DNA of 64,000 bases from Actinomycetota bacterium (lineage in GTDB: Bacteria; Actinomycetota; Thermoleophilia; Gaiellales; Gaiellaceae): positions 1-64,000 of the forward strand of contig VAWI01000002.1 in the NCBI GenBank assembly GCA_005884005.1, in the 5' to 3' direction. Both the position numbers and the translations under genes were made by a program. The notes beneath the pieces were generated by a model. The model saw nothing but the letters and a program-made list of their open reading frames with translations, was not told the DNA's origin and ran no database searches. Below are positions 1-64,000 of this stretch, one piece after another. How positions within the stretch are numbered: position 1 is the stretch's first letter; each line of letters starts with the position of its first letter.

Positions 1-349
1 AGGATCCGAGAGAGTCCGGTTGCGAGCGAGAAAATCGCCGTCGACCAGGCCAGGCGCCGGCCCGCGTCTCGCCCGTCCACGTGGCCGAGTATAGGAAGGG
101 CGTCAGCCGTCTCCGGGTCTCGGCCGGGGGTTTTCCTCGCTGCCCGCCCACCGCACCGGGCTCCGTGGTCCAGCCCCCGCCCTCGGGTGGGGCTCCTTCC
201 CACCTCCCTCTGCGGTCGAGCCTACCGTCGAAATCGGCGCCGGTCTGCAACCGCTTTGTGCCGAAAGCGTGACGATCGTGGGTGCCGGCATGGCCTGCCG
301 GTATGGCCCCCACGCGAGGCGCGGAGGGAGGCCGCCACCGGCGCTTTGC
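1..349. other. left-edge region without a supportable gene
   Basis: I see no convincing coding region here. Short open frames exist on both strands, but none has a recognisable product. On the minus strand a TATACT hexamer near position 90 could be the -10 of a leftward gene lying outside the window. Around 280-310 there is a short imperfect tandem repeat (TGCCGGCATGGC followed by TGCCGGTATGGC). Confidence 0.4.
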
Positions 350-387
350 TACGATCGCGCGGCCCGCGAAGCGGGCGTTTTTACGTC
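350..387 (+). promoter_or_regulatory. rpsT promoter -10 and terminator-like leader hairpin
   Basis: A TACGAT hexamer at 350-355 is a plausible -10; no good -35 is seen. The predicted transcript would start near 362. Bases 362-376 form a perfect 6-bp hairpin (GCCCGC, GAA loop, GCGGGC) followed by five T residues at 378-382, just before the rpsT ATG. This looks like an intrinsic terminator inside an unusually short leader. It could be an attenuator of rpsT, or the terminator of something upstream. No Shine-Dalgarno sequence is visible. Confidence 0.45.
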
Positions 388-648
388 ATGCCGAACATCA
401 AGCAACAGAAAAAGCGCGTTCGGACCGCGACTCGGGAGCGGCTCGAGAACCTCCGTTACCGCTCGACGGTCAAGACGTTGACGAAGCGACTGCAGAGCGC
501 CGTCGCCGAGGGCGACGAGGAACGGGCAGCCGCCGAGCATCGCGAGCTCGTCCGCGCGATCGACAAGGCGACCTCCCGCCGTGCGCTCCATCGAAACACC
601 GCCGCGCGCAAGAAGGCCCAGGCGGCGCGCCTGCTCAGCGGCTCGTAG
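388..648 (+). CDS. rpsT: 30S ribosomal protein S20
   Basis: This 86-residue basic protein begins MPNIKQQKKRVRT and carries the S20 pattern of Lys/Arg-rich helices (KTLTKRLQSA, ALHRNTAARKKAQAARL). S20 binds 16S rRNA early in assembly of the small subunit. Length matches the family (about 85-90 residues). The ATG at 388 is chosen because the homologous N-terminus starts there; an upstream in-frame extension to 187 has no family match. The gene is convergent with holA and the two overlap by 14 bp at their 3' ends. The 5' leader holds a terminator-like hairpin and no clear ribosome-binding site. Confidence 0.95.
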   Translation: MPNIKQQKKRVRTATRERLENLRYRSTVKTLTKRLQSAVAEGDEERAAAEHRELVRAIDKATSRRALHRNTAARKKAQAARLLSGS

Positions 649-1651
649 CTTCGGCGGCCACTCGCCCGCGCGGCCGGGTCAGGTCGATCAGCGCGCGGCT
701 GAACTCGAGCTCACCCGCGAGCCGACTGCCGCCCTTCAGCGCCAGGTCGAGCTCGGCAAGGCGGACGATGGCGTCCCTCAGCTCGTCGGGCGTGAAGTTC
801 GCCGCTTGTTCGAACAGCTTCTCGACGTAGAAGCGGTTCTTCTTCAGTCGCTCTGCCGCCTCGCGCGGAGAGACCCCTTCGGCCGCGAGCGACTGGCACT
901 CTGCCACTCGCGTGACGTGGCTGGTCATGAGCCCGACGATTCGCGGCAACGAATCGCGCGCCGGCCCGCCGGCCCGCGCGAGTAGGCGTTCACTCGCCTC
1001 GAGGACGCCGGCAACGTCGCGACGACCCCAGGCGTCGGTCATCGCGAAGGGCGGAATCTCGCCGCGCGGGGCAACGAGGAGCTCGACCTCGCGCTCGCCC
1101 ACGGGCTCACCGTTTGCCCAGGCGGCGAGCTTCTCGACCTCGCCGGCGAGCTCGTTGAGATCATCTCCGACCAGATCCACAAGCAGACGCGAGACGGCGG
1201 GATCGACCTTGATTCCCAGCCCCGCGAACTGCCGCCCCACCCATCCCGGCAGATCGGCGCGCGTGCCCCGCTTCGGCAGGTCGTAGACGAGCAGCTCGCC
1301 GGCTTTGGCGACGGCCTTGCCAAGCACCGAGTCCTTGCGAACTCCCTCGCCGACCAGAGCCAGCACCGTCTCGGGGGAGGGCGCGTTCAGATAGTCGACC
1401 ACGGCGGCCGCCTCGGGCGCCTTCCAGCTTTCGATGTGCTCGATGACGACGAGCCGTCGCTCGCTGACGAAGAGACCGAGGGCGTTGCACGACGCGACAA
1501 CCTCCTCCCCGCCGACCTCGAGGGCCGACAGGAGCTCGGTCGCGTCGTCGCCGATTCGGTCACGGAGCCTGCGCACCGCCCGGGTCACTTTCGGGCGGTC
1601 GGTGCCGGTGATCAGGTAAGCGGATCTCAGCTCTGCCATCGCGGCAAGCAT
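635..1651 (-). CDS. holA: DNA polymerase III delta subunit
   Basis: The 338-residue product is the delta subunit of the clamp loader, which opens the beta sliding clamp. It shows the family N-terminus (AYLITGTDRPKVTRAVRRLRDRI), a degenerate AAA+ module with no Walker A, and the C-terminal helical collar region (NRFYVEKLFEQAANFTPDEL). The start at 1651 is preceded by GGAG about nine bases upstream; a second in-frame ATG at 1639 is also possible. The first 90 or so bases overlap the 3' end of comEC, which suggests coupled translation in a comEA-comEC-holA operon. Confidence in identity is high; the start is less certain. Confidence 0.9.
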   Translation of the reverse strand: MLAAMAELRSAYLITGTDRPKVTRAVRRLRDRIGDDATELLSALEVGGEEVVASCNALGLFVSERRLVVIEHIESWKAPEAAAVVDYLNAPSPETVLALVGEGVRKDSVLGKAVAKAGELLVYDLPKRGTRADLPGWVGRQFAGLGIKVDPAVSRLLVDLVGDDLNELAGEVEKLAAWANGEPVGEREVELLVAPRGEIPPFAMTDAWGRRDVAGVLEASERLLARAGGPARDSLPRIVGLMTSHVTRVAECQSLAAEGVSPREAAERLKKNRFYVEKLFEQAANFTPDELRDAIVRLAELDLALKGGSRLAGELEFSRALIDLTRPRGRVAAEATSR

Positions 1652-3062
1652 AGGCCCACGCTCCACCGGCGACGAGCAACAGCGCGGCGGCGGCCCAGCC
1701 CGAGCGGACCTGCGCGAGGGGCAGCCTGCCGAAGACCTTCGCGCACGCCGCGAGGTAGGCGGCGCAGAGCCCGTCAGCCTGCGCGAGCACGGACGAGACG
1801 CCGGGAGCGAGCGGGTGGGCCACGGCCGACGACATCGCGAGACCGAGCAGGGGAACGACGGCAAGAGCGGCAGCTGCGTTCGCCGGAACGGCGAGCAATG
1901 GAATCGCGTGGAACTGCAGCCAGAGGATGGGCGCCGTTGCCAAACCACAGGCGGTCGAGATCGCGATCACCTGGCGGAACATTCGCGGCAGGGGGTAACC
2001 CTCGAGTCGGTCCTCGAGTCGTGGCGCGAGCGTGAAGATCGCGACGACCGCCGCGAACGAGAGCTGGAAGCCGGCATCGAAAACCAGGTACGGGTTCCAC
2101 GCCAGCAACGCGAAGGCGCCAAGGAGCAGGAAGTACCACCTGTCGGTCGGCCGTGCGGTCAGCCAGGCGAGCGAGCCGAGGGCCCCTGCGACTCCTGCTC
2201 GGAGAACCGAGGGCTGCGTCCCGACCGCGAGCACGTAGGCGCCGATCGACGCGATCGCGCCGAGCTGTCCCAGCCAGCGGGGGATCCCAAGCAGCCAGGC
2301 CAGGAGAAGTGCGCCCCCGGCGACCAGCGCGACGTTCTGCCCTGACACCGCAAGGAGGTGGTAAAGGCCCGAAGCGCGGAAATCGGTCCGAAGCCGCTCG
2401 CTGAGACCTTGCTCGTCGCCGAGAACGACGCCCAGGAGTACTCCTCGGCGCTCGCCGTGAAGCCCTCCCGCGACCGAGCGTGCGAGCCAGGCGCGCAGGC
2501 GGTCGCCGAAGCCGCCCAGGCCGTGGCGATGCCCTAGGAGCCGCCAGCGGTCTCCGGCCAGCACGACGTGGATGCCGTGGCGTTTGAGCCAGGTTCGCTC
2601 GTCGAAGCCGTGACTGGGGCCGCGGGGAAGCTTCGCCTCCGCGCGCACCTCGAGGACGCCGCCCTGCGGCGGAGCTCGACCATGTGGCAGCTCGAGCTGA
2701 GCCGGCTCGTCGAGCGCGACCAGCCCGAACCGGCGAACGCGCACAGGCATCTTCAGGTCGAATCTGCCGCGGCGCGGTGCCGCCGTCACGACGACGAGAG
2801 CCGTCTCTGCGCGGCCGACCTCGGCACGCAGGGCGCTGCGATCGAGACGGTCGAGCCGGGCGCTTCCCCACCACCAGCCTGCCAGTGCAAGCAGACACGC
2901 GATCGTCCCAACAGCACGCCAGGAGCTCGCAGCAAGCCCGACTGCTGCGGCACAGACGAGCGCAGCGAGCGTGGGCAGGCGGACGAGATTCGCGAGCGCG
3001 ACCCCAAGGCACACGGACGCCAGCAGCGAGTGCGGTGGGGAACGGATTGGAGCCGGGATCAC
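1560..3062 (-). CDS. comEC: ComEC/Rec2-type DNA-uptake channel
   Basis: This 500-residue polytopic membrane protein has an N-terminal hydrophobic block, the soluble DUF4131-like segment, and the competence-domain core with the recognisable YHLLAVSGQNVALVAGG motif near residue 235 followed by many transmembrane helices. ComEC carries single-stranded DNA across the membrane in natural transformation. The protein stops after the membrane domain and lacks the C-terminal metallo-beta-lactamase-like domain found in many homologues of 700-800 residues. Its GTG start overlaps the comEA stop (GTGA). Its tail overlaps holA by about 90 bp. Confidence 0.9.
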   Translation of the reverse strand: MIPAPIRSPPHSLLASVCLGVALANLVRLPTLAALVCAAAVGLAASSWRAVGTIACLLALAGWWWGSARLDRLDRSALRAEVGRAETALVVVTAAPRRGRFDLKMPVRVRRFGLVALDEPAQLELPHGRAPPQGGVLEVRAEAKLPRGPSHGFDERTWLKRHGIHVVLAGDRWRLLGHRHGLGGFGDRLRAWLARSVAGGLHGERRGVLLGVVLGDEQGLSERLRTDFRASGLYHLLAVSGQNVALVAGGALLLAWLLGIPRWLGQLGAIASIGAYVLAVGTQPSVLRAGVAGALGSLAWLTARPTDRWYFLLLGAFALLAWNPYLVFDAGFQLSFAAVVAIFTLAPRLEDRLEGYPLPRMFRQVIAISTACGLATAPILWLQFHAIPLLAVPANAAAALAVVPLLGLAMSSAVAHPLAPGVSSVLAQADGLCAAYLAACAKVFGRLPLAQVRSGWAAAALLLVAGGAWAYACRDGRAEIRLPDHRHRPPESDPGGAQAP

Positions 3063-3664
3063 GGCGCCACCAGATCCTTCAGCTGGTCGAGCCTCGCCGG
3101 GCCGATCCCAGGGACGGCGTCGAGCTCGTCCACGGACGTGAACGCTCCATGTTGCTGGCGGTAGTCGAGGATCTTTTGAGCAGTCACCGGACCGATGCCG
3201 GGCAAGGAGTCGAGCTGCTCCGGCGTCGCCGTGCTCAGGTGCACCGGACCTCCCGTCGGCATCCCCGGGGCGCTCGATCCGCCGGCGGCCGGCGACGCCC
3301 CAGGCGCCGCTGCGCCCCGCCTCGGCACGACGACCTGTTCGCCGTCCGCAAGCGGCGCGGCCAAGTTGATCAGCGCAAGATCGGCTCTTCGCGTCGCTCC
3401 GCCGGCGCGCGAGACGGCGTCGGCGATGCGAGCTCCCTGCGCGAGCCGGTAAAGCCCGGGCCTGCGGACGGCGCCGACCACATCGACCACGACCGCTGAC
3501 GAGGCCGCGCCGGCGGTTTCGGCGGGCGCAGCGACAGGCGGCGCCAGGCCCGCGCTTGTCTGCGGCCTGGTCAGGAGCTTGCTACCCGCGAATAGCACCA
3601 AGGCCAGGCAGCCCGCCGCGAGGAGGATGCGCCGGCGCGAGAGTTCGAACGGCAACTCGGGCAC
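3059..3664 (-). CDS. comEA: ComEA-like DNA-binding competence protein
   Basis: The 201-residue protein has one N-terminal transmembrane helix (residues about 12-28), an Ala/Pro-rich linker, a SLBB domain (VVVDVVGAVRRPGLYRL, residues about 58-110) and a C-terminal double helix-hairpin-helix (LDSLPGIGPVTAQKILDYR and LDAVPGIGPARLDQLKDL). This is the standard ComEA layout: a membrane-anchored receptor that hands DNA to ComEC. It is the first gene of a leftward comEA-comEC-holA unit with overlapping junctions. Confidence 0.93.
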   Translation of the reverse strand: MPELPFELSRRRILLAAGCLALVLFAGSKLLTRPQTSAGLAPPVAAPAETAGAASSAVVVDVVGAVRRPGLYRLAQGARIADAVSRAGGATRRADLALINLAAPLADGEQVVVPRRGAAAPGASPAAGGSSAPGMPTGGPVHLSTATPEQLDSLPGIGPVTAQKILDYRQQHGAFTSVDELDAVPGIGPARLDQLKDLVAP

Positions 3665-3718
3665 GTTGGAGAGGGTGCCGCCGGAACTGTCACGGGTGGG
3701 CGACGCGTTTGCGCCGAA

Positions 3719-4882
3719 TCAGCGCCAGCTGATCGCGACCGCTCTGGCAGGAGTCCTGATCCGCAGTAGCGGTCGTTTCAGCGTCAGCTTCGCCCCCGGC
3801 TTAAGGCTGGAGACGATTCCGATGTCGACGACGGTTGGAGAGCGCCGTAGTGCAACCGCAACCGACGAACCCGTCGGCGCAGGGGCAATTCCACGCATGA
3901 CGTGACGGCCGAAGGCAGCGCCGGCCTCGTTGAGCTTGGTACCTGATAGGCGCTCGAGCGAGCTGCCCAGGCCACGATTCACGGCGAGCACGACCTGCCC
4001 GCCTTCGAGCCAACCGGCTGCGAAGGGACTCGCCGAGATGTGCAGCCTCGCGCAGGAGGGCGGCCGGTCCCAGCGTCGCACGAGGGCAATGCCGTGCGTC
4101 GAGACGACCGCGAGCGCCGGCGCCCGGGGGTCGTATGCAACAGCGTGCGCAACACCGCCGCAGCGGCGCGTGTCGAACGCGCGCGTCGAGCTCGTGCTCA
4201 GGTCGTAGACTGCCGCACGCCCACGCGCATCGACGTACGCGACCGCGAGCGAGTCGGCGCGCCACGAGGGCTTCACGGGCCGCACGCCGCGGGCAAGTAG
4301 GCGGTCCGGCGAGCCGTCGCCCTCGATCAGTCGGAGCTCGTCGGCGCCCGGGCGGGCGACGACATACGCGATCTTGAGGCCATCGGGCGACCACGCCGCG
4401 CTCATCACCCGACCGCCTGTTTGGTGCACCCACGGACGACGGTTCCCCGGCGCGAGAGCGACCAACGACGAGCCGATCCCCACGACCGCGTACAGCGCCC
4501 GCGGCGAGAGCTCAGCCGCCGAGACCGGCATGCCCTCGATCCGGAGGCCGCCACGCGTGGCAAGCCAGAGCTTCCCGCCGGCGACGACGGCGACCCCGTG
4601 CGACCCACGAGGCACGGACAGCCGCGTCGGAACCGTCCGGGCCGGGCTCGTTTGCGCGCCAATGCCGACATGAAGTTTCCCTGTCGCAGCCAGTGCCGCC
4701 GCGCCTGCACCGATCACGAACGTGATGGCGAACGCGACAAGGAGGAGTCCGCCACGGGACCGGGAGTGGCCCGGCCCAAGGGCGGCCAGCGCCGCCGACC
4801 GTGCCCTCGCGGATGCCTCTCGCGTCGGCTTCGGCAACCGGCCGAATCCCGCCCGCAACTGCCGCTCAAGCTCGGTCGACAT
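3719..4882 (-). CDS. membrane-anchored beta-propeller protein, probable partner of ECF sigma factor
   Basis: The 387-residue protein has a cytoplasmic N-terminus of about 45 residues, a single transmembrane helix (GGLLLVAFAITFVIGAGAAAL) and a large external domain. That domain contains TolB/WD40-like repeats such as GRVMSAAWSPDGLKIAYVV and RPVKPSWRADSLAVAYVD. It overlaps the upstream ECF sigma gene by 17 bp, the usual arrangement for an anti-sigma partner. The short N-terminus has no obvious zinc anti-sigma HxxxCxxC motif, so an anti-sigma role is inferred from context and topology only. Confidence 0.65.
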   Translation of the reverse strand: MSTELERQLRAGFGRLPKPTREASARARSAALAALGPGHSRSRGGLLLVAFAITFVIGAGAAALAATGKLHVGIGAQTSPARTVPTRLSVPRGSHGVAVVAGGKLWLATRGGLRIEGMPVSAAELSPRALYAVVGIGSSLVALAPGNRRPWVHQTGGRVMSAAWSPDGLKIAYVVARPGADELRLIEGDGSPDRLLARGVRPVKPSWRADSLAVAYVDARGRAAVYDLSTSSTRAFDTRRCGGVAHAVAYDPRAPALAVVSTHGIALVRRWDRPPSCARLHISASPFAAGWLEGGQVVLAVNRGLGSSLERLSGTKLNEAGAAFGRHVMRGIAPAPTGSSVAVALRRSPTVVDIGIVSSLKPGAKLTLKRPLLRIRTPARAVAISWR

Positions 4883-5402
4883 CGTTCACCTCGTAGTTGG
4901 CGCGTAGCTCTTCGAGCGCGCGGGCTAGCCGGGAGTTGACGGTGCCGGCGGGGATGCCGAGCAACTCGGCAATCGCGGTGGGTGTGTACCCAAGCCCGTA
5001 GCGCAGCACGACGACGATGCGGCGCTGCAGGGAGAGCCCCGCGACTGCGTCGAGCAGCTCCCGATCGCCGTCAGGGACGTCGTGCCACTCGAGCCGAGCG
5101 AGCTCGGCGTCACCGCCGACAAGGCGGCGCTCGGTCCGGAGCAGGTCGAAGCAGCGGTTGACGACGATCCGGTGGAGCCAGGGGGCGAAGGGCCGCTGCT
5201 CGTCGAACCGCGACAGGGCTGCAAACGCCCGCTCGAAAGCGTCCTGGGCGACGTCGTCTGCGAGCTCGCGCCGCCCGGTCACGACGTAAGCGGCGCGCCA
5301 GGCGGCCCGCCAGTGACGAGTGAAGAGCTCCGCCGCCGCGTCCCGCGAGCCGCGGCGCGCGAGCTCGACCAGCTTGGCATCGCTGCGCATGCGCATGAGC
5401 AC
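4866..5402 (-). CDS. RNA polymerase sigma factor, ECF type
   Basis: The 178-residue protein has sigma region 2 (ADDVAQDAFERAFAALSRF with the FAPWLHRIVVNRCFDLLR helix) and region 4 (LQRRIVVVLRYGLGYTPTAIAELLGIPAGTVNSRLARALEEL). These direct RNA polymerase to alternative promoters. The first start is GTG at 5402; ATG codons follow within six codons and could be used instead. The downstream gene, overlapping by 17 bp, is the likely membrane-bound regulator of its activity. Confidence 0.92.
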   Translation of the reverse strand: MLMRMRSDAKLVELARRGSRDAAAELFTRHWRAAWRAAYVVTGRRELADDVAQDAFERAFAALSRFDEQRPFAPWLHRIVVNRCFDLLRTERRLVGGDAELARLEWHDVPDGDRELLDAVAGLSLQRRIVVVLRYGLGYTPTAIAELLGIPAGTVNSRLARALEELRANYEVNDVDRA

Positions 5403-5766
5403 ATTGTCCTACGTTCAGATCCGATGTTCGCGTCCCCGAGTGAACTTGGCTTGAAGGCGTGTCACCGCAGGACGTGTACCGCCGCGATCTCTCCCCCACC
5501 CAAGGGAGGGGTTTCAACCCGCCTCCCTCGTCGGGGACGCTAGCGCCCGGAGCGATACCGAAGTGTGGCGAGTGAGCGCCGAAAGTGCGACAAGTGATCC
5601 ACACGTGTCCTTTTCGGACGTGTCGACTCTCGCTCCCGCCTCCTCTGGCAGCCGCCGCCTCTCGCGCGGCGTCCATCCCGCGCCTCGTGCTCGCTCCGGC
5701 CTTGCGGCCACCATTCGGCCGGCGCTGCGGGTCGTGGGACCCGCCGTCCCTGTTCGACCGAGCTCC
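5403..5766. other. intergenic region between leuS and the ECF sigma gene
   Basis: I see no convincing gene in these 364 bases. It holds several short inverted repeats: a GACACGTCC / GGACACGTG-type hairpin around 5606-5630, a GCGGGTC / GACCCGC hairpin near 5726-5745, and a run of C/T-rich sequence near 5490-5525. These may end leuS transcription or belong to the leader of the leftward sigma operon. No T-tract terminator is clear on the minus strand. Confidence 0.4.
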
Positions 5767-8202
5767 TCACACGACGAAGTTCACGAGCTTGCGCGGCACG
5801 ACGATCGCCTGGCGGATCTCCTTGCCGTCGAGCTGGGCTTGAACGCGGGGCGACGCCTTCGCCCGCTCGATCAGCTCGGCCTCGGGGAGATCGGCCGAGA
5901 CCTCGACACGGTCGCGAACCCTGCCGTTGACCTGGATCACGAGCTCGAACGTCTCGCGCTCGAGCAGCGACTCGTCGGCGACGGGCCATGGCTGCTCCCA
6001 TAGGCGCTCGTGTCCGAGCCGCTCCCAGAGCTCCTCCGCGATGTGCGGGGCATACGGCTGGATCAGCGAGACGACGGTCTCGGCCGCCTGACGCGCGGCG
6101 GGATCGTTGGTGGCCGGAGCCAGCTCGTTGACCAGCTCCATCACTGCCGCGATTGGCGTGTTGAAGACAAACCGCCGGCCGATGTCGTCGCTGACCTTCG
6201 CGATCGTCTGATGGGTTTTTCGTGCGAGCGGCCCGTCTCCAGCCCCGTCGCGAGGCGCTTCCGCCGAAACCTCGTTGACGATGCGCCACAACCGCCGCAG
6301 GAAGCGGGCGATTCCCTCGACGCCCTCCTCGGTCCACTCCATGTCCTGGTCGGCAGGACCCATGAAGAGGATGAACAGGCGCACCGCATCGGCCCCGTAC
6401 ATCTCCGCCAGCTGATCCGGGGCCGTCACGTTGCCGCGCGACTTCGACATCTTCGAGCCGCCCAGCCGCACCCACCCCTGGTGGAACAGGCCCGCGAACG
6501 GCTCGCGACAACCGACGAAGCCGAGCTCGTTCATGACTTTGACGAAGAAGCGCGAGTAGAGCAGGTGCCCGGTTGCGTGGTCGATGCCGCCGATGTACTG
6601 ATCGACCGGCATCCAGTAGTCGACGATCGCCCGGTCGAACGGCGCGCTGTCGTTGTGCGGATCGCAGTACCGCAGGAAGTACCAGGAGGAGTCGACGAAC
6701 GTGTCCATCGTCTCGGCTTCCCGTACGGCCTCGCCGCCGCAACGCGGACACGGCACGTGCAGCCACTCCTGGTTGGAGGCGAGCGGTGGAATCCCCTTCG
6801 GCCGGTAGTCCTTGACCTCAGGCAGCAGCACAGGGAGCTCGTCCTCCGGAACGGGGACGATGCCGCATTCGCGGCAATAGACAATCGGGATCGGGCAGCC
6901 CCAGTAGCGCTGCCGGGAGAAGCCCCAATCACGGAGGCGATAGCTGACGGCGGGCCGGGCGCGGCCCCGCTCACCCAGCCACTCGACGATTGCGCGGGCG
7001 CCCTCGGGCGCGGGCATTCCCGAGAACTGCCCCGAGTTGACGAGCCGTTCATTCGCGGTGTGCGCTTCGAAGGCCCCCTCCGACTCCTCGGCCGTCCCGC
7101 CTGCCGGCTCGACTACCCGAACGACCGGCAGGCCGTAACGCTGCGCGAACTCGAAGTCGCGCTCGTCGTGCGCGGGTACCGCCATGATCGCGCCGGTGCC
7201 GTACTCCATCAGCACGTAGTCGGCGATCCAGATCGGAATGGGCTCACCGGTCGCCGGGTTGACGGCGTAACGGCCCGTGAAGACGCCGTCCTTCTCCTTG
7301 GTCTCGCGCTCCACGGTCGAGCGAGCTGCCGTGTGCTTCACGTACTCGCGCACGGCCGCCTCCTGCTCCGTCCCGGCGGCGAGCTGCTCGACGAGCGGGT
7401 GTTCGGGGGCAAGCACCATGAACGTGGCGCCGAAGAGCGTGTCCGGCCGGGTCGTGAAGACCGGCAGGTCGAGATCGAGCTCCTCGACCCGGAAGAGCAC
7501 CTCGGCCCCCTCGGAGCGCCCGATCCAGTTGCGTTGAATCGCCTTGGTGCGTTCCGGCCAGTCGATCGTCGCGTGGTCGTCGAGCAGGGCGTCGGCATAC
7601 GCGGTGATCCGGAAGAACCACTGCTCGAGGTTCCGCGACTCCACCTCGGCGCCGCAAAGCTCGCAGCGGCCGTCGATCACCTGCTCATTGGCCAGCACTG
7701 TTTGGTCATTCGGGCACCAGTTGACCGGTGCCGCCTTCCGGTAGGCGAGCCCCGCCTCGAAGAACTTCAGGAACAGCCATTGCGTCCAGCGGTAGTACTC
7801 CGGCTGATGCGCCGAGACCTCGCGGTCCCAGTCGATCGCCCAGCCGAGCCGGTGCATCTGGGCACGGATCGCAGCGATGTTCCGCTCGGTGATCTCGCGC
7901 GGATGCCCGCCGCCGCGAATGGCAGCGTTCTCAGCCGGAAGACCGAACGAGTCGAAGCCCATCGGCCGCAGGACCGTGAAGCCTTGGCGGCGCCGGTAGT
8001 GCGTGACCACGTCGCCGAGCGTGTAGTTGAGCACGTGGCCCATGTGGAGGTTCCCCGACGGATACGGGAGCATCTCGAGCATGTAGAACTTCTCGCGCTC
8101 CGCTTGCTCAGGGGAGTCGGGATTCGACACGTAGAACGCCCGCGCGTCCTCCCAGACCCGTTGCCACTTGGCCTCGATCTGCTGTGGCTCGTACCGATCC
8201 AT
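5767..8202 (-). CDS. leuS: leucyl-tRNA synthetase
   Basis: The 811-residue class I aminoacyl-tRNA synthetase charges tRNA-Leu. Visible landmarks are the HIGH-type motif (PYPSGNLHMGHVLNY), the editing CP1 domain (TRPDTLFGATF and the MAVPAHDERD segment), zinc-type cysteine pairs (CPNDQTVL...CELCG and CRECG...CPRCG), and the KMSKS loop (GGSKMSKSRGN). Length fits the bacterial family. The ATG at 8202 is chosen because the family begins MDRYEPQQIEAKWQ and a GGAGG sits six bases upstream; frames reaching further upstream would read through a transcription terminator. Expression is probably controlled by the upstream leucine attenuator. Confidence 0.97.
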   Translation of the reverse strand: MDRYEPQQIEAKWQRVWEDARAFYVSNPDSPEQAEREKFYMLEMLPYPSGNLHMGHVLNYTLGDVVTHYRRRQGFTVLRPMGFDSFGLPAENAAIRGGGHPREITERNIAAIRAQMHRLGWAIDWDREVSAHQPEYYRWTQWLFLKFFEAGLAYRKAAPVNWCPNDQTVLANEQVIDGRCELCGAEVESRNLEQWFFRITAYADALLDDHATIDWPERTKAIQRNWIGRSEGAEVLFRVEELDLDLPVFTTRPDTLFGATFMVLAPEHPLVEQLAAGTEQEAAVREYVKHTAARSTVERETKEKDGVFTGRYAVNPATGEPIPIWIADYVLMEYGTGAIMAVPAHDERDFEFAQRYGLPVVRVVEPAGGTAEESEGAFEAHTANERLVNSGQFSGMPAPEGARAIVEWLGERGRARPAVSYRLRDWGFSRQRYWGCPIPIVYCRECGIVPVPEDELPVLLPEVKDYRPKGIPPLASNQEWLHVPCPRCGGEAVREAETMDTFVDSSWYFLRYCDPHNDSAPFDRAIVDYWMPVDQYIGGIDHATGHLLYSRFFVKVMNELGFVGCREPFAGLFHQGWVRLGGSKMSKSRGNVTAPDQLAEMYGADAVRLFILFMGPADQDMEWTEEGVEGIARFLRRLWRIVNEVSAEAPRDGAGDGPLARKTHQTIAKVSDDIGRRFVFNTPIAAVMELVNELAPATNDPAARQAAETVVSLIQPYAPHIAEELWERLGHERLWEQPWPVADESLLERETFELVIQVNGRVRDRVEVSADLPEAELIERAKASPRVQAQLDGKEIRQAIVVPRKLVNFVV

Positions 8203-8217
8203 CTTGCCTCCGGAAAC

Positions 8218-8240
8218 AAAAAAGCCTCTCGATGAGAGGC
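8218..8240 (-). terminator. intrinsic terminator of the leuS attenuator
   Basis: A perfect 7-bp stem (GCCTCTC, ATC loop, GAGAGGC) is followed in the transcript by six U residues. It lies 16 bases before the leuS ATG and after the leucine leader peptide, so it must be bypassed for leuS to be made. Confidence 0.88.
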
Positions 8241-8282
8241 CGTGGGAAGTTCCGCGGCTCGCCGCCGCGTTGCTTCCCTGGA

Positions 8283-8303
8283 CTACAGAAGCAGCTGCTC
8301 CAT
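8283..8303 (-). CDS. leucine leader peptide MEQLLL
   Basis: The ATG-to-TAG frame is seven codons long and encodes MEQLLL, ending in CTG, CTT and CTG. It is followed by hairpins and a terminator just before leuS. Three adjacent leucine codons in a six-residue peptide upstream of leucyl-tRNA synthetase is the signature of a ribosome-sensing attenuator. The ATG lies about seven bases after a TACAGT -10 element, so the transcript probably starts at or next to the ATG and is leaderless. Confidence 0.8.
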   Translation of the reverse strand: MEQLLL

Positions 8304-8310
8304 TGCCTGG

Positions 8311-8339
8311 ACTGTAGCAACGCAGTAGCGTCGCGTCAC
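8311..8339 (-). promoter_or_regulatory. leuS promoter
   Basis: On the minus strand an extended -10 (TGC followed by TACAGT, 8316-8311) is preceded by a weak -35 (GTGACG, 8339-8334) at 17-bp spacing. The predicted start site falls on the leader-peptide ATG at 8303. Confidence 0.6.
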
Positions 8340-8359
8340 GCAAATCCGAGGAGGTAACG

Positions 8360-8752
8360 ATGAGCGGTTACACCGTCCAGAACCTGAAGAACGTCGAGGA
8401 CCAGGCGCCCAAGTTCGGGCTTTCGCCCCAGCTCGAGGCGCGGATGGCACGTGTGCCGCTCGAGCTCGAGCAGTTCGGGATCAGCTACCAGCGAATCGCC
8501 CCCGGCTTCCGCGTCCCCTGGGGACACACGCACAACGTGCAGGAGGAGGTCTACGTCGTCGTCTCGGGGAGCATGCTGGCAAAGCTCAATGAGGATGTCG
8601 TCGAGCTGAAACAGTGGGACGCCGTTCGCGTCCCGAAGGAGACGATGCGATCGTTCGAAGGCGGTCCCGAGGGGGCCGAGGTGATCGCGGTCGGTGCGCC
8701 CAACACCGGTCCCGGCGATGCCGTCGTCGAGCAGGGGTGGTGGAGCGACTGA
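8360..8752 (+). CDS. cupin-domain protein
   Basis: This 130-residue protein is a single small beta-barrel cupin. It has the first cupin motif (GHTHNVQEEVYVVVSGSM, His/His/Glu metal-binding pattern at residues about 55-72) and the second, more degenerate motif (WDAVRVPKETMRSFEGG). Such proteins bind a metal or small ligand; no specific substrate can be named. A strong GAGGAGG sits eight bases before the ATG. It is divergent from leuS and followed by the structured repeat element, with fbiC converging from the other side. Confidence 0.8.
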   Translation: MSGYTVQNLKNVEDQAPKFGLSPQLEARMARVPLELEQFGISYQRIAPGFRVPWGHTHNVQEEVYVVVSGSMLAKLNEDVVELKQWDAVRVPKETMRSFEGGPEGAEVIAVGAPNTGPGDAVVEQGWWSD

Positions 8753-8755
8753 GCC

Positions 8756-8918
8756 GGAGGGCTTGGCGGAACGCCGCTCGTCGTCGGGGTGCGATGCTCG
8801 TTCCCCAGGCAAGGACGCAGGGAGCGTCAATAGCCAAAGCTATTGGCGCGACTGAGGACGCCGCCTGGGGGCGAGCAGCGCGGCCCGCCGGCACAGACTG
8901 TGTTTCGCCAAGCCCTCC
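8756..8918. repeat. structured intergenic repeat element, copy A
   Basis: The element fills nearly the whole gap between the convergent cupin gene and fbiC. Its ends are a perfect 13-bp inverted repeat (GGAGGGCTTGGCG at 8756-8768, complement at 8906-8918). The core (about 8808-8906) is almost identical to copy B at 44214-44320 except for one internal hairpin. Here that hairpin is an 11-bp stem with a CAAA loop (8824-8849); in copy B the sequence differs but pairing is kept. A second hairpin (around CCGCCTGGGGGCG) and a CACAGACTGTG motif are shared. Strand and function are unknown. Confidence 0.75.
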
Positions 8919-8923
8919 TTACG

Positions 8924-11464
8924 CTAGCCCGCCGCGCCGACTAGGCCCGGCCGGACCAGGCGCGTCGGGCGCTCGAGCTTCGCGTCGTTGACGCTCGGAT
9001 TGAGCGGCTCGGCGAGCGGCGACGCGCCGAAGGAGGCCTTGTGCCGCTCGGCCGGTGGCTTACCGTAGAGCGTCGTCCGCTGGCGAGGCCTACGGCCGGC
9101 GGCGCGGATCGTCCCTTCCATTGCCTCGGGCGGCAGCTCCTGGCCGTGTCTCGCGCCGGCGGCGCGGGAGATCGACTCGTTCATCAGTGTGCCGCCGAGA
9201 TCGTTGGCGCCGGCACTCAGAGCCGCCTGCGCGCCGGCGACGCCGAGCTTCACCCACGAGGCCTGCACATTCGTGATCCACGGGTGGAGGGCGAGCCGTC
9301 CGACCGCGTGCATCAGCACGGACTCGCGGAAGGTCGGCCCGCGGCGGGCTCGACCTTGCAGGTAGATCGGAGCCTCCATGTGCACGAACGGGAGCGGTAC
9401 GAACTCGGTGAACCCGCCCGACCGGCGCTGCTGGTCGCGCAGGCGGACCAGGTGACGAGCCCAGTTTCGCGGGCCGTCGACGTGCCCGAACATGATCGTC
9501 GTCGTCGAGTGGAGGCCGATCTCGTGGGCGGTCTCGTGCACCTCCAGCCACTGCCGTGTCGTCACCTTGTCGGGGCAGATCAGGGCGCGGATCTCGTCGT
9601 CGAGGATCTCCGCGGCGGTGCCCGGCAGAGATGCGAGACCGGCCGCCTCGAGCCGTTCGAGATAGTCGCGCAACGGCAAGCCGAGTGTGGCGGCGCCTTG
9701 CCAGACCTCGAGGGCCGAGAACGCGTGGATGTGCAGGTCGGGCAGCTCCGCCTTGATCGCCCGGCAGACGTCGACGTAGAAGTCGCCTGTGAACCCGGGA
9801 TGGATGCCGCCCTGTAGGCAGACCTCGGTGCCGCCGCGCTCCCAGGCTTCGTCGCAGCGCCGGAGGATCTCGTCGAGGGGGACGAGGTAGGGCGCCCCCC
9901 GGAGGTTCGCCGCCAGCTTGCCCTTGGAGAACGCACAAAAGCCGCAGCGGAAGTAGCAGACGTTGGTGTAGTTGATGTTGCGCGTGACGACGTAGGTGAC
10001 CTCGTCGCCACAGACCTCTCGGCGGAGCGCATCGGCGGCTGCGACGACCGCGGCGAAGTCGTGGCCGCGGGCCCGGAAGAGCTCGGTGACGTCGTCCTCA
10101 CCGAGCTCGACGTCGTCCCGCACCTTCGCCAGCGCCTCGGCGATCGGCGCGGAGACCGACGGCCTTCGCACGCGAGAGGGCCGTTGCGAGTCGGTTCTCG
10201 ATCGTGACAGTTCCGGCACAGACCCGTTTCCCACCTGCGCGCGCTTGCTCGATAGGCTCGCCGCGGGGAGGAGGCTGGGTGCGCCGTTAAAAAGCGCCGC
10301 AGCCCGGGGCGGCGGCTGCTCGGGCGCGCCGGCTGCCCACTCGTCTTCGCGGGCAAAGCCTTCGCTGTCCGCCAGGGCGAGGACGCGCGGCCCGACGGCA
10401 GGGTCGACCCACCGCTCGAGCTCGGCCACGTATTCGGGGTAGATCGCGAGGCGCGGCACGAGTTCCAGTTCTCGGGAGCGAGTGGCTTCGCCGAGCAGCT
10501 CGAGCTCGGGCCAGGGGGCTTCTGGATTGACGTGGTCGACCGTGACCGGGGAGACGCCGCCCCAGTCGTTGATGCCCGCGTCGAGCAGCCGAGGGAACTC
10601 CGCGTAGCTCAGGTTCGGCGGCGCCTGGATGTTCGAGCCCGGGCCGAGCACGAGCCGCGCGGCCGCGCTCGTCCACAGCAGCTCCTCGAGCGGGGGCTCC
10701 GGCGAAGCGGCCATGCGTGTTCCAGGCTTGGCGCGGAAGTTCTGGACGATCACCTCCTGGACGTGGCCGAAGCGCTCCTCGAGCCCGCGGATCGCCAGCA
10801 GAGCCTCCAGCCGCTCGCGCCGGGTCTCGCCGATCCCGATCAGGATCCCCGTCGTGAACGGGACTCGGGCCTCGCCTGCCGCCTCGATCGTCGCCAACCT
10901 CTCAGCCGGAAGCTTGTCCGGCGACGCCCAGTGGGGGCCGCCGCGCTCGCCCAGCCGGGCGGCCGTCGCCTCCAGCATCAGCCCCTGCGAGGCCGAGACC
11001 GCGCGCAAGGCGAGGGTGTCGTCGAACGACAAGACGCCCGGATTCAGGTGCGGCAGAAGGCCGGTCTCGTCGAGCACGAGACGCGCGCAACGCGCCAGGT
11101 ACTCGAGCGTCGTCGAGCAGCCGAGCCCGGCGAGCTCGTCGCGGGCGACGCGGTAGCGAAGCTCGGGCTTGTCGCCAAGGGTGAAGAGCGCCTCGCGGCA
11201 CCCGGCCGCCTCCCCCGCCCTCGCGATCTCGAGCACCTCGTCCTCGTTCATGTACGCCCGCTGCCCGCGCCGCGGCGGCCGCGCAAAGGTGCAATAGCCG
11301 CAGACATCGCGGCAGAGCTTGGTCAGCGGAATGAAGACCTTGGGCGAATAGGTGACGCGGTTTCCGTGGCCGAGCGCGCGAAGCCGGCGCGCTTCGCCCG
11401 CCAACGATCCCCACGCCTCGTCGACGAGCTCGAAGGCCTCGACCGAGGCGAGTCCCTCACCCAC
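8924..11464 (-). CDS. fbiC: FO synthase, fused CofG/CofH radical-SAM protein
   Basis: The 846-residue protein joins two radical-SAM domains that together make the deazaflavin FO, the chromophore of coenzyme F420. The N-terminal CofG-like half has the cluster motif CRDVCGYCTF (residues about 51-60); the C-terminal CofH-like half has CYFRCGFCAFSKG (about 494-506). A low-complexity linker lies at residues about 375-430. Length and domain order match FbiC of actinobacteria. The GTG start at 11464 is the first in frame. The 3' end abuts the structured repeat. Nearby PPOX-family genes are consistent with F420 use. Confidence 0.95.
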   Translation of the reverse strand: MGEGLASVEAFELVDEAWGSLAGEARRLRALGHGNRVTYSPKVFIPLTKLCRDVCGYCTFARPPRRGQRAYMNEDEVLEIARAGEAAGCREALFTLGDKPELRYRVARDELAGLGCSTTLEYLARCARLVLDETGLLPHLNPGVLSFDDTLALRAVSASQGLMLEATAARLGERGGPHWASPDKLPAERLATIEAAGEARVPFTTGILIGIGETRRERLEALLAIRGLEERFGHVQEVIVQNFRAKPGTRMAASPEPPLEELLWTSAAARLVLGPGSNIQAPPNLSYAEFPRLLDAGINDWGGVSPVTVDHVNPEAPWPELELLGEATRSRELELVPRLAIYPEYVAELERWVDPAVGPRVLALADSEGFAREDEWAAGAPEQPPPRAAALFNGAPSLLPAASLSSKRAQVGNGSVPELSRSRTDSQRPSRVRRPSVSAPIAEALAKVRDDVELGEDDVTELFRARGHDFAAVVAAADALRREVCGDEVTYVVTRNINYTNVCYFRCGFCAFSKGKLAANLRGAPYLVPLDEILRRCDEAWERGGTEVCLQGGIHPGFTGDFYVDVCRAIKAELPDLHIHAFSALEVWQGAATLGLPLRDYLERLEAAGLASLPGTAAEILDDEIRALICPDKVTTRQWLEVHETAHEIGLHSTTTIMFGHVDGPRNWARHLVRLRDQQRRSGGFTEFVPLPFVHMEAPIYLQGRARRGPTFRESVLMHAVGRLALHPWITNVQASWVKLGVAGAQAALSAGANDLGGTLMNESISRAAGARHGQELPPEAMEGTIRAAGRRPRQRTTLYGKPPAERHKASFGASPLAEPLNPSVNDAKLERPTRLVRPGLVGAAG

Positions 11465-11510
11465 CCCGTGAGCTTACGCGCGGGCGGGCTTGTCGAAGCG
11501 GACGCGGCCG

Positions 11511-11981
11511 TCAACCTGTCGCCCATCTCTCCGGGCCGTCGACCTCGACCGCGGGGTTCAGGCGTTTGAGCCGAGCCAGAAAGTCGGCGAACTCGTCTGT
11601 TTCGAGCAATCGCAGCTTCGCGTCGCCGTAGCGCACGTCGATCGTGTCTTCGTCGAGCCTGACCGAGTTGATCTCTGTCGCGTGGAAACGTCTGCGGCGG
11701 CGGAGGCTACGGAATTCGCACCATCCGTCATAGCCAAGCCGAAACTCGTAGCAGACGCCGAACGCGCCGTAGACCCACAACGCAGCGCCCGTGCTGAAGA
11801 ACATGAAGAACGACGCGAACAGGACGTCGAACCACTTCGGAGTGTCGTGACTCTCGACGGTGACGGCTGCCACCAGCAAGAACGGGCCTGCGGCGATGAA
11901 CGGCGCGCAGATCAGGCATCCCAGCGGAAGCAGGACGAAGAACCAGAGCCAGACCTTGGAGCTGCGGTACGTGCGGACCAT
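11511..11981 (-). CDS. small membrane protein of unknown function
   Basis: The 156-residue protein has two predicted membrane segments near the N-terminus (about residues 10-43, WLWFFVLLPLGCLICAPF, and 55-78, LFASFFMFFSTGAALWVYG) followed by a soluble C-terminal half resembling a PH-like or DUF domain (GWCEFRSLRRRRRFHATEI). I do not recognise the family. AGGTGA lies four bases before the ATG. It lies between fbiC and the amino-acid transporter operon, in the same direction as both. Confidence 0.6.
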   Translation of the reverse strand: MVRTYRSSKVWLWFFVLLPLGCLICAPFIAAGPFLLVAAVTVESHDTPKWFDVLFASFFMFFSTGAALWVYGAFGVCYEFRLGYDGWCEFRSLRRRRRFHATEINSVRLDEDTIDVRYGDAKLRLLETDEFADFLARLKRLNPAVEVDGPERWATG

Positions 11982-12098
11982 CGTTCACCTGACTGGCGTG
12001 CGCGAAGATAGGAGCTGCCTTTAGGGTCGGCGCAACCCGCGCGAGCCTTGAACGACCGGCCGGCCAAGCTGCCGACCGCCCGGGTTCACATCAAGGCT

Positions 12099-13322
12099 CT
12101 AGCCGATGTGAACGATCGACCCGAAGTAGACCCAGTTCCCGTTGTGGTAGCGCTCGAGCCTCGCCTGGGCGATCGGGAAGTGATCCGTGGGCGTCGTCCG
12201 GATGACGATTCCCGGGAGTACGAACGGGTTGTTCCGCTCGTCCAGGTGGGTGACCGCGCGCATCACGCTCGCCCGGGTCGGGTTCTTGCCCGCGTGCTTG
12301 AGCGCGTCGACGAGCGTGAACGCGGAGGACATGCCGTAGACGTTGTAGACGTCCGTCAGGCCCTGGCCGCCGTTGTATTTCTTCAGAATCGTCCGGAAGA
12401 GCGTCACCGCCTTGTCGCCTTTCCACCGCGGGTTGACCGGGTCCTTGTTGAACGCGATCGAGATCGAGCCTTCGGTCTGCCGCTTGCTGCTCGCGAGCGC
12501 AGCGATCGTCATCGTGTTCGAGGCGCTCGAGACGGCGTTCACGAATACCAGGGGGCGCCAGCCGAGCAAACGCGCCGACGAGTAGGACTGGATCGCGAAC
12601 TTCGGCGTCGCGAACACCATCAGCGTGTTCGCCTTCTTCGACTTCAGGCGCGCGATCTGCGACTTGACGTCGGTGTCGGTGACGTCGTAGCCCTGCTTCG
12701 ACACGATCAGCTTCGCCTTCTGGCCCAGCCCGCGCTGGAGTCCGGCGACGAGCTCCTTGCCGTAGTCGTCGTTCTGGTAGAGGACTCCGATCCGCGCGTT
12801 CGGCCTCGTTTTTGCGATGTAGCGGCCGTAGATCGTGGCCTCGCCCTTGTAACTCGGCTGGTAGCCGATCGTCCACGGGTACTTCTTGAAGTCGTTCCCC
12901 CAGGTACTGGCGCCGCTCGCGACGAGCAACTGCGGAACCTTCAGCTGGTTGAGGTACGAGCGGACGGCGAGATTCTGCTCGGTCCCGAGCGTGTTGTAGA
13001 TCGCAAAGACCTTCTCGTTTTGGACCAGGTCGCGGGTCCTCTGGATCGTCTGCGACGGGTCGTATGCGTCGTCTTCGTACTTGTACTTGATGCTCCGACC
13101 GAACACGCCGCCGTGGTCGTTGACGTACTTGAAGTAGGCGTCGGCGCCCTTGGCGACGGCGGCATAGGCCGACGCCGGACCGCTGAGCGGCGTCGTGCCG
13201 CCGATCAGGATCTGCTTCGAGGTGACGCCGGGCGTGCTGGCGCCGCCGGCCGACGCCGCTGAGACGACCACGAGCGCGCCAAACACGCCAAAGAGGACCC
13301 GGCTCTTCCCCATAGCCCTCAT
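12099..13322 (-). CDS. branched-chain amino-acid-type ABC transporter substrate-binding protein
   Basis: The 407-residue protein has a signal peptide (FGVFGALVVVSAASAGGA) and a type I periplasmic-binding fold of the LivK/HmgB kind (ILIGGTTPLSGPASAYAAVAKGADAYFKYVND). It should capture leucine-type amino acids or a related carboxylate outside the cell for LivHMGF. The start ATG overlaps the livM stop (ATGA); a second ATG lies three codons downstream. It is the last gene of the operon. True ligand cannot be told from sequence alone. Confidence 0.88.
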   Translation of the reverse strand: MRAMGKSRVLFGVFGALVVVSAASAGGASTPGVTSKQILIGGTTPLSGPASAYAAVAKGADAYFKYVNDHGGVFGRSIKYKYEDDAYDPSQTIQRTRDLVQNEKVFAIYNTLGTEQNLAVRSYLNQLKVPQLLVASGASTWGNDFKKYPWTIGYQPSYKGEATIYGRYIAKTRPNARIGVLYQNDDYGKELVAGLQRGLGQKAKLIVSKQGYDVTDTDVKSQIARLKSKKANTLMVFATPKFAIQSYSSARLLGWRPLVFVNAVSSASNTMTIAALASSKRQTEGSISIAFNKDPVNPRWKGDKAVTLFRTILKKYNGGQGLTDVYNVYGMSSAFTLVDALKHAGKNPTRASVMRAVTHLDERNNPFVLPGIVIRTTPTDHFPIAQARLERYHNGNWVYFGSIVHIG

Positions 13323-14335
13323 TCAGACCGAGTGTACAGCCGCCTTGTTAGCGGCTCTGTCAACTTCAGGAGGAAGCCGCCAAGCCCGCCCGGGAGCAGG
13401 ATCATCACTAGAACGATGGCGGTGCCGAAAAAGACGGACGGCGCTCCAGGGGCGCTGGAGAGATTCGCCGCCCAGGTGGGTACGAACTGGATGAACAGTG
13501 CCCCCAGCGCCATTCCGGCCAGCGACCCGAGTCCGCCGACGACGGCACCGACGACGAGCAGGAGCGACTTGTCGAAGGTGAACGTGCTCGGGCTGACGAA
13601 CCAGTTCGAGACGAGCACGAACAGCGAGCCGCCCACCCCCGCGTAGAAGCCGCTGATCGCGAACGCGAGCGTCTTGTAGAACGAGATGTTGATGCCGGAG
13701 GAGGCAGCGGCGACCTCGCTGTCGCGGACGGCCCTGAAGGCGCGGCCGAGCCGACCTCGCACCAGCAGCCACGCGGCTCCCGACAGCACGAGCCCGATTC
13801 CCCACGTCAGGTAGTAGAGGAAATCGTTCGTGGCGAGCGTCCAGCCCGCGAGATGTACGTGGCCGAGCGCGCCGGTCGAGCGGCTGAGCGCCTCGTCGAA
13901 CAGGTTGATTCCCTGGCTGCCGCCGGTCAGCCCGGAGAACCGCTTCAGCAGCGCCGGCATCGCAACCGCGAACGCGAACGTCGCGAGCGCGAGATAGAGG
14001 CCGGAGAGGCGCCGCGCGGGCAGGCCGAGCGCGAAGCCGGCGGCCATCGCCACGAGCCCGGCAAGCGGGATCGTCCAGAGATCGCGGAGCCCATGGTCGG
14101 CGGTCAGGATCGCGGTCGTGTAGGCGCCGACCGCCATCAGCGCCCCGTGACCGAGTGAGATCTGACCCGTGTAGCCGGTGACCAGGTTGAGGCCGATGAT
14201 CGCGATGAAGAAGCAGCCCGCGCGGGCGAACTCAGCCGCTTTCGCGTCGCTGAGCCAGTGAGGGAGCACCAGCACGAGCGCGACCGCGGCTGCTGCGAAG
14301 GCGACGCCGCCCGCGATCCGCAGGACGCGATTCAT
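13319..14335 (-). CDS. livM: branched-chain amino-acid ABC transporter permease LivM
   Basis: The 338-residue polytopic membrane protein carries the LivM signature GLNLVTGYTGQISLGHGALMAVGAY near its N-terminus and about eight to ten transmembrane helices. It pairs with LivH to form the channel. The start at 14335 is chosen because it overlaps the livH stop (ATGA) and removes a charged non-homologous extension. The tail overlaps the substrate-binding protein start in the same manner. Confidence 0.92.
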   Translation of the reverse strand: MNRVLRIAGGVAFAAAAVALVLVLPHWLSDAKAAEFARAGCFFIAIIGLNLVTGYTGQISLGHGALMAVGAYTTAILTADHGLRDLWTIPLAGLVAMAAGFALGLPARRLSGLYLALATFAFAVAMPALLKRFSGLTGGSQGINLFDEALSRSTGALGHVHLAGWTLATNDFLYYLTWGIGLVLSGAAWLLVRGRLGRAFRAVRDSEVAAASSGINISFYKTLAFAISGFYAGVGGSLFVLVSNWFVSPSTFTFDKSLLLVVGAVVGGLGSLAGMALGALFIQFVPTWAANLSSAPGAPSVFFGTAIVLVMILLPGGLGGFLLKLTEPLTRRLYTRSE

Positions 14336-15234
14336 ACGCGTCTCACGGCCAGCTTCCCGAACAGTCCGGCCGGTCTGACGAGGAGGACACCGAGGATCAC
14401 CGCCAGCGCGGCAGCCTGTCGGAGGTCGGTGCCGACCCACGAGACGTAGGTGCCGAGCAGGTTCAGGAAGACGCCGAGCGCGAGGCTCCCGATCACCGCG
14501 CCGAGCGCGCTGTCGATCCCCCCGAGCACCGCCCCGGCGAAGGCGTAGAGCAGGATCGGCTGCATGAAGTTCTGGTCGAAGCTGCCCAGCGGAGGCGCCG
14601 CCATCAGGCCGGCGACCGCACCGAGCGCGGTGGCAAGCCCCCAGCCGAGCGCGATCGTCCAGCTGACGCGGATTCCTGTCAGGCGGCTCGACTCGGGATT
14701 GAGAGCAGCGGCGCGCATCGCCAGCCCCAGCTTCGTGAACCGAAAGAAAAGCCAGAGCAGCAGCACCGCCAGGAGCGAGACGCCGATGATCCCGAGGTCC
14801 GAGATCGCGAATGCGACACCTCCGATCCGGATCGGCCGCGTCGAGAATGCGTTCGGCATCGACTTCACCTCCGGCGACCAGATCCAGAATGCAGCCCCGT
14901 TGACGATGAAGAAGAGCCCGATCGTGACAATCGCGATCGTGAGTACCGACGCTCGCTCGACGGGCCGGATCACCGCGCGCTCGAGGGCGATCCCGCCGGC
15001 GAACGAAGCGAGCACCGTCACGAGGAAGGCCGGCCAGTACGCGAATCCGTGTCGCGTCAGCGTCCAGGCAACAAAGGTCGAGAACATCGCCAGCTCGCCC
15101 TGGGCGAAGTTGACCACCCCGGTCGCACGGTAGATGAGGACCAGCGCGACCGCGAGAGTGGCGTAGGTGCCGCCCGAGGAGAGGCCGGCGACGACCTGCT
15201 GCGCGACTCCCGCCCAGTCGACGCCGACGAGCAT
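14332..15234 (-). CDS. livH: branched-chain amino-acid ABC transporter permease LivH
   Basis: The 300-residue permease begins with the LivH-type segment GLSSGGTYATLAVALVLIYRATGVVNFAQGE and has about eight transmembrane helices, with the EAA-like loop around RAAALNPESSRLTGI. It forms the membrane channel with LivM. The start is preceded by a strong GGAGGAG at six-base spacing. That ribosome-binding site lies in the 3' arm of a 10-bp stem formed with sequence just after livF, so translation may be regulated. Confidence 0.92.
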   Translation of the reverse strand: MLVGVDWAGVAQQVVAGLSSGGTYATLAVALVLIYRATGVVNFAQGELAMFSTFVAWTLTRHGFAYWPAFLVTVLASFAGGIALERAVIRPVERASVLTIAIVTIGLFFIVNGAAFWIWSPEVKSMPNAFSTRPIRIGGVAFAISDLGIIGVSLLAVLLLWLFFRFTKLGLAMRAAALNPESSRLTGIRVSWTIALGWGLATALGAVAGLMAAPPLGSFDQNFMQPILLYAFAGAVLGGIDSALGAVIGSLALGVFLNLLGTYVSWVGTDLRQAAALAVILGVLLVRPAGLFGKLAVRRV

Positions 15235-15341
15235 CAGTCGCTCCTCCGGTTCCGTTGCGGCGACTGGCGTAACCAGGGCGGACGCCCTTGGCGTGCGGTT
15301 ATCGCGCGCCAGAAGCCGGAGGGCGGGGCCGGAGGAGCCAC
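15235..15341 (-). promoter_or_regulatory. structured livF-livH leader masking the livH ribosome-binding site
   Basis: In transcript order the 107-nt gap begins with GCTCCTCCGG (15338-15329) and ends with its exact complement CCGGAGGAGC (15249-15240), which contains the livH Shine-Dalgarno. Between them are a hairpin of GGCG/CGCC with inner GCG/CGC pairs and a perfect 6-bp hairpin AGGGCG-TC-CGCCCT. A second CCTCCGG in the leader could also pair with the ribosome-binding site. This is the shape of a translational riboswitch or other mRNA switch; the ligand is unknown and the fold is by eye. Confidence 0.6.
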
Positions 15342-16049
15342 TTAATAGCCGAGGTAGGAGCGGCGGACCGACTCGTGCCGCTGCAACTCCGGGCTCGTGC
15401 CCGCCACTGCGACCCGCCCGACCTCGAGCACGTAGGCGCGGCTGGACGAGGCGAGCGCAAGGCTCGCGTTCTGCTCGACGACCAGCACGGACATGCCCTC
15501 CCGCTCGTTCAGCTCGCGGACCCCTGCGTAGAAGTCGGCCACCACGCGAGGTGCAAGCCCCAGCGAAGGCTCGTCGAGCAGCAGCAGTCGCGGCCGCTGC
15601 ATCAGCGCGCGGGCGAGCGCCAGCTGCTGCTGCTCGCCGCCGCTCAAGGTTCCGGCCGCCTGTCCGAGGCGCTCGGCGAGGATCGGGAACCGTTCGAGCG
15701 CGCGGTCGTAGTCGGCCTTGATGCCGACCCGGTCGCGGCGGACATGTGCGCCGAGCCGCAGGTTCTCATCGACGGACAGCTGCATGAAGGTCCCGCGGCC
15801 CTCGGGTACGTGTGCGATCCTCGCCCGGGCGACCGCCTCGGGCCTGCGCGGGAGCCGTTTCCCCGCAAAGACGACCTCGCCGCTCGTCTTGACCGTGGCC
15901 GAGATCGCGCGCAATGTCGTCGTCTTGCCGGCGCCGTTCGCGCCGAGGACCGCGACGATCTCGCCCTCGTCGACCGAGAGGTCGACTCCTTGCAGAGCCC
16001 GTAGCGCCCCGTAGCGGGCGGTGACGCCGCGCAGCTCAAGCAGTGGCAT
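15342..16049 (-). CDS. livF: branched-chain amino-acid ABC transporter ATPase LivF
   Basis: The 235-residue nucleotide-binding subunit has Walker A (GANGAGKTTT, residues about 36-45), the ABC signature LSGGEQQQLALARAL, Walker B (LLLLDEPSLGLAP) and the switch histidine region. Length and the LDEPSLGLAP wording are typical of LivF. It powers transport together with LivG, whose 3' end overlaps its start by 14 bp. After its stop comes the structured livH leader. Confidence 0.93.
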   Translation of the reverse strand: MPLLELRGVTARYGALRALQGVDLSVDEGEIVAVLGANGAGKTTTLRAISATVKTSGEVVFAGKRLPRRPEAVARARIAHVPEGRGTFMQLSVDENLRLGAHVRRDRVGIKADYDRALERFPILAERLGQAAGTLSGGEQQQLALARALMQRPRLLLLDEPSLGLAPRVVADFYAGVRELNEREGMSVLVVEQNASLALASSSRAYVLEVGRVAVAGTSPELQRHESVRRSYLGY

Positions 16050-16755
16050 GCTGGGGCCGCTCGCTGCCCAGGTATGCCTCGATCACGACGGGGTTCCGCT
16101 GCACCTCCGCGGGCGGACCTTCCGCGATCTTGCGGCCGAAGTCGAGCACGTGCACGCGGTCGGCGACGCCCATGACGAGATTCATGTGATGCTCGACGAG
16201 TAGCACGGTCAAATCGAAGGAGCTCCGGATCCGGCTGATCAGCGCCCCCAACTCGTCGACCTCCTCGTGACCGAGCCCGCCGGCTGGCTCGTCGAGCAGG
16301 AGCAGCCGCGGGCCCGACGCAAGCGCCCGTGCGAGCTCGACCCGCTTCATCGTCCCGAAGGGGAGACTCCCGGTCCGGCGCTGCGCCACAGCGTCGAGAC
16401 CGAGCTCGCCCAGCAACTCGCTCGCCGGCCGCTCCCCGCGTGAGTGCCTCCCTACCAGTACGTTCTCGAGCACCGTCATCGTCGGGAAGAGCTCCACGTT
16501 CTGAAACGTCCTCGCGACCCCTCGCCGAACGATCCGGTGCGGCGGGGTCCGGAGCAGGGTCTCGCCCTCGAAGGCGATCTCGCCTGAGTCCGGCCGGTAG
16601 AGCCCGGTGATCAGGTTGAAGAGCGTCGTCTTGCCGGCCCCGTTCGGACCGATGAGGCCGGCGATCTGCCCGCTCTCGACGCCGAGCGACACGTCCTCCA
16701 CGGCGACCACGCCGCCGAACCGTTTCGTCACATGCTCGACAGAGAGCAGAGCCAC
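16036..16755 (-). CDS. livG: branched-chain amino-acid ABC transporter ATPase LivG
   Basis: The 239-residue protein has Walker A (GPNGAGKTTLFNLITG), a slightly altered signature (LPFGTMKRVELARAL in place of LSGGQ) and Walker B (LLLLDEPAGGLGHEE). The LFNLITGLYRPDSGEI wording is typical of LivG. It is the first gene of the leftward livG-livF-livH-livM-SBP operon. A possible -10 for the operon (GCTAAC, minus strand) lies about 65 bp upstream. Confidence 0.9.
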   Translation of the reverse strand: MALLSVEHVTKRFGGVVAVEDVSLGVESGQIAGLIGPNGAGKTTLFNLITGLYRPDSGEIAFEGETLLRTPPHRIVRRGVARTFQNVELFPTMTVLENVLVGRHSRGERPASELLGELGLDAVAQRRTGSLPFGTMKRVELARALASGPRLLLLDEPAGGLGHEEVDELGALISRIRSSFDLTVLLVEHHMNLVMGVADRVHVLDFGRKIAEGPPAEVQRNPVVIEAYLGSERPQHATA

Positions 16756-16876
16756 CGCCGCAGAACCTTAAGCGCAGCAAGCGAAGGCTCTCGCCCTCCT
16801 CTGCAGCGTGTTAGCGTGGCCCCTGACCGGGTACCTGGTCAGCGAGGACGACAAATCGGCGCGCGCCGTCCGCGCT

Positions 16877-16928
16877 GCCCGCCTCGTGCGGGCTCACGGA
16901 GGGGGAGTCGGCCGCAGCCTCCCCCTCC
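16877..16928. terminator. tandem hairpins between DUF255 gene and liv operon
   Basis: Two perfect hairpins sit in the 182-bp gap: GCCCGC/GCGGGC (16877-16893, 6 bp) and GGAGGGGGAG/CTCCCCCTCC (16898-16928, 10 bp). On the minus strand, which is the direction of the upstream DUF255 gene, no long T-run follows, so termination may be partial or the hairpins may protect mRNA ends. On the plus strand the larger stem is followed by a T-rich stretch. Confidence 0.5.
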
Positions 16929-16937
16929 ACCTTTTCT

Positions 16938-18851
16938 TCAGGCGGACGACGCGAGCAGCTCCTCAGGCTCCGTGATCGGCGCGCGACAGACGAAGCGCTC
17001 GCAGACATAGAGCGCTGGCCGCCCGGCGACGAAGTCCTTGCCGGCGAGCAGCGGAACCTCGTCGGAGGGCCCGAACGCGACGACGGCATTCGGGTCGAAG
17101 CCGGCGAGCGCGGCCCGTGCAATCGCGTCTTTCGGCGAGCCGATCACGGCGAGCTCGCGCGGAGGCGCCAGGTAGAGATCGAGCGCGCAGAGCGCATGAC
17201 CGAAGGCGCTCGGCGCCCGCGGAATCGCGTCGCGAATCAGGCGGAAGACGCCGGCGGCCCGTCGCTCGAGCCCGTCGTCGCCCCAGATGCGGGCCAGCCG
17301 GAGCAGGACAAACGCGAGCATCGAGTTCCCCGAAGGCGTGGGATGGTCGTCGAATTCCTTCTTGCGTGCGACGAGCTGCTCTCCGTCGGCCGGCGAGAGG
17401 AAGAAGCCGCCGCGCTCCTCGTCGGCGAAGAGCTCGACGGCGAGCAGGGCGAGCCGGCTCGCCTCCTGGAGCCAACGCAGCTCGCCGGTTGCGACGTGTA
17501 GCTCGTAGAGGCCGTTGGCGACGTCGGCGTAGTCCTCGAGGTAGCCGGGGTTACGAGCCCGGCCGGCGCGCCAGCTGCGGTAGAGCCGGCCGTTCGCGTC
17601 CGAGAGCGGCCCGAGCAGGAACTCCGCCAGCTCTCGGCCGGCCTGGACGAGATCCGCGCGGTCGAGGCGGCGCCCCGCCTCGGCGAGCGCGGCGAGCGCG
17701 AGGCCGTTCCAGGCGGCGACCGCCTTGTCGTCGCGAAGCGGCTTCGGCCGCTGTTCGCGGAGCTCGAAGAGCCGCCGCTTGAGCTCTTCGTCGAGCTCAC
17801 CACGCAGGATCGAGCGGCCGTGCTCGAACGGCTGCAGCAGCTCGGCGGGGACGCCCTCGTCGGCCGTCCAGGTGAAGGTCAACCCCTCGATCCCGTCGGT
17901 GTCCGCATCCTGGGCGGAGGCGAACCCGCCCTCGGGAAGCCGCAGCTCCCGCACCAAGTAGTCGAGCGTCGCGTTGGCCACCGCGCGATAACGCTTCTCG
18001 CCGGTGACGAGCCACGCGTGCAGGTAGACCGGGACGAGGAGCGCGTTGTCGTACAGCATCTTTTCGAAGTGCGGCACCAGCCACTGCTCGTCGACCGAGT
18101 AGCGGTGAAAGCCACCGCCCAGCAGGTCGTACATGCCGCCGGCCGCCATGCCGTCGAGCGTCCGCGTGACCATCGCGAGCGCCTCCTCATCATTCGCGCG
18201 GTGCCGGCGCAGCAAAAACTCGAGCGTGGATGCGGGCGGGAACTTTGGCGCACGACCGAAGCCGCCCCACTCCGGGTCGAACTGCCGCGCCAGGCCGCGC
18301 GCCGCCTCGCCGAGCAGCGACTCCGTCAGCGGGTCGGCAGAGGGCGAGATCGCCGCGGACTCCTTCAGCGCGTCCACGAGCGCCCCCGCCTGTCGCGCCA
18401 CGTCCGCACGACGATCGCGATACGCGTCAGAGACGGCGACGAGTAGCTGCCCGAACGCCGGCAGGCCGTGCCGGGACTCGGGCGGGAAGTAGGTACCGCC
18501 GAGAAAAGGCTCTCCCGACGGCAACAGGAACACCGTCATCGGCCAGCCGCCGTGCCCGGTCATCGCGACGACCGCGTCCATGTAGAGCGAGTCGAGGTCC
18601 GGGCGTTCCTCGCGGTCGACCTTGACGTTGACGAAGCGCTCGTTCATCAGCGCCGCCGTCTCCGCGTTCTCGAACGATTCGTGAGCCATGACGTGGCACC
18701 AGTGGCAGGCCGCGTAGCCGATCGAGAGCAGGATGGGTTTGTCCTCGGCGCGAGCGCGCTCGAGGGCCTCCTCGCCCCAGGGGAACCAGTCCACCGGATT
18801 CTCGGCGTGCTGGAGCAGGTACGGCGAGGTCTCGTCCGCGAGCCGGTTCAT
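16938..18851 (-). CDS. DUF255 thioredoxin-domain protein (YyaL/SPATA20 family)
   Basis: The 637-residue protein starts with the family hallmark [20 protein letters not shown] and a thioredoxin-like motif [14 protein letters not shown], followed by [14 protein letters not shown] and [18 protein letters not shown]. The rest is an (alpha/alpha) barrel resembling N-acylglucosamine epimerase/glycosidase folds ([26 protein letters not shown]). Its biochemical role is not established. The ATG at 18851 overlaps the stop of the VOC gene (ATGA), showing translational coupling. Confidence 0.9.
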
Positions 18852-19228
18852 CCGGGGCCCGCCCACGTCCAGAGCTCGACCACGTTGCCGTCCGGGTCGG
18901 TGATATACGCGGCGCGGCCGGACTCGCCGAAGTCCTCTTCGTGCGGCTCGTGGCCGTGCTCGCGGAGTCGCGCGACCGCGGCGTCGTAGTCCGCCTCCTC
19001 GATGTGCATCGCGTAGTGGACATGGACGCCGCCGCGGCCGTCCGCGATCCCAACCTGCGGCGTCCAGAGCCCGATGCGCGTCCGCGTACCGGCCGTCATC
19101 CAGACGCGGTTCTCGGAGCGCATGGCCACCGGGAGCCCGAGGACTCCTGCGTAGAAGCGCTCCGCGGCGTCGAGGTCAACCACCTCGAGGACGAGCTCGT
19201 TGACGCCGGTAACGGCGATGCCGCTCAC
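18848..19228 (-). CDS. VOC-superfamily (glyoxalase/dioxygenase-like) protein
   Basis: The 126-residue protein is one vicinal-oxygen-chelate domain: [24 protein letters not shown], then [20 protein letters not shown], and the terminal [14 protein letters not shown] with the metal-ligand glutamate. The substrate is unknown. The start used here (GTG at 19228) fits a -10 located inside the longer frame; a GTG at 19249 would add seven residues and place the start two bases from that of the divergent GNAT gene. It overlaps the downstream DUF255 gene by 4 bp. Confidence 0.8.
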
Positions 19229-19235
19229 GCCAAGG

Positions 19236-19245
19236 ACGATAATCG
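19236..19245. promoter_or_regulatory. symmetric -10 element for divergent VOC and GNAT genes
   Basis: The near-symmetric CGATAATCG holds GATAAT on the plus strand (19238-19243), seven bases before the GNAT ATG, and GATTAT on the minus strand, about ten bases before the VOC GTG at 19228. Both transcripts would be leaderless or nearly so. No strong -35 is seen on either side. Confidence 0.45.
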
Positions 19246-19250
19246 CCACG

Positions 19251-19805
19251 ATGCAGCTCGAGACGGAGCGGCTCGTCCTGCGCCGGCCGCACCGTGGCGA
19301 TCTCGACGCCTACGCCGAGCTCTTCGCCGACCCGAAGGTAGTCCGCTACACCGGCGGCGTCACCAAGAGCCGGGCCGAGAGCGTCCTCGCGCTCGAGCGG
19401 ATGATCCGCCACTGGGACGACCATGAAGTCGGCCTCTTCAGCGTCGTCCGGAAGGAGGACGAACGGGTGCTCGGCCGCGTCGGGTTCCTGCTCTGGGACG
19501 CCGAGAGCTGGGAGCACGCGATGATGCGCCGGCTCCGTGGCAGGACCGAGACCGAGATCGGCTGGATGCTCGCCCGCCCGCACTGGGGCCGCGGCTACGC
19601 GACGGAAGCAGCCACGGCCGCGAGGGACTGGGCGCTGCAAGAGCTCGGCCTCCGCCGCCTGATCTCATTGATCCAGCGCGGCAACGACGCATCCGTTCGC
19701 GTGGCCTGCAAGCTCGGCGAGACGCTCGAGCGAGAGGATCTTCCCGGCCGGTTTTCGGCGGCGACCGACCTCTACGCGCTGACGATCGAGGCGCCGGCCC
19801 GGTAG
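19251..19805 (+). CDS. GNAT-family N-acetyltransferase
   Basis: The 184-residue protein matches the RimJ/RimL-like acetyltransferase group: LETERLVLRRPHRGDLDAYAELF at the start, ETEIGWMLARPHWGRGYATEAATA as the acetyl-CoA-binding region with the R/Q-x-x-G-x-G/A variant (HWGRGYA), and LRRLISLIQRGNDASVRVACKLG. It transfers an acetyl group to an amine or protein N-terminus; target unknown. The ATG at 19251 starts the domain and lies seven bases after a GATAAT. It converges with, and overlaps by 34 bp, the HMG-CoA-lyase-like gene. Confidence 0.85.
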   Translation: MQLETERLVLRRPHRGDLDAYAELFADPKVVRYTGGVTKSRAESVLALERMIRHWDDHEVGLFSVVRKEDERVLGRVGFLLWDAESWEHAMMRRLRGRTETEIGWMLARPHWGRGYATEAATAARDWALQELGLRRLISLIQRGNDASVRVACKLGETLEREDLPGRFSAATDLYALTIEAPAR

Positions 19806-20644
19806 ACCTGCCCCTCGAGCGTGCGACCGAGCACGCCCTCGAGCCACTGCGACACCTTGATGAGCGCCTCGAGATCGACCCCCGTCTCGACCCCTTCGCC
19901 TTGGAGCAGATAGACGAGGTCCTCGGTAGCGATGTTGCCGGTCGCTCTAGGTGCGTAGGGGCAGCCGCCGAGGCCGCCGACCGACGCGTCGAGCACGTTC
20001 GCCCCGGCCTCGAGCGCCGCGAGCGCGTTCGCGTAACCGGTGTTGCGCGTGTTGTGGCCGTGGAACCCCACCGGCTTCCCCAGCCCCGCGACCCGATCGA
20101 CCAGCGACCGGACGGCCGACGGTGTCGCGACGCCGATCGTGTCGGCGAGCACGAGCTCGTCCGCCTCGAGCTTTGCCGCCAGCTCGGCGACCACACCAGG
20201 GTCGACCTCGCCCTCGAACGGGCAGCCGAACGCGACGCTGATCGTCGCAGTCGTCGGCCGGTCGGCCTGGGCGAGGATCCGCTCGACGCGAGCCGTCGCC
20301 TCGTCGAGCGTCGCGTTGCCGTTCCGCTGGTTGAACGTCTCGGTCGCACCGAGGGTGACGTTGACGCGGTCGAGGCCGGTCCCGCGCAATCGCTCGAAGC
20401 CCTGCTCGTTGAGGACGAGGCCGGCGTATTCGACGCCCTCGCGCCGGTCGATCGCCGCGACCACCGCTTCGGCTCCCGCCATCTTCGGCACGCGGTCGTC
20501 CCGAACGAAGCTGACCGCCTCGATCCGCGGCAGGCCTGCAGCAGAAAGCTTGTTGACGAGCTCCGCGCGCATCGCAGGCGCAAGCGTTTCCGGCTCGTTC
20601 TGCAGCCCGTCCCGGGGCCCGACGTCGCAGAGGATCACGGCCAC
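19772..20644 (-). CDS. hydroxymethylglutaryl-CoA lyase-like enzyme
   Basis: The 290-residue TIM-barrel enzyme begins with the HMGL signature CDVGPRDGLQNE and carries the metal and catalytic motifs VSVAFGCPFEGEV-like (TISVAFGCPFEGEV), ADTIGVATP, FHGHNTRNTGYAN and GGLGGCPYAPRATGN with the active-site cysteine. HMG-CoA lyase splits HMG-CoA into acetoacetate and acetyl-CoA in leucine breakdown, which fits the nearby branched-chain transporter. Related acyl-CoA lyases cannot be excluded. The downstream end overlaps the convergent GNAT gene. Confidence 0.85.
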   Translation of the reverse strand: MAVILCDVGPRDGLQNEPETLAPAMRAELVNKLSAAGLPRIEAVSFVRDDRVPKMAGAEAVVAAIDRREGVEYAGLVLNEQGFERLRGTGLDRVNVTLGATETFNQRNGNATLDEATARVERILAQADRPTTATISVAFGCPFEGEVDPGVVAELAAKLEADELVLADTIGVATPSAVRSLVDRVAGLGKPVGFHGHNTRNTGYANALAALEAGANVLDASVGGLGGCPYAPRATGNIATEDLVYLLQGEGVETGVDLEALIKVSQWLEGVLGRTLEGQVYRAGASIVSA

Positions 20645-21034
20645 CTAGAGACCGTATGCACCGACGCGCTCGGGCCGGACTCGCACCAACAGTCTCCGCT
20701 CGCCCGGCTTCGGCTGCCAGCCCTCGCCCGTGTACTTGCGAGCGAGCTTGTCGATGTGCTCGTCGGCGCCCGCGGTCGTGATCTCCGCGGCGCCGTGGAC
20801 CGCGACCCAGCGGTAACCGTCCTCGCGGTCGATGACGAGCACGCTCAGGCGCGGGTCGCGCTCGAGGTTGCGCGGCTTCGCGCGCCCGGCCGCGGTGTTG
20901 AAGAGGACGTGCTCACCGTCCCAGTCGATCCAGACGATGCTGAGCTGCGGCGAGCCGTCGGGGTTCAACGTCGCGACAGTCGCGAAGTTCGGCTCCTGCA
21001 GCAGCCGCACCTGTTCGTCGGTCAGAGCAGCCAC
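20645..21034 (-). CDS. PPOX-class (probable F420-dependent) flavin-fold protein A
   Basis: The 129-residue protein has the split beta-barrel of the pyridoxamine-phosphate-oxidase/F420-binding group: FATVATLNPDGSPQLSIVWIDWDGEHVLFNTAAGRAKPRNLERDPRLSVLV. The FNTAAGRAKPRNL wording is typical of actinobacterial F420-dependent PPOX proteins, and fbiC is in the same window. Substrate is unknown. It lies directly before the HMG-CoA-lyase-like gene with no gap and three bases after its paralogue. Confidence 0.85.
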   Translation of the reverse strand: MAALTDEQVRLLQEPNFATVATLNPDGSPQLSIVWIDWDGEHVLFNTAAGRAKPRNLERDPRLSVLVIDREDGYRWVAVHGAAEITTAGADEHIDKLARKYTGEGWQPKPGERRLLVRVRPERVGAYGL

Positions 21035-21037
21035 GCG

Positions 21038-21442
21038 TTACTCGTCGAAGCCGGTGGAGTCCACCTTCTCCGGCCGGATCTTCACCGTGATCCGCTCCTC
21101 GGTCGGCGACCGCCACGGGTGCTCGTCCTTCCCCAGGTACTTCTTGGCCAGGTGGTCGATCTGGTCGTCGGCACCCTCGGTGGTCAGCTCGGCGGGGCCG
21201 CTGACCGAAACCCACTGGTAGGCGTTGTCGGGATGGACGACGGTGATCGCCGCGCGCGGGTCATTGCGGAGATATCGCTCCTTCGCCCGCCCGACCGCGG
21301 TGTTGAACGTCACGATGCCGTCCTCGGCATCGACCCAGACGATCGTGCTGTGCGGCGAGCCGTCCGGCCGCAGCGTCGTCACGGTGCCGACGTAGGGATT
21401 CTCGGAGATGAACCTGCGCTGCTTGTCTGTGAGCTGGGCCAT
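21038..21442 (-). CDS. PPOX-class (probable F420-dependent) flavin-fold protein B
   Basis: The 134-residue protein is a close paralogue of the downstream gene, with the same order of motifs (VGTVTTLRPDGSPHSTIVWVDAEDGIVTFNTAVGRAKERYL) and the same DDQIDHLAKKYLG tail region. The ATG at 21442 has a strong GGAGG seven bases upstream and marks the family start, so a longer in-frame extension is rejected. The two genes look like a tandem duplication and are probably co-transcribed with the lyase gene. Confidence 0.85.
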   Translation of the reverse strand: MAQLTDKQRRFISENPYVGTVTTLRPDGSPHSTIVWVDAEDGIVTFNTAVGRAKERYLRNDPRAAITVVHPDNAYQWVSVSGPAELTTEGADDQIDHLAKKYLGKDEHPWRSPTEERITVKIRPEKVDSTGFDE

Positions 21443-21593
21443 TCGGCCTCCTTCGTGGGTCGCTCGATCGGAAACGCCTTCGACGGCTGGCTTCTTCCCC
21501 GCGGGGCGGGTGTCTTGATCCTCGCAGGAGCGCGCGTGGTCGCCGCGATCGCGGAGGGTAACCGGTGAGGCCCGATCTGCCGACAACAGTTCG

Positions 21594-22184
21594 GTGCGGT
21601 CGCTCGCGTTCGTGCTGCTGGCCTTGCTCACCGTGCTCACGGTGCTGCTGCATCGGGGCGCCTCGGCTGCGGCGAAGCCGGGCGACCTACGGCTGAGCGC
21701 GATCGCGAGCGAGCTCGCGCGACGACAGGTAACGATTCGCTGTGAAGGTCTCTCGGGCGCCTTGACCGGCGTGCGAGGCGAGTCGGGCCGCACCGAATTC
21801 ATCGGCGGCAAACCGGTTTCGGTCTCCTATCTGCAGGAGGGGATCTGCCAGACGCTCCATGCCTACACACGCGCGCTCAAGGCCGGCCCGAGCTGTCTCC
21901 TGCCGTGCGAGCACCCGCTCGAGATCGCCTGGTCAGTGAACACAATCGCCCACGAGTCGTACCACCTCGCCGACGTGCGCAACGAGGCCCAAACCCAGTG
22001 CTACGCGCTACAGGCGATCGATTTCGTCGCCCGGCGCCTCGGCGCCTCTCCAGATCAGGCCCGGGCGCTTGCTTCGTTTTCCTTCGACCAGCTTCCGCGC
22101 CGGATGCCGCCCGAGTACAGCTCGCCGGAATGTCACGACGGCGGGGCGTACGACCTGCGCCCCAACGGCGCGGTTTGGCCCTGA
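21594..22184 (+). CDS. secreted protein with HExxH metallopeptidase-like motif
   Basis: The 196-residue protein starts at GTG with a signal-like hydrophobic helix (LAFVLLALLTVLTVLLHRG) and has six cysteines in the mature part. The segment NTIAHESYHLADVRNEAQTQCYALQ contains HESYH, an HExxH zinc-binding pattern, with a nearby N-E-A and Q-C-Y-A-L-Q helix as in some minimal zinc peptidases. I do not recognise the family; protease function is inference. The last 33 bases are imperfectly repeated 108 bp downstream. Confidence 0.6.
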   Translation: MRSLAFVLLALLTVLTVLLHRGASAAAKPGDLRLSAIASELARRQVTIRCEGLSGALTGVRGESGRTEFIGGKPVSVSYLQEGICQTLHAYTRALKAGPSCLLPCEHPLEIAWSVNTIAHESYHLADVRNEAQTQCYALQAIDFVARRLGASPDQARALASFSFDQLPRRMPPEYSSPECHDGGAYDLRPNGAVWP

Positions 22185-22292
22185 ACCTAGAGCCGAGTTT
22201 GGCGCCGCGCCGGCAAAAGCCGCCGCGGCCTTTTGGTCGGCGTCGTAACCGACGCGTTGGACCTGCGTCCCGGCAGCCCGGTTTGGCCCTAA
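22152..22292. repeat. direct duplication of the 3' end of the HExxH protein gene
   Basis: A 33-base segment at 22152-22184, ending in the gene's TGA, recurs in altered form at 22260-22292, ending in TAA: GACCTGCG...CGGTTTGGCCCT is shared. The second copy reaches the stop codon of the convergent L,D-transpeptidase. The copies suggest an old tandem duplication at the gene end. Confidence 0.6.
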
Positions 22293-23062
22293 CGAATCGT
22301 CAGCGGCGTGCCGACCGGCATCAGCCGGGCCAGCGCGAGGATGGCCGGATTACGCATGCGGATGCAGCCGTGCGACACGTGCCCCGGCAGGATCCGCGGC
22401 TGGTTTGTCCCGTGAACGCCCACGTAGCCGCCACCCGGCCAGTCGGTCAGAGTCGGGGAGCGGGCGCTCGTTCCGAAAGCCACCGGCCCGTAGAACGGAT
22501 TGTTGAAGCTGGTCAACTTGTCGCGAATGTAGAACTCACCGCGGGGCGTCGGCCAGATGCTCTTCCCGATGCCGACCATCGTCTTGAAAATCGTCTTGCC
22601 GTCGCGCTTGAGCGTCGCCGTCAACGAGCCACGGTCGACGTAGAGATGCGTGTGCACGACGAAGAGGCTGCTCAGGTAACGCGGCTGGACGTAGCCGGTT
22701 TTGTTGTTGGGCAGGATCGGCAGGCGCACCCGGTACCAGCTCTGGTGGGGGCTGATGTCGACCCGGGCGAGGACGAGCACAACGTTCTGGGTGCCGTCGG
22801 TCGTGCCCGTCGGCAGTGTCGTCACGATCGGAGCAGCCAGACCCGGCTTGGTGCGAACAACCGCGCGCTTCATCACCCCGGCCCAGTGGGCGACCTTGGC
22901 GTCGGTCAGCTTGATCGTGCGGGGGTAGAGCGCCGCCGCGCCGGCGCCGCCGCGCGCCGGCGCGGCGAGCGAAAGCAGTGTCACCACCAGTGCAGCGAAC
23001 GCGCCTGCAAGCGCGATCGAGGAAAGAGGCAGCGGGCGATTCTCAGAAGTGGACTTATTCAT
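22289..23062 (-). CDS. L,D-transpeptidase (YkuD family)
   Basis: The 257-residue exported protein has an N-terminal signal/anchor helix (IALAGAFAALVVTLLSLAAPA), an SH3-like middle region (GVMKRAVVRTKPG...SWYRVRLPILPNNKTGYV) and a C-terminal YkuD domain with the catalytic motif GVHGTNQP...VSHGCIRM, where Cys is the nucleophile. Such enzymes make 3-3 peptidoglycan cross-links or anchor proteins to the wall. The gene follows a surface repeat protein gene after a hairpin. Confidence 0.93.
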   Translation of the reverse strand: MNKSTSENRPLPLSSIALAGAFAALVVTLLSLAAPARGGAGAAALYPRTIKLTDAKVAHWAGVMKRAVVRTKPGLAAPIVTTLPTGTTDGTQNVVLVLARVDISPHQSWYRVRLPILPNNKTGYVQPRYLSSLFVVHTHLYVDRGSLTATLKRDGKTIFKTMVGIGKSIWPTPRGEFYIRDKLTSFNNPFYGPVAFGTSARSPTLTDWPGGGYVGVHGTNQPRILPGHVSHGCIRMRNPAILALARLMPVGTPLTIR

Positions 23063-23087
23063 TTAGGTCCCCGGTCTCCCGGTCAAT

Positions 23088-23122
23088 AACTGGGGGCCGC
23101 CCCTCAGGGCGACCCCCAGTTT
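23088..23122. terminator. hairpin between surface protein A and L,D-transpeptidase genes
   Basis: AACTGGGGG and CCCCCAGTT form a 9-bp stem with inner GCCC/GGGC pairing. It follows the stop of the surface protein gene by about 18 bases on the minus strand. The trailing T content is low (TTATTG), so it may end transcription only partly. Confidence 0.6.
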
Positions 23123-23139
23123 AGCGTCGGTTTCGATCG

Positions 23140-26055
23140 TTAGCCGGTCGCCTTCGGCTTCTTGTGCGAGACCACCTTCGGCTTGATCTTCTTGGGCACG
23201 AGGGCGGCCTTCGCCGTCACCGGTGCCGTGTCCCGGGCGGTGACCGTGGTGGAGCCGGCCGTGCCCGTCGCAACCGCGACGTTGTTGAAGCTCGACCTGA
23301 CGTTCGCCCGGGTGCAGGTGTAGCTCGTCGAAGCGCCGGGGGCGAGGGTGCCGATCGTGCGGTTGCAGTTCGGCGACAGTGCGTCGGTAACCGTGACGCT
23401 GGTCAGGGCGACGTCGCCGGTGTTGGTGACCGTGATCTTGAAGGTCGCCGTGTGACCGACGGTAACCGTCTGCGACTTCGGGTCCTTGACGATCGAGATC
23501 GCAGGGTGGGTGACCGGCGGCGGCGGCGGCCCGACCGTGACCGCGGCCGAGTCGTTGGCCGTTACGTTCGGTCCCTTCTCCGGCGTGCCGGTCGCGACCG
23601 CGACGTTGGTGAAGTTGGCCGTCACGTTGGCGACCGTGCAGCTGTAGCTGAGCTCGTCGCCGGGAGCCATCGACGCCAGCTGCGGGAGCTCGGCGCTGGT
23701 GCGTGCGCACCCAGGTGCCTGCGCGTCGGTGACGATCACATTGGTCAGGGTCGAATCGCCCGTGTTCTTGACACCGATCGTGAAGGTGACCGTGCCGGCG
23801 AAGGCGACCGTCTGCGTGTGCGGCGTCTTCGAGATGGAGATCGCCGGGTTGATTACGGTCACGTGTGCCGTGTCCTGCGCGCTCACGTTTTCGCCGACGT
23901 CGGGCGTGCCGGTCGCAACCGCCACGTTGGTGAAGCTGGCGGTCACGTTGGCGAGCGTGCAGGTGTACGAGTAGTGATCGTTCGGTGCGAACGTGTTGTT
24001 CTCGCGATCCGAGGCGATCTGCTCGGCACTCCGTGCGCAACCGGGCGCCTGCTCGTCCGTGACGTTGACGTCGGTCAGGCTCGAGCTGCCGTCGTTGATC
24101 ACCTCGATCATCCAGGAGACGCTGTCGCTGTTTCGGATCACCTGCTCATCCGGCGTCTTCACCACCGAGATGTGCGGTGCGATCACGACCGGATTCTCAC
24201 CCTCGGCGCCGCACGCGCTATCGGAGCCCTTGTTGTTGCTGTCTCCGTCATAGCTGGCGACCCAGTGATAGGTGCCGGGCTCGGTAACGGTGATCGCCGG
24301 AGAGGAGTCGTAGTTGACGCCGTCGCCTCCCTTATTCACCGTAGCCGTCGCCGTGCCGACCGGCTCGCCCGAGCAGTCGTCTTCGGGATTCGTGCCGGGC
24401 GTCGGATCCGGGCCGTAGAGCGTGAACGTGATCGTGCCGGTCGCATCGCTGGTGCCGCCCGAGAGCGTGGCGGTGTCGGTGAGATCAACCGACGGGAGCT
24501 CGCCTCCACTGAGCCTGTACGGGCCACCGGCATCGGTGGTCAGCGACGTGTCGTTCCGGCCGATGACGACGGCCTCGTCCGCGCAGGTGCTGCCGGCCGG
24601 GTTGTTGTTGTCGTCGCCGGAGTACTTGGCCAGCCAGTGGTAGGTACCCGCCTGGGTGGTCACGTTGCTGCCGGTCTTGGTGGTGCCGTCGGCGCTGTGG
24701 TAGGTGCCGTTGCCCGAGACCGCAACCCCGGTGGAGCTGTAGACGGCCGTGCCCAGGTCGGAGCAGTTGTCGCCCGGCTTGAACAGGTAGAAGCTGATCG
24801 TGCCGCCGGCATCCGAGGTGGCCAAGGTGAGGCCGGCGTTGTCGGTCAGCGTGTCGCCGATCTTGCCGGAGGTCTCGCTCGGGGTCGTCCCGAGCGCGGG
24901 CGAGTTGACCGTGTGGTGATTGGCGTAGGTGCAGGTGACTTCCTCGCCTTCCTTGAGGTTGATCGCGACGCTCGCGTTGGTAACCGTTCGGCTACCGCCG
25001 TTCGGGCTTTCCACCCCACAGGTCAAGCTGTCGAACGCCCAATGGGACGGAAGCGTGCTCTCGTTCACGGTGTAGGTCGTGAAGTTCGTGATGTCGTTGA
25101 AGTCCTGGTGGCCTGTGCCGCCCACCGTCGTGATGCTGAAGTCGGCCAGCGGGAGCGGGCTCGCCGTGTAGCCGAACGTGCCATTCCCACCGGTCGTGTT
25201 TTTCACGATGTGGATGAATCCGGGGAAGGTGACCGCGTCCTCCGAGAGCGAACGGTCCTGGTTGCCGCCGGCGCCGTCGAGATCGATCAGGCGCGTGTGG
25301 TACGGCGAGCCGGGGATTGACACCGCAGAGTTGGTAAGGCCCCAGTCCGCACGGGAGGCGATGTGGCCGCCCCAGGCGAGCACCGGGTTCACGGCGCTGG
25401 CGGTGAAGGTGAGCGTGATCTGCGCTGACTTGTCGCCGGCAAAGCCTGTCCCGTCGGGATAGGAGTAGGAGCTGACACCGGTAATGGTTCCGCCGTAGAG
25501 CATGAAGTTGCCGGCAATCGGGGTAACGCCGCCGCCCGCGACCTGCGGATCTGTCGGAATCGCGAATGGATTGCCTGTCGCAAAGTTGCACCCGGTGACC
25601 CCGAGGCAAGGGTTGGCGTTGAGCACGCTTTGGTTGAAGCTCGTGAGGTAGTCGATCGCATGCTTGCCGCTCTTGGTCGTGTCCCACTGGATCGTCACGG
25701 TGTGAGTCCCGAGCGAGAGGTTGTCGAACAGCATGCGGTACGGGATCGAGTCGCCTTCGAAATAGTTGGCCTTGCTGCCGCCCAGGTTCCCGTTCACCCA
25801 GTCGGTCGAGTCGAGATTGCAGCCGTCGCTGTGAGGGGACGGGGCCTGCCCATTCGCGCATTGGTCGAGGTTTGCGGAAGGGTTGCCGCCGGCGCCCGTC
25901 GCCGCTGCCGGAAGCAAGGCGAAGAGTGCAGCCGCGACGAGCGCGGTCAGCAGCCAGACGCCGCGGGTGAAGCCGCGGTTCCTAGCTCGCGGGCCGGACC
26001 TTTCGTAGCCACGCCGAAATGTGGAGCGACCTCCTGCTGTTCGAAAACTCTTCAC
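23140..26055 (-). CDS. giant surface repeat protein A (DUF11/DUF7507-type repeats)
   Basis: The 971-residue protein has a membrane-export segment (residues about 34-56, GVWLLTALVAAALFALLPAAATG), an N-terminal domain beginning NPSANLDQCANGQ, Ig-like modules with repeated threonine/glycine patterns (ATGTITFTLYGPDP), and three or more copies of a DUF11-like repeat containing F-T-N-V-A-V-A-T-G-T-P. The basic tail KPKVVSHKKPKATG lacks an LPxTG sorting motif. It is probably an envelope or secreted adhesive/structural protein. The GTG start has GGAGG seven bases upstream and overlaps the stop of a 45-codon upstream frame. Confidence 0.8.
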   Translation of the reverse strand: MKSFRTAGGRSTFRRGYERSGPRARNRGFTRGVWLLTALVAAALFALLPAAATGAGGNPSANLDQCANGQAPSPHSDGCNLDSTDWVNGNLGGSKANYFEGDSIPYRMLFDNLSLGTHTVTIQWDTTKSGKHAIDYLTSFNQSVLNANPCLGVTGCNFATGNPFAIPTDPQVAGGGVTPIAGNFMLYGGTITGVSSYSYPDGTGFAGDKSAQITLTFTASAVNPVLAWGGHIASRADWGLTNSAVSIPGSPYHTRLIDLDGAGGNQDRSLSEDAVTFPGFIHIVKNTTGGNGTFGYTASPLPLADFSITTVGGTGHQDFNDITNFTTYTVNESTLPSHWAFDSLTCGVESPNGGSRTVTNASVAINLKEGEEVTCTYANHHTVNSPALGTTPSETSGKIGDTLTDNAGLTLATSDAGGTISFYLFKPGDNCSDLGTAVYSSTGVAVSGNGTYHSADGTTKTGSNVTTQAGTYHWLAKYSGDDNNNPAGSTCADEAVVIGRNDTSLTTDAGGPYRLSGGELPSVDLTDTATLSGGTSDATGTITFTLYGPDPTPGTNPEDDCSGEPVGTATATVNKGGDGVNYDSSPAITVTEPGTYHWVASYDGDSNNKGSDSACGAEGENPVVIAPHISVVKTPDEQVIRNSDSVSWMIEVINDGSSSLTDVNVTDEQAPGCARSAEQIASDRENNTFAPNDHYSYTCTLANVTASFTNVAVATGTPDVGENVSAQDTAHVTVINPAISISKTPHTQTVAFAGTVTFTIGVKNTGDSTLTNVIVTDAQAPGCARTSAELPQLASMAPGDELSYSCTVANVTANFTNVAVATGTPEKGPNVTANDSAAVTVGPPPPPVTHPAISIVKDPKSQTVTVGHTATFKITVTNTGDVALTSVTVTDALSPNCNRTIGTLAPGASTSYTCTRANVRSSFNNVAVATGTAGSTTVTARDTAPVTAKAALVPKKIKPKVVSHKKPKATG

Positions 26056-26189
26056 TTATTTCCTCCCCTTGCCGTAGGCAACTGATGGCTGTTTTTCGAC
26101 TTTGGGGAGATGACCCGCGTCGCGTAGACGGATCGACACGCGTAAGCGCGCGCGACCGGTGTCTCACGAACTGACGGCCCGTCAATCAC
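26052..26189 (-). CDS. small upstream frame coupled to surface protein A
   Basis: The 45-codon frame starts at GTG (26189) after a GAGGGAGAGGG ribosome-binding site and stops at a TGA that overlaps the GTG of the 971-residue protein (GTGA). Its product, beginning MIDGPSVRETPVARAYACRS, resembles the N-terminus of paralogue B (MEGRSVGGTTVARACAGRAS). It may be a coupled leader ORF or the remnant of an ancestral N-terminus separated by a stop or frame change. Expression is unproven. Confidence 0.4.
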   Translation of the reverse strand: MIDGPSVRETPVARAYACRSVYATRVISPKSKNSHQLPTARGGNK

Positions 26190-26316
26190 TTTCCCTCTCC
26201 CTCTTTGTAGATCCCCAAGAAAAGCTAAGCAGACTGTCGTTACTTTGCCCAAACCGAAGGGCTAGTCTGCGCAAACCTTTCGGCTGACGCGCCTGCAATG
26301 TCGTTTCAGCGCAAAC
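26190..26316 (-). promoter_or_regulatory. leader of surface protein A with compound hairpin
   Basis: In the minus-strand leader, GCAGACT (26271-26265) pairs with AGTCTGC (26236-26230), and inside it GCCC pairs with GGGC around a TTCGGTTT loop. The remaining internal strand AAAGTAACGAC is unpaired and purine-rich. The shape is like a small regulatory RNA domain, but I match it to no known riboswitch class. No promoter hexamers are certain. Confidence 0.35.
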
Positions 26317-26348
26317 AGACGGGGCGGCCCCGCCGGGCCGCCCCGTCT
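26317..26348 (-). terminator. strong hairpin terminator after surface protein B
   Basis: A perfect 14-bp stem (AGACGGGGCGGCCC and its complement) with a four-base loop lies 21 bases after the stop of the surface protein B gene. A short T-rich stretch (GTTTG) follows on the minus strand. Confidence 0.75.
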
Positions 26349-26369
26349 CACGCTTACGAGCTTTCTTTC

Positions 26370-28874
26370 CTAGCCGGTCGCCTTCGGCTTCCGGTGCGAG
26401 ACGACCTTCGGCTTGACGACCTTCTTCGTCACCGTCTTCGGCTTCAAGGCCGCCCTCGCGGTCACGGGTGCAGTGTCCTGGGCGGTGACCGTGGTGGAGC
26501 CGGCCGTGCCCGTCGCGACCGCGACGTTGTTGAAGCTCGACCTGACGTTCGCCCGGGTGCAGGTGTAGCTGGTCGAAGCGCCGGGGGCGAGGGTGCCGAT
26601 CGTGCGGTTGCAGTTCGGCGAGAGCGCGTCCGTGACCGTGACACTGGTCAGGGCGACGTCGCCGGTGTTGGTGACCGTGATCGTGAAGGTCGCCGTGTTG
26701 CCGACGGTGACCGTCTGGGACTTCGGATTCTTGACGATCGTGATCGCCGGGTGGGTGGCCGGCGCGACCGCGGTGACCGCGGCCGTGTCTTGCGCGCTCA
26801 CCTCCGGCCCCACCGGCGGCGTGCCGGTCGCGACCGCAATGTTCGTGAAGCTGGCGGTCACGTTGGCAAACGAGCAGGTGTAGGTCACTGTTGCGCCAGC
26901 CGCCATCGAGGCCAGGCCCGGGATGTCGGCGCTGGTGCGGGCGCAGCCGGGCGCCAAGGCGTCGGTGACGACCACGTTGGTCAAGGTCGAGTCGCCGTCG
27001 TTCGTGACCGTGATCGTGAAGTTCGCCGTCTGGCCGATGAGGATCGTCTGCGCATCGGGCGACTTCGAGACCGAGATGTGAGGCTTGATCACGAGCGGAG
27101 TCTCGTTCTCGTCACCGCACGTGGTGCTCGAAGCGGCGTTCTTGGGGTCGCTGCCGTAGCTTGCGACCCAGTAGTAGGTCCCGGCCGCGCTGACCGTAAT
27201 CGACGGCGAGGTGTAGTCCTGGTCGTCGGCTCCATCGACCCCGACCGTGACGTCGCTGCCGGCCTGGTTCACGCACCCGGAGTCGCTGAACAGCATGAAC
27301 GTAATCGTCCCGCCCGCGTCACTTGTCCCGCCGGACAGGGTTGCCGTGTCGCTGAGGGCGACCGTGCCGTCGGCCCCCAGGACAAACGGCCCGCCGGCGT
27401 CGGTCGTCAGCGAGGTCGAGCGCGGATTGACGACCGGGTTCTCGTCTGGAGCGCCGCATTCGGTGATCGTGTTGGCGTTCTTCGTAGTGTCGCCGCTGGC
27501 GTAGCTGGCGATCCAGTGATAGGTGCCGGTCGCCGAGACGACAATCGCCGGTGAGGAGACGTACTGGTCGCCGTCGGCGCCGTTGACGGTGGCCGAGGCG
27601 GTGCCGACCGAATGCGTGCAGGCGTCATTGTCGTAGAGCGTGAAGGTAATCGTTCCGGTCGCGTCGCCGCTGCCTCCCGAAAGCGTCGCCGTGTCGGACA
27701 GGGCCAAGGTGCCGTCGACGCCGATCGTGTAGGGACCGCCCGCGTTCGTGTTCAGTGCGGTCTGGGCGGTGACGGTGAAGCACTCGAGCGTCGTATCGGT
27801 GTGGTTGCTCGGCGAGTAGGGCGCAAAGGCGTCCGGCGTGTACTCGCCGCGGAAGCAGTAGTGACCGGTGGCGGTCGGCGTTAACGGGGCCGAGACAGCC
27901 TCGCCCGCGGTGATCGTCACGGGCCCTGCACCAACCTGCGTTCCCCCGGACGTGCAGTCCGGGTTCGAGGCCGCCGGTCCGCACACGAAGAACTTGATGG
28001 CCCCGGTGACTGGACCGTTCGATCCGGACAGCGTGGCCGTATCGGTGACCGACTGACCGAGCGTGATCTGGCCGAAGCCGGCCTGGGTCGTGAAGACGGC
28101 CGGGATCGGCAGGATCGCCGACGCTTTCAGCGATCGGTCCTGGTTGCCGATCTGGGTGTCGTCCAAGGTCAGCAACCGCATGTGGTACGGCGAGCCGGAA
28201 ATCGCGCCCGCACTGTTGCCGGCACCCCAGTCGATCTGAGAGGCGATGTGGCCGCCCCAGGCAAGCAGCACTGTCGAGCTGGTCGCGGTGAAGGTCACGA
28301 TCACGGAACGCTGCCCGGGCGCGTCGGTCGCGCCATAGCTGATGTTCGTGATCGTTCCGTTCCAGATACGGATGCAGCCCGGTACCTGGGAGGAACCGGC
28401 GTTGTTAAAGACGATGAAGTCGAGTGGGATCGGAAAACACGTGCCCGCGCCCGAGACCCCGGAGACATCCGTCGTCGCGTCCGCGGTCGTCTCGGTCCGG
28501 TTGTAGGAGGTCAGGTAATCGTAGGCGTGCGTGCCGCTCTGCAGCGTGTCGTACTGGATGGTCAGCGTGTGACTCGTAGCCGACGTGTCGAGGTTCGTTA
28601 GAACCGCCCGGAACGGAACCGAGTCGCCCTCGCGATAGTGCGAATTCTCGGGCCCGAGGTTCCCGTTGACCCAGGCGTCGCCCGCGCAGGGAACGGGGGC
28701 GGTGATTTGTCCATTGCGGCACTGATCGATGTTCGCCGCGGGATTGGCCGCCCGCGCCAGCATCGGCGCCGCCATGGCGATTGCAAGCAGAAAAACGGTT
28801 GCAGCGAGCACGCGGCTCGCCCGGCCGGCGCAGGCGCGCGCGACCGTTGTCCCACCAACTGACCGACCCTCCAT
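26370..28874 (-). CDS. giant surface repeat protein B, paralogue of A
   Basis: The 834-residue protein has an export helix (VLAATVFLLAIAMAAPMLARA), an N-terminal domain NPAANIDQCRNGQ like that of protein A, several Ig-like modules (GDATGTITFTLYDNDAC), two DUF11-like repeats and the same basic tail KPKVVSHRKPKATG. The last ~300 bp are about 90 percent identical to those of gene A, much closer than the rest, which suggests gene conversion or recent module duplication. The ATG at 28874 follows AAGGGGG. No sorting motif is seen; surface location is inferred. Confidence 0.8.
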   Translation of the reverse strand: MEGRSVGGTTVARACAGRASRVLAATVFLLAIAMAAPMLARAANPAANIDQCRNGQITAPVPCAGDAWVNGNLGPENSHYREGDSVPFRAVLTNLDTSATSHTLTIQYDTLQSGTHAYDYLTSYNRTETTADATTDVSGVSGAGTCFPIPLDFIVFNNAGSSQVPGCIRIWNGTITNISYGATDAPGQRSVIVTFTATSSTVLLAWGGHIASQIDWGAGNSAGAISGSPYHMRLLTLDDTQIGNQDRSLKASAILPIPAVFTTQAGFGQITLGQSVTDTATLSGSNGPVTGAIKFFVCGPAASNPDCTSGGTQVGAGPVTITAGEAVSAPLTPTATGHYCFRGEYTPDAFAPYSPSNHTDTTLECFTVTAQTALNTNAGGPYTIGVDGTLALSDTATLSGGSGDATGTITFTLYDNDACTHSVGTASATVNGADGDQYVSSPAIVVSATGTYHWIASYASGDTTKNANTITECGAPDENPVVNPRSTSLTTDAGGPFVLGADGTVALSDTATLSGGTSDAGGTITFMLFSDSGCVNQAGSDVTVGVDGADDQDYTSPSITVSAAGTYYWVASYGSDPKNAASSTTCGDENETPLVIKPHISVSKSPDAQTILIGQTANFTITVTNDGDSTLTNVVVTDALAPGCARTSADIPGLASMAAGATVTYTCSFANVTASFTNIAVATGTPPVGPEVSAQDTAAVTAVAPATHPAITIVKNPKSQTVTVGNTATFTITVTNTGDVALTSVTVTDALSPNCNRTIGTLAPGASTSYTCTRANVRSSFNNVAVATGTAGSTTVTAQDTAPVTARAALKPKTVTKKVVKPKVVSHRKPKATG

Positions 28875-28961
28875 TTTTTGCCCCCTTCTCTGATCCCCCC
28901 GGATCCAAAGCCGAAAAGAACGCGACTTCCTAAAAAACCTACAAAAAAATGGAGCGGAGTT

Positions 28962-30305
28962 CTAGAGCAACTTCCGCCCACGAGTCTCTCTGCCCAGCAA
29001 TGAGGCGACGATCCCCCCGCCGGCCATCACGAGCGCGATGAACGTGATCGACCAGGTCGTCCCGCCGGTCGCGTCCTCGAGGTGACCGAAGATGTACGGG
29101 CCGGCGATCGCGGCGCCTTTGCCGACACCTTCGACCATTCCGAACGCAGTCGAGCGGACCCGTGTCGGGAAGAGCTCAGCCGTGTAGGGGTAGACGGCTC
29201 CCCAGGCGCCGAGGTTGAAGAACCCGACGAAGAAGAGCGCGATCACGTAGACCGTCGCCGAGCCGGCGACCGCGAACGCGTATGCAGAGACTCCCCCGAG
29301 CAGCAGGAACGCGACCAGAGTCGGCTTCCGCCCGATCCGCTCGACCAGCCAGATCGCGGCGCCGTAGCCGGGGAACTGCGACAAAGCCGCGAGCGCAAGG
29401 AGCAGATAGACGTTGATCTGAAACGACTTCTCGCCCTGGAGCACGAACGGCAGCCAGAGGAAGAGTCCGTAGTAGGAGATGTTGAGCGCGATCCAAACCG
29501 CGATCATCACGGCCGACGTGCGCCGCAGCCCGGGCGCGAGCAGCTCCGTGATGGATGAGCGGGGTTCCTGAGTAGGCGCGATGGCCTCGGCTCCGACCGG
29601 CTCGCCGGTGATCTCCTCGAGCACCGCGGCGGCTTCCCGAGTTCGCCCCTTTCGCGCCAGGAAGAACGGACTCTCCGGCAGCGACAAGCGCGCGACAAAG
29701 GCCAAGAAGGCCGGGAAGGACGCGGCGAGGAAGAGCCACCGCCAGCTCCAGGCGCCGCCGACCTGAACGAGGAACACGTACGAGAGGCCGGTTGCGAGCA
29801 GCAGCCCGAGCGGCCAGAAGAGGTCGAGCATCACGAGCAGCCGGCCGCGCCGTTGCGGCGGCAGGTATTCGGTCAGAAGCGACGGGTCGACGACGAGCAT
29901 TCCGCCGAGCCCGAGTCCCGCGAGAAAGCGGAAGGTCATGACCGACCACGGGCCCCACGAAAGCGCCGTGCAGGCAGTGAAGACCGCGTACCAGAGAATC
30001 GAGAGCTGGAAGATCCTTCGGCGGCCGATCCGGTCGGCGGTGCGCCCGAGGACGAGGCTGCCGACGAGCGAGCCGGCGAGCGCCGCGCTGTTGACGAGGC
30101 CCAGCATGACCCCGTTCAGATGCCAGAGGCCCGCGAAGACCGGCGCCACGAAGCCGACGAGCAGGATCTCCATCGCCACGAAAGTCCAGGCCGCTCCCGT
30201 GACCAGGATCGCCTTGCGGTGGAACCCGGTCAGGTCTCGATCCCGCAGAACTTCCTCGACGTCGCGCGCCCCAATAGCCGGCGCCTGAGCCTCGATAACC
30301 GACAT
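28962..30305 (-). CDS. MFS transporter (sugar-porter/niacin-transporter-like)
   Basis: The 447-residue protein has twelve predicted helices and the MFS motifs GRTADRIGRRRIF (loop 2-3) and LPESPFFLARKGR (after helix 6), with a repeat of the first motif at VERIGRKPTL. GAGGAGAC precedes the ATG. The divergently placed NrtR-like regulator suggests a NiaP-type nicotinate transporter, since NrtR regulators control NAD precursor uptake in other bacteria; other aromatic-acid or sugar substrates are possible. An A/T-rich stretch, unusual for this genome, lies just beyond its 3' end. Confidence 0.8.
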   Translation of the reverse strand: MSVIEAQAPAIGARDVEEVLRDRDLTGFHRKAILVTGAAWTFVAMEILLVGFVAPVFAGLWHLNGVMLGLVNSAALAGSLVGSLVLGRTADRIGRRRIFQLSILWYAVFTACTALSWGPWSVMTFRFLAGLGLGGMLVVDPSLLTEYLPPQRRGRLLVMLDLFWPLGLLLATGLSYVFLVQVGGAWSWRWLFLAASFPAFLAFVARLSLPESPFFLARKGRTREAAAVLEEITGEPVGAEAIAPTQEPRSSITELLAPGLRRTSAVMIAVWIALNISYYGLFLWLPFVLQGEKSFQINVYLLLALAALSQFPGYGAAIWLVERIGRKPTLVAFLLLGGVSAYAFAVAGSATVYVIALFFVGFFNLGAWGAVYPYTAELFPTRVRSTAFGMVEGVGKGAAIAGPYIFGHLEDATGGTTWSITFIALVMAGGGIVASLLGRETRGRKLL

Positions 30306-30324
30306 TCGTCTCCTCTTCGCTAGA

Positions 30325-30347
30325 GTTTTCGACTGAGAGGCTAAAAC
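30325..30347. promoter_or_regulatory. candidate operator between MFS and NrtR-like genes
   Basis: An imperfect palindrome with GTTTT at one end and AAAAC at the other (half-sites AGTTTTCGACT and AGGTTTTAGCCT on opposite strands) fills the 44-bp gap between the divergent genes, next to both start codons. It is the natural place for autoregulation by the NrtR-like protein. Confidence 0.4.
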
Positions 30348-30349
30348 CT

Positions 30350-31036
30350 GTGCGTCAGTCTACCAATCCCGCCCATGTCTCCCTCGCGGTCGTACTGCAG
30401 ATCCGCAGCGGCGCGCTGCAGGCGCTGCTCTGGCAGCGGGGACGAGAACCGTTTCTCGGCGCCTGGTCGCTTCCCGGCGGCTACCTCGAGGCCGGCGAGA
30501 CTCTCGAGCAGTCGATCCAACGGCACCTCGCCGCCAAGGTCGACGTGCGGGAGGTCGCGCACCTCGAGCAGCTCGAGACGCTCAGCGATCCCAACCGCCA
30601 CCCGCGGGAATGGCAGATCGCGAACGCTTACCTGGGCCTCGTCCCCACCGGCGTCGATCCGGAGTTGCCCGAGGACACGGACTGGCATCCCGTCTCGCGG
30701 CTGCCCGAGCTCGCGTTCGACCACGGCGAGATCACGCTCGCAGGCCGCGAGCGCCTGCGCGCCAAGCTCTCGTACACGAACATCGCCTTTGCTCTCGCGC
30801 CGCCCGAGTTCACGATCTCGGAGCTGCGCGACCTCTACGCCGCCGCGCTCGGGCACGACGTCTCGGCCACCAATCTGCAGCGCGTACTCCTCCGTCGCGG
30901 CGTGATCGAGAGCACCGGCGAGCGTCGCGCCCCCGGCCGCGGCGGCGGACGGCCGGCCGCAGTGTTCCGCTTCCGTTCGGGGTGGCTCGAGGTGACGGAC
31001 GAGTTCGCCGTCCTGCGGCCGCCTTCGACCAAGTAA
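30350..31036 (+). CDS. NrtR-like Nudix-domain transcriptional regulator
   Basis: The 228-residue protein has an N-terminal Nudix fold (AWSLPGGYLEAGETLEQS) and a C-terminal winged helix (FTISELRDLYAAALGHDVSATNLQRVLLRRG), the NrtR architecture. The Nudix box reads GETLEQSIQRHLAAK, so the catalytic R-E-x-x-E-E glutamates are replaced (R-H-L-A-A-K). It should sense rather than hydrolyse its nucleotide ligand, as known for regulators of this family. Start is GTG. It is divergent from the MFS transporter gene it probably controls. Its stop lies in a palindromic repeat. Confidence 0.8.
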   Translation: MRQSTNPAHVSLAVVLQIRSGALQALLWQRGREPFLGAWSLPGGYLEAGETLEQSIQRHLAAKVDVREVAHLEQLETLSDPNRHPREWQIANAYLGLVPTGVDPELPEDTDWHPVSRLPELAFDHGEITLAGRERLRAKLSYTNIAFALAPPEFTISELRDLYAAALGHDVSATNLQRVLLRRGVIESTGERRAPGRGGGRPAAVFRFRSGWLEVTDEFAVLRPPSTK

Positions 31037-31139
31037 CAGACTGTCACTAGGTCACTCGCGCGCGCGAGGGTGATGAAGCTGCGGACTTCGCGACTTCGAA
31101 AACGCACCCGGGCCCGATATCCAAGTAACAGTCTGTTAC
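31033..31139. repeat. pair of 15-bp palindromic repeats 92 bp apart
   Basis: CCAAGTAACAG[A/T]CTGT[C/T]AC occurs at 31029-31047 and 31121-31139. The second copy holds a perfect palindrome, GTAACAG-T-CTGTTAC; the first differs by one arm base. Between them lies CTCGCGCGCGCGAG, itself a perfect palindrome. The second copy sits 14 bp upstream of a good promoter. The pair looks like two operators for a dimeric regulator, possibly with DNA looping. Confidence 0.6.
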
Positions 31140-31153
31140 AAAGCTCGGCGCGG

Positions 31154-31182
31154 TTGACGCTGTCGACCCCGTTCCGTAGGCT
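31154..31182 (+). promoter_or_regulatory. promoter for the small ORF/rsgA transcript
   Basis: TTGACG (31154-31159), a 17-bp spacer and TAGGCT (31177-31182) form one of the best promoter matches in the window. The start would be near 31189, just before a strong ribosome-binding site for the 16-residue ORF. The palindromic operator lies immediately upstream. Confidence 0.65.
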
Positions 31183-31212
31183 GCTTCGGAACCGCGACCG
31201 AGGAGGTGCCTG

Positions 31213-31263
31213 ATGAAAAAAGAGCTGTTCGTCGCCGCCGGTCGCGTGGCGTTCCTCTCGTAG
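31213..31263 (+). CDS. 16-residue small ORF MKKELFVAAGRVAFLS
   Basis: This very short frame has an ATG with GAGGAGGTG seven bases upstream, better than most genes here, and a TAG stop. It follows a strong promoter and precedes rsgA by 80 bp. It may be a leader peptide or a small protein; a truncated gene is also possible because the frame continues open for about 30 codons after the TAG. I recognise no family. Confidence 0.4.
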   Translation: MKKELFVAAGRVAFLS

Positions 31264-31342
31264 GGCGGCTTCGCGCCGGCTGACGTCCCAGGGCGGGCCG
31301 CGGCGCGGTCCGCTTCAGCTGTCTCCAGAGAGGAGCATCGAC

Positions 31343-32401
31343 TTGAGCGAATCGCTCGTGCGACTCGGGTGGACGCCCGAGCGCGAAATCGAGTTCGAGC
31401 AGTACCGGGAGGACGGACTCTTGCCCGCGCGCGTGGCGGTCGAACACCGCAGCGCCTATGTCCTCTACGGCGAGCAAGGCGAGCTCCGCGCCGAGCTGGC
31501 GGGGCGGCTTCGCCATGAGGAGATCTGGCCCGCGGTCGGTGACTGGGTTGCGGTCCGACACCCCGCCACAATCGCGGCGCTGCTTCCACGGCGGACGGTC
31601 TTCTCGCGTAAGGAGCCGTGGCTCGCAGCCAAGGAGCAAGTGCTCGCAGCGAATGCGGACAGCGTCTTCGTGACCGCCGCACTGACACCGACGGACTTCA
31701 AGCCCCGCCGCTTGGAGCGGTACCTGGCGACAGCCTGGGAGAGCGGTGCTCAGCCGGCGATCGTGCTGACGAAGACCGATCTCTGCGACGACGTCAGCGC
31801 CGCCGTGCTCGCGGTCGAAGCGATCGCCTTCGGCGTCCCGATCCATGCCGTCAACGGCCTCACCGGCGAAGGGGTCGACGCGCTGTCGCCCTACCTCGGC
31901 GGAAATCGCACCGTCGCGCTGCTCGGCTCTTCCGGCGTCGGCAAGTCGACGATCGTTAACCACTTGGCGGGCGGCACCGTGATGCCGGTCGCCGAGATCG
32001 GAGAGGATGGGCGAGGACGACACACGACGCGCCACCGCGAGCTGCTGCCGCTGCCGGGAGGCGGGCTCGTGCTCGACACGCCGGGCCTGCGCGAGCTGCA
32101 GCTCTGGGACGTTTCGGACGGGCTCGAGCAAACGTTCGAGGACGTAGCCTCGCTGGCCGCGACCTGCCGTTTCGGCGACTGCTTGCACGAAAGCGAGCCC
32201 GGCTGCGCAGTCCGCGAGGCACTGCGGAACGGAGTCTTGCCGCGCGAGCGCTTCGACAGCTGGCGCAAACTGCAGCGCGAGCTCGGCCGGCTCGAGCGGC
32301 GTCTCGACGCGCGTGCCCGCTCCGAGCACGCGCACCAGATCAGAAAGGAAGCGCGGCAGCGCAGGCGAACGCAGCGGCCGCCGCGCGGTCGCGCCCGCTA
32401 A
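31343..32401 (+). CDS. rsgA: ribosome small-subunit GTPase RsgA (EngC/YjeQ)
   Basis: The 352-residue protein has an OB-fold N-terminus and a circularly permuted GTPase: G4 (VLTKTDL), G5-like (VNGLTGEG), then G1 P-loop (LLGSSGVGKSTIVNHL), G2 (GRGRHTTRHRELLPL) and G3 (DTPGLRELQLW). The C-terminal zinc-binding region reads CRFGDCLHESEPGC. RsgA checks maturation of the 30S subunit. The start is TTG with GAGAGGAG upstream. It overlaps the convergent oxygenase gene by four bases. Confidence 0.95.
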   Translation: MSESLVRLGWTPEREIEFEQYREDGLLPARVAVEHRSAYVLYGEQGELRAELAGRLRHEEIWPAVGDWVAVRHPATIAALLPRRTVFSRKEPWLAAKEQVLAANADSVFVTAALTPTDFKPRRLERYLATAWESGAQPAIVLTKTDLCDDVSAAVLAVEAIAFGVPIHAVNGLTGEGVDALSPYLGGNRTVALLGSSGVGKSTIVNHLAGGTVMPVAEIGEDGRGRHTTRHRELLPLPGGGLVLDTPGLRELQLWDVSDGLEQTFEDVASLAATCRFGDCLHESEPGCAVREALRNGVLPRERFDSWRKLQRELGRLERRLDARARSEHAHQIRKEARQRRRTQRPPRGRAR

Positions 32402-33438
32402 GCGACAGCCGCCTGCACGCGCTGCTGGAAGTCGGCGATCAGTCGCTCGCTCTCGGGCATCAGGCGCCCGCGCTCGATCAGGCCCGTCGCGACGCCACGC
32501 TGGACGTTCTCGACGAGCACCTTGTCCTCTGCCCCGACTTGGCCGTCGAACTCGAGCAGCTCGGAGATCCAGGCGGCATCGGCATCGGGGCCGAAGAAGT
32601 AGTCGAGGAATCGCTCCGTACGCTCCGGCCCCGCAGGCAGAACCGGGCCGATCGAGAAGTTCATCCGCCCGGGAAAGATGTTGATCATCGTGTTCGGCCA
32701 GAGGAAATGGAACTGGCTGCGCGTCACCTCGCCTACCGTGTCGAGGCCGGTGCCGTTCTCGCGGACGGGCCCAAACTGGCTGGAGAACGAGTCTCCGAGC
32801 GCAAGCTCGTAGACGTCGGGAGAGACGTCGACAACGGCACTGAAGCCCGGGTGGGCGACCGCGCAGTGGTAGCACTCGAGGAAGTTCTCGGCGACGAGCT
32901 TCCAGTTCGCCTCGACGGACGACTCGGCCCGGGCGTGGTGCCGCAGCTCCGCGACTACGACGCCGGCAGCCGCGACGAGCTCGGGCAGGCCGCCGAGGAC
33001 TTCCGCGAGCGGCAGGACCTCCGGGTCGGGGTTGGCGAAGAGGAACGGGCCCCACGCCCCCACCGAAGCCGGCCGCAGCGAGATGCCCTCGCAGTCGAAG
33101 CCGGGCTCGCGATCGGAGCGCGGCGCCGCCTTCAGCGCGCCGTCAAGGCCATACGTCCAGGCGTGGTAGGGGCACTGCAGCGTCTCGCGGGCTGCCGCTC
33201 CGGCGGCCAGGACGGAGCCGCGGTGGCGGCAGACGTTCAGAAAAGCCCGCAAGGTGCCGTCGCGGTCGCGGGTGATGACGACCGGAATGTCCCCGACGCG
33301 CCCCGCGACGTATCCCGGGCCGTCGCCGAGCTGGTCCTTATGGCCAATGTACTGCCACGCCCGGGCGAAGATCCGCCCGCGCTCGAGCGCCGGAAGCGCG
33401 GGATCCGAATAAGCCGACCATGAGAGCGCCTCGGGCAT
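32398..33438 (-). CDS. Rieske aromatic-ring-hydroxylating oxygenase, large subunit
   Basis: The 346-residue protein has a Rieske [2Fe-2S] motif (CRHRGS...CPYHAW, residues about 70-93) and the mononuclear-iron region NWKLVAENFLECYHCAVAHPGFS with the two histidines. Such subunits activate oxygen for ring or side-chain hydroxylation or N-demethylation. No reductase or ferredoxin partner gene is adjacent. The substrate is unknown; similarity in wording is to the choline/carnitine/glycine-betaine-like branch as much as to ring dioxygenases. Confidence 0.88.
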   Translation of the reverse strand: MPEALSWSAYSDPALPALERGRIFARAWQYIGHKDQLGDGPGYVAGRVGDIPVVITRDRDGTLRAFLNVCRHRGSVLAAGAAARETLQCPYHAWTYGLDGALKAAPRSDREPGFDCEGISLRPASVGAWGPFLFANPDPEVLPLAEVLGGLPELVAAAGVVVAELRHHARAESSVEANWKLVAENFLECYHCAVAHPGFSAVVDVSPDVYELALGDSFSSQFGPVRENGTGLDTVGEVTRSQFHFLWPNTMINIFPGRMNFSIGPVLPAGPERTERFLDYFFGPDADAAWISELLEFDGQVGAEDKVLVENVQRGVATGLIERGRLMPESERLIADFQQRVQAAVA

Positions 33439-33652
33439 GGCGAACAGCTTATGCCGGAGCTAAATTTTCAGCGATCGCCGGCTGGGTGCTTCTCCGGCAG
33501 ATGCCTTCTCGGGCCTCCGAACGCCCGTTTTACCTTTCGAAATCCGAATAACCCCTCGACCGAGGGGCGCAGGCCGGGCGGCGGCGGCCGATCCAGACAG
33601 CAACGCGCATAGAAAGGAGATTGGACGCCTGGCGGCCGGCGTCACCCCGCCC
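33439..33652 (+). promoter_or_regulatory. upstream region of the 973-residue secreted protein
   Basis: The 214-base gap is locally A/T-richer than its surroundings. It contains a CCCCTCG/CGAGGGG palindrome at about 33551-33567 and an AAAGGAG at 33613-33619 that lies more than 30 bases before the ATG of the next gene. The true translation signal of that gene is therefore unclear. Confidence 0.35.
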
Positions 33653-36574
33653 ATGGCCGCCAAGCTCACCACTCTTTCGGCGCTCGTCGCCGCCGCAATC
33701 GCACTCGCGACAGCCGCTCCCGCACACGCTGTCGACAACACGCCGCTCCCCGCCCCGACACCGCTGTCTCCGACGACGGGAGCCGTCGTCGACTCCGTGC
33801 CGCCTTTCGCCTGGTCGCCGGTTTCGGTGGCCGACCACTACGAGTTTCAACTGGCCGCCGACGCAGGGTTCAACTCGCCCGTCCTCGGCCGTGGCTCAGA
33901 CGACTTCACGACGCAGAACGCGCGCGCAACGCTGCTGAAGACGATCCCGAACGGGACGTACTACTGGCGCGTCCGCGCCATCGGCTCGACCGGATCCGTC
34001 TCGGCCTGGACGGCAGGGCGCTCGTTCCGCAAGGCGTGGACGGCTGCCGCCGCGCTGCAGTCGCCGGCCGGCGGAGCAGGGCTCTCGTTCGGGACCGACC
34101 CGCTCAAGCTCGGCTGGTCGGCAGTGCCCGGCGCCGCGAACTACCTGGTTTCGGTCGCGACCGACCCATCCCTGGGCTCACTTGCTTTTCACACGGCGGA
34201 CGATCCGACCGGAACTCCTAAGGTGCAGGCGAACTCGCTCGCGATTTCGGTCGCGCTCGCGACCGGCACTTATTACTGGGGCGTGATCCCGGTCGACGCG
34301 GAGGGCAACCGCGGCGCCGCCTCCCAGGTCGCGTCGTTCTCCTGGGCCTGGCCGTCGACGACGACGCCAACCGTCACCGATCTCGATCCCACCGACCCCG
34401 AGGTCTTCGATCCGAAGTTCTCGTGGAACCCCGTCGCGGGCGCCGCGCGTTACGAGGTCGAGATCAACTCGTCGTCCGACTTTGCACTCGGCTCGAAGGT
34501 GTGCTGCTCGGGCACCACGATCGCGACCTCGCTGTCGCCCACCTCGCCGATGAAGGACAACGTCTACTACTGGCGCGTGCGGGCGTTCGATCCCGACGGC
34601 AACGCTGGCGTCTGGAACTACGGCCCCTCGTTTACGAAGACCTTCGACAAGACCGCGCCGGCAGGACCGGTCACCGGCACCGCGATCAAGAACCTCCATA
34701 TGCGGGACAACGCCAGCGACGACACCCTGACAGCGGACACGGACCACGACCTCTCGAACGGCTTCCAGACAAAAGCGCCGATCGTCAACTGGAACCCCGT
34801 CCCCGGTGCGTCGAGCTACGAGGTGCAAATCGCGGAATGGAACGGGACCACGTGCACGCCGGTCAAGATGACAGTGACGACATCGGTTCCGGCCTGGACG
34901 CCGCTCGGCGCCCCGGCTACGAACCCCGCCGGCTCCCGCTTCCCCACCCCCGCCTACGATCTGACCCCGATCGTCCCGGGGAAATCGTATTGCGTGCGCG
35001 TCAGTGCTCGGGCCGACCGCGTCGGCTTCGACGAAGTGTTCGGCGATCCGACGTATCTCAAGAACGGCAACACCGACGAAGGCTCTCCCAATCCGCAGGC
35101 GCCTGCATTCAACTGGACGGCCTATCCGAGCGGCGGGGTCGCCGGCTGCAGCTTCTTCTACCTCTGCTCGCCCGACTACGGGGCCCCGCAGACCGGCAGT
35201 ATCTCGCCCGGCACGCCGCTGTTTACATGGAGCGCCTTGAACGGGGCCCAGAGCTACTTCGTGGTCGTCTCGAAGGACCAGAACTTCAGCAACATCGTCG
35301 ACGAGGGCTTCACGAACATCCCGGCGTACGCGCCGCGCAACTTCTTCAACCCGACGACGTACCCCGACGAGACGACCAGTTACTACTGGGCGGTGCTGCC
35401 GGCCCACGACCTGGTCGGCACCGATGCCTTCCTCGACGTCGCACACTCGAACTACGACAACTTCCAAAAACAATCGACGCCGCCGGCTCTCCTGGCGCCC
35501 GCGTCCGGAACCGCTTTCTTCGACCAGCCGACGTTCAGATGGTCGCCGGTGCTCGGAGCCCGGAAGTACGAGTTCCAGGTCGCCCAGGATCCGAGCTTCG
35601 GAAGCCCGATCGACGACATCACGACCGACGCGACCGCTTATTCGAGCAACACGACCTATCCGGCCGACACGATTCTCTACTGGCGTGTCCGCGCCTCGGA
35701 CGAGAACGGAATCGGTCTGACCTGGTCGGCAACCGGCACGTTCCAGAAAACGCTGGCGGCGCCGGTCCCGAGCTCGACGAATCCAACTGCAGGCGAGTAC
35801 CTGCCGGTCTGGACCTGGGGCTCGGCCAACGGGGCGGTCTCGTACGACCTCGCGATCGACCAGCCTGACGGGACGACGCGGAACTTCACGGACTTCCGGA
35901 TGCCGGCAACCTCGTTCCAGAAGCTGACTGGAACGGGCGTCTTCCACTGGCGCGTCCGGGCCGAGTACCCGAAGCAGGGGTACGGCACGACGCCTGGCCC
36001 GTGGTCAGTGTCATCGCCCTTCACCCGTTCGATCGGAGAGCCGGGCGGCTTGCATACCGACGCTTCGCCCGATCACCTGCTCCTCTCGTGGAGCCCGAAG
36101 CTCGGCGTCAAGGAGTACAAGCTGCAGGTCTCCGGCCGGCCCGATTTCGCGTTGACTGTCGAGGACGTCACGACCGACAACACGGCCTACGCGCCCAAGC
36201 TCTCGGACGTGGCCTACCTGAGCGGCAACCAGCTGTACTGGCGGGTAGCCGGCGTCGACGCAGACGGGAACGTCGGCGACTTCTCGCCGGCGCAGTCGCT
36301 CAGCTTGCTGCCGCGCATGAAGGTGACCGTCAAGGGCAGGCTGCGCAAGCGGCGCCGCACGAACGTCAGCATTACGGTCAAGAACGGAAGCGGAACCTGG
36401 ATGCAGGGCGTGAACGTGCGCGTCGTCGGCGCCGGCGTCAAGGCTCAGACCCGCAAGACGAGCATGTGGGGCGTCGCGCGCTTCACGCTTCGACCGACCA
36501 AGCGGGGGCGTGTCCTCTTCACGGCCAAGAAGTCCGGCTTCCAGTCGGCCGGAATCACCCTGCGCGTGCGGTAG
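33653..36574 (+). CDS. large secreted protein with fibronectin-III-like repeats
   Basis: The 973-residue protein has a signal peptide (LTTLSALVAAAIALATAAPAHA) and about eight repeats of roughly 90-110 residues with the pattern P-x-F-x-W-x-P-V-x-G-A-x-x-Y-E-(V/F)-Q-(I/V)-A followed by T-Y-Y-W-R-V-R-A, typical of FnIII-like carbohydrate or adhesion modules. The last ~90 residues form a separate, basic Ig-like domain (KVTVKGRLRKRRRTNVSIT). It is likely an exported matrix or adhesion protein. No enzyme domain or anchor is seen. The ATG lacks a close ribosome-binding site. Confidence 0.8.
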   Translation: MAAKLTTLSALVAAAIALATAAPAHAVDNTPLPAPTPLSPTTGAVVDSVPPFAWSPVSVADHYEFQLAADAGFNSPVLGRGSDDFTTQNARATLLKTIPNGTYYWRVRAIGSTGSVSAWTAGRSFRKAWTAAAALQSPAGGAGLSFGTDPLKLGWSAVPGAANYLVSVATDPSLGSLAFHTADDPTGTPKVQANSLAISVALATGTYYWGVIPVDAEGNRGAASQVASFSWAWPSTTTPTVTDLDPTDPEVFDPKFSWNPVAGAARYEVEINSSSDFALGSKVCCSGTTIATSLSPTSPMKDNVYYWRVRAFDPDGNAGVWNYGPSFTKTFDKTAPAGPVTGTAIKNLHMRDNASDDTLTADTDHDLSNGFQTKAPIVNWNPVPGASSYEVQIAEWNGTTCTPVKMTVTTSVPAWTPLGAPATNPAGSRFPTPAYDLTPIVPGKSYCVRVSARADRVGFDEVFGDPTYLKNGNTDEGSPNPQAPAFNWTAYPSGGVAGCSFFYLCSPDYGAPQTGSISPGTPLFTWSALNGAQSYFVVVSKDQNFSNIVDEGFTNIPAYAPRNFFNPTTYPDETTSYYWAVLPAHDLVGTDAFLDVAHSNYDNFQKQSTPPALLAPASGTAFFDQPTFRWSPVLGARKYEFQVAQDPSFGSPIDDITTDATAYSSNTTYPADTILYWRVRASDENGIGLTWSATGTFQKTLAAPVPSSTNPTAGEYLPVWTWGSANGAVSYDLAIDQPDGTTRNFTDFRMPATSFQKLTGTGVFHWRVRAEYPKQGYGTTPGPWSVSSPFTRSIGEPGGLHTDASPDHLLLSWSPKLGVKEYKLQVSGRPDFALTVEDVTTDNTAYAPKLSDVAYLSGNQLYWRVAGVDADGNVGDFSPAQSLSLLPRMKVTVKGRLRKRRRTNVSITVKNGSGTWMQGVNVRVVGAGVKAQTRKTSMWGVARFTLRPTKRGRVLFTAKKSGFQSAGITLRVR

Positions 36575-36632
36575 GAGGTTTTTCGCGGCCCGCTCGGTCG
36601 CGTTACTCCTACCGCCCACGCATGGATCCCCC

Positions 36633-37295
36633 CTAAAGCCCGTTCCCGCCGAACCCAGGACCAGGCGGCGGGCTTCCGCGAAAGCCGTTGCGCAGCCCGA
36701 AATGCGGTGCGGTGCCGTTGACGAAGTCGGTGATGTGCGACTTGAGACCGGCCAGGATCGAGTCCGCCTGCGATTGCGTCAGCCGGCCGGCTGCGACGGC
36801 CGCGTTGAGCTTGGTCTTGGCCGCATCGACGAGGCCCTGGACGAGGCCGTCCACCGACTTGCCCTGTGCCTTGGCGACGTCGGCGAGGGACTTGCCGCTC
36901 TCGAGCTTGGTGCGCAGCTGGGCGTCGGTCAGGCCGAGGTAGCTCGCCGCGGCGCCGAGGCCGCCGAACGGCGCGCCTTCGTGGAAGCCGCGGCCCGGCC
37001 CGCCGAACAGCGGCATGTCGCCGGACTCGATCCGCTGCTTGAGCTCGTCTCCTTGGGCCTTCGTGAACCGGCCGGCGGCGACAGCCTCGTCGACGCGGTT
37101 CTCGAGCGCCTTCTTCAGCGCAGCGCTGAGCGCGCTCGGCTCGACGCCGAGCTGCTTGGCCGCGTCGTTCAGCACCGCTTGGTTCTCCTGCTGGGGCGAG
37201 CCGAGCTGCTTCGCCGCGTATGCGGCGCCGCCCCCGGCGACCGCGAGGCCGGCGACGGCCCCTGCGACCAGTCTGGGTCTGAACCTGCTGCTCAT
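36633..37295 (-). CDS. exported alpha-helical protein of unknown function
   Basis: The 220-residue protein has a signal/anchor helix (LVAGAVAGLAVAGGGAAYAA), two related helical repeats (LGVEPSALSAALKKALENRVDEAVAAGRFTKAQ and DAQLRTKLESGKSLADVAKAQGKSV...NAAVAAGRLTQSQAD) and a Gly/Pro-rich tail. This pattern is common in uncharacterised actinobacterial secreted proteins. The ATG at 37295 follows GAAAGGAG at good spacing. Four 11-bp-phased repeats upstream suggest control by an OmpR-type response regulator. Confidence 0.7.
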   Translation of the reverse strand: MSSRFRPRLVAGAVAGLAVAGGGAAYAAKQLGSPQQENQAVLNDAAKQLGVEPSALSAALKKALENRVDEAVAAGRFTKAQGDELKQRIESGDMPLFGGPGRGFHEGAPFGGLGAAASYLGLTDAQLRTKLESGKSLADVAKAQGKSVDGLVQGLVDAAKTKLNAAVAAGRLTQSQADSILAGLKSHITDFVNGTAPHFGLRNGFRGSPPPGPGFGGNGL

Positions 37296-37343
37296 CGGAA
37301 GCTCCTTTCGTGGGTTGCCCACGTCCGACCCAACCACCCGGGC

Positions 37344-37382
37344 GTGAGAGCCGGCTGAGAGCCCGATAAGAGGCGACTAAGA
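37344..37382 (-). promoter_or_regulatory. four 11-bp-phased direct repeats, candidate OmpR-type operator
   Basis: TGAGAG (37344), TGAGAG (37355), TAAGAG (37366) and TAAGAA (37377) repeat every 11 bp exactly; on the minus strand this reads TCTTA, TCTTA, TCTCA, TCTCA. They lie 50-90 bp upstream of the exported helical protein gene. One-helical-turn direct repeats are the usual target of OmpR/PhoB-family dimers. The same phased motif occurs at 52628-52643 and 53558-53597. Confidence 0.6.
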
Positions 37383-37493
37383 ATCTCGCGGGCGAGCGTT
37401 TTTCGCGCTGGGACGACGAGCAACGGTTCAGCCCCGCTCGAAGGGCCTCAACGCCGAGCGTCCAAATTGCGACATTTTTGTGTCAGGGACCTC

Positions 37494-37522
37494 TTGTGCC
37501 GGAGCCCGAGGCCACCTAGATT
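37494..37522 (+). promoter_or_regulatory. promoter of candidate small RNA
   Basis: TTGTGC (37494-37499), a 17-bp spacer and TAGATT (37517-37522) are well matched to a housekeeping promoter. The start is expected near 37529 and no ribosome-binding site or convincing coding frame follows before a strong terminator. Confidence 0.6.
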
Positions 37523-37528
37523 CCCTCG

Positions 37529-37668
37529 CGCGCCGAGCACGGAGCGCAAGTAGGACGAAGCCGAGCTCGAGGGCCGTAGGCGGAAGCCGAAGGTCAACGA
37601 GAACGGTGGACGAAAGCGAGACCGACTCGGCGAACAAAGGAGCGCCTCCGGGCGCTCCTTTGTTTTTC
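37529..37668 (+). ncRNA. candidate ~140-nt structured small RNA
   Basis: The region between a good promoter and a perfect terminator encodes no convincing protein. The predicted RNA is purine-rich with several possible short helices: GCCGAG with CTCGGC as a long-range closing pair, GGC-GGAA-GCC as a GNRA-type hairpin, and GGTC with GACC. It ends in an 11-bp terminator stem. I match it to no known RNA class with confidence. It lies between the exported helical protein gene and the disaccharide phosphorylase operon. Confidence 0.55.
37636..37668 (+). terminator. strong intrinsic terminator
   Basis: AAAGGAGCGCC and GGGCGCTCCTTT form an 11-bp stem around a short TCC loop, followed by GTTTTT. It ends the candidate small RNA and lies 29 bases before the next gene. 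Confidence 0.85.
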
Positions 37669-37696
37669 CGTTCTGGAATCCACTACGGTCTCTCCC

Positions 37697-38458
37697 GTGC
37701 TCGACGAGGCCCAGCGACTTGGCTTGCCGAGCCGGACTCGCGCCTGCCTGTTCGACCTCGACGGGGTTCTGACCCAGACCGCTCGGGTGCACGCGGCGGC
37801 GTGGAAGGAGATGTTCGACGCATTCTTGCGCGAGCGGGCGGCCCGCACTGGCGAGCCGTTCGTGTCCTTCGACCCGGTTGCGGACTACACCGAGTACGTG
37901 GACGGCAAGCCTCGCTACGACGGCGTCCGCTCGTTCCTCGCCTCGCGCGGGATCAACCTGCCCGAGGGCGACCCGAGTGACCCACCGTCGGCCGAGACGG
38001 TCTGCGGCCTCGGAAACCGCAAGAACGAGCTCGTCCTCGCCCTGCTGAAACGCGACGGCGTGCAGGTCTACGAGGGGTCGATCCGCTACGTCCGCGCCGT
38101 CCGCGACGCGGGCCTCCACCGGGCGGTCGTCTCCGCGAGCGCGAATTGCCGCGACGTCCTGGAAGCTGCCGGGATCGAGGATCTGTTCGAAGTGCGAATC
38201 GACGGAATCGTCGTCGAGCAGAGACACCTGCGAGGGAAGCCGGCGCCCGACACGTTCCTCGCGGCGGCGGAGGAGCTCGGCGTCGGGGCGGCGGAGGCAG
38301 CTGTCTTCGAGGATGCGCTGGCAGGAGTCGAGGCCGGGCGCGCCGGGCGGTTCGGGTACGTCGTCGGGGTCGACCGCGCGGGGCAGCGCCAGGCGCTGCT
38401 GGAACACGGGGCCGACATCGTGGTCACCGACCTGGCTGAGCTGATGGAGCAAAAGTGA
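37697..38458 (+). CDS. beta-phosphoglucomutase-family HAD phosphatase/mutase
   Basis: The 253-residue HAD enzyme has the nucleophile motif [18 protein letters not shown], motif II ([16 protein letters not shown]) and motifs III/IV ([17 protein letters not shown]...[16 protein letters not shown]). This pattern matches beta-phosphoglucomutase, which turns beta-glucose-1-phosphate into glucose-6-phosphate. Its partner is the GH65 phosphorylase that starts at the overlapping GTGA, a classic pairing. Start is GTG; a TACGGT -10 seven bases upstream suggests a leaderless transcript. Confidence 0.9.
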
Positions 38459-40863
38459 TCACGCACCCCGCCTTCGCGGTCGAGCCATGGAGCGTCCGCG
38501 AGACGCACCTCGACCTGAACGTGCTCGCGCAGACCGAATCCGTGTTCGCGCTCTCGAACGGGCATATCGGCCTCCGCGCGAACCTCGACGAGGGCGAGCC
38601 CTTCGGGATCCCGGGGACCTACCTGAACTCATTCTACGAGGTGCGGCCTCTCCCCTACGCGGAGGCCGGCTACGGCTTCCCCGAATCCGGCCAGACGGTC
38701 TTGAACGTCACCAACGGGAAGATCATCCGCCTGCTCGTCGACGACGAGCCGTTCGATGTGCGTTACGGCCGCCTGCTGGCGCACGAGCGCGTGCTCGACC
38801 TCCGCGACGGAGTCCTGCGACGGCACGTCGAGTGGGAGTCGCCGGCGGGCACGACCGTCCGGGTCGACTCGACGCGGCTCGTCTCCTTCGTCCACCGCTC
38901 GGCCGCGGCGATCCTCTACGAGGTCGAGCCGGTCAATTCGCCGCTGCGCGTAGCCATCCAGTCAGAGCTGATCGCGAATGAGCCGGCGCCGCCGACCTCG
39001 AACGATCCGCGGACGGCCGCGATACTCGAGTCCCCTCTGGAGTCAGAGGACTTCTCGGACCGCGATGCCAGGGTCGTACTCCTGCACTCGACCAGGCGCA
39101 GCAAGCTCCTGATGGCGGCGGCTATGGACCACGTCGTCGACGGTCCCGAGGAAACGTTCTTGGCCGCCGAGAGCGAGCAGGACGTCGGCCGGGTGACGAT
39201 CGCCACCGACCTAGCCGTGGGCGAACGGCTGACGATGGTCAAGTTCCTGTCCTACGGCTGGTCGAGCCAGCGGTCGCTGGCGGCGATCCGGGACCAGGTG
39301 ATCGCCGCGGTCGCAAAGGCCAAGTACGCGGGCTGGGACAACCTCCTCGATGGCCAGCGGGCGTACCTCGAGGACTTCTGGTCGGCTGCCGATGTCGAGC
39401 TCGAGGGAGACACCGAGCTCCAGCAGGCCGTCCGGTTCGCGCTCTTTCACACGCTGCAGGCCGGCGCGCGGGCCGAGCAGCGAGCGATCCCCGCGAAGGG
39501 GTTGACTGGGCCCGGCTACGACGGCCACACCTTCTGGGACACGGAGCGCTTCGTCCTCCCGGTGCTCACTTACACGGCCCCGGACTCGACCCGGGATGCG
39601 CTCCTCTGGCGCCATTCCACGCTCGACCTGGCCCGCGACCGCGCGCGGCAGCTTGGTCTGAAGGGAGCAGCGTTTCCCTGGCGGACGATCCGCGGCCAGG
39701 AATGCTCCGGCTACTGGCCGGCCGGGACTGCGGCCTTTCACATCAGCGCCAATGTCGCCGACGCGGTTGTGCGCTACCAGGCCGCCGTCGAGGACGAGGT
39801 CTTCGAGCTCGAGGCAGGGTTGGAGGTGCTCGTCGAGATCGCGCGGCTATGGCTTTCGCTCGGCCACCACGACGCGGAGGGCCGCTTTCGCATCGACGGG
39901 GTCACGGGTCCGGACGAATACAGCGCGATCGCCGACAACAACGTCTTCACGAATTTGCTCGCGCAGCGAAACCTGCTCGCCGCCGCCGACGCGGTCGCCC
40001 GCCACCCCGACGAAGCGGCCGACTTCGAAGCCGAGCTCGAGGAAGCTGCGGCCTGGCGGGACGCAGCCCGCGACATGGTCATTCCCTGGGACGAGGCCCT
40101 CGGCGTCCACCCGCAGTCCGAGGGCTTCACGAAGCATCAGCTCTGGGACTTCGCCAACACGAAGCCCGACCAGTACCCGCTGCTCCTACACTTCCCCTAC
40201 TTCGACCTCTACCGCAAGCAGGTCGTCAAGCAGGCCGACCTCGTGCTCGCACTGCACTGGCGGGGCGATGCCTTCACCGACGAGGAGAAAGCCAGGGACT
40301 TCGCCTACTACGAGCCGCTGACCGTTCGGGACTCGTCCCTGTCAGCCTGCACGCAGGCGATCGTGGCCGCCGAGGTCGGGCATCTCGAGCTCGCCTACGA
40401 CTACTTCGGCGAGGCCGCGCTGATGGACCTGCACGATCTCGAGCACAACACCCGCGACGGCGTCCACATCGCCTCGCTCGCCGGCGCCTGGCTTGCCGCG
40501 GTCGCCGGCCTCGGCGGCATGCGCGATCACGACGGCTTCCTCAGCTTCGCCCCGAAGCTTCCACCCCGGCTCGAGCGGCTCGCCTTCGGGCTCCGCTTCC
40601 GCGGCCGGCTGCTGAAGGTCGAGGCGACGAAGGGCGAGGCGACGTACACGCTGGCCGAAGGGAAGCCGCTCGAGGTCTCGCACTACGGCGACCGGATCAG
40701 GGTCTCGAGGCAAAAGTCCGTCACTCAGCCGATCCTGCCAACGGTTCCCCCGGAGCCAGCGCCGATCCAGCCGCCCGGGCGAGAACCGATGGTCCGCCAG
40801 CCGGAGGCGAAGCGGCGGCGACGCAGAGGCCGGAGGGGCGGGACGACGCGCATTCCTTCGTAA
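38455..40863 (+). CDS. glycoside hydrolase family 65 disaccharide phosphorylase
   Basis: The 802-residue protein has the GH65 N-terminal beta-sandwich ([30 protein letters not shown]) and the catalytic (alpha/alpha)6 barrel with [16 protein letters not shown] and [15 protein letters not shown], where Glu is the general acid. These enzymes phosphorolyse alpha-linked disaccharides such as maltose, trehalose or kojibiose and release beta-glucose-1-phosphate. The adjacent beta-phosphoglucomutase uses that product. The C-terminal ~40 residues are a Pro/Arg-rich extension outside the family. Which disaccharide is used cannot be told. Confidence 0.92.
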
Positions 40864-40870
40864 GCGACTG

Positions 40871-41887
40871 CTAGCCCAGGACGTCGGAGCCGTTGTCGGC
40901 GCCGAGAAAAACGGCCAGCTCCGCGAGAATCTCATCCAGTCGGGACGTGTCACCCCAGGCACCCAGCAGCTCGAGCTTTCCAGTCTTGCGGTCGAAGCGA
41001 GGCTCCGCGCGGCCGACCAGCCGGTCGCCGGCTAGAAGCGGCAGCACGTAGTAGCCGTACTCGCGCTTCGCGGGCGGGACGTACATCTCCAGGCGGTAGT
41101 GGAAGCCGAAGAGCGCCTTGGCGCGATTGCGGTCGTGGACGAGCCGGTCGAACGGCGATAGCAGCGTCGCCCGATCCGGCACGGGCGCGTCGCTTAGGTC
41201 CGGGTGGGCGTGCCACTCCCCTTTCTCCAGGCGAACGCCGAGAGCCCGGAAGCGCTGCTCGGCGAGGATCCGCTCGGCCTCTCGCAAAGGCGCGACCTCC
41301 GTCTCGGGGTACCAGCGTGCGGAAAGGTCCCAGAGCCGCTGCCCGCTGCGGCGCCCGACCACGGCCAGGTCACCCCGGCGATGGAGAAGCTCGAGCATCT
41401 GCGCGACCTGGCGGCTTCCGTACCAGCGGTGCTTTCCGCGGCGCGGCGTCGAGCGGTCCTCCAGCTCGCGCGAGAGGAGCGGCCCGCGCGCTTCGAGCTC
41501 GCGTAGGACATAGCGGCGAAAGCCCGCGTTTCGCTTCAAGAAGTCGCGCCTCCAGCGGTCCCTGGCCAATGTGTTCGCGCGCCGGATCCTCTGCATCTCT
41601 GCGCGGATCAGCGGCAGCGACTCGATCGGCCAGATGAAGGCGTTCCACTCGAAGAGCTTCCGCTCGACCCAGAGCAGGCGGTCGAGCTCTGCCGGGTCGA
41701 ACGGGCCGAGCCGGCTCCAGAGCACTAGCTGCTGCGGCGGCGCCACGGTCGAGACCGGATCGAGCTGAAGGAATCCGAGGCGGCGCACGGTCTCGAACAC
41801 CCCACGTGCGGAGCCGTCCAGCAGCTGGGCCCGAACAGCGATCCGCCGCGCCTGCTCCAGGGTCACTTTCCGCGTCGCGGCCGGCAC
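40871..41887 (-). CDS. YcaQ-like winged-helix protein (HTH_42, possible DNA glycosylase)
   Basis: The 338-residue protein matches the YcaQ/AlkX-type family: FETVRRLGFLQLDPVSTVAPPQQLVLWSRLGPFDPAELDRLLW at the N-terminus, the WYGSRQVAQMLELLHRRGDLAVVGR winged helix, and SPFDRLVHDRNRAKALFGFHYRLEMYVP. Members unhook DNA inter-strand cross-links in characterised cases; the role here is inferred. It is convergent with the phosphorylase gene, eight bases away. Confidence 0.8.
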   Translation of the reverse strand: MPAATRKVTLEQARRIAVRAQLLDGSARGVFETVRRLGFLQLDPVSTVAPPQQLVLWSRLGPFDPAELDRLLWVERKLFEWNAFIWPIESLPLIRAEMQRIRRANTLARDRWRRDFLKRNAGFRRYVLRELEARGPLLSRELEDRSTPRRGKHRWYGSRQVAQMLELLHRRGDLAVVGRRSGQRLWDLSARWYPETEVAPLREAERILAEQRFRALGVRLEKGEWHAHPDLSDAPVPDRATLLSPFDRLVHDRNRAKALFGFHYRLEMYVPPAKREYGYYVLPLLAGDRLVGRAEPRFDRKTGKLELLGAWGDTSRLDEILAELAVFLGADNGSDVLG

Positions 41888-42123
41888 CGGGGCTCGACGT
41901 TACCGAGCGCGCCCGTCCCCGGGTTGACTCTCGGGCGCCGACCTGCGACAGTCCGAGTGCCAAGTCCCTACGGGCCCTCGGGTTCGTGGGGACTAGGCAT
42001 TTTTGGGCGCGTTTTCTCGTCGCGGCTTGTCAGCGGAGGACCGCCGCAAGACGGGCCGGCACAAAACGCGCGCGCCTCGGCGCCTGAAGCTGGCCCGAGC
42101 CTCTGGGTGTGGTGAAGGTTCAG
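41888..42123. other. intergenic region between YcaQ-like and haemolysin III genes
   Basis: The 236 bases contain no convincing gene. Both flanking genes run leftward. The segment near 42000-42060 is rich in TTTT and CGCG runs and may hold the YcaQ-like gene's promoter on the minus strand, but I see no clear hexamers. Confidence 0.3.
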
Positions 42124-42774
42124 TTACGCCCGGGGCAGCACGAAGAACGCGATCGCCGCGTACTGGCACCCGACGGCCGCGAGCGTCAGCACGTGGAAGA
42201 GCTCGTGATACCCGAAGACGTGTGGGACCGGGTCGGGCCGCCGGTAGACGTAGACGACCGCGCCGAGGGTGTACAGGAATCCTCCCGCAACCACCAACGC
42301 GAGCCCCGGAAGCGGCACCTTGAGGAGTTGCGAGAACGCAGCGGCGCTCACCCATCCGAGCGCGACGCCGATCGCGGCCGAGAGCCACTTCGGCGCCCGA
42401 AACCAGAAGAGCTTTAACAGCGTCGCGCCGACGGCTCCGACCCAGACGATCGTCAAGACGGGCGTGGCCCAGCCTTCGGACATGACGAGCAACCCGAACG
42501 GCGTGTACGTACCGGCGATGAGCAGGTAGACACCTGCGTGGTCGAGGCGCGCGAGCCATGCCCGGACCGGTGGTCTCCACGTCGGCCGGTGGTAGAGCGC
42601 ACTTGCGCCGAAACAGAATACGACCGACCCGGCGAAGACAGCCGCCGCGGCACGAGCGCGGCCGTCCTCCGCGGTGACGACGAGGACTACTCCAAGCCCC
42701 AGGGCCACGTAGAAGCCAAGCTCGTGGAACACGCCGCGCAGCCTCGGCTTCATCCGCTGGGCGGTCACCTCCAT
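42124..42774 (-). CDS. haemolysin III family membrane protein (PAQR/YqfA)
   Basis: The 216-residue protein has seven predicted helices and the conserved HlyIII residues: FHELGFY at the start, SALYHRPTW with serine and histidine, RLDHAGVYLLIAGTYTP with the Asp-His pair, and YHELFHVLTLA with the final histidines. The family is a zinc-containing hydrolase-like membrane fold (CREST/PAQR). Two ATG codons (42774 and 42753) are possible starts. Function in bacteria is poorly defined. Confidence 0.88.
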   Translation of the reverse strand: MEVTAQRMKPRLRGVFHELGFYVALGLGVVLVVTAEDGRARAAAAVFAGSVVFCFGASALYHRPTWRPPVRAWLARLDHAGVYLLIAGTYTPFGLLVMSEGWATPVLTIVWVGAVGATLLKLFWFRAPKWLSAAIGVALGWVSAAAFSQLLKVPLPGLALVVAGGFLYTLGAVVYVYRRPDPVPHVFGYHELFHVLTLAAVGCQYAAIAFFVLPRA

Positions 42775-42842
42775 GATTTCTGAGTCTAAGAGTGACGCCG
42801 TGCGAGCGGGGAGCCCAAGTGGCGCCTTCTTTGAGTCGCTGG

Positions 42843-42888
42843 GGATCTGGCTCCTTGCCACAAACGGATCTGGTTGCTTGCCACGAGG
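42843..42888 (+). promoter_or_regulatory. two tandem 23-bp repeats upstream of the LuxR-type gene
   Basis: GGATCTGG-(4 nt)-TTGCCAC is repeated head-to-tail at 42843 and 42866 with a 23-bp period (about two helical turns). A TACGAT -10 follows at 42894-42899 with only a poor -35, so the repeats are well placed as an activator site. Confidence 0.5.
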
Positions 42889-42927
42889 CAAGCTACGATC
42901 GATCGACTGAGCGATCAATCGCCCTCC

Positions 42928-43536
42928 TTGGTTGACGATCCGCCCGCTCAGAGCCGCGTGCTCCTCGCCGGAGATGAATCGCCGCTGCGCGCCTGGGTCA
43001 GGCTCTCGCTCGCCGGGACAGAGCTTCGCGTCGCCGGTGAAACCGAAGGGGCCGAAGACACGGCACGGCTCGCCGCCGAGCTCGAACCTCACGTGGTGCT
43101 GGTCGAGGCGACCGGCACGGAGCTCGTAAGCGAGCTCCGTGAAGCGGGAATCTCGGTACCGGTGGTCTTGCTCTCCCCCACCCCGAAGCGCGGTTTCAAC
43201 GAGAACGCTCGTGAGGCCGGCGCGCAAGGAACCGTTCTGGCAACCGGCAGCATCGGCAGGCTCGTGGCGGCGCTACGAGCAGTGTTGCGAGGCGAGCCTT
43301 CCTTCGACGCCGCTCACCCCGGGCGGCCGGCCGGCCAAAGCGCGCTGAGCCCGCGCGAGCGAGACGTCCTGAGGCTGGTCGGCCGGGGCGCGACGAATCG
43401 CGAGATCGCGAATGAGCTGGAGATCGGCGACCAGACGGTCAAAACCCTGCTTGCCCGCAGCTGCGCGAAGCTCGGAGTCAGCCGCCGGGCAGACGCCGTC
43501 GCAGCAGCGCGCGGGCTGGGGCTGCTGGTCTTGTGA
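42928..43536 (+). CDS. LuxR/NarL-type response regulator with defective receiver
   Basis: The protein has a receiver-like domain and a C-terminal LuxR helix-turn-helix (LSPRERDVLRLVGRGATNREIANELEIGDQTVKTLLARSCAKLG). In the receiver the phospho-acceptor position reads HVVLVEATGTE, with glutamate in place of aspartate, and the conserved lysine is also missing (GTVLATGS). It should not be phosphorylated in the normal way. The start is uncertain: TTG 42928 lies downstream of the likely promoter; GTG 42958 is an alternative. Its stop overlaps the kinase-like gene (GTGA). Confidence 0.75.
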   Translation: MVDDPPAQSRVLLAGDESPLRAWVRLSLAGTELRVAGETEGAEDTARLAAELEPHVVLVEATGTELVSELREAGISVPVVLLSPTPKRGFNENAREAGAQGTVLATGSIGRLVAALRAVLRGEPSFDAAHPGRPAGQSALSPRERDVLRLVGRGATNREIANELEIGDQTVKTLLARSCAKLGVSRRADAVAAARGLGLLVL

Positions 43537-44213
43537 CTGAGCTCGACCCGCCGGCCGCCCAGGCGCTGTCCAGGCTCTCGAACGGCCTTCGCAGCCCGCT
43601 CGCGCTGATCGCCGGCTACGCCGACTTACTCGAGCTCAAGCCCGACGCCGAGACGCTCTCGGAGGCGCCGCAACGGATCAAGGAGGCGGCGAGCGAGCTC
43701 ACGCGGATCGTCGACGACCTGCTCACCGTGTATGCAATCGACGCGAATGTTCTCTACCTGGCCCCGGTGCCGATGCGGGCCGGTGCCCTCCTTGATGATG
43801 CAATAGCCCAGGTGCGAGACCACGGGACGGTCGTCTCGCTCGAGGCCGACGACCGAAGCCGCGAGGCAGAGCTCCTCGTCGATCCCGAGTACGCCCGTTC
43901 GATGATCGCGACCCTGCTGGAGAACGCGCGCTACCGGGCCGCCAACGCAGGCGCGACGGTGCGCATCCGTCTCATCAGCGGGTTCGTCGAGTTCGAAGTC
44001 GGCGATCCCGGCGGAAGTGTCGACCCCGAGGAGCGCGCGCTGGCGTTCGAGCGGTTCTCACGCCTCCAGCCTCGGACCGGATTGACGACGGGGCTCGAGC
44101 TCTACAAGGTGCGGCGACTCGCGGAGCTCCAGCACGGGCGGGTCTGGGTCGGCGACGGGCCCGGCGAGGAGGCGGTGTTCGGATTTGCTCTGCCGCTCGC
44201 TCGACCGGATTAG
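43533..44213 (+). CDS. histidine-kinase-like protein lacking the phospho-histidine
   Basis: The 226-residue soluble protein has a dimerisation helix LSNGLRSPLALIAGYADLLEL, in which the usual H-E-L-R-(T/S)-P-L reads N-G-L-R-S-P-L, so the histidine is replaced. An ATPase domain follows with an N-box (IATLLENARYRA), a G1-like DPGGS and a weak G2 (TGLTTGLELYKVRRL). There is no sensor or membrane segment. It overlaps the defective response regulator, so the pair is probably a phosphotransfer-independent regulatory unit. The gene ends directly at structured repeat copy B. Confidence 0.75.
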   Translation: MTELDPPAAQALSRLSNGLRSPLALIAGYADLLELKPDAETLSEAPQRIKEAASELTRIVDDLLTVYAIDANVLYLAPVPMRAGALLDDAIAQVRDHGTVVSLEADDRSREAELLVDPEYARSMIATLLENARYRAANAGATVRIRLISGFVEFEVGDPGGSVDPEERALAFERFSRLQPRTGLTTGLELYKVRRLAELQHGRVWVGDGPGEEAVFGFALPLARPD

Positions 44214-44320
44214 GCAAGGACGCAGGGAGCGCGCGTACCCATAGGTACAGTGCGCGACTGAGGACGCCGCCTGGCGGCGAGCAGCGCGGCCCCGGCGGCA
44301 CAGACTGTGTTTCGTCGAAC
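44214..44320. repeat. structured intergenic repeat element, copy B
   Basis: This copy matches the core of copy A (8808-8918) almost base for base, in the same orientation, between another pair of convergent genes. The variable hairpin (44229-44255) is an 11-bp stem with a CATA loop and one bulged A; its upper stem sequence differs from copy A yet stays paired. The CCGCCTGGCGGCG hairpin and CACAGACTGTG motif are kept. The 13-bp inverted end found in copy A is missing on the left side, where the kinase-like gene ends. Confidence 0.75.
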
Positions 44321-44324
44321 CCTC

Positions 44325-45326
44325 CTAATGCTGCCGGCAGAGCCGGTCGCCGTACGAGTCGAGAATCGCGTTCTGCGCCTGCTCGTAGGCGACGTCGGCC
44401 GGGCTCTTCGGACTGTACCGGTGTAGGCCCAGGCCCTCCCAGCTGATGTCCGGGGTGACTCCGGGACCCCCCACGGTCACCCGGTACCGCTTGCCGACTC
44501 CAGGGCCGCGGCGGTGGTGGCGCGGCCAGTTCGGCGGCGCGCCATACCCGCCGCTGGTCGGGTCATGTCGGAAGAAGCCGTAGCAGAAGACACCGGTGCC
44601 CTTGTGAGTCACGAACGAGTTCTCGCGCCGCCAGCCGTGTCCGTAGGCGGGCGCGTCCAACGTGTCCAAGTAGAGCAGGCGGCCGAACCGGTCGGTCGGC
44701 GCCCCCAGCCGCGTCGTTCGATAGCCATACACCGGACGGCCGCGGTAGGTAAGCCGTCCGAAGACATGCTGAAAGCGGCCGCCGTAGACCCAGTCGGTGT
44801 GCACCTCGAGCTCCGCGATCTCGCCACTCCAGTGCGAGAGGGTCAGCCAAGGAACCTTCTGGTTCCGCAGCCAGGGGAGGAAGCCGAGATCGGGCAGCCC
44901 GACCCGCCAGCTCTGGAGGGCCCAGTAGGATCCGTCGCCCGCCGTGCAGCTGGCAACGACGTGCGTGAGCACGGGGCCGTCGTAACGGTGGCACGTGTCA
45001 GCGAACGTTTGCCAGACGCGACGGTGGTAGGTGCCCCAGCCGCCTGAATAGTCGAGCCGAAACGAGACCTGCGTTCCTCCGCTCGCAGACGGGCGCGCGT
45101 TGATCGCGCCCCAGCCGAGCACTCGCCTGAGTCTCCCGCTCGCCCGATAGGTGATCAACGCTTCCCCCTTGGCGTTCACCTGGAGGTGAACGTCGGTTGC
45201 GTTCCGGTCGACGAGTTGAGAGGCCCGCGCCGGCGCCGCGATTCCAAGTATTGCGAGGAAGGAGACGGACAGGGCCAGCACGGCGAGGGGGATGTTCTTG
45301 GAGGGAACCGAGCGGGCCCTGTCCAT
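44325..45326 (-). CDS. secreted protein of unknown function
   Basis: The 333-residue protein has a signal peptide (IPLAVLALSVSFLAILGIAAPARAS) and a single large external domain rich in Trp, Tyr and Gly with four conserved-looking cysteines (FADTCHRYDG, VVASCTAGDG, GVFCYGFFR, DRLCRQH). GAGGAGAC precedes the ATG. I do not recognise the family. It shares its 3' gap with structured repeat copy B. Confidence 0.65.
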   Translation of the reverse strand: MDRARSVPSKNIPLAVLALSVSFLAILGIAAPARASQLVDRNATDVHLQVNAKGEALITYRASGRLRRVLGWGAINARPSASGGTQVSFRLDYSGGWGTYHRRVWQTFADTCHRYDGPVLTHVVASCTAGDGSYWALQSWRVGLPDLGFLPWLRNQKVPWLTLSHWSGEIAELEVHTDWVYGGRFQHVFGRLTYRGRPVYGYRTTRLGAPTDRFGRLLYLDTLDAPAYGHGWRRENSFVTHKGTGVFCYGFFRHDPTSGGYGAPPNWPRHHRRGPGVGKRYRVTVGGPGVTPDISWEGLGLHRYSPKSPADVAYEQAQNAILDSYGDRLCRQH

Positions 45327-45394
45327 GTCGTTGTCTCCTCGGTGTTACAGCGTCGGAAGGGAGGGGAGCCCAAGCCGCGAAAACTTGCGGTCGT

Positions 45395-46909
45395 CTACGC
45401 GCCCCCGTTCGGGTAGCTGATCGTAAGCGTGAACGTTAGGGGCTTGCGGCTCGTCGTGCTGACGAGAAGGCGATACCGGCGCGCACGAACCTCGGCGCGC
45501 AACCGCGCTCGGCCGGCGCCGCGGGCGGAGGCTACGGCGCTTCTTCCGGCCAGCAGCCTGATCGCGATCCTCGCCCGGCCTCCCTGGCGGACCGTGACGG
45601 CCGCGCGAAGCAGGCCCGCCCCCGTCGCAATCACAACGCTGGCGTTCCTTCCCTGCCTGACCCTGCCGGTGACGACCTTCGTCCTTCGCGCCGGCGCGCC
45701 TGTGCGTGTCCCCCCAGTCGCCGGAGCCGGCGTGCTTTCTGGCGCCGCCCTGCCCGGGGCCGGCGTTCCCGGCTGAGCGAGCGCGGGCGCGAGGGTGTGC
45801 AGGGTCGCATAGGCGTCGACCCTCCCGTTCACGACGCCGGCGATCGGGACGGCGGTCGTCTCGATCGCCTGCTTTACCTGCGCTGGAGTCGCTCCGGGCA
45901 CGAGCGAAAACGCGAGTCCGGCGATCCCGCTGACGACGGGAGCGGCGGACGAGGTGCCGAGGAACGAGACGTAGGTACTCCCGCGGCCGGTGGTCGAGTT
46001 CTCGCCCGGCGCGGCGACTCGGGCGCCCGAGTTCGAAAACGCGTAGAGGCGGTCGCTCTGATCGGAAGCCGCAACACTGAGCACGTTGGGGAGCGCGGCA
46101 GGGTAGTCGACGGTGGGGCTGCTCTCGTTACCGGCCGCGGCGACCACGAGGGCTCCGTGAAGCCAGGCGTACTGCGCAGCGGCGGTGAGCGTCAGGTCGT
46201 CGACAGGCGTGCCAAGACTGAGATTGAGAACCCGCGCGCCGTGGTCGGTCGCCCAAACGATTCCCTGCGCGAGGCCGGACGCAAACCCCGTGCCGTCGGC
46301 GTCGAGGACCTTCACCGGCATCAGCCGGCAGGCCCAGCAGTAGCCGGCGACACCGATCCCGTTGTCCGAATTCGCGGCGACGATTCCGGCGACCGCCGTG
46401 CCGTGGCCGTTGTCGTCGCTCGGGTCCTGATCGTTGTTCACGTAGTCGTAACCTGCGACGAGCTTGCCGCCGAGGTCCGGCTGCCCTGGATCGGTGCCGG
46501 TGTCGAGAATCCCGACGACGACCTGTGAGGAGCCGGTGCTCAGATCCCAGGCCTGCTCGGCGTGTGTCTTCGTCACCGACCATTGCGTCGGCAGGAACTC
46601 GTCGTTCGGAACCCTGAGAGCGCGGACGATCCCGTCGACCTCGGCGTAGCGGACCCGCGGGTCCGCGTGCAGCAGGGACAGGACGCTGGCCGACTCGCTG
46701 CTGTCGAAGCGCAGGACGTCGGCGCGCAGCGGCACGATCTTGCCGATCACATCCGCGCCGAGCTCTTGCTCGAACGCTGGCGCGCACGCGTAGCCGCGCT
46801 CGGTGTAACCGACCACGATCCGCGTCACCGCGGGCGATGCAGACCCGCCACCGGGCAACAGAAGCAGCAGCGCGCCGCCGGCCAGCGCAGATCCGAGCGC
46901 TCGGGACAT
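45395..46909 (-). CDS. subtilisin-family serine protease (S8)
   Basis: The 504-residue secreted protease has a signal peptide, an inhibitor-like propeptide (about residues 28-95), and a catalytic domain with all three active-site motifs: Asp in VVVGILDTGTD, His in DDNGHGTAVAGIVA and Ser in FLGTSSAAPVVSG; the oxyanion Asn is in AAAGNESS. After residue 390 comes a Pro/Ala/Thr-rich linker and a C-terminal beta domain rich in Arg (TGRVRQGRNASVVIATGAG). It should degrade external proteins. Confidence 0.93.
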   Translation of the reverse strand: MSRALGSALAGGALLLLLPGGGSASPAVTRIVVGYTERGYACAPAFEQELGADVIGKIVPLRADVLRFDSSESASVLSLLHADPRVRYAEVDGIVRALRVPNDEFLPTQWSVTKTHAEQAWDLSTGSSQVVVGILDTGTDPGQPDLGGKLVAGYDYVNNDQDPSDDNGHGTAVAGIVAANSDNGIGVAGYCWACRLMPVKVLDADGTGFASGLAQGIVWATDHGARVLNLSLGTPVDDLTLTAAAQYAWLHGALVVAAAGNESSPTVDYPAALPNVLSVAASDQSDRLYAFSNSGARVAAPGENSTTGRGSTYVSFLGTSSAAPVVSGIAGLAFSLVPGATPAQVKQAIETTAVPIAGVVNGRVDAYATLHTLAPALAQPGTPAPGRAAPESTPAPATGGTRTGAPARRTKVVTGRVRQGRNASVVIATGAGLLRAAVTVRQGGRARIAIRLLAGRSAVASARGAGRARLRAEVRARRYRLLVSTTSRKPLTFTLTISYPNGGA

Positions 46910-47020
46910 CGCAAGTGTCAGGGAGGCCGGAAGCCCCTTTTCTTGCGGCCGTCCGCAATCTTTCGATCCCGGTCGCCCCTATCGAGCGAGAACGCAACAA
47001 AACGAGGAGGTAGTCGACCG

Positions 47021-48028
47021 ATGTCGTTCAATCCGGGCAGAAAAGCCCAGCTCTTAGCCGTGGTCGGCGCGCTCGCGCTCGCGCTCGTCCCGGGCGCTCG
47101 ACCCGATTCGATCCCACAGCTCCTTACCCTCGGTCCTCTGACCGTCCTGAACGGGACCGCCATCGTCAGCGGGACCGTCGGTGGCGCGGGCGCCGGCTCG
47201 CAGGTCACGGTCAACGGCCACCCGCTCAGCCTGGACGCCGTAGGCAACTTCGCCGGCGTGGTCTCCCTCGACGGCGCAAGCACGCTCGACTTCGCCGTCG
47301 GCAATTCCAGCGGGGAACTGGTGGACCTCAGCGTGCCCGTCGCCCTCGCGGGTCCAGGCGGGATCATTCCCGGCTCTGTCGTGGACGCGGTCGAGCAGGC
47401 GGGCGCGACGCTGCTTCAGCCGGCCGGCGGATTCGTTGGCGGCCAGCCTCTGACGGTCGCGGGCAGCGTCGCGGACAAGGGCCAGCTCGCCGCGCTCGCG
47501 GTGAACGGAACTGACGTGATGCGTCTGCTCGGCGCCGACCAGACGTTCTCGGTGCAGGTACCCGGCACGACGAAGGAGATCACGCTCACGGCCACCGATA
47601 AGAGCGGCGTGTCCGAGACGACCCGCTACAAGGTGCTCGACGCTTCGGCCCAGCTCGCCACCCCGCTCGGAACCTCGGTGGCAGCGACCAGTGCGGTCGG
47701 CCTCAAGATCGTGAAGATCCGCTACATCGCCACGCGCGTCGCCCGGACAAAACGGCTCCGGATGATCGTGACGGTCAAGGACAGCCGCGGCTATCTGGTC
47801 ACCGGAGCGACGATCAAGGTCCGCTCGAAAGCGGCCGGCCGCCTGACACGCCGCGCGCAGACGAAGGCGAGCAGCAAGGCCGGGCAGGCAGCTTTCCTGC
47901 TGCGCGTCAAGACGCGAACACTCGGGAAGCGTCTGGTCATGGTCACCGTCGCACGAACGCCGACCGCAAAGGCGGCGAAGACGACCTCGATCCGCCTCGC
48001 GAAGCCCCGGGGCACCAAGAAGCGCTAG
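47021..48028 (+). CDS. exported protein with Ig-like C-terminal domain
   Basis: The 335-residue protein has a signal peptide (LLAVVGALALALVPGARPDS), two Ig-like modules (TVLNGTAIVSGTVGGAGAG and GGQPLTVAGSVADKGQ, both reading as N-G-x-A-x-V-S-G-T-V-type cohesin/Ig folds) and a basic C-terminal Ig-like domain (LRMIVTVKDSRGYLVTGATIKVRSKA). The last domain resembles the tail of the 973-residue FnIII-like protein. GAGGAGG lies ten bases before the ATG. It is divergent from the subtilase gene. Function unknown; extracellular. Confidence 0.7.
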   Translation: MSFNPGRKAQLLAVVGALALALVPGARPDSIPQLLTLGPLTVLNGTAIVSGTVGGAGAGSQVTVNGHPLSLDAVGNFAGVVSLDGASTLDFAVGNSSGELVDLSVPVALAGPGGIIPGSVVDAVEQAGATLLQPAGGFVGGQPLTVAGSVADKGQLAALAVNGTDVMRLLGADQTFSVQVPGTTKEITLTATDKSGVSETTRYKVLDASAQLATPLGTSVAATSAVGLKIVKIRYIATRVARTKRLRMIVTVKDSRGYLVTGATIKVRSKAAGRLTRRAQTKASSKAGQAAFLLRVKTRTLGKRLVMVTVARTPTAKAAKTTSIRLAKPRGTKKR

Positions 48029-48050
48029 GGATCCTCCTCGAACCGGCAGA

Positions 48051-48079
48051 CGCGGATGCCGCAGCGGGCGGCATCCGCG
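48051..48079 (+). terminator. 12-bp hairpin after the Ig-like protein gene
   Basis: CGCGGATGCCGC and GCGGCATCCGCG form a perfect 12-bp stem with a five-base loop 22 bases after the stop codon. No T-tract follows, so it is terminator-like only in position and stability. Confidence 0.5.
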
Positions 48080-48159
48080 GCCGGCCCGGCTGAGCTCATC
48101 GCTCATGGAAGCGACCCCGCCCGCCGACAACGAGGGGAAAGCCAGCGAAGGGTCGGGCG

Positions 48160-49899
48160 ATGCTTGCAAGCTTCAAGCACAAACTCGCGGTCTACTTCTT
48201 GCTCTTGGCGGTCGCGCCGCTGACAGCCGCGTTCTGGGGCTTCGGCACGATCGCGAAGCACGCGGAGGAGCGACAGGTCGATTCACGGCTTGGAGCCGAG
48301 CTGCGAGCTGTGTTCGCGTCATACGAGCGACAGGCCGACCACGTGAAGGCGGTCGCGCGAAGTCTGGCTGGTCACCGCGACGTCCAGCGCGGACTGCGTC
48401 TCGGAAGCTTCGGCCGGCTCCCGAGCGACGTCACGATCGCCGGGCCCCACCGTCTCGTGGTCGGGCGGCGAGGGACGCTCGAGTCGACCCAGACCGTCAC
48501 GGTCAGAGCGGGTCGGCGAGTACTCGGGTCGATCCTCGCGGTCCTACCGCTCGACCGCTCGCTGCTGCGAACGCTCCGCTCCGACAGCGGGCTCGTCGGC
48601 GACGACCGGATCGTCTTCGTTCCGCGTTCGAGGCTGGCCCGCGGCCGGCTTCGCCCCCTCGCTTCCGGCCGGCCCCTGGCCGTCTCGGTGGCCGGGTCGC
48701 ACTACCGAGCGCTCGCAACCGGACCGCTGCTCGATCAACCGAAGGTGCAGATCGCGTTGCTCGCGCCGACGAAAGCGATCGCGGCCCAGACAGCGGCGAC
48801 TCGGAGGCATCTGCTCTATGTGCTGCTCGGAGGCCTGCTCGTCCTCGCCGCGATCGCCGCCGCCGAGGGGAGGTCGATCATGCGCTCGGTGCGCGAGCTC
48901 GCCCGCGCCGCAGAGGCGATCGGCCGCGGCCGCCTCGATCGACGCGTGCCCGTCCGCGGCCGCGATGAGTTCGCCGACCTCGCAGGCTCGTTCAACTCGA
49001 TGGCCGACCAGCTCCGAACCCGGCTGCTGGAGCTGGAGCTACAGCGAACCCGGCTGAGAGAGTCGATCAGTCGCACCGGCAACCTGCTGACGGCGACCCA
49101 CGACGTCGATCAGCTCCTGTCGCTGATCGCGTCGGCCGCCGTCGAGGCCGCAGACGCCGAGGGCGCGGTCCTACTCGGCGAGCACGGCGCCGTAATCGAG
49201 GTCGGGACGCTCGCGGACGACGCAAAGACCTTCGAGCTTCCTGTCGCGACCGCCGGGTCCCGCTTCGGGATCCTGATCCTCTACGCCGCCGAGTTGGATG
49301 AGGACAATCTGCTCGCCACCCGGGCACTGGTCGCGCAAGGGGCCAATGCGCTCGAGAACGCGCGGCTGCACGAAGCGGTCGCGTTGCAGGCGACCTCAGA
49401 CGGACTAACCGGGCTCGCGAATCGGCGCCACTGTGAGGAGCGGCTGCTCGTCGAAATGGCCAGGAGCGAGCGCTACGAGACGCCACTGGCGCTGATCCTC
49501 TGCGACATCGACGAGTTCAAGGCCGTCAACGACACGCACGGGCACGCGTTCGGCGATCTCGTGTTACAGCGATTCGCAGACGTCCTACGAGCGACGCTCC
49601 GAGACATCGACGTCAGCAGCCGCTGGGGCGGCGAGGAGTTCCTGATCGTCCTACCGGGAACAACCTTCCCTGGAGCGATCGAGGCAGCCGAGCGGATCCG
49701 GACGGCGTTCGCCTCGCTCGAGCTCGAGAGCGGGGGCGCGACCGTGCAGATGACAGCGAGCTTCGGCGTCGCCGGCTTCGTCGCTGGAGTCGACTCGGCC
49801 GAGCTCGTTCGGACGGCCGACGAGGCCCTCTACGAGGCAAAGCGCCGGGGCAAGAACCGCGTCAAAGCCGCGGCCGAAACCACTCCGGCCGAACGCTGA
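48160..49899 (+). CDS. membrane diguanylate cyclase (sensor-HAMP-GAF-GGDEF)
   Basis: The 579-residue protein has a first transmembrane helix (residues about 9-26), a periplasmic sensor region of about 190 residues, a second helix (LLYVLLGGLLVLAAIAAAEG), a HAMP linker (ARAAEAIGRGRLDRRVPVRGRDEFADLAGSFNSM), a GAF-like region and a GGDEF domain (TDGLTGLANRR-like start, LILCDIDEFKAVNDTHGHAFGD, signature RWGGEEFLIVLPG). GGEEF is an active-type motif, so it should make cyclic-di-GMP. No inhibitory RxxD is evident at the usual spot. An alternative ATG at 48105 is out of frame. Confidence 0.93.
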   Translation: MLASFKHKLAVYFLLLAVAPLTAAFWGFGTIAKHAEERQVDSRLGAELRAVFASYERQADHVKAVARSLAGHRDVQRGLRLGSFGRLPSDVTIAGPHRLVVGRRGTLESTQTVTVRAGRRVLGSILAVLPLDRSLLRTLRSDSGLVGDDRIVFVPRSRLARGRLRPLASGRPLAVSVAGSHYRALATGPLLDQPKVQIALLAPTKAIAAQTAATRRHLLYVLLGGLLVLAAIAAAEGRSIMRSVRELARAAEAIGRGRLDRRVPVRGRDEFADLAGSFNSMADQLRTRLLELELQRTRLRESISRTGNLLTATHDVDQLLSLIASAAVEAADAEGAVLLGEHGAVIEVGTLADDAKTFELPVATAGSRFGILILYAAELDEDNLLATRALVAQGANALENARLHEAVALQATSDGLTGLANRRHCEERLLVEMARSERYETPLALILCDIDEFKAVNDTHGHAFGDLVLQRFADVLRATLRDIDVSSRWGGEEFLIVLPGTTFPGAIEAAERIRTAFASLELESGGATVQMTASFGVAGFVAGVDSAELVRTADEALYEAKRRGKNRVKAAAETTPAER

Positions 49900-50069
49900 G
49901 CCAAGCGTGCTTCCCGCTCGAATCCCTCGGACGAGGGACTTGCCGGGTGACAAACAGATAGTGGAACTTCGGCAAGAAAACGTGCTCAAACCTGCTAACT
50001 CCTCGTAAACAGAGGTTCCCCAGGAGGGTGATGCCGAACGGGCTCGGTTCGGGCTAGCTGCGACTGAGG
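49900..50069 (+). promoter_or_regulatory. structured intergenic region upstream of proline-rich membrane protein
   Basis: Several perfect stems are visible: CCCTCGGACGAGGG (49926-49940), CTTGCCG with CGGCAAG closing a 20-base loop (about 49938-49976), and CCGAAC with GTTCGG (50035-50053). The segment GCTAACTCCTCGTAAAC resembles the 3' end of cyclic-di-AMP riboswitches, but the remaining conserved parts are not convincingly present. The stretch GCGACTGAGGATGCCGC at 50059-50075 matches the core of the structured repeat at 16 of 17 bases and overlaps the next start codon. Confidence 0.35.
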
Positions 50070-50687
50070 ATGCCGCGGCCCGCAAGCCAGCCAGTAACCC
50101 CCGCAACGACCCCGCGACAGGAGCTCGGTCGCGCACGCCTGCTCGTCGGGGCGGCCGTCGCCGCCGTCGGCCTCTTCGTCGCCCTCCACTGGATAGTCCT
50201 GCCGGGGTCGGCGCTCTCGCTCGATCAGAAGAGCCGCCGCACGGAGTCGGTCGCCGCACTCGAACAGTCAGGACAGGCCGCCGGATCCCGCCGAAACGCC
50301 GCGGCCAATCGCGTCTCCGGAACCCGCGCCGCGACGAAGCAAGCGACTGCGGTGAAGGCCCGGAGAGGCCACAGCTCGAAGGCGACACCTGGCGCAGCCG
50401 GCAAGCCGGTCGGGCCTTCGCCGGGAACGAAGCGGCCGGAAGCGCCTGCCGCCGATGAGCCGGCTGGTAGCGCGGGCGAGAGCTCGGGATCGACCGAGAT
50501 GCCTCCGGCCAACCAAGACTCCCCGCCGCCGCCGCCGCCACCGCCTTCGCCGCCGCCCCCGCCGGTCGGCCTGCCGCAGCTTCCCCAGGTTCCGGAGGTT
50601 CCAAAGATCCCGGACCCGACGGTCCCGGAGGTACCGACGCCAACAGTACCGAGCGTTCCGATCCCTCAGGTCCCCACCCTGCCGTGA
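50070..50687 (+). CDS. single-pass membrane protein with proline-rich external tail
   Basis: The 205-residue protein has a short basic N-terminus, one transmembrane helix (LLVGAAVAAVGLFVALHWIVL, residues about 24-44), then an Ala/Lys/Ser-rich stretch and a tail of eight consecutive prolines and P-x-x-P-x-V-P repeats. It lies just upstream of a membrane-tethered sigma factor with a similar tail, so the two may act together. There is no domain I can name and no good ribosome-binding site. Confidence 0.55.
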   Translation: MPRPASQPVTPATTPRQELGRARLLVGAAVAAVGLFVALHWIVLPGSALSLDQKSRRTESVAALEQSGQAAGSRRNAAANRVSGTRAATKQATAVKARRGHSSKATPGAAGKPVGPSPGTKRPEAPAADEPAGSAGESSGSTEMPPANQDSPPPPPPPPSPPPPPVGLPQLPQVPEVPKIPDPTVPEVPTPTVPSVPIPQVPTLP

Positions 50688-50838
50688 AACCGGTCGCCAG
50701 GAGTAGCGCAAGTTTTTCGCCTTCCCTGCCCCACACCCATGCGGGCACGCGAACCGAGGAGGCGAGGGTGGGCAAAGAAACGATTCCGGCGTCAGTCGGC
50801 GGGGACGGTCCGTCGACCCTTGACGAGGGGGGTGCGCC

Positions 50839-51960
50839 GTGAGCACGCTGCTCGGCCAGGCCCCGGTCGAGCGGCCCACTGAGCCGGCCGACCTGACGCA
50901 ATACCTGTATGAGAAGTACGGGCAGCGTGTCTTCACGTTCTGCTACAGCCGGCTCCGCAACCGGGAGGAGGCGCAGGACGCGGCCCAGACGACCTTCATC
51001 TACGTGCTCCGATCGCTTCAGCGCGGCGTCGAGCCCGAGTTCGAGCTCGCGTGGCTGCTGAAGATCGCGTTCAACGTCTGTCGAGGCACCCGGCGGTCGA
51101 CCGGTCGCCACAGCGCCGTCACGCAGGAAGTCGAAGACATGGACGAGCTGGCCGCGCCCGCGGCGGCCAGCTTCGAGGGAAACGAGCGGCTCGCCGCGCT
51201 ACGAGACGGGCTTGCGCACCTTCCCGAGCGCCAGCGCCGCGGCATCCTCTTGCGGGAGTGGCAGGGCCTTTCGTACGCGGAGATCGCCGACGAGCTCGGG
51301 CTGAGCCTCGGAGCCGTCGAGACTCTCCTCTTCCGCGCGCGTCGCAACCTGGCGTCGCGTCTCCAGCACGTCCGCACCGGGGTCGGCGCGATTAACGTCG
51401 CCACGCTGGCTCCCTTCATTCGCTCGCTCGCCCGGGGAGGCTTGGGCAAGCTCGGCCTGATCGGCGCAGGCGCCACGGTGGCGCTCGTCCCGGTCGTGGC
51501 GACGGAGATCGCGCCGGCTCTCGCCCACGGCAAGGCCGCCGTGACGCTTCGCTCGGCGGCCCCGGCCGACTTGGCGAAGACACCTCGGCTCGCCGCGACC
51601 GCGCGCCGCACGGGCGCTGTCGTGACGGGGAAGGCGCCTCGATCGCGAGCAGTAACGGACGCAGCCCGGCAAGTGCCGATGCCGCAGCGGCCGGCCATGG
51701 CTTCAGCGGCCGCGACACCCGACCTCGGTCAGGGCCCCGCCGCGTCGCCAGCCGGCTCACAGGAACCGTCGGCGACGTCTCCCGGCGCCCCGGCGCTGTC
51801 ACCGCCGCGGTCGGCGCCCACGCTGCAAACGCCGGTGCCCACTGCCGTCGGCGTTCCTGTTCCGAACCTGCAGCCGTCGGCCGAGCTACCGCCGGCAGCG
51901 ACAGATCCGCTCGACGTTCTCACGAACGTGCTCTCAGGCGTCCCGGGCACTCTCCCGTAG
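50839..51960 (+). CDS. ECF sigma factor with C-terminal membrane anchor and proline-rich tail
   Basis: The 373-residue protein has sigma region 2 (FCYSRLRNREEAQDAAQTTFIYVLRSL and ELAWLLKIAFNVCRGTRR) and region 4 (LPERQRRGILLREWQGLSYAEIADELGLSLGAVETLLFRARRNL) in the first 190 residues. A hydrophobic segment (LGKLGLIGAGATVALVPVVA) and about 150 Pro/Ala/Ser-rich residues follow. A normal ECF factor ends after region 4, so this one appears tethered to the membrane with an external tail. GTG start; GAGGGGGG upstream. Confidence 0.85.
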   Translation: MSTLLGQAPVERPTEPADLTQYLYEKYGQRVFTFCYSRLRNREEAQDAAQTTFIYVLRSLQRGVEPEFELAWLLKIAFNVCRGTRRSTGRHSAVTQEVEDMDELAAPAAASFEGNERLAALRDGLAHLPERQRRGILLREWQGLSYAEIADELGLSLGAVETLLFRARRNLASRLQHVRTGVGAINVATLAPFIRSLARGGLGKLGLIGAGATVALVPVVATEIAPALAHGKAAVTLRSAAPADLAKTPRLAATARRTGAVVTGKAPRSRAVTDAARQVPMPQRPAMASAAATPDLGQGPAASPAGSQEPSATSPGAPALSPPRSAPTLQTPVPTAVGVPVPNLQPSAELPPAATDPLDVLTNVLSGVPGTLP

Positions 51961-51965
51961 CGCTA

Positions 51966-52592
51966 CTAACGGTGCCATGCCGCGACGAGCGGCAATGCGA
52001 TCAGCGCGACTCCGGCGCCGGTGAGCAGCGACGCCACGACGGCTCGTCGGCGCGACCGCCGGCCGAAGGCTTCCCGCCCCCCTCGCATCCAGTCGGCGAG
52101 CGCGTGCGTCGGAATGTGCCGCAGGTACGCGAGGACGTGGATGCCGATCGCCCCCAGCCAGACGATGAAGCTGGCTTTGTGGACCGTGTAGACGAGCGAG
52201 TTCGGATGCTCTAGCAGGAGCAGCGCGACGCCGCTTCCGAACAGTCCGACGGTCGACGCGACTAGGACGGGTGCCACCAGGATCCTCATCACCAGCTGCG
52301 GCGGCCCTTTCTCCCGGAAGATCGCGCTGCCCGTGTAGTAGCGGAAGAACCGGTAGAAGGTGCTGCCCAATTTGAGCGCGACCGGCGGGATCAAGGCGAC
52401 CCCCACGAGCATGTGCACGGACAGCAGCGAGTGGAGCGAGAGGAGCGTCAGCCCCTCGATCGGCAGCAGCAAGAGGAGAACGAGCCCCGACGTGGCGGTC
52501 AGACGAGTGTTTCCGTCAGCACCCGTGAACGGAGATCGCTGCGTGGGCGGTCGAGGCGAGTGACGTGGGCGAGTGAGCGTTTCCACGCTCAA
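51966..52592 (-). CDS. cytochrome-b-like four-helix membrane protein
   Basis: The 208-residue protein has about five hydrophobic segments (GLVLLLLLPIEGLTLLSLH, HMLVGVALIPPVALKLGS, LVAPVLVASTVGLFGSGVALLLL, ASFIVWLGAIGIHVLAYL and a C-terminal one) with histidines in the helices (LHSLLSVHMLVG, VHKASFIVW, IHVLAYLRH) placed as in haem b561/DUF4405-type proteins. A role in electron transfer is inferred from this and from the neighbouring redox operon. It is divergent from the decayed response regulator; the phased operator repeats lie between them. Start is TTG and uncertain. Confidence 0.6.
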   Translation of the reverse strand: MSVETLTRPRHSPRPPTQRSPFTGADGNTRLTATSGLVLLLLLPIEGLTLLSLHSLLSVHMLVGVALIPPVALKLGSTFYRFFRYYTGSAIFREKGPPQLVMRILVAPVLVASTVGLFGSGVALLLLEHPNSLVYTVHKASFIVWLGAIGIHVLAYLRHIPTHALADWMRGGREAFGRRSRRRAVVASLLTGAGVALIALPLVAAWHR

Positions 52593-52607
52593 AGAGGAGC
52601 AGAGCCA

Positions 52608-52645
52608 GATGAGAAAAGCGTGAAACCCCTCATCGGCTTCTCATC
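52608..52645. promoter_or_regulatory. phased TCTCA-type repeats between cytochrome-b-like gene and response regulator
   Basis: CCTCA (52628) and TCTCA (52639) are 11 bp apart, within CTCATC-N5-CTCATC. An inverted half-site GATGAG lies at 52608-52613. The block sits between divergent genes and resembles those at 37344-37382 and 53558-53597, which fits autoregulation by an OmpR-type regulator. Confidence 0.6.
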
Positions 52646-52666
52646 CGCGAAAGCAAGAATGAGTCG

Positions 52667-53555
52667 ATGCGTGTGCTCGTGGTCGAAGACGAGCCGAAGA
52701 TGGCAACCCTCGTCGCGCGCGGCTTGCGTGAGGAAGGCCATGCGGCAGACGTCGCTTCAGACGGCGAGGACGCCCTCTGGATGGCGGGCGCCACTCGATA
52801 CGACGCGATCGTCCTCGACGTGATGCTGCCCGGCCTGGACGGTTTCGCGACCTGCCGCCGGCTGCGGGAGCGCGGTGTCTGGGCGCCGGTGCTGATGTTG
52901 ACCGCGCGCGATGCGGTTGGCGATCGCGTCGACGGGCTCGACGCGGGTGCCGACGATTATCTCTTGAAGCCGTTCTCGTTCTCAGAGCTGCTCGCGCGGC
53001 TGCGCGCCCTCGTCCGCCGCGCGCCGGCTGAACGCCCGACGCTGCTCGAGGCCGGCGACTTACGGCTTGGCCCGGCAGCCCGGCGCGCCTGGCGCGGAGA
53101 AACCGAGCTCGAGCTTGTCGACCAAAGAGTTCGCCCTGCTCGAATTGATGCTTCGCCGGCGCGGCGAGGCTCTGTCCCGAGGCCAGTTGCTCGAGGGCGC
53201 CTGGGAGCTGGGCTTCGAGAGCCGCTCGAATCTCGTCGATGTCTACGTCCGCTACCTACGCGACAAGAAGGGCGATGAAGTCGCACTACACGTCCTCGAC
53301 TCGGGGCCCGGCCTGCCCGAGCATTTCGCCGCGCGTGCGCTCGACCGCTTCAGCCGCGCCGACGGGGCGAGGAGCGCGGTCGGGGCCGGCCTGGGGCTGG
53401 CAATCGTCGATCTGATCGCCCGGGGACACGGCGGCCGGGTCGAGTTGCGAGCCCGCGATGGGGGCGGCTCCGACGTCGCGATCGTTTTGCCGCGAAGCGT
53501 CAACGCGCCCGCAGCCGTCCATGCCGAGCCGCGACAGCTCCTTCGTCGCACTTGA
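52667..53555 (+). pseudogene. decayed OmpR-type response regulator fused to a sensor-kinase remnant
   Basis: The receiver domain is intact (VEDE at the start, phospho-acceptor in AIVLDVMLPG, DDYLLKPFSFSELL). Reading then breaks: with one extra base near 53117 the DNA-binding domain continues in another frame (STKEFALLELMLRRRGEALSRGQ...NLVDVYVRYLRDK). That frame runs on without a stop into the ATPase end of a histidine kinase (VALHVLDSGPGLPEHFAARALDRFSRA...GAGLGLAIVDLIARGHGG). The end of the regulator and the sensor and dimerisation parts of the kinase are missing. One insertion plus a large internal deletion explains this; an assembly error is possible. Confidence 0.8.
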
Positions 53556-53557
53556 GA

Positions 53558-53597
53558 ACTTAAGAAGCTCTCAGCCGGGACTCATTCTCTTCTCATC
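53558..53597 (+). promoter_or_regulatory. four phased repeats upstream of the redox operon
   Basis: ACTTA (53558), TCTCA (53569), ACTCA (53580) and TCTCA (53591) repeat at exactly 11 bp, 24 bp before the first gene of the operon. The second repeat with its flank, GCTCTCAGCCGG, is identical to the matching piece upstream of the exported helical protein gene at 37.3 kb. Confidence 0.6.
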
Positions 53598-53620
53598 TGC
53601 GTCTGGTCAGCTTCACGTGG

Positions 53621-53950
53621 ATGAATCCTGACCCGACGCCCATACCTGATAGACGACGCCGTGCAGTGGTCGATCGCGATGCCGCGATCGCTCGCGTTCG
53701 GCGCGCTACGACGGCCACGCTCGCCCTGGCCACCGCGCTCGTCGCCGCCTTCGCCGGGCTTGCGGCGACCACGACCCATTCCAAAAGGGCGACGACGAAG
53801 CAGTCGGCCGGCACCGCGACCGTCCAGACGCCCTCGGTCTCGCCTCCGGCGGTTCAGCCCAGCGGCAGCACGGCGCCGTCGCCCGCGCCGCCCGCGCAAA
53901 CGCCGACGCCGTCGTCCTCACCTCCGGCCGCCGTCTCAGGGGGCAGTTGA
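53621..53950 (+). CDS. small single-pass membrane protein, first gene of redox operon
   Basis: The 109-residue protein has a basic cytoplasmic N-terminus (PDRRRRAVVDRDAAIARVRRA), one transmembrane helix (TLALATALVAAFAGLAATT) and a Ser/Thr/Pro-rich external tail without a domain. Its TGA overlaps the TTG start of apbE. It may be an assembly or anchoring partner of the redox proteins. Nothing more can be said from sequence. Confidence 0.6.
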   Translation: MNPDPTPIPDRRRRAVVDRDAAIARVRRATTATLALATALVAAFAGLAATTTHSKRATTKQSAGTATVQTPSVSPPAVQPSGSTAPSPAPPAQTPTPSSSPPAAVSGGS

Positions 53951-54876
53951 GCGAGCCGGCTCCGACCTCGGCGGCGCTCCGTGCGTTGGGTACGACCGCG
54001 CGCGTCGCCGTTCGCCGCCCCGAGTCGCTCCCCCAGGCGCGAGCCGTTCTCGAGGCCGAGCTCGAGGCTGTCGATCGCGCCTGCAGCCGCTTTCGTGACG
54101 ACTCCGAGCTCGTCAACCTGAACCGAGCCGCGGGCGAGGACGTGGCCATAAGTTCCTACATCCTTGCGGCGCTCGAGGTCGCTCTGATGGCGGCCGCGGC
54201 CACCGACGGGACGGTCGACCCGACCTTGGGTAAGGCGCTTCGGCTCGCGGGGTACGACCGCACCTTCTCCCTCGTCCTACTTCGGAACGGGCGACTCTTC
54301 CACGTATCTTCCGCCCCCGGCGGCGCCTGGCAACGGATCGAGCTCGATCGCGAGCGCCGGACGGCCAGGATTCCAGACGGGGTCGAGCTCGACCTCGGAG
54401 CGACCGCCAAGGCCCTGGCCGCCGACCGCACGGCGCGCGCCGCGGCCGAGGCCACGGATGACGGCGTCATCGTCAGCCTCGGGGGAGACGTCGCGGTCGC
54501 CGGAGACCCGCCCGAGGGAGGCTGGTCCGTCGGTGTCGCCGACGATCACGCCGCCCCGTTCCCGGAGAACGGCCCGGCGGTGGGCATCCGCTCGGGCGGT
54601 CTCGCCACCTCCGGGACCTGCGTCCGCAGTTGGACGACGGCCACCGGCCGGGCCCATCACATCATCGATCCGCGCAAAGGGACGCCGGCCGACACGCCCT
54701 GGCGAACCGTCAGCGTCGTGGCCGCCTCCTGCGTCGACGCGAACACGGCGAGCACCGCGGCCATGGTGCTCGGTGACGACGCACCCGATTGGCTGGACCA
54801 GCGACGCCTCCCGGCGCGGCTGGTGCGAAACGACGGCTCGGTGATGTGCGTTGCCGACTGGCCCATCGAGGCATGA
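53947..54876 (+). CDS. apbE: ApbE-family FAD:protein FMN transferase
   Basis: The 309-residue protein carries the ApbE motifs: LGTTARVAV near the start, CSRFRDDSELVNLN, LDLGATAKALAADRTA, VSLGGDVAVAG and HHIIDPRKGTPADTPWRTVSVVAASCVDANTAST. ApbE attaches FMN covalently to a Thr or Ser of partner redox proteins outside the membrane. No signal peptide is visible, unlike many homologues, so the site of action is unclear. The start codon is TTG and overlaps the previous stop; its end overlaps the haem-protein gene by ATGA. The likely target is the C-terminal domain of that neighbour. Confidence 0.92.
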   Translation: MSEPAPTSAALRALGTTARVAVRRPESLPQARAVLEAELEAVDRACSRFRDDSELVNLNRAAGEDVAISSYILAALEVALMAAAATDGTVDPTLGKALRLAGYDRTFSLVLLRNGRLFHVSSAPGGAWQRIELDRERRTARIPDGVELDLGATAKALAADRTARAAAEATDDGVIVSLGGDVAVAGDPPEGGWSVGVADDHAAPFPENGPAVGIRSGGLATSGTCVRSWTTATGRAHHIIDPRKGTPADTPWRTVSVVAASCVDANTASTAAMVLGDDAPDWLDQRRLPARLVRNDGSVMCVADWPIEA

Positions 54877-55958
54877 CCCTCGCTGCAGGCAACGGGACCG
54901 CGCTCTGGTACATCACCCGTGCGTCCGGCGTCGTTTCCCTCGTGCTTCTGACCGCCGGGCTCGTGCTCGGCGTGCTCGGGACGGTCCGATGGAAAAACGA
55001 CCGCTGGCCCAGATTCGCCGTGGTCTCCATCCATCGAAACGTGACGCTGTTCGCGATCGCTTTCGTCGCCATTCACGTACTGACAACGATCGCCGACGGC
55101 TATGCCCCGGTGGGCTTCAAAGACGCCGTCATCCCGTTCGTCTCCCGCTACCGGGCGCTATGGCTCGGCTTTGGAGCAGTCGCCTTCGACCTGCTGCTCG
55201 CCCTCGTGGTGACGAGCCTGCTGCGCGCGAGGATCGGCTATCGCGCCTGGCGGGCCGTTCACTGGCTGGCTTACGCGTCGTGGCCGTTCGCCCTGGTGCA
55301 CGGCCTGGGCAGCGGCAGCGATTCACGGTTCGGCTGGTTTGTGATCGTAGCGATCGCCTGCGCCGCCGCGGTCGGCGCCGCGGTCGCCCTGCGCCTACTG
55401 CGCTCAACGGGCCCGCTGCGACTACGCGCGGGAGCCGGTGCGGCGGCGGTTGTGCTCGCCGTCCTGGCCGTCGCCTGGTATCGGGGCGGTCCTGGGCGTT
55501 CCGGCTGGGCGGCGCGCGCAGGCACCCCCGCAAACATCCTTAGCCGCCAGGCCTCCTCCTCGGCGGCGCGGGGAACAGTCGCTCTCTCGACCACGCTGCC
55601 GAAATCGTTCGACGGGCAGCTCAGCGGCCACTTCGCGCGTTCGAGCGACAACAGCGGAGACGTCGGCGTCGCTTTCGGCGCCGCCGTTCGGGGCCAAGTG
55701 CCTGCGGTCCTGCGCCTGACTCTGTGGGGAACGGCTGCCGGAGAGGGCATCTCGATGAGCAACAGCAGCGTCACCTTCGCTCCCGTCGGCCTCCGGGGAT
55801 TCTCGGGCAAGGTCGTTGCCCTTCAAGGCAATCAGCTCGGCGCCGACCTGACGAACCCGTCGGGGGTGCGACTCCATCTCACGATCGTCTTGAACCTCGA
55901 CGGTGCGACGAGCACGTTCACGGGCTCCGTCCACGGAAACGGCTCGGCCTCCGAATGA
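54873..55958 (+). CDS. ferric-reductase-like haem membrane protein with external FMN-type domain
   Basis: The 361-residue protein has about seven helices. The core resembles ferric-reductase-like transmembrane domains: haem-binding histidines are seen in VSIHRNVTLFAIAFVAIHVLTTI and AVHWLAYASWPFALVHGLG. The C-terminal ~110 residues are external and resemble an FMN-binding domain. Near the end is NLDGATSTFTG, close to the flavinylation sequence (S/T-G-A-T) used by ApbE. This would give haem-to-flavin electron transfer across the membrane. Start ATG overlaps the apbE stop; the end overlaps the next gene. Confidence 0.85.
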   Translation: MTLAAGNGTALWYITRASGVVSLVLLTAGLVLGVLGTVRWKNDRWPRFAVVSIHRNVTLFAIAFVAIHVLTTIADGYAPVGFKDAVIPFVSRYRALWLGFGAVAFDLLLALVVTSLLRARIGYRAWRAVHWLAYASWPFALVHGLGSGSDSRFGWFVIVAIACAAAVGAAVALRLLRSTGPLRLRAGAGAAAVVLAVLAVAWYRGGPGRSGWAARAGTPANILSRQASSSAARGTVALSTTLPKSFDGQLSGHFARSSDNSGDVGVAFGAAVRGQVPAVLRLTLWGTAAGEGISMSNSSVTFAPVGLRGFSGKVVALQGNQLGADLTNPSGVRLHLTIVLNLDGATSTFTGSVHGNGSASE

Positions 55959-57253
55959 CGGCCATGCGGGCGATGAGCGCACCCGACATGACCGCGCCGC
56001 CGGGTCTGCCCCGGCTCCTGGCAGGGGTCACCTCGGCCGAAGCTTCCTCGACACTGGATCAGCACCTCGCCGTCTACGGCCGGCTCCCGCACCCCGGAAC
56101 GATCGACCTGCTTGCACTCGTCGAGGCGAGCGGGCTGCAGGGCCGCGGCGGAGCCGGCTTCCCCACGGCCACGAAGCTTCGCGCGGTCGCGGCGCAGCGC
56201 GGGCGTCCCGTCGTGGTCGCGAACGGGACCGAGGGTGAGCCCGTCAGCGGAAAGGACAAGGTCTTGGTCCGGTACCTCCCGCACCTGGTCCTCGACGGAG
56301 CCGCGGCCGCCGGGCAAGCCCTCGGCTCGCGCGAGGCGATCGTGGCGGTGTCGCGAGCCGACCGGGAGGGTGTCGAAGCGCTCTCGGCAGCGATCGACGA
56401 GCGGCGCGCCCGGCTGGACGAACGAGTTCGTCTGCGGGCTGTCGCCGTGCCCGACGGATTCGTCGCCGGAGAAGAGACGGCGCTCGTTCAGTTCCTGAAC
56501 CGCGGGGTTGCCAAGCCCACCTTCACGCCCCCGCGGCCATTCGAGCGCGGTGTTGGCCGGGCGCCGACGCTTGTGCAGAACGTCGAGACGCTGGCGCAGC
56601 TCGCCCTGATTGCCCGTTTCGGGCCAGAGTGGTTCCGCGCGGTCGGGACGGCGGCCGAACCGGGGACAGCGCTGGTGACGATCTCCGGCTCGGTCGCAGA
56701 GCCCGGCGTCTACGAGGTCGCGCTCGGGACTCCCCTCCGAGAGCTCGTCGGCCAAGCGGGAGGAGTGACAGAGCACGTCCGCGCCTTCCTCGTAGGCGGT
56801 TTCTTCGGCAGCTGGCTCGGCGAGCGCGAGGCCGCCGATGCGTCTCTGCTTGAGGCCGATCTGCGGCCAAGGGGCGCGAGGCTCGGCGCCCGATCGATCG
56901 TCGTCCTGCCGAGGAGCGCGTGCGGCATCTGCGAGACAGCGAGGGCGATGCGGTATCTGGCCGCCTCCAGCGCCGGGCAGTGCGGCCCCTGTGTCTACGG
57001 CCTCGACGCGATCGCGCGCGCCTTCGAACGGCTTGCTGCGCAGCGAAGCCAAGACGAGCGGAAGCAGCTGGAACGCTGGATCGCCCAGGTTCGCGGCCGC
57101 GGAGCCTGCAGCCATCCCGACGGCGCCGCGGCCTTCGCCACCAGCGCGCTCGAGGTCTTCGCGCCCGAGGCCGAGTTGCATCTTCGAGGACGCTGCGAAG
57201 GCAAGCGCCGGGTGCTACCGATACCGGCCCTCGGCACGGAGGGCGAGCGATGA
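55955..57253 (+). CDS. NuoF-like flavin/iron-sulphur oxidoreductase subunit
   Basis: The 432-residue protein resembles the 51-kDa NADH dehydrogenase subunit. It has an FMN/NADH-type glycine-rich region (GLQGRGGAGFPTATKLRAVAAQ), the GTEGEPVSGKDKVLV segment, a SLBB domain (ISGSVAEPGVYEVALGTPL) and a C-terminal 4Fe-4S region (CGPCVYGLDAI with further cysteines CGIC and GACSHPDG). It could bring electrons from NAD(P)H, or reduced ferredoxin, to the haem protein. It is shorter than standard NuoF and has no NuoE or NuoG beside it. ATGA overlaps join it to both neighbours. Confidence 0.85.
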   Translation: MTAMRAMSAPDMTAPPGLPRLLAGVTSAEASSTLDQHLAVYGRLPHPGTIDLLALVEASGLQGRGGAGFPTATKLRAVAAQRGRPVVVANGTEGEPVSGKDKVLVRYLPHLVLDGAAAAGQALGSREAIVAVSRADREGVEALSAAIDERRARLDERVRLRAVAVPDGFVAGEETALVQFLNRGVAKPTFTPPRPFERGVGRAPTLVQNVETLAQLALIARFGPEWFRAVGTAAEPGTALVTISGSVAEPGVYEVALGTPLRELVGQAGGVTEHVRAFLVGGFFGSWLGEREAADASLLEADLRPRGARLGARSIVVLPRSACGICETARAMRYLAASSAGQCGPCVYGLDAIARAFERLAAQRSQDERKQLERWIAQVRGRGACSHPDGAAAFATSALEVFAPEAELHLRGRCEGKRRVLPIPALGTEGER

Positions 57254-57462
57254 AGCGCCTGCGCGTCAATCCGATCACCTGCGAGGGCCACGGGCTCTGT
57301 GCGGAGCTTCTGCCCGAGCGGATCCAGCTCGACGAGTGGGGCTTCCCGATCATCGATCCGGAACCAGTCACCGGCGAGGCCGCACGCCACGCCGCCCGAG
57401 CGGTGGAGGCTTGCCCCACGCTGGCCCTGCTCCTGGATTCGGATTCGCAAGAGCGTCGCTAG
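57250..57462 (+). CDS. small ferredoxin
   Basis: The 70-residue protein has the cluster pattern of single-cluster actinobacterial ferredoxins: C-x5-C (ITCEGHGLCAELLP) and a later C-P (EACPTLALLL). The missing second cysteine of a C-x2-C-x2-C motif suggests a 3Fe-4S cluster, as in ferredoxins serving P450s and other oxidoreductases. It overlaps the NuoF-like gene (ATGA) and ends the redox operon. Confidence 0.88.
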   Translation: MKRLRVNPITCEGHGLCAELLPERIQLDEWGFPIIDPEPVTGEAARHAARAVEACPTLALLLDSDSQERR

Positions 57463-57471
57463 CCAACCTGG

Positions 57472-58104
57472 TCAGCATCCGCCTGCGTCGTCAAAGGCAA
57501 CCGTCCTGTCGGCCAACCGCCGAGTTCGGGCGACTAGCTCTGCGTTTGGGAGGTCGCTCTCGTCGACGTGCCGCACGGAGTCTGCTTCGGAACGGCCACC
57601 GGCGATTTGCCGCTCGATCAGGCGGCGGCGCAGGACGTCACGCGGCGCATCGATGTACCAGACCTCGTCGAGCAGCTGACTTACTTCGCGCCACCAGGGC
57701 CGATTCAGCAGCAGGTAGTTCCCCTCGGTGATCACCAACTTCGTCTCGGGCCCGATCGGGATCGCGTCGGCGACCGTCTCTTCGGCCGTGCGGTCGAAGT
57801 CTGGCCAGAGGACCGTGGCGGCGTGCTCGTCCCGAAGCTGTCGCAAGAATTCGACGAACGCCCGGGCGTCGAACGTCTGTGGCGCGCCCTTGACCGAACG
57901 GAGCCCGAGCAGATCGAGCGTCTCGTTCGAAAGATGAAATCCATCGAGCGGCGCGACCACGGCGGCCGCTGAACCGCGTTCCTCGGCGACCGCCGCCGCG
58001 AGCGCGCCCGCCAGCGTCGACTTGCCGGCACCCGGCGGGCCGGTGATGCCGAGGATGAACCGCCTGCTCGAGGCGTCGGCTGCCGCGAGAAGCTCGTCTC
58101 CCAG
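57472..58104 (-). CDS. P-loop sugar/nucleoside kinase-like protein (FrcK/PanK-type), start uncertain
   Basis: The product has a P-loop (ILGITGPPGAGKSTLAGAL), then VVAPLDGFHLSNETLDLLG with the DGFH motif of uridine kinase/phosphoribulokinase-like enzymes, WPDFDRTAEETVADAIPI, VITEGNYLLL and DAPRDVLRRRLIERQ. The P-loop frame is open back to the preceding stop codon but contains no ATG, GTG or TTG; the first usual start (GTG 57960) lies after the P-loop. I place the start at a CTG (58104) tentatively. It is the last gene of a FrcBCA-like transporter operon, where FrcK kinases of this type are known. Confidence 0.75.
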   Translation of the reverse strand: MGDELLAAADASSRRFILGITGPPGAGKSTLAGALAAAVAEERGSAAAVVAPLDGFHLSNETLDLLGLRSVKGAPQTFDARAFVEFLRQLRDEHAATVLWPDFDRTAEETVADAIPIGPETKLVITEGNYLLLNRPWWREVSQLLDEVWYIDAPRDVLRRRLIERQIAGGRSEADSVRHVDESDLPNAELVARTRRLADRTVAFDDAGGC

Positions 58105-58141
58105 GCGTCGAACGACCGGGTCCGCCCCCTTCCCGGGAGGC

Positions 58142-59167
<1,026 letters not shown>

Positions 59168-59201
59168 GTGACGCTCCAGTCTTTCGCCGGGATGGTCGCT
59201 G

Positions 59202-60026
59202 TCATGCATCCTCCTCGGGCAGCTCCGCGGGCGGGCCCTCCTTGATGAGCGCCTGCTCGAGCTCGCCGCGCGTCGCGCCGGTCATGATCGCCACCGCCTC
59301 GGGCATCGTGTGGGTTTGCGGCGTCACGACCGCGACGCGCTTGCCGAGCCGCATGATCTGGATCCGGTCCGCAAGCTCGAACACATGGGGCATGTCGTGG
59401 CTGATCAGAATCACCGGCAGGCCGCGCTCGCGAACGCGGAGGATCAGGTCAATCACCTGGCGGGTCTCCTTGACTCCGAGCGCCGCAGTCGGCTCGTCCA
59501 TGATCGCCACCCGCTCGGCCCACTTCGCGGCGCGCGCGACCGCGACGCCCTGTCGCTGGCCGCCGGAAAGATTCTCGACGGGCTGGCCCATCGATTGGAC
59601 GCCGATCTTGAGCTCCTGCAGGTGGCGGGCAGCGTCGCGGCGCATCGACCGTTTCGCCAGCATGCGAAGGGCGAGCCCGAGCGGTCCTCGTCTGCGGGCC
59701 TCCCGGCCCAAGAAGATGTTGGAGGCGATGTCGAGCGAGGGAGCGACCGCGAGATCCTGGTAGACGGTCTCGATGCCTGCGCTCCGCGCATCGCCGGGAG
59801 TGCGGAAACGAACGCGCTTCCCGTCGAGACGGATCTCTCCCTCGTCCGGCTGTAGGGCTCCCGAGAGCGCCTTGATCAGCGTCGACTTGCCGGCTCCGTT
59901 GTCGCCGATGACGGCGACGATCTCGTCCGGATAGAGCTCGAAATCGACTCCGTCGAGCGCGACGACCTGCCCGTACCGCTTAGCTAGCCCGCGCGCCTCG
60001 AGGATCGGCTGCTGTGGCTCGCTCAC
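59202..60026 (-). CDS. sugar ABC transporter ATPase, single-domain (FrcA-like)
   Basis: The 274-residue ATPase has Walker A (GDNGAGKSTLIKALSGAL), signature (NLSGGQRQGVAVARAA) and Walker B (VAIMDEPTAALGV). Ribose-type ATPases usually have two such domains in about 500 residues; this one has a single domain like FrcA of fructose transporters. The GTG start overlaps the permease stop (GTGA). It drives uptake with the adjacent permease and binding protein. Confidence 0.9.
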   Translation of the reverse strand: MSEPQQPILEARGLAKRYGQVVALDGVDFELYPDEIVAVIGDNGAGKSTLIKALSGALQPDEGEIRLDGKRVRFRTPGDARSAGIETVYQDLAVAPSLDIASNIFLGREARRRGPLGLALRMLAKRSMRRDAARHLQELKIGVQSMGQPVENLSGGQRQGVAVARAAKWAERVAIMDEPTAALGVKETRQVIDLILRVRERGLPVILISHDMPHVFELADRIQIMRLGKRVAVVTPQTHTMPEAVAIMTGATRGELEQALIKEGPPAELPEEDA

Positions 60027-61048
60027 AACCGCCTCCTGTGCGTGAGCTGGTCGACCGCGACAGCGAGGATCACGAGGACGCCCGTGACGAGGTACTGATA
60101 GATCACCTCGACGCCGATCAGCGTGAGGCCGTTGCGGAAGATGCCGACGATGATGGCTCCGATCAACGTCCCGATCACCGTTCCGCGCCCACCGAACAGG
60201 CTCGTGCCACCGAGAACAACGGCTGTGATCGAGTCGAGGTTCTCGGTCGTCTGGCCGGCGTTCGGATCGCCGAGCTCGGTCCGCGAGACCAGCAACCAGG
60301 CGGCGATCCCGTACATGAGGCCCGCGACCGTGTAGACGCTGAGGAGGACGCGCCAGGTCTTGATGCCGGTCAGCCGGGCGGCTTCGGGATTGTCCCCGGT
60401 CGCGTAGACATGCCGGCCCCAAGCCGTTTGCGTGAGCGAAAACCAGGCTAAGCCGAAGAGGACGAACATCAGCACGACGCCGTAGGTGATCTCGGTGTGC
60501 CCGACCGTGAACGTCCGGCCGAAGAAGAGCAGCTGGCTGGGCAGCGTCGACGCCCCCGAAGTGCCCGGAGGGTATGTCAGGTCCTTCGAGACGATGTGGG
60601 TCAAAGCGAAGGCGATGTTGAGCGTTCCGAGCGTGACGATGAACGCGGGCAACCTCACCCCCGTCACCAGCGCCCCGTTGAGAACGCCGAAGGCGACGCA
60701 GGCGAGGATTCCGAGCGCGATCGCAGTCAGCGGGCTGAAGCCCTGGTCGATCGCGAACTTCGTCATCACGATCTGCCCGAACGCCATCACGGTTCCCACG
60801 GAGAGATCGATCCCGGCCGTCAGGATCACGAGCGTCTGGCCAATCGCGAGCACGCCGACGACCATCACCTGCTGCAGCACAAGCGAGAGGTTCGGGCCCT
60901 GCAGGAAGCGGTCGCTCTTCAGCGAGAAGAACGCCATCGTCAGCAGCAGCGCGAGGAACGGCCCGACGGCCGGCGCCGCCAGGAAGCGGCGAATCCACTC
61001 GAGCGGAGACGGGGCGCGCGCTGGCTGGGCTGAGGTTTCCGAGGTCAA
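60023..61048 (-). CDS. sugar ABC transporter permease (RbsC/FrcC family)
   Basis: The 341-residue membrane protein has nine to ten helices and family motifs GQTLVILTAGIDLSVGTVMAFG and GRHVYATGDNPEAARLTGI, typical of ribose/fructose/xylose permeases. The start is a TTG at 61048. It follows a stable hairpin after the binding-protein gene, an arrangement that usually gives more binding protein than permease. Confidence 0.92.
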   Translation of the reverse strand: MTSETSAQPARAPSPLEWIRRFLAAPAVGPFLALLLTMAFFSLKSDRFLQGPNLSLVLQQVMVVGVLAIGQTLVILTAGIDLSVGTVMAFGQIVMTKFAIDQGFSPLTAIALGILACVAFGVLNGALVTGVRLPAFIVTLGTLNIAFALTHIVSKDLTYPPGTSGASTLPSQLLFFGRTFTVGHTEITYGVVLMFVLFGLAWFSLTQTAWGRHVYATGDNPEAARLTGIKTWRVLLSVYTVAGLMYGIAAWLLVSRTELGDPNAGQTTENLDSITAVVLGGTSLFGGRGTVIGTLIGAIIVGIFRNGLTLIGVEVIYQYLVTGVLVILAVAVDQLTHRRRL

Positions 61049-61087
61049 TCTAGTCCCGAAGAGCCGATCCTAGGACGCCATGATCCG

Positions 61088-61127
61088 ACCGCGACCGGAG
61101 AGCGAACAGCTGCCCTCCGGTCGCGGT
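61088..61127 (-). terminator. hairpin between binding-protein and permease genes
   Basis: A 13-bp perfect stem (ACCGCGACCGGAG and its complement) with a 14-base loop lies in the 100-bp gap. It has no T-tract. It probably blocks mRNA decay or lets only part of transcription pass from the binding-protein gene into the transporter genes. Confidence 0.65.
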
Positions 61128-61148
61128 GGGTGTGAGGGGTCTACCTTC

Positions 61149-62183
61149 CTAGCCCCAGCAGTTTGCGAGGCCGTACTTGACGGTTTTGGATCTGACGCCC
61201 ACAAGCGCCTTCTTCGCGATCAGGTTGACGCCGGTGTCGGTGTAGCCGCGTGGCTTGATACCGGTCTTCGCGTACTTGACAACGGCAGCGACGCCCCGCG
61301 AGGCCATCAGGAGCGGGTACTGCTGCGAGGTCGCGTCGATGACCCCGGCTCTGACGTTTCGCACGCCGGCGCAACCACCGTCGACCGAGACGATCGTCGT
61401 GGCGGACTGCGTCTTGCCGGCGTTCTTCAACGCGGTCCAGGCGCCTGCGGCGCTGGGCTCGTTGATCGTGTAGACGACGTTGATGTTCGGGTTCTTCTGG
61501 AGACAGTTCTCCATCGCCGTCTGCGACGTTGCCGTCTGACCCTCGCCGTTGCCGACGCAGGCGATCTGGCTGTTGCTGCCCTTGATCCCGAACCCCTTCA
61601 GGAAGCCGTTGTGTCGCAGGGCTCCCACCGACGACCCGGCGTGCTCGTCGAGCATCCCGATCGTCACTTTCTTGCCCTTCGTCGCGGCGCGCGCGTACTT
61701 GCCGATCAGGACTCCCGCGTTGAAGTTGTTCGTCGCGAAGAGGGCGTTCGTCGCGCTCTGCGGAACGGTTGGCGAGTCCAGAGCGATCACGACGACGCCT
61801 TTCTTCCGCGCCTTCGCGATCGCGGCGTTTTCGGCCTTCCCGTCCGCGACCGTGATCAGGATCCCCTTCACGCCGGCGGTCGTCATGTTCTCGATCGCCG
61901 CAATCTCGCCCGCGTTGTCGGAGCTGCTCTTGCCGGCCGCGTACATAAGGGTTGCGCCGAGTCGCTTCGCCGCCTTCGTCGCCCCGGCGTGCATCTTGAC
62001 GAAGAACGGGTTGGTGGCGTCCTTCGTGATCAGCCCGACCTTGATGTTCGCGCTCTTTGACGCTGTCGTGGCGGACGCGGCGGCGACGATCGCCGACGTG
62101 GCCACAACGACTGCGAGGAGCGCTACCGCGAGACCCAGTGTCCGTCGTGTTGGACGCCTGAGCTGCCTCTGCGGATCGCGCAT
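61149..62183 (-). CDS. sugar ABC transporter substrate-binding protein (FrcB/RbsB family)
   Basis: The 344-residue exported protein has a signal region (LGLAVALLAVVVATSAIVAAASA) and the periplasmic-binding fold of the ribose/fructose group: IKVGLITKDATNPFFVKMHAGATKAAKRLG, IVALDSPTVPQ-like (VIALDSPTVPQSATNALFAT), and VVYTINEPSAAGAW. It captures a sugar for the FrcA/FrcC-like transporter. The ATG at 62183 has GGGAGG six bases upstream. A LacI-type operator covers its promoter. Confidence 0.9.
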   Translation of the reverse strand: MRDPQRQLRRPTRRTLGLAVALLAVVVATSAIVAAASATTASKSANIKVGLITKDATNPFFVKMHAGATKAAKRLGATLMYAAGKSSSDNAGEIAAIENMTTAGVKGILITVADGKAENAAIAKARKKGVVVIALDSPTVPQSATNALFATNNFNAGVLIGKYARAATKGKKVTIGMLDEHAGSSVGALRHNGFLKGFGIKGSNSQIACVGNGEGQTATSQTAMENCLQKNPNINVVYTINEPSAAGAWTALKNAGKTQSATTIVSVDGGCAGVRNVRAGVIDATSQQYPLLMASRGVAAVVKYAKTGIKPRGYTDTGVNLIAKKALVGVRSKTVKYGLANCWG

Positions 62184-62208
62184 GTGATACCTCCCTTGCC
62201 CGTGGTTG

Positions 62209-62251
62209 TGGTACCGATAACACGTTTGCGACGCATTAGTCAAGCCAAACT
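62209..62251 (-). promoter_or_regulatory. sugar operon promoter with LacI-type operator
   Basis: On the minus strand TTGACT is followed at 16-17 bp by GTTATC/TTATCG as a -10. The 14-bp operator TGGTACCGATAACA (62209-62222, central CG) overlaps this -10, so bound repressor would block polymerase. Confidence 0.7.
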
Positions 62252-62260
62252 CGCTTGGTT

Positions 62261-62298
62261 TACGAAGGCCTCCGCTGTACTCTGTGGTACCGCTACCA
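62261..62298 (+). promoter_or_regulatory. promoter and operator of the LacI-family gene
   Basis: TTGGTT, a 17-bp spacer and TACTCT form the plus-strand promoter. The operator TGGTACCGCTACCA (62285-62298) lies directly after the -10 over the expected start. It matches the divergent operator at 62209-62222 at 12 of 14 positions and has the central CG expected for LacI-family repressors. Confidence 0.7.
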
Positions 62299-62308
62299 AG
62301 GATTAGGA

Positions 62309-63346
62309 GTGAGCGCGAACTCAGCCGACGTGACGATCAGGGACGTCGCCTCCCTCGCCGGCGTCTCGCCGATGACCGTGTCGAGGGTGATCAACGAGAG
62401 CGATCGCGTCAGCCCGGACACGCAGCGCCGTGTCGAGAAGGCGATCGCCGAGCTCGGCTACATACCGAGCCGGCTCGCGCGTGGATTGAGCGCCCGCCGG
62501 ACCGGGACGCTCGCCGTGATCGTGCCCGACGTCGCCAATCCGTTTTTCACGATGGTCGTTCGCGCGGCCGAGGACGTCGCGCGGCGGTCCGCCTACCGCG
62601 TCATCCTCTGCGACACGCGCGCCGACCTCGCGGTCGAGCGCGACGTGATCGAGGAGCTGATCGCCCACCGCGTCGAGGGGATCGCGATTGCCCCGGTTAG
62701 CGACCGCTCGAAGCCGCACCTGGCTCGCCTCGCCAGGTTCCGAGTGCCGTTCGTGTTGATCGACCGGACGGTCGCCGGAATCGAATGCGACGCAGTCGTC
62801 GGCGACAGCGTCGGCGGCGCGCAGCAGCTCGTGGAGCATCTGATACGGCTCGGCCACCGGCGCATCGGTTTGATCGTCGAAGCCGATGAGGTCTCGAGCG
62901 CACGTGAGCGCCGTCAGGGATACGAGTCGGCCCTGAGGGCCGCAGGGCTGCCGCTCGACCCGGCGCTCGTCGAGGTGGCAACCCCGGATCCCGACGGCGG
63001 GCTCGAGGCGATGGGCCGGCTCCTTTCGAGCGAAGACCGCCCGTCAGCCGTGTTCGCGGTCAACAACCTCGTCGCGCTGGGCGCGATTGAGGCTGTGCGG
63101 AACACGGGCCTCGACGTCCCGGACGACGTCGCGCTCGTCTGCTTCGACGACATCGAGTTCGCGTCGCGGCTCTACCCGTTCCTGACCGCGTTGGAGCAGC
63201 CGGCGGAGACGTTCGGGACTCTCGGAACGCGACTGCTGCTGGACCGGATCGAGGGCCGCGGCCCGGCTCGCGACCACGTCGTCGTGCTGCCGGGTCAGCT
63301 GACCGTCCGCCGGTCATGCGGCGCCCAGGCGGTCGGAGCCGCTTGA
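62309..63346 (+). CDS. LacI-family transcriptional repressor
   Basis: The 345-residue protein has the LacI N-terminal helix-turn-helix ([43 protein letters not shown]), the hinge ([21 protein letters not shown]) and a periplasmic-binding-like sensor domain ([24 protein letters not shown]). It should repress the divergent sugar transporter operon and itself until the sugar or its phosphate binds. The GTG at 62309 has its GGAG too close to be ideal; GTG 62330 is an alternative. Its TGA overlaps the TTG of the ROK kinase gene. Confidence 0.92.
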
Positions 63347-64000
63347 CCGTCTACGGCGGCATCGAGGCCGGCGGGTCGAAATGGGAATGCGCGATCGGGA
63401 CGGGCCCGGACGACCTCCGTGCGACCACCACGCTTCCGACGACCACTCCCCCCGAGACGATCGACCGAGCGGTTGCCTTCTTCGAGCGCGAAGGGCCGGT
63501 CGACGCGATCGGAATCGGCTCGTTCGGGCCGCTCGATGGAAACCGGGCCTCCCCCACCTGGGGGTACATCACGACGACGCCCAAGCCTGGATGGGCTCAG
63601 ACCGATGTCGGCAGTGAGATCGGCCGCCGGCTCGCGGTCCCTGTCGCGTTCGACACGGACGTGAATGCGGCAGCGCTCGGGGAGCACCGATGGGGGGCGA
63701 CGCAGGGCCTCGACACGTCCTGTTACATCACCGTCGGCACGGGCATCGGTGGCGGCGGCATGGTCGAGGGCAAGCTCATGCACGGTCTGATGCATCCGGA
63801 GTTCGGCCACATGCGAATCCCTCACGACCGAGATGCGGACCCGTTCCCAGGCATCTGTCCCTACCACGGGGACTGCTGGGAAGGCCTGGCCTCGGGCCGC
63901 GCGATCGAATCGCGGTGGGGGAAGCAATCGGCCGAGCTCGCCGACGACGTGGCCTGGGACCTGGAGGCCCAGTACCTCGGGCTCGGGCTCGTCAGCGTCA
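63343..64000 (+). CDS. ROK-family sugar kinase (fructokinase-like), cut by the window edge
   Basis: About 219 codons are present and the gene runs off the right end. The N-terminal phosphate-binding motif [15 protein letters not shown], the catalytic segment [33 protein letters not shown] and the zinc/sugar region HPEFGHMRI...[22 protein letters not shown] match bacterial fructokinases of the ROK family. The start is TTG, overlapping the LacI-family stop (TTGA). It should phosphorylate the sugar brought in by the divergent transporter, most likely fructose or mannose. Confidence 0.9.

Follow-up and report, generated by a model that had tools for sequence, protein, structure and literature searches.

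A conserved structured core behind interchangeable ends in a likely superfamily of palindromic mobile elements from Thermoleophilia

The repeat that occurs twice in the 64,000-nucleotide window (the whole stretch of DNA analysed here) is almost certainly a non-autonomous, palindromic, MITE-like mobile element. It is short (162-166 bp), non-coding, bounded by terminal inverted repeats (TIRs) and polymorphic in its insertion, which are among the traits by which MITEs are recognised. What is new is that an invariant structured core lies behind interchangeable ends and that one of the two strands is under selection. In the explanation that we consider likely, copies of this kind form a superfamily of ~162 bp non-autonomous palindromic mobile elements, in which selection acts on the hairpin of one strand and the core would serve as a handle.

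Two copies in the window and the family around them

Copy A is a full-length type-1 element of 163 bp (8756-8918, + strand) with ends GGAGGGCTTGGCG...CGCCAAGCCCTCC, as defined from its sequence, its fold, other copies in the genome and empty orthologous sites. It forms a near-perfect hairpin from end to end, with a minimum free energy of -119.2 kcal/mol on the + strand (z -9.4; 0/200 shuffles as good) and -101.8 kcal/mol on the - strand. The 5′ outer and middle arm, beginning with the terminal inverted repeat, spans 8756-8805 (+), and the 3′ middle and outer arm spans 8862-8918 (+); between them lie the core 5′ strand AAGGACGCAGGGAG (8811-8824, +; placed by alignment and model), which is the invariant side of the internal loop, the variable apical stem-loop (8824-8849, +; placed by covariation) and the core 3′ strand GACTGAGGACGC (8850-8861, +; placed by alignment). 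Copy B (44213-44325, +), defined from its sequence and from relatives with the same site, is copy A's type-1 element without the 5′ arm.

Outside one variable window the two copies differ at few bases, as originally predicted, and this variable window proves to be the apical stem of the hairpin. The predicted 11-bp stem with a 4-nt loop is present in both: GCGTCAATAGC-CAAA-GCTATTGGCGC in copy A, with one G.U pair, and GCGCGCGTACC-CATA-GGTAC(A)GTGCGC in copy B (44230-44256, +), where a bulged A had been overlooked. Both copies also lie, as noticed before, in the same orientation between convergent genes. Copy A is flanked by a gene with weak cupin similarity, below the Pfam cut-off (8360-8752, +), and by an FbiC-like gene of F420 biosynthesis, assigned by sequence reading (8924-11464, -). 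A histidine kinase gene (43533-44213, +) and a gene without a Pfam match (44325-45326, -) flank copy B, which starts directly after the TA of the kinase's stop codon, so that the TAG overlaps its first base; at the other end its last C, together with TA, rebuilds the stop codon, TAG, of the gene on the minus strand. The convergent setting is not a property of the family, in which 22/100 intergenic elements lie between convergent genes, compared with 17.5% of background gene pairs.

The view that the family comprised two copies, in which both the full hairpin of copy A and the lost 5′ arm of copy B had gone unnoticed, did not survive a wider search. A DNA search together with R1, a covariance model built on the core, found 32 copies in this genome, which fall into at least four sets by their outer arms (GGAGGGYTTGGCG; AGAGCCCCTTTCA; AGTGCTCCTTCCGG; and one with an internal GCGAAAAGC/GCTTTGCAGC module). 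The core pattern is present in at least 118 stretches of public genomes, and all the records listed are Actinomycetota, many of them labelled as Thermoleophilia MAGs. By model search, copies are carried by 31/41 relatives (1-46 per genome), by 91/199 sampled genomes of this scarcely studied class of soil bacteria (for the most part MAGs from soil and sediment) and by 26/296 genomes of the phylum; in a single genome, on a 4.6-Mb contig, their number reaches at least 150. Length is tightly kept, at 162-165 bp in 125/142 elements with defined ends and exactly 162 in 55. The family is thus conserved in relatives, with many copies that pair in the variable window, rather than a set of copies with unpaired windows or an isolated, unconserved pair.

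A constant core, a covarying tip and a favoured strand

The core, AAGGACGCAGGGAG-stem-GACTGAGGACGC, is structured and common to ~34 element groups whose outer arms differ. Across 98 aligned cores, 93.5% of cells are paired, and a covariation count gave 319 two-sided changes, far above the shuffled mean of 103 (0/500 as high); the signal was lost when the partner was slid by 1-3 columns. Because the pattern search behind this set had fixed some core letters, the count was repeated on a set of 106 copies that the model had detected, which gave 269 two-sided changes against 69 in shuffles, in an alignment fitted to the covariance model. The core itself hardly varies and is therefore uninformative on pairing there, although its letters would allow tandem G.A pairs. 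At the tip, special RNA tetraloops (GNRA/UNCG) are not enriched, and AGC triloops are the most common. Selection maintains a hairpin on one strand, composed of an invariant internal-loop core and an apical stem that evolves freely yet remains paired. Two distant members (L226:5760 and L227:4868) have an extra stem segment and a AGGAGGAAAAAG/CTTTTTGCTCC core variant, and might represent a sister family.

The preference for one strand extends over the whole element. The + strand hairpin is the more stable in 194/196 whole elements (mean -102.2 vs -80.1), and mismatches in their outer arms are G.T (G.U) in 660 cases and A.C in 144. When elements were grouped by arm similarity, the stability bias appeared in 34/34 groups and the excess of G.T over A.C in 31/34, these groups being not fully independent even though their arm sequences differ widely. 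With the core cut out, the arms alone still favour the + strand in 193/196 elements and 33/34 groups, and DNA energy parameters favour it in 195/196 elements. Both the bias and the G.T preference are expected of a folded single strand and are unexplained by an element that exists only as double-stranded DNA; together with the covariation, they strongly support the earlier suggestion of selection on RNA or single-stranded DNA structure. Since the hairpin is selected on one strand, a single-stranded form (RNA or ssDNA) would matter to the element, and we consider it likely that a functional single-stranded stage exists.

An ordinary MITE with no single-strand role, in which the bias would come from a small number of left-right end differences that became fixed and were passed down within families, accounts well for the TIRs, the TA flanks and the ends that match insertion sequences, all of which are typical. 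It also suits the core-less, TA-flanked hairpins of ~50-65 bp with type-1 ends (L326-L331), which are probably internal deletions of the long element. Such inheritance is nevertheless hard to reconcile with a bias that recurs in 31/34 arm groups of unrelated sequence, or with a core that is conserved across all arm groups and shows compensatory change, and we regard this reading as improbable.

Insertion sites, gene context and candidate transposases

Comparison with empty orthologous sites places the insertion at CTAG/CTAR with a TA left on each side, an arrangement in which a target duplication is not separable from one element-borne TA. Site A is empty in two relatives (G002, GCGACTAGCGAC; G003, CTGAGCTAGCGCC) and filled in a third (G001, CTGAGCTA-GGAGGG...CCCTCT-TAGCC), where the core has an alternative 3′ arm (GCGATACCAGGGCGGAGCC); either this site took two insertions or the core was exchanged once the element was in place. 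Site B is empty in G002, and in the sister species G003 (L261:390-547) it holds a full-length element that points the other way and shares copy B's right junction. Public loci yielded further empty sites; in one such pair L120 is empty (CCACTAGTACG) and L108 filled (CACTA-GTGATCC...GGTCAC-TAGTACG). Among 142 elements delimited by an automatic end-finder, only 41 have TA on both sides, and a left-flank C is more frequent than a right-flank G, an excess that symmetric TA insertion does not predict.

Inward-pointing genes have their stop codon at the element junction in about two thirds of cases (left 35/49, right 52/79), according to a simple gene caller based on GC frame, which was checked against genes already known in the window. 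The element starts with G or A, so that a stop codon hit at its TA is restored as TAG or TAA. The structured RNA-like element first proposed is an incomplete picture: what recurs is a mobile palindrome that inserts at stop codons and has many end families.

This placement at gene ends, along with the strong covariation and the G.U preference on one strand, would also suit a multicopy transcribed regulatory RNA, such as a 3′-UTR element or sRNA, whose hairpin stabilises mRNA or marks a processing site; ERIC and bcr elements are indeed transcribed in UTRs (PMC2267715, PMC3446304). However, where the neighbouring genes run in one direction, the stable strand is antisense to them in 44 cases and sense in 20 (p ~0.004, kinship ignored), and the elements that we inspected between ribosomal-protein genes, where copies occur in several genomes, are all antisense to the operon. 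The antisense excess is best read as selection against a stable hairpin in mRNA. A U run follows only 1/142 elements, and insertion polymorphism at orthologous sites bespeaks mobility rather than a fixed gene, which makes a regulatory RNA unlikely. An intrinsic terminator was rejected, the U run being found after the hairpin in 1/142 on the + side and 0 on the - side. Sites in ribosomal-protein operons, with genes named by sequence reading, include L24/L14, L14/S17, S3/L22, L18/S5, L6/S8 and one near L2 (L106:536,1069,3670; L136:6420; L199:1535; L044:4206).

Candidate transposases come from the IS5 type. DUF4096 (IS5-type) transposases occur in 5/13 tested genomes, this one included, and Pfam identifies DDE_Tnp_1 and DUF4096 in L276. 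TA flanks the insertion sequences in G004, G023 and G015, whose ends are AGAACTCGAATC..., AGAGCTCGTTTCA... and AGAACTCGTTTCA... Type-2 element ends match IS5-type ends at up to 19-20/24 bases (random stretches, 14-17), which suggests that IS5-type (DUF4096/DDE_Tnp_1) transposases probably move the element in trans, for this one end type. For type-1 ends (GGAGGG, the commonest in this genome) no transposase was found in these MAGs, which are fragmented and as such often lose insertion sequences, and no autonomous element with type-1 ends was found in 8 genomes. One IS630 weakly resembles GTG-type ends; as a general mobiliser it was rejected, IS630-type genes being present in 2/13 genomes. Other end types may use other transposases. 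Within one genome, elements of type 1 and of type 2 carry the same alternative 3′ core arm, and in the form GCGATACCAGGGCGGAGCCGGTGG it recurs in both types within one genus (L010, L011, L013, L021, L022, L023 and L238), which points to an exchange of cores among end families; recombination or gene conversion may have swapped cores from one end type to another.

A further possibility is recombination of a folded single DNA strand in the manner of integron attC sites, in which an imperfect but conserved hairpin whose tip varies would be recognised as ssDNA and inserted in a single orientation. Integron attC sites are imperfect hairpins near gene ends, with variable tips and unpaired conserved bases. 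The element shares these hairpin traits: its terminal stem varies, it adjoins stop codons and its one-strand selection holds with DNA energies (195/196). The left-flank C preference points the same way, as do ten close element pairs in G385, 10/10 of which are in the same orientation. Several of these pairs are tandem or have one element inside another's core, entered at the same point, GGC(T/A)A^GGACG; loci L315-L322 of one genome are nested and tandem arrays, and L319 has four left arms and two cores. This nesting is at most suggestive, as the core variant GGCTAGGACG contains CTAG, so that an ordinary target suffices, and the composites may have multiplied from few events. No replichore orientation bias was seen in G385. 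The element differs from attC in being dispersed rather than arrayed behind an integrase, and both attC boxes (RYYYAAC and GTTRRRY) are present in 0/196 elements. Integron-like arrays, suspected from the clustered copies, were rejected on finding full TIR elements in place of attC boxes. As the ends match DDE-type insertion sequences, recombination of the attC kind appears distinctly unlikely; the element is not an attC, but the way in which its folded strand is read may be attC-like.

Returning to the mobile element with a selected hairpin, its CTAG/CTAR target, the TA on either side and the stop codons restored by G- or A-starting ends may be joined to a putative single-stranded working form. 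At one stage or another of the life cycle the + strand would fold as RNA or ssDNA, and the core may be a handle bound by a protein. More tentatively, and with considerable doubt, we propose that replication or transposition passes through this folded single strand, with the core as a putative protein recognition site and the ends as interchangeable adaptors to the host's TA-targeting transposases.

Relation to known repeats and significance

At curated thresholds, 0/4227 families of Rfam 15 match the elements, in keeping with the earlier failure to place them in a known class. Phage, plasmid and viral collections yielded nothing resembling them, and the literature search returned no paper on miniature inverted repeats in Thermoleophilia. 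The closest anatomical parallels are ERIC, Correia/NEMIS, RUP and YPAL, repeats of 100-200 bp with terminal inverted repeats, TA at their ends and many intergenic copies, which fold as a whole into one long stem-loop (PMC2229807, PMC2267715). The element resembles them in size, inverted repeats, TA ends, intergenic copies and stem-loop, but the invariant internal-loop core behind ~34 arm groups, the covarying tip, the exact stop-codon placement and perhaps the one-strand stability set it apart from these MITEs and stem-loop repeats. The repeats bcr1-bcr18 of Bacillus cereus are likewise dispersed and MITE-like, and some are transcribed with a conserved RNA structure (PMC3446304). They belong to another lineage, in which no common sequence would be expected, and a core shared across different ends is not described for them in the literature searched. 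IS5-type insertion sequences resemble type-2 elements in their ends and TA/CTAG flanks, whereas the element has no coding sequence and its palindromic core is not seen in the insertion sequences.

Bacterial MITEs are usually viewed as transposons in decay, maintained by their ends. In this family the conserved part lies inside the element rather than at its ends, and a single strand is under selection. Around half of the sampled genomes of the class carry this family, which is absent from the RNA libraries and literature searched, and it is therefore likely to be mistaken for a regulatory RNA again. Landing on stop codons and rebuilding them indicates how a parasite tolerates insertion in dense operons, even those of ribosomal proteins. 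The conserved inside and the selected strand make it possible to test whether repeats of this kind serve a function themselves.
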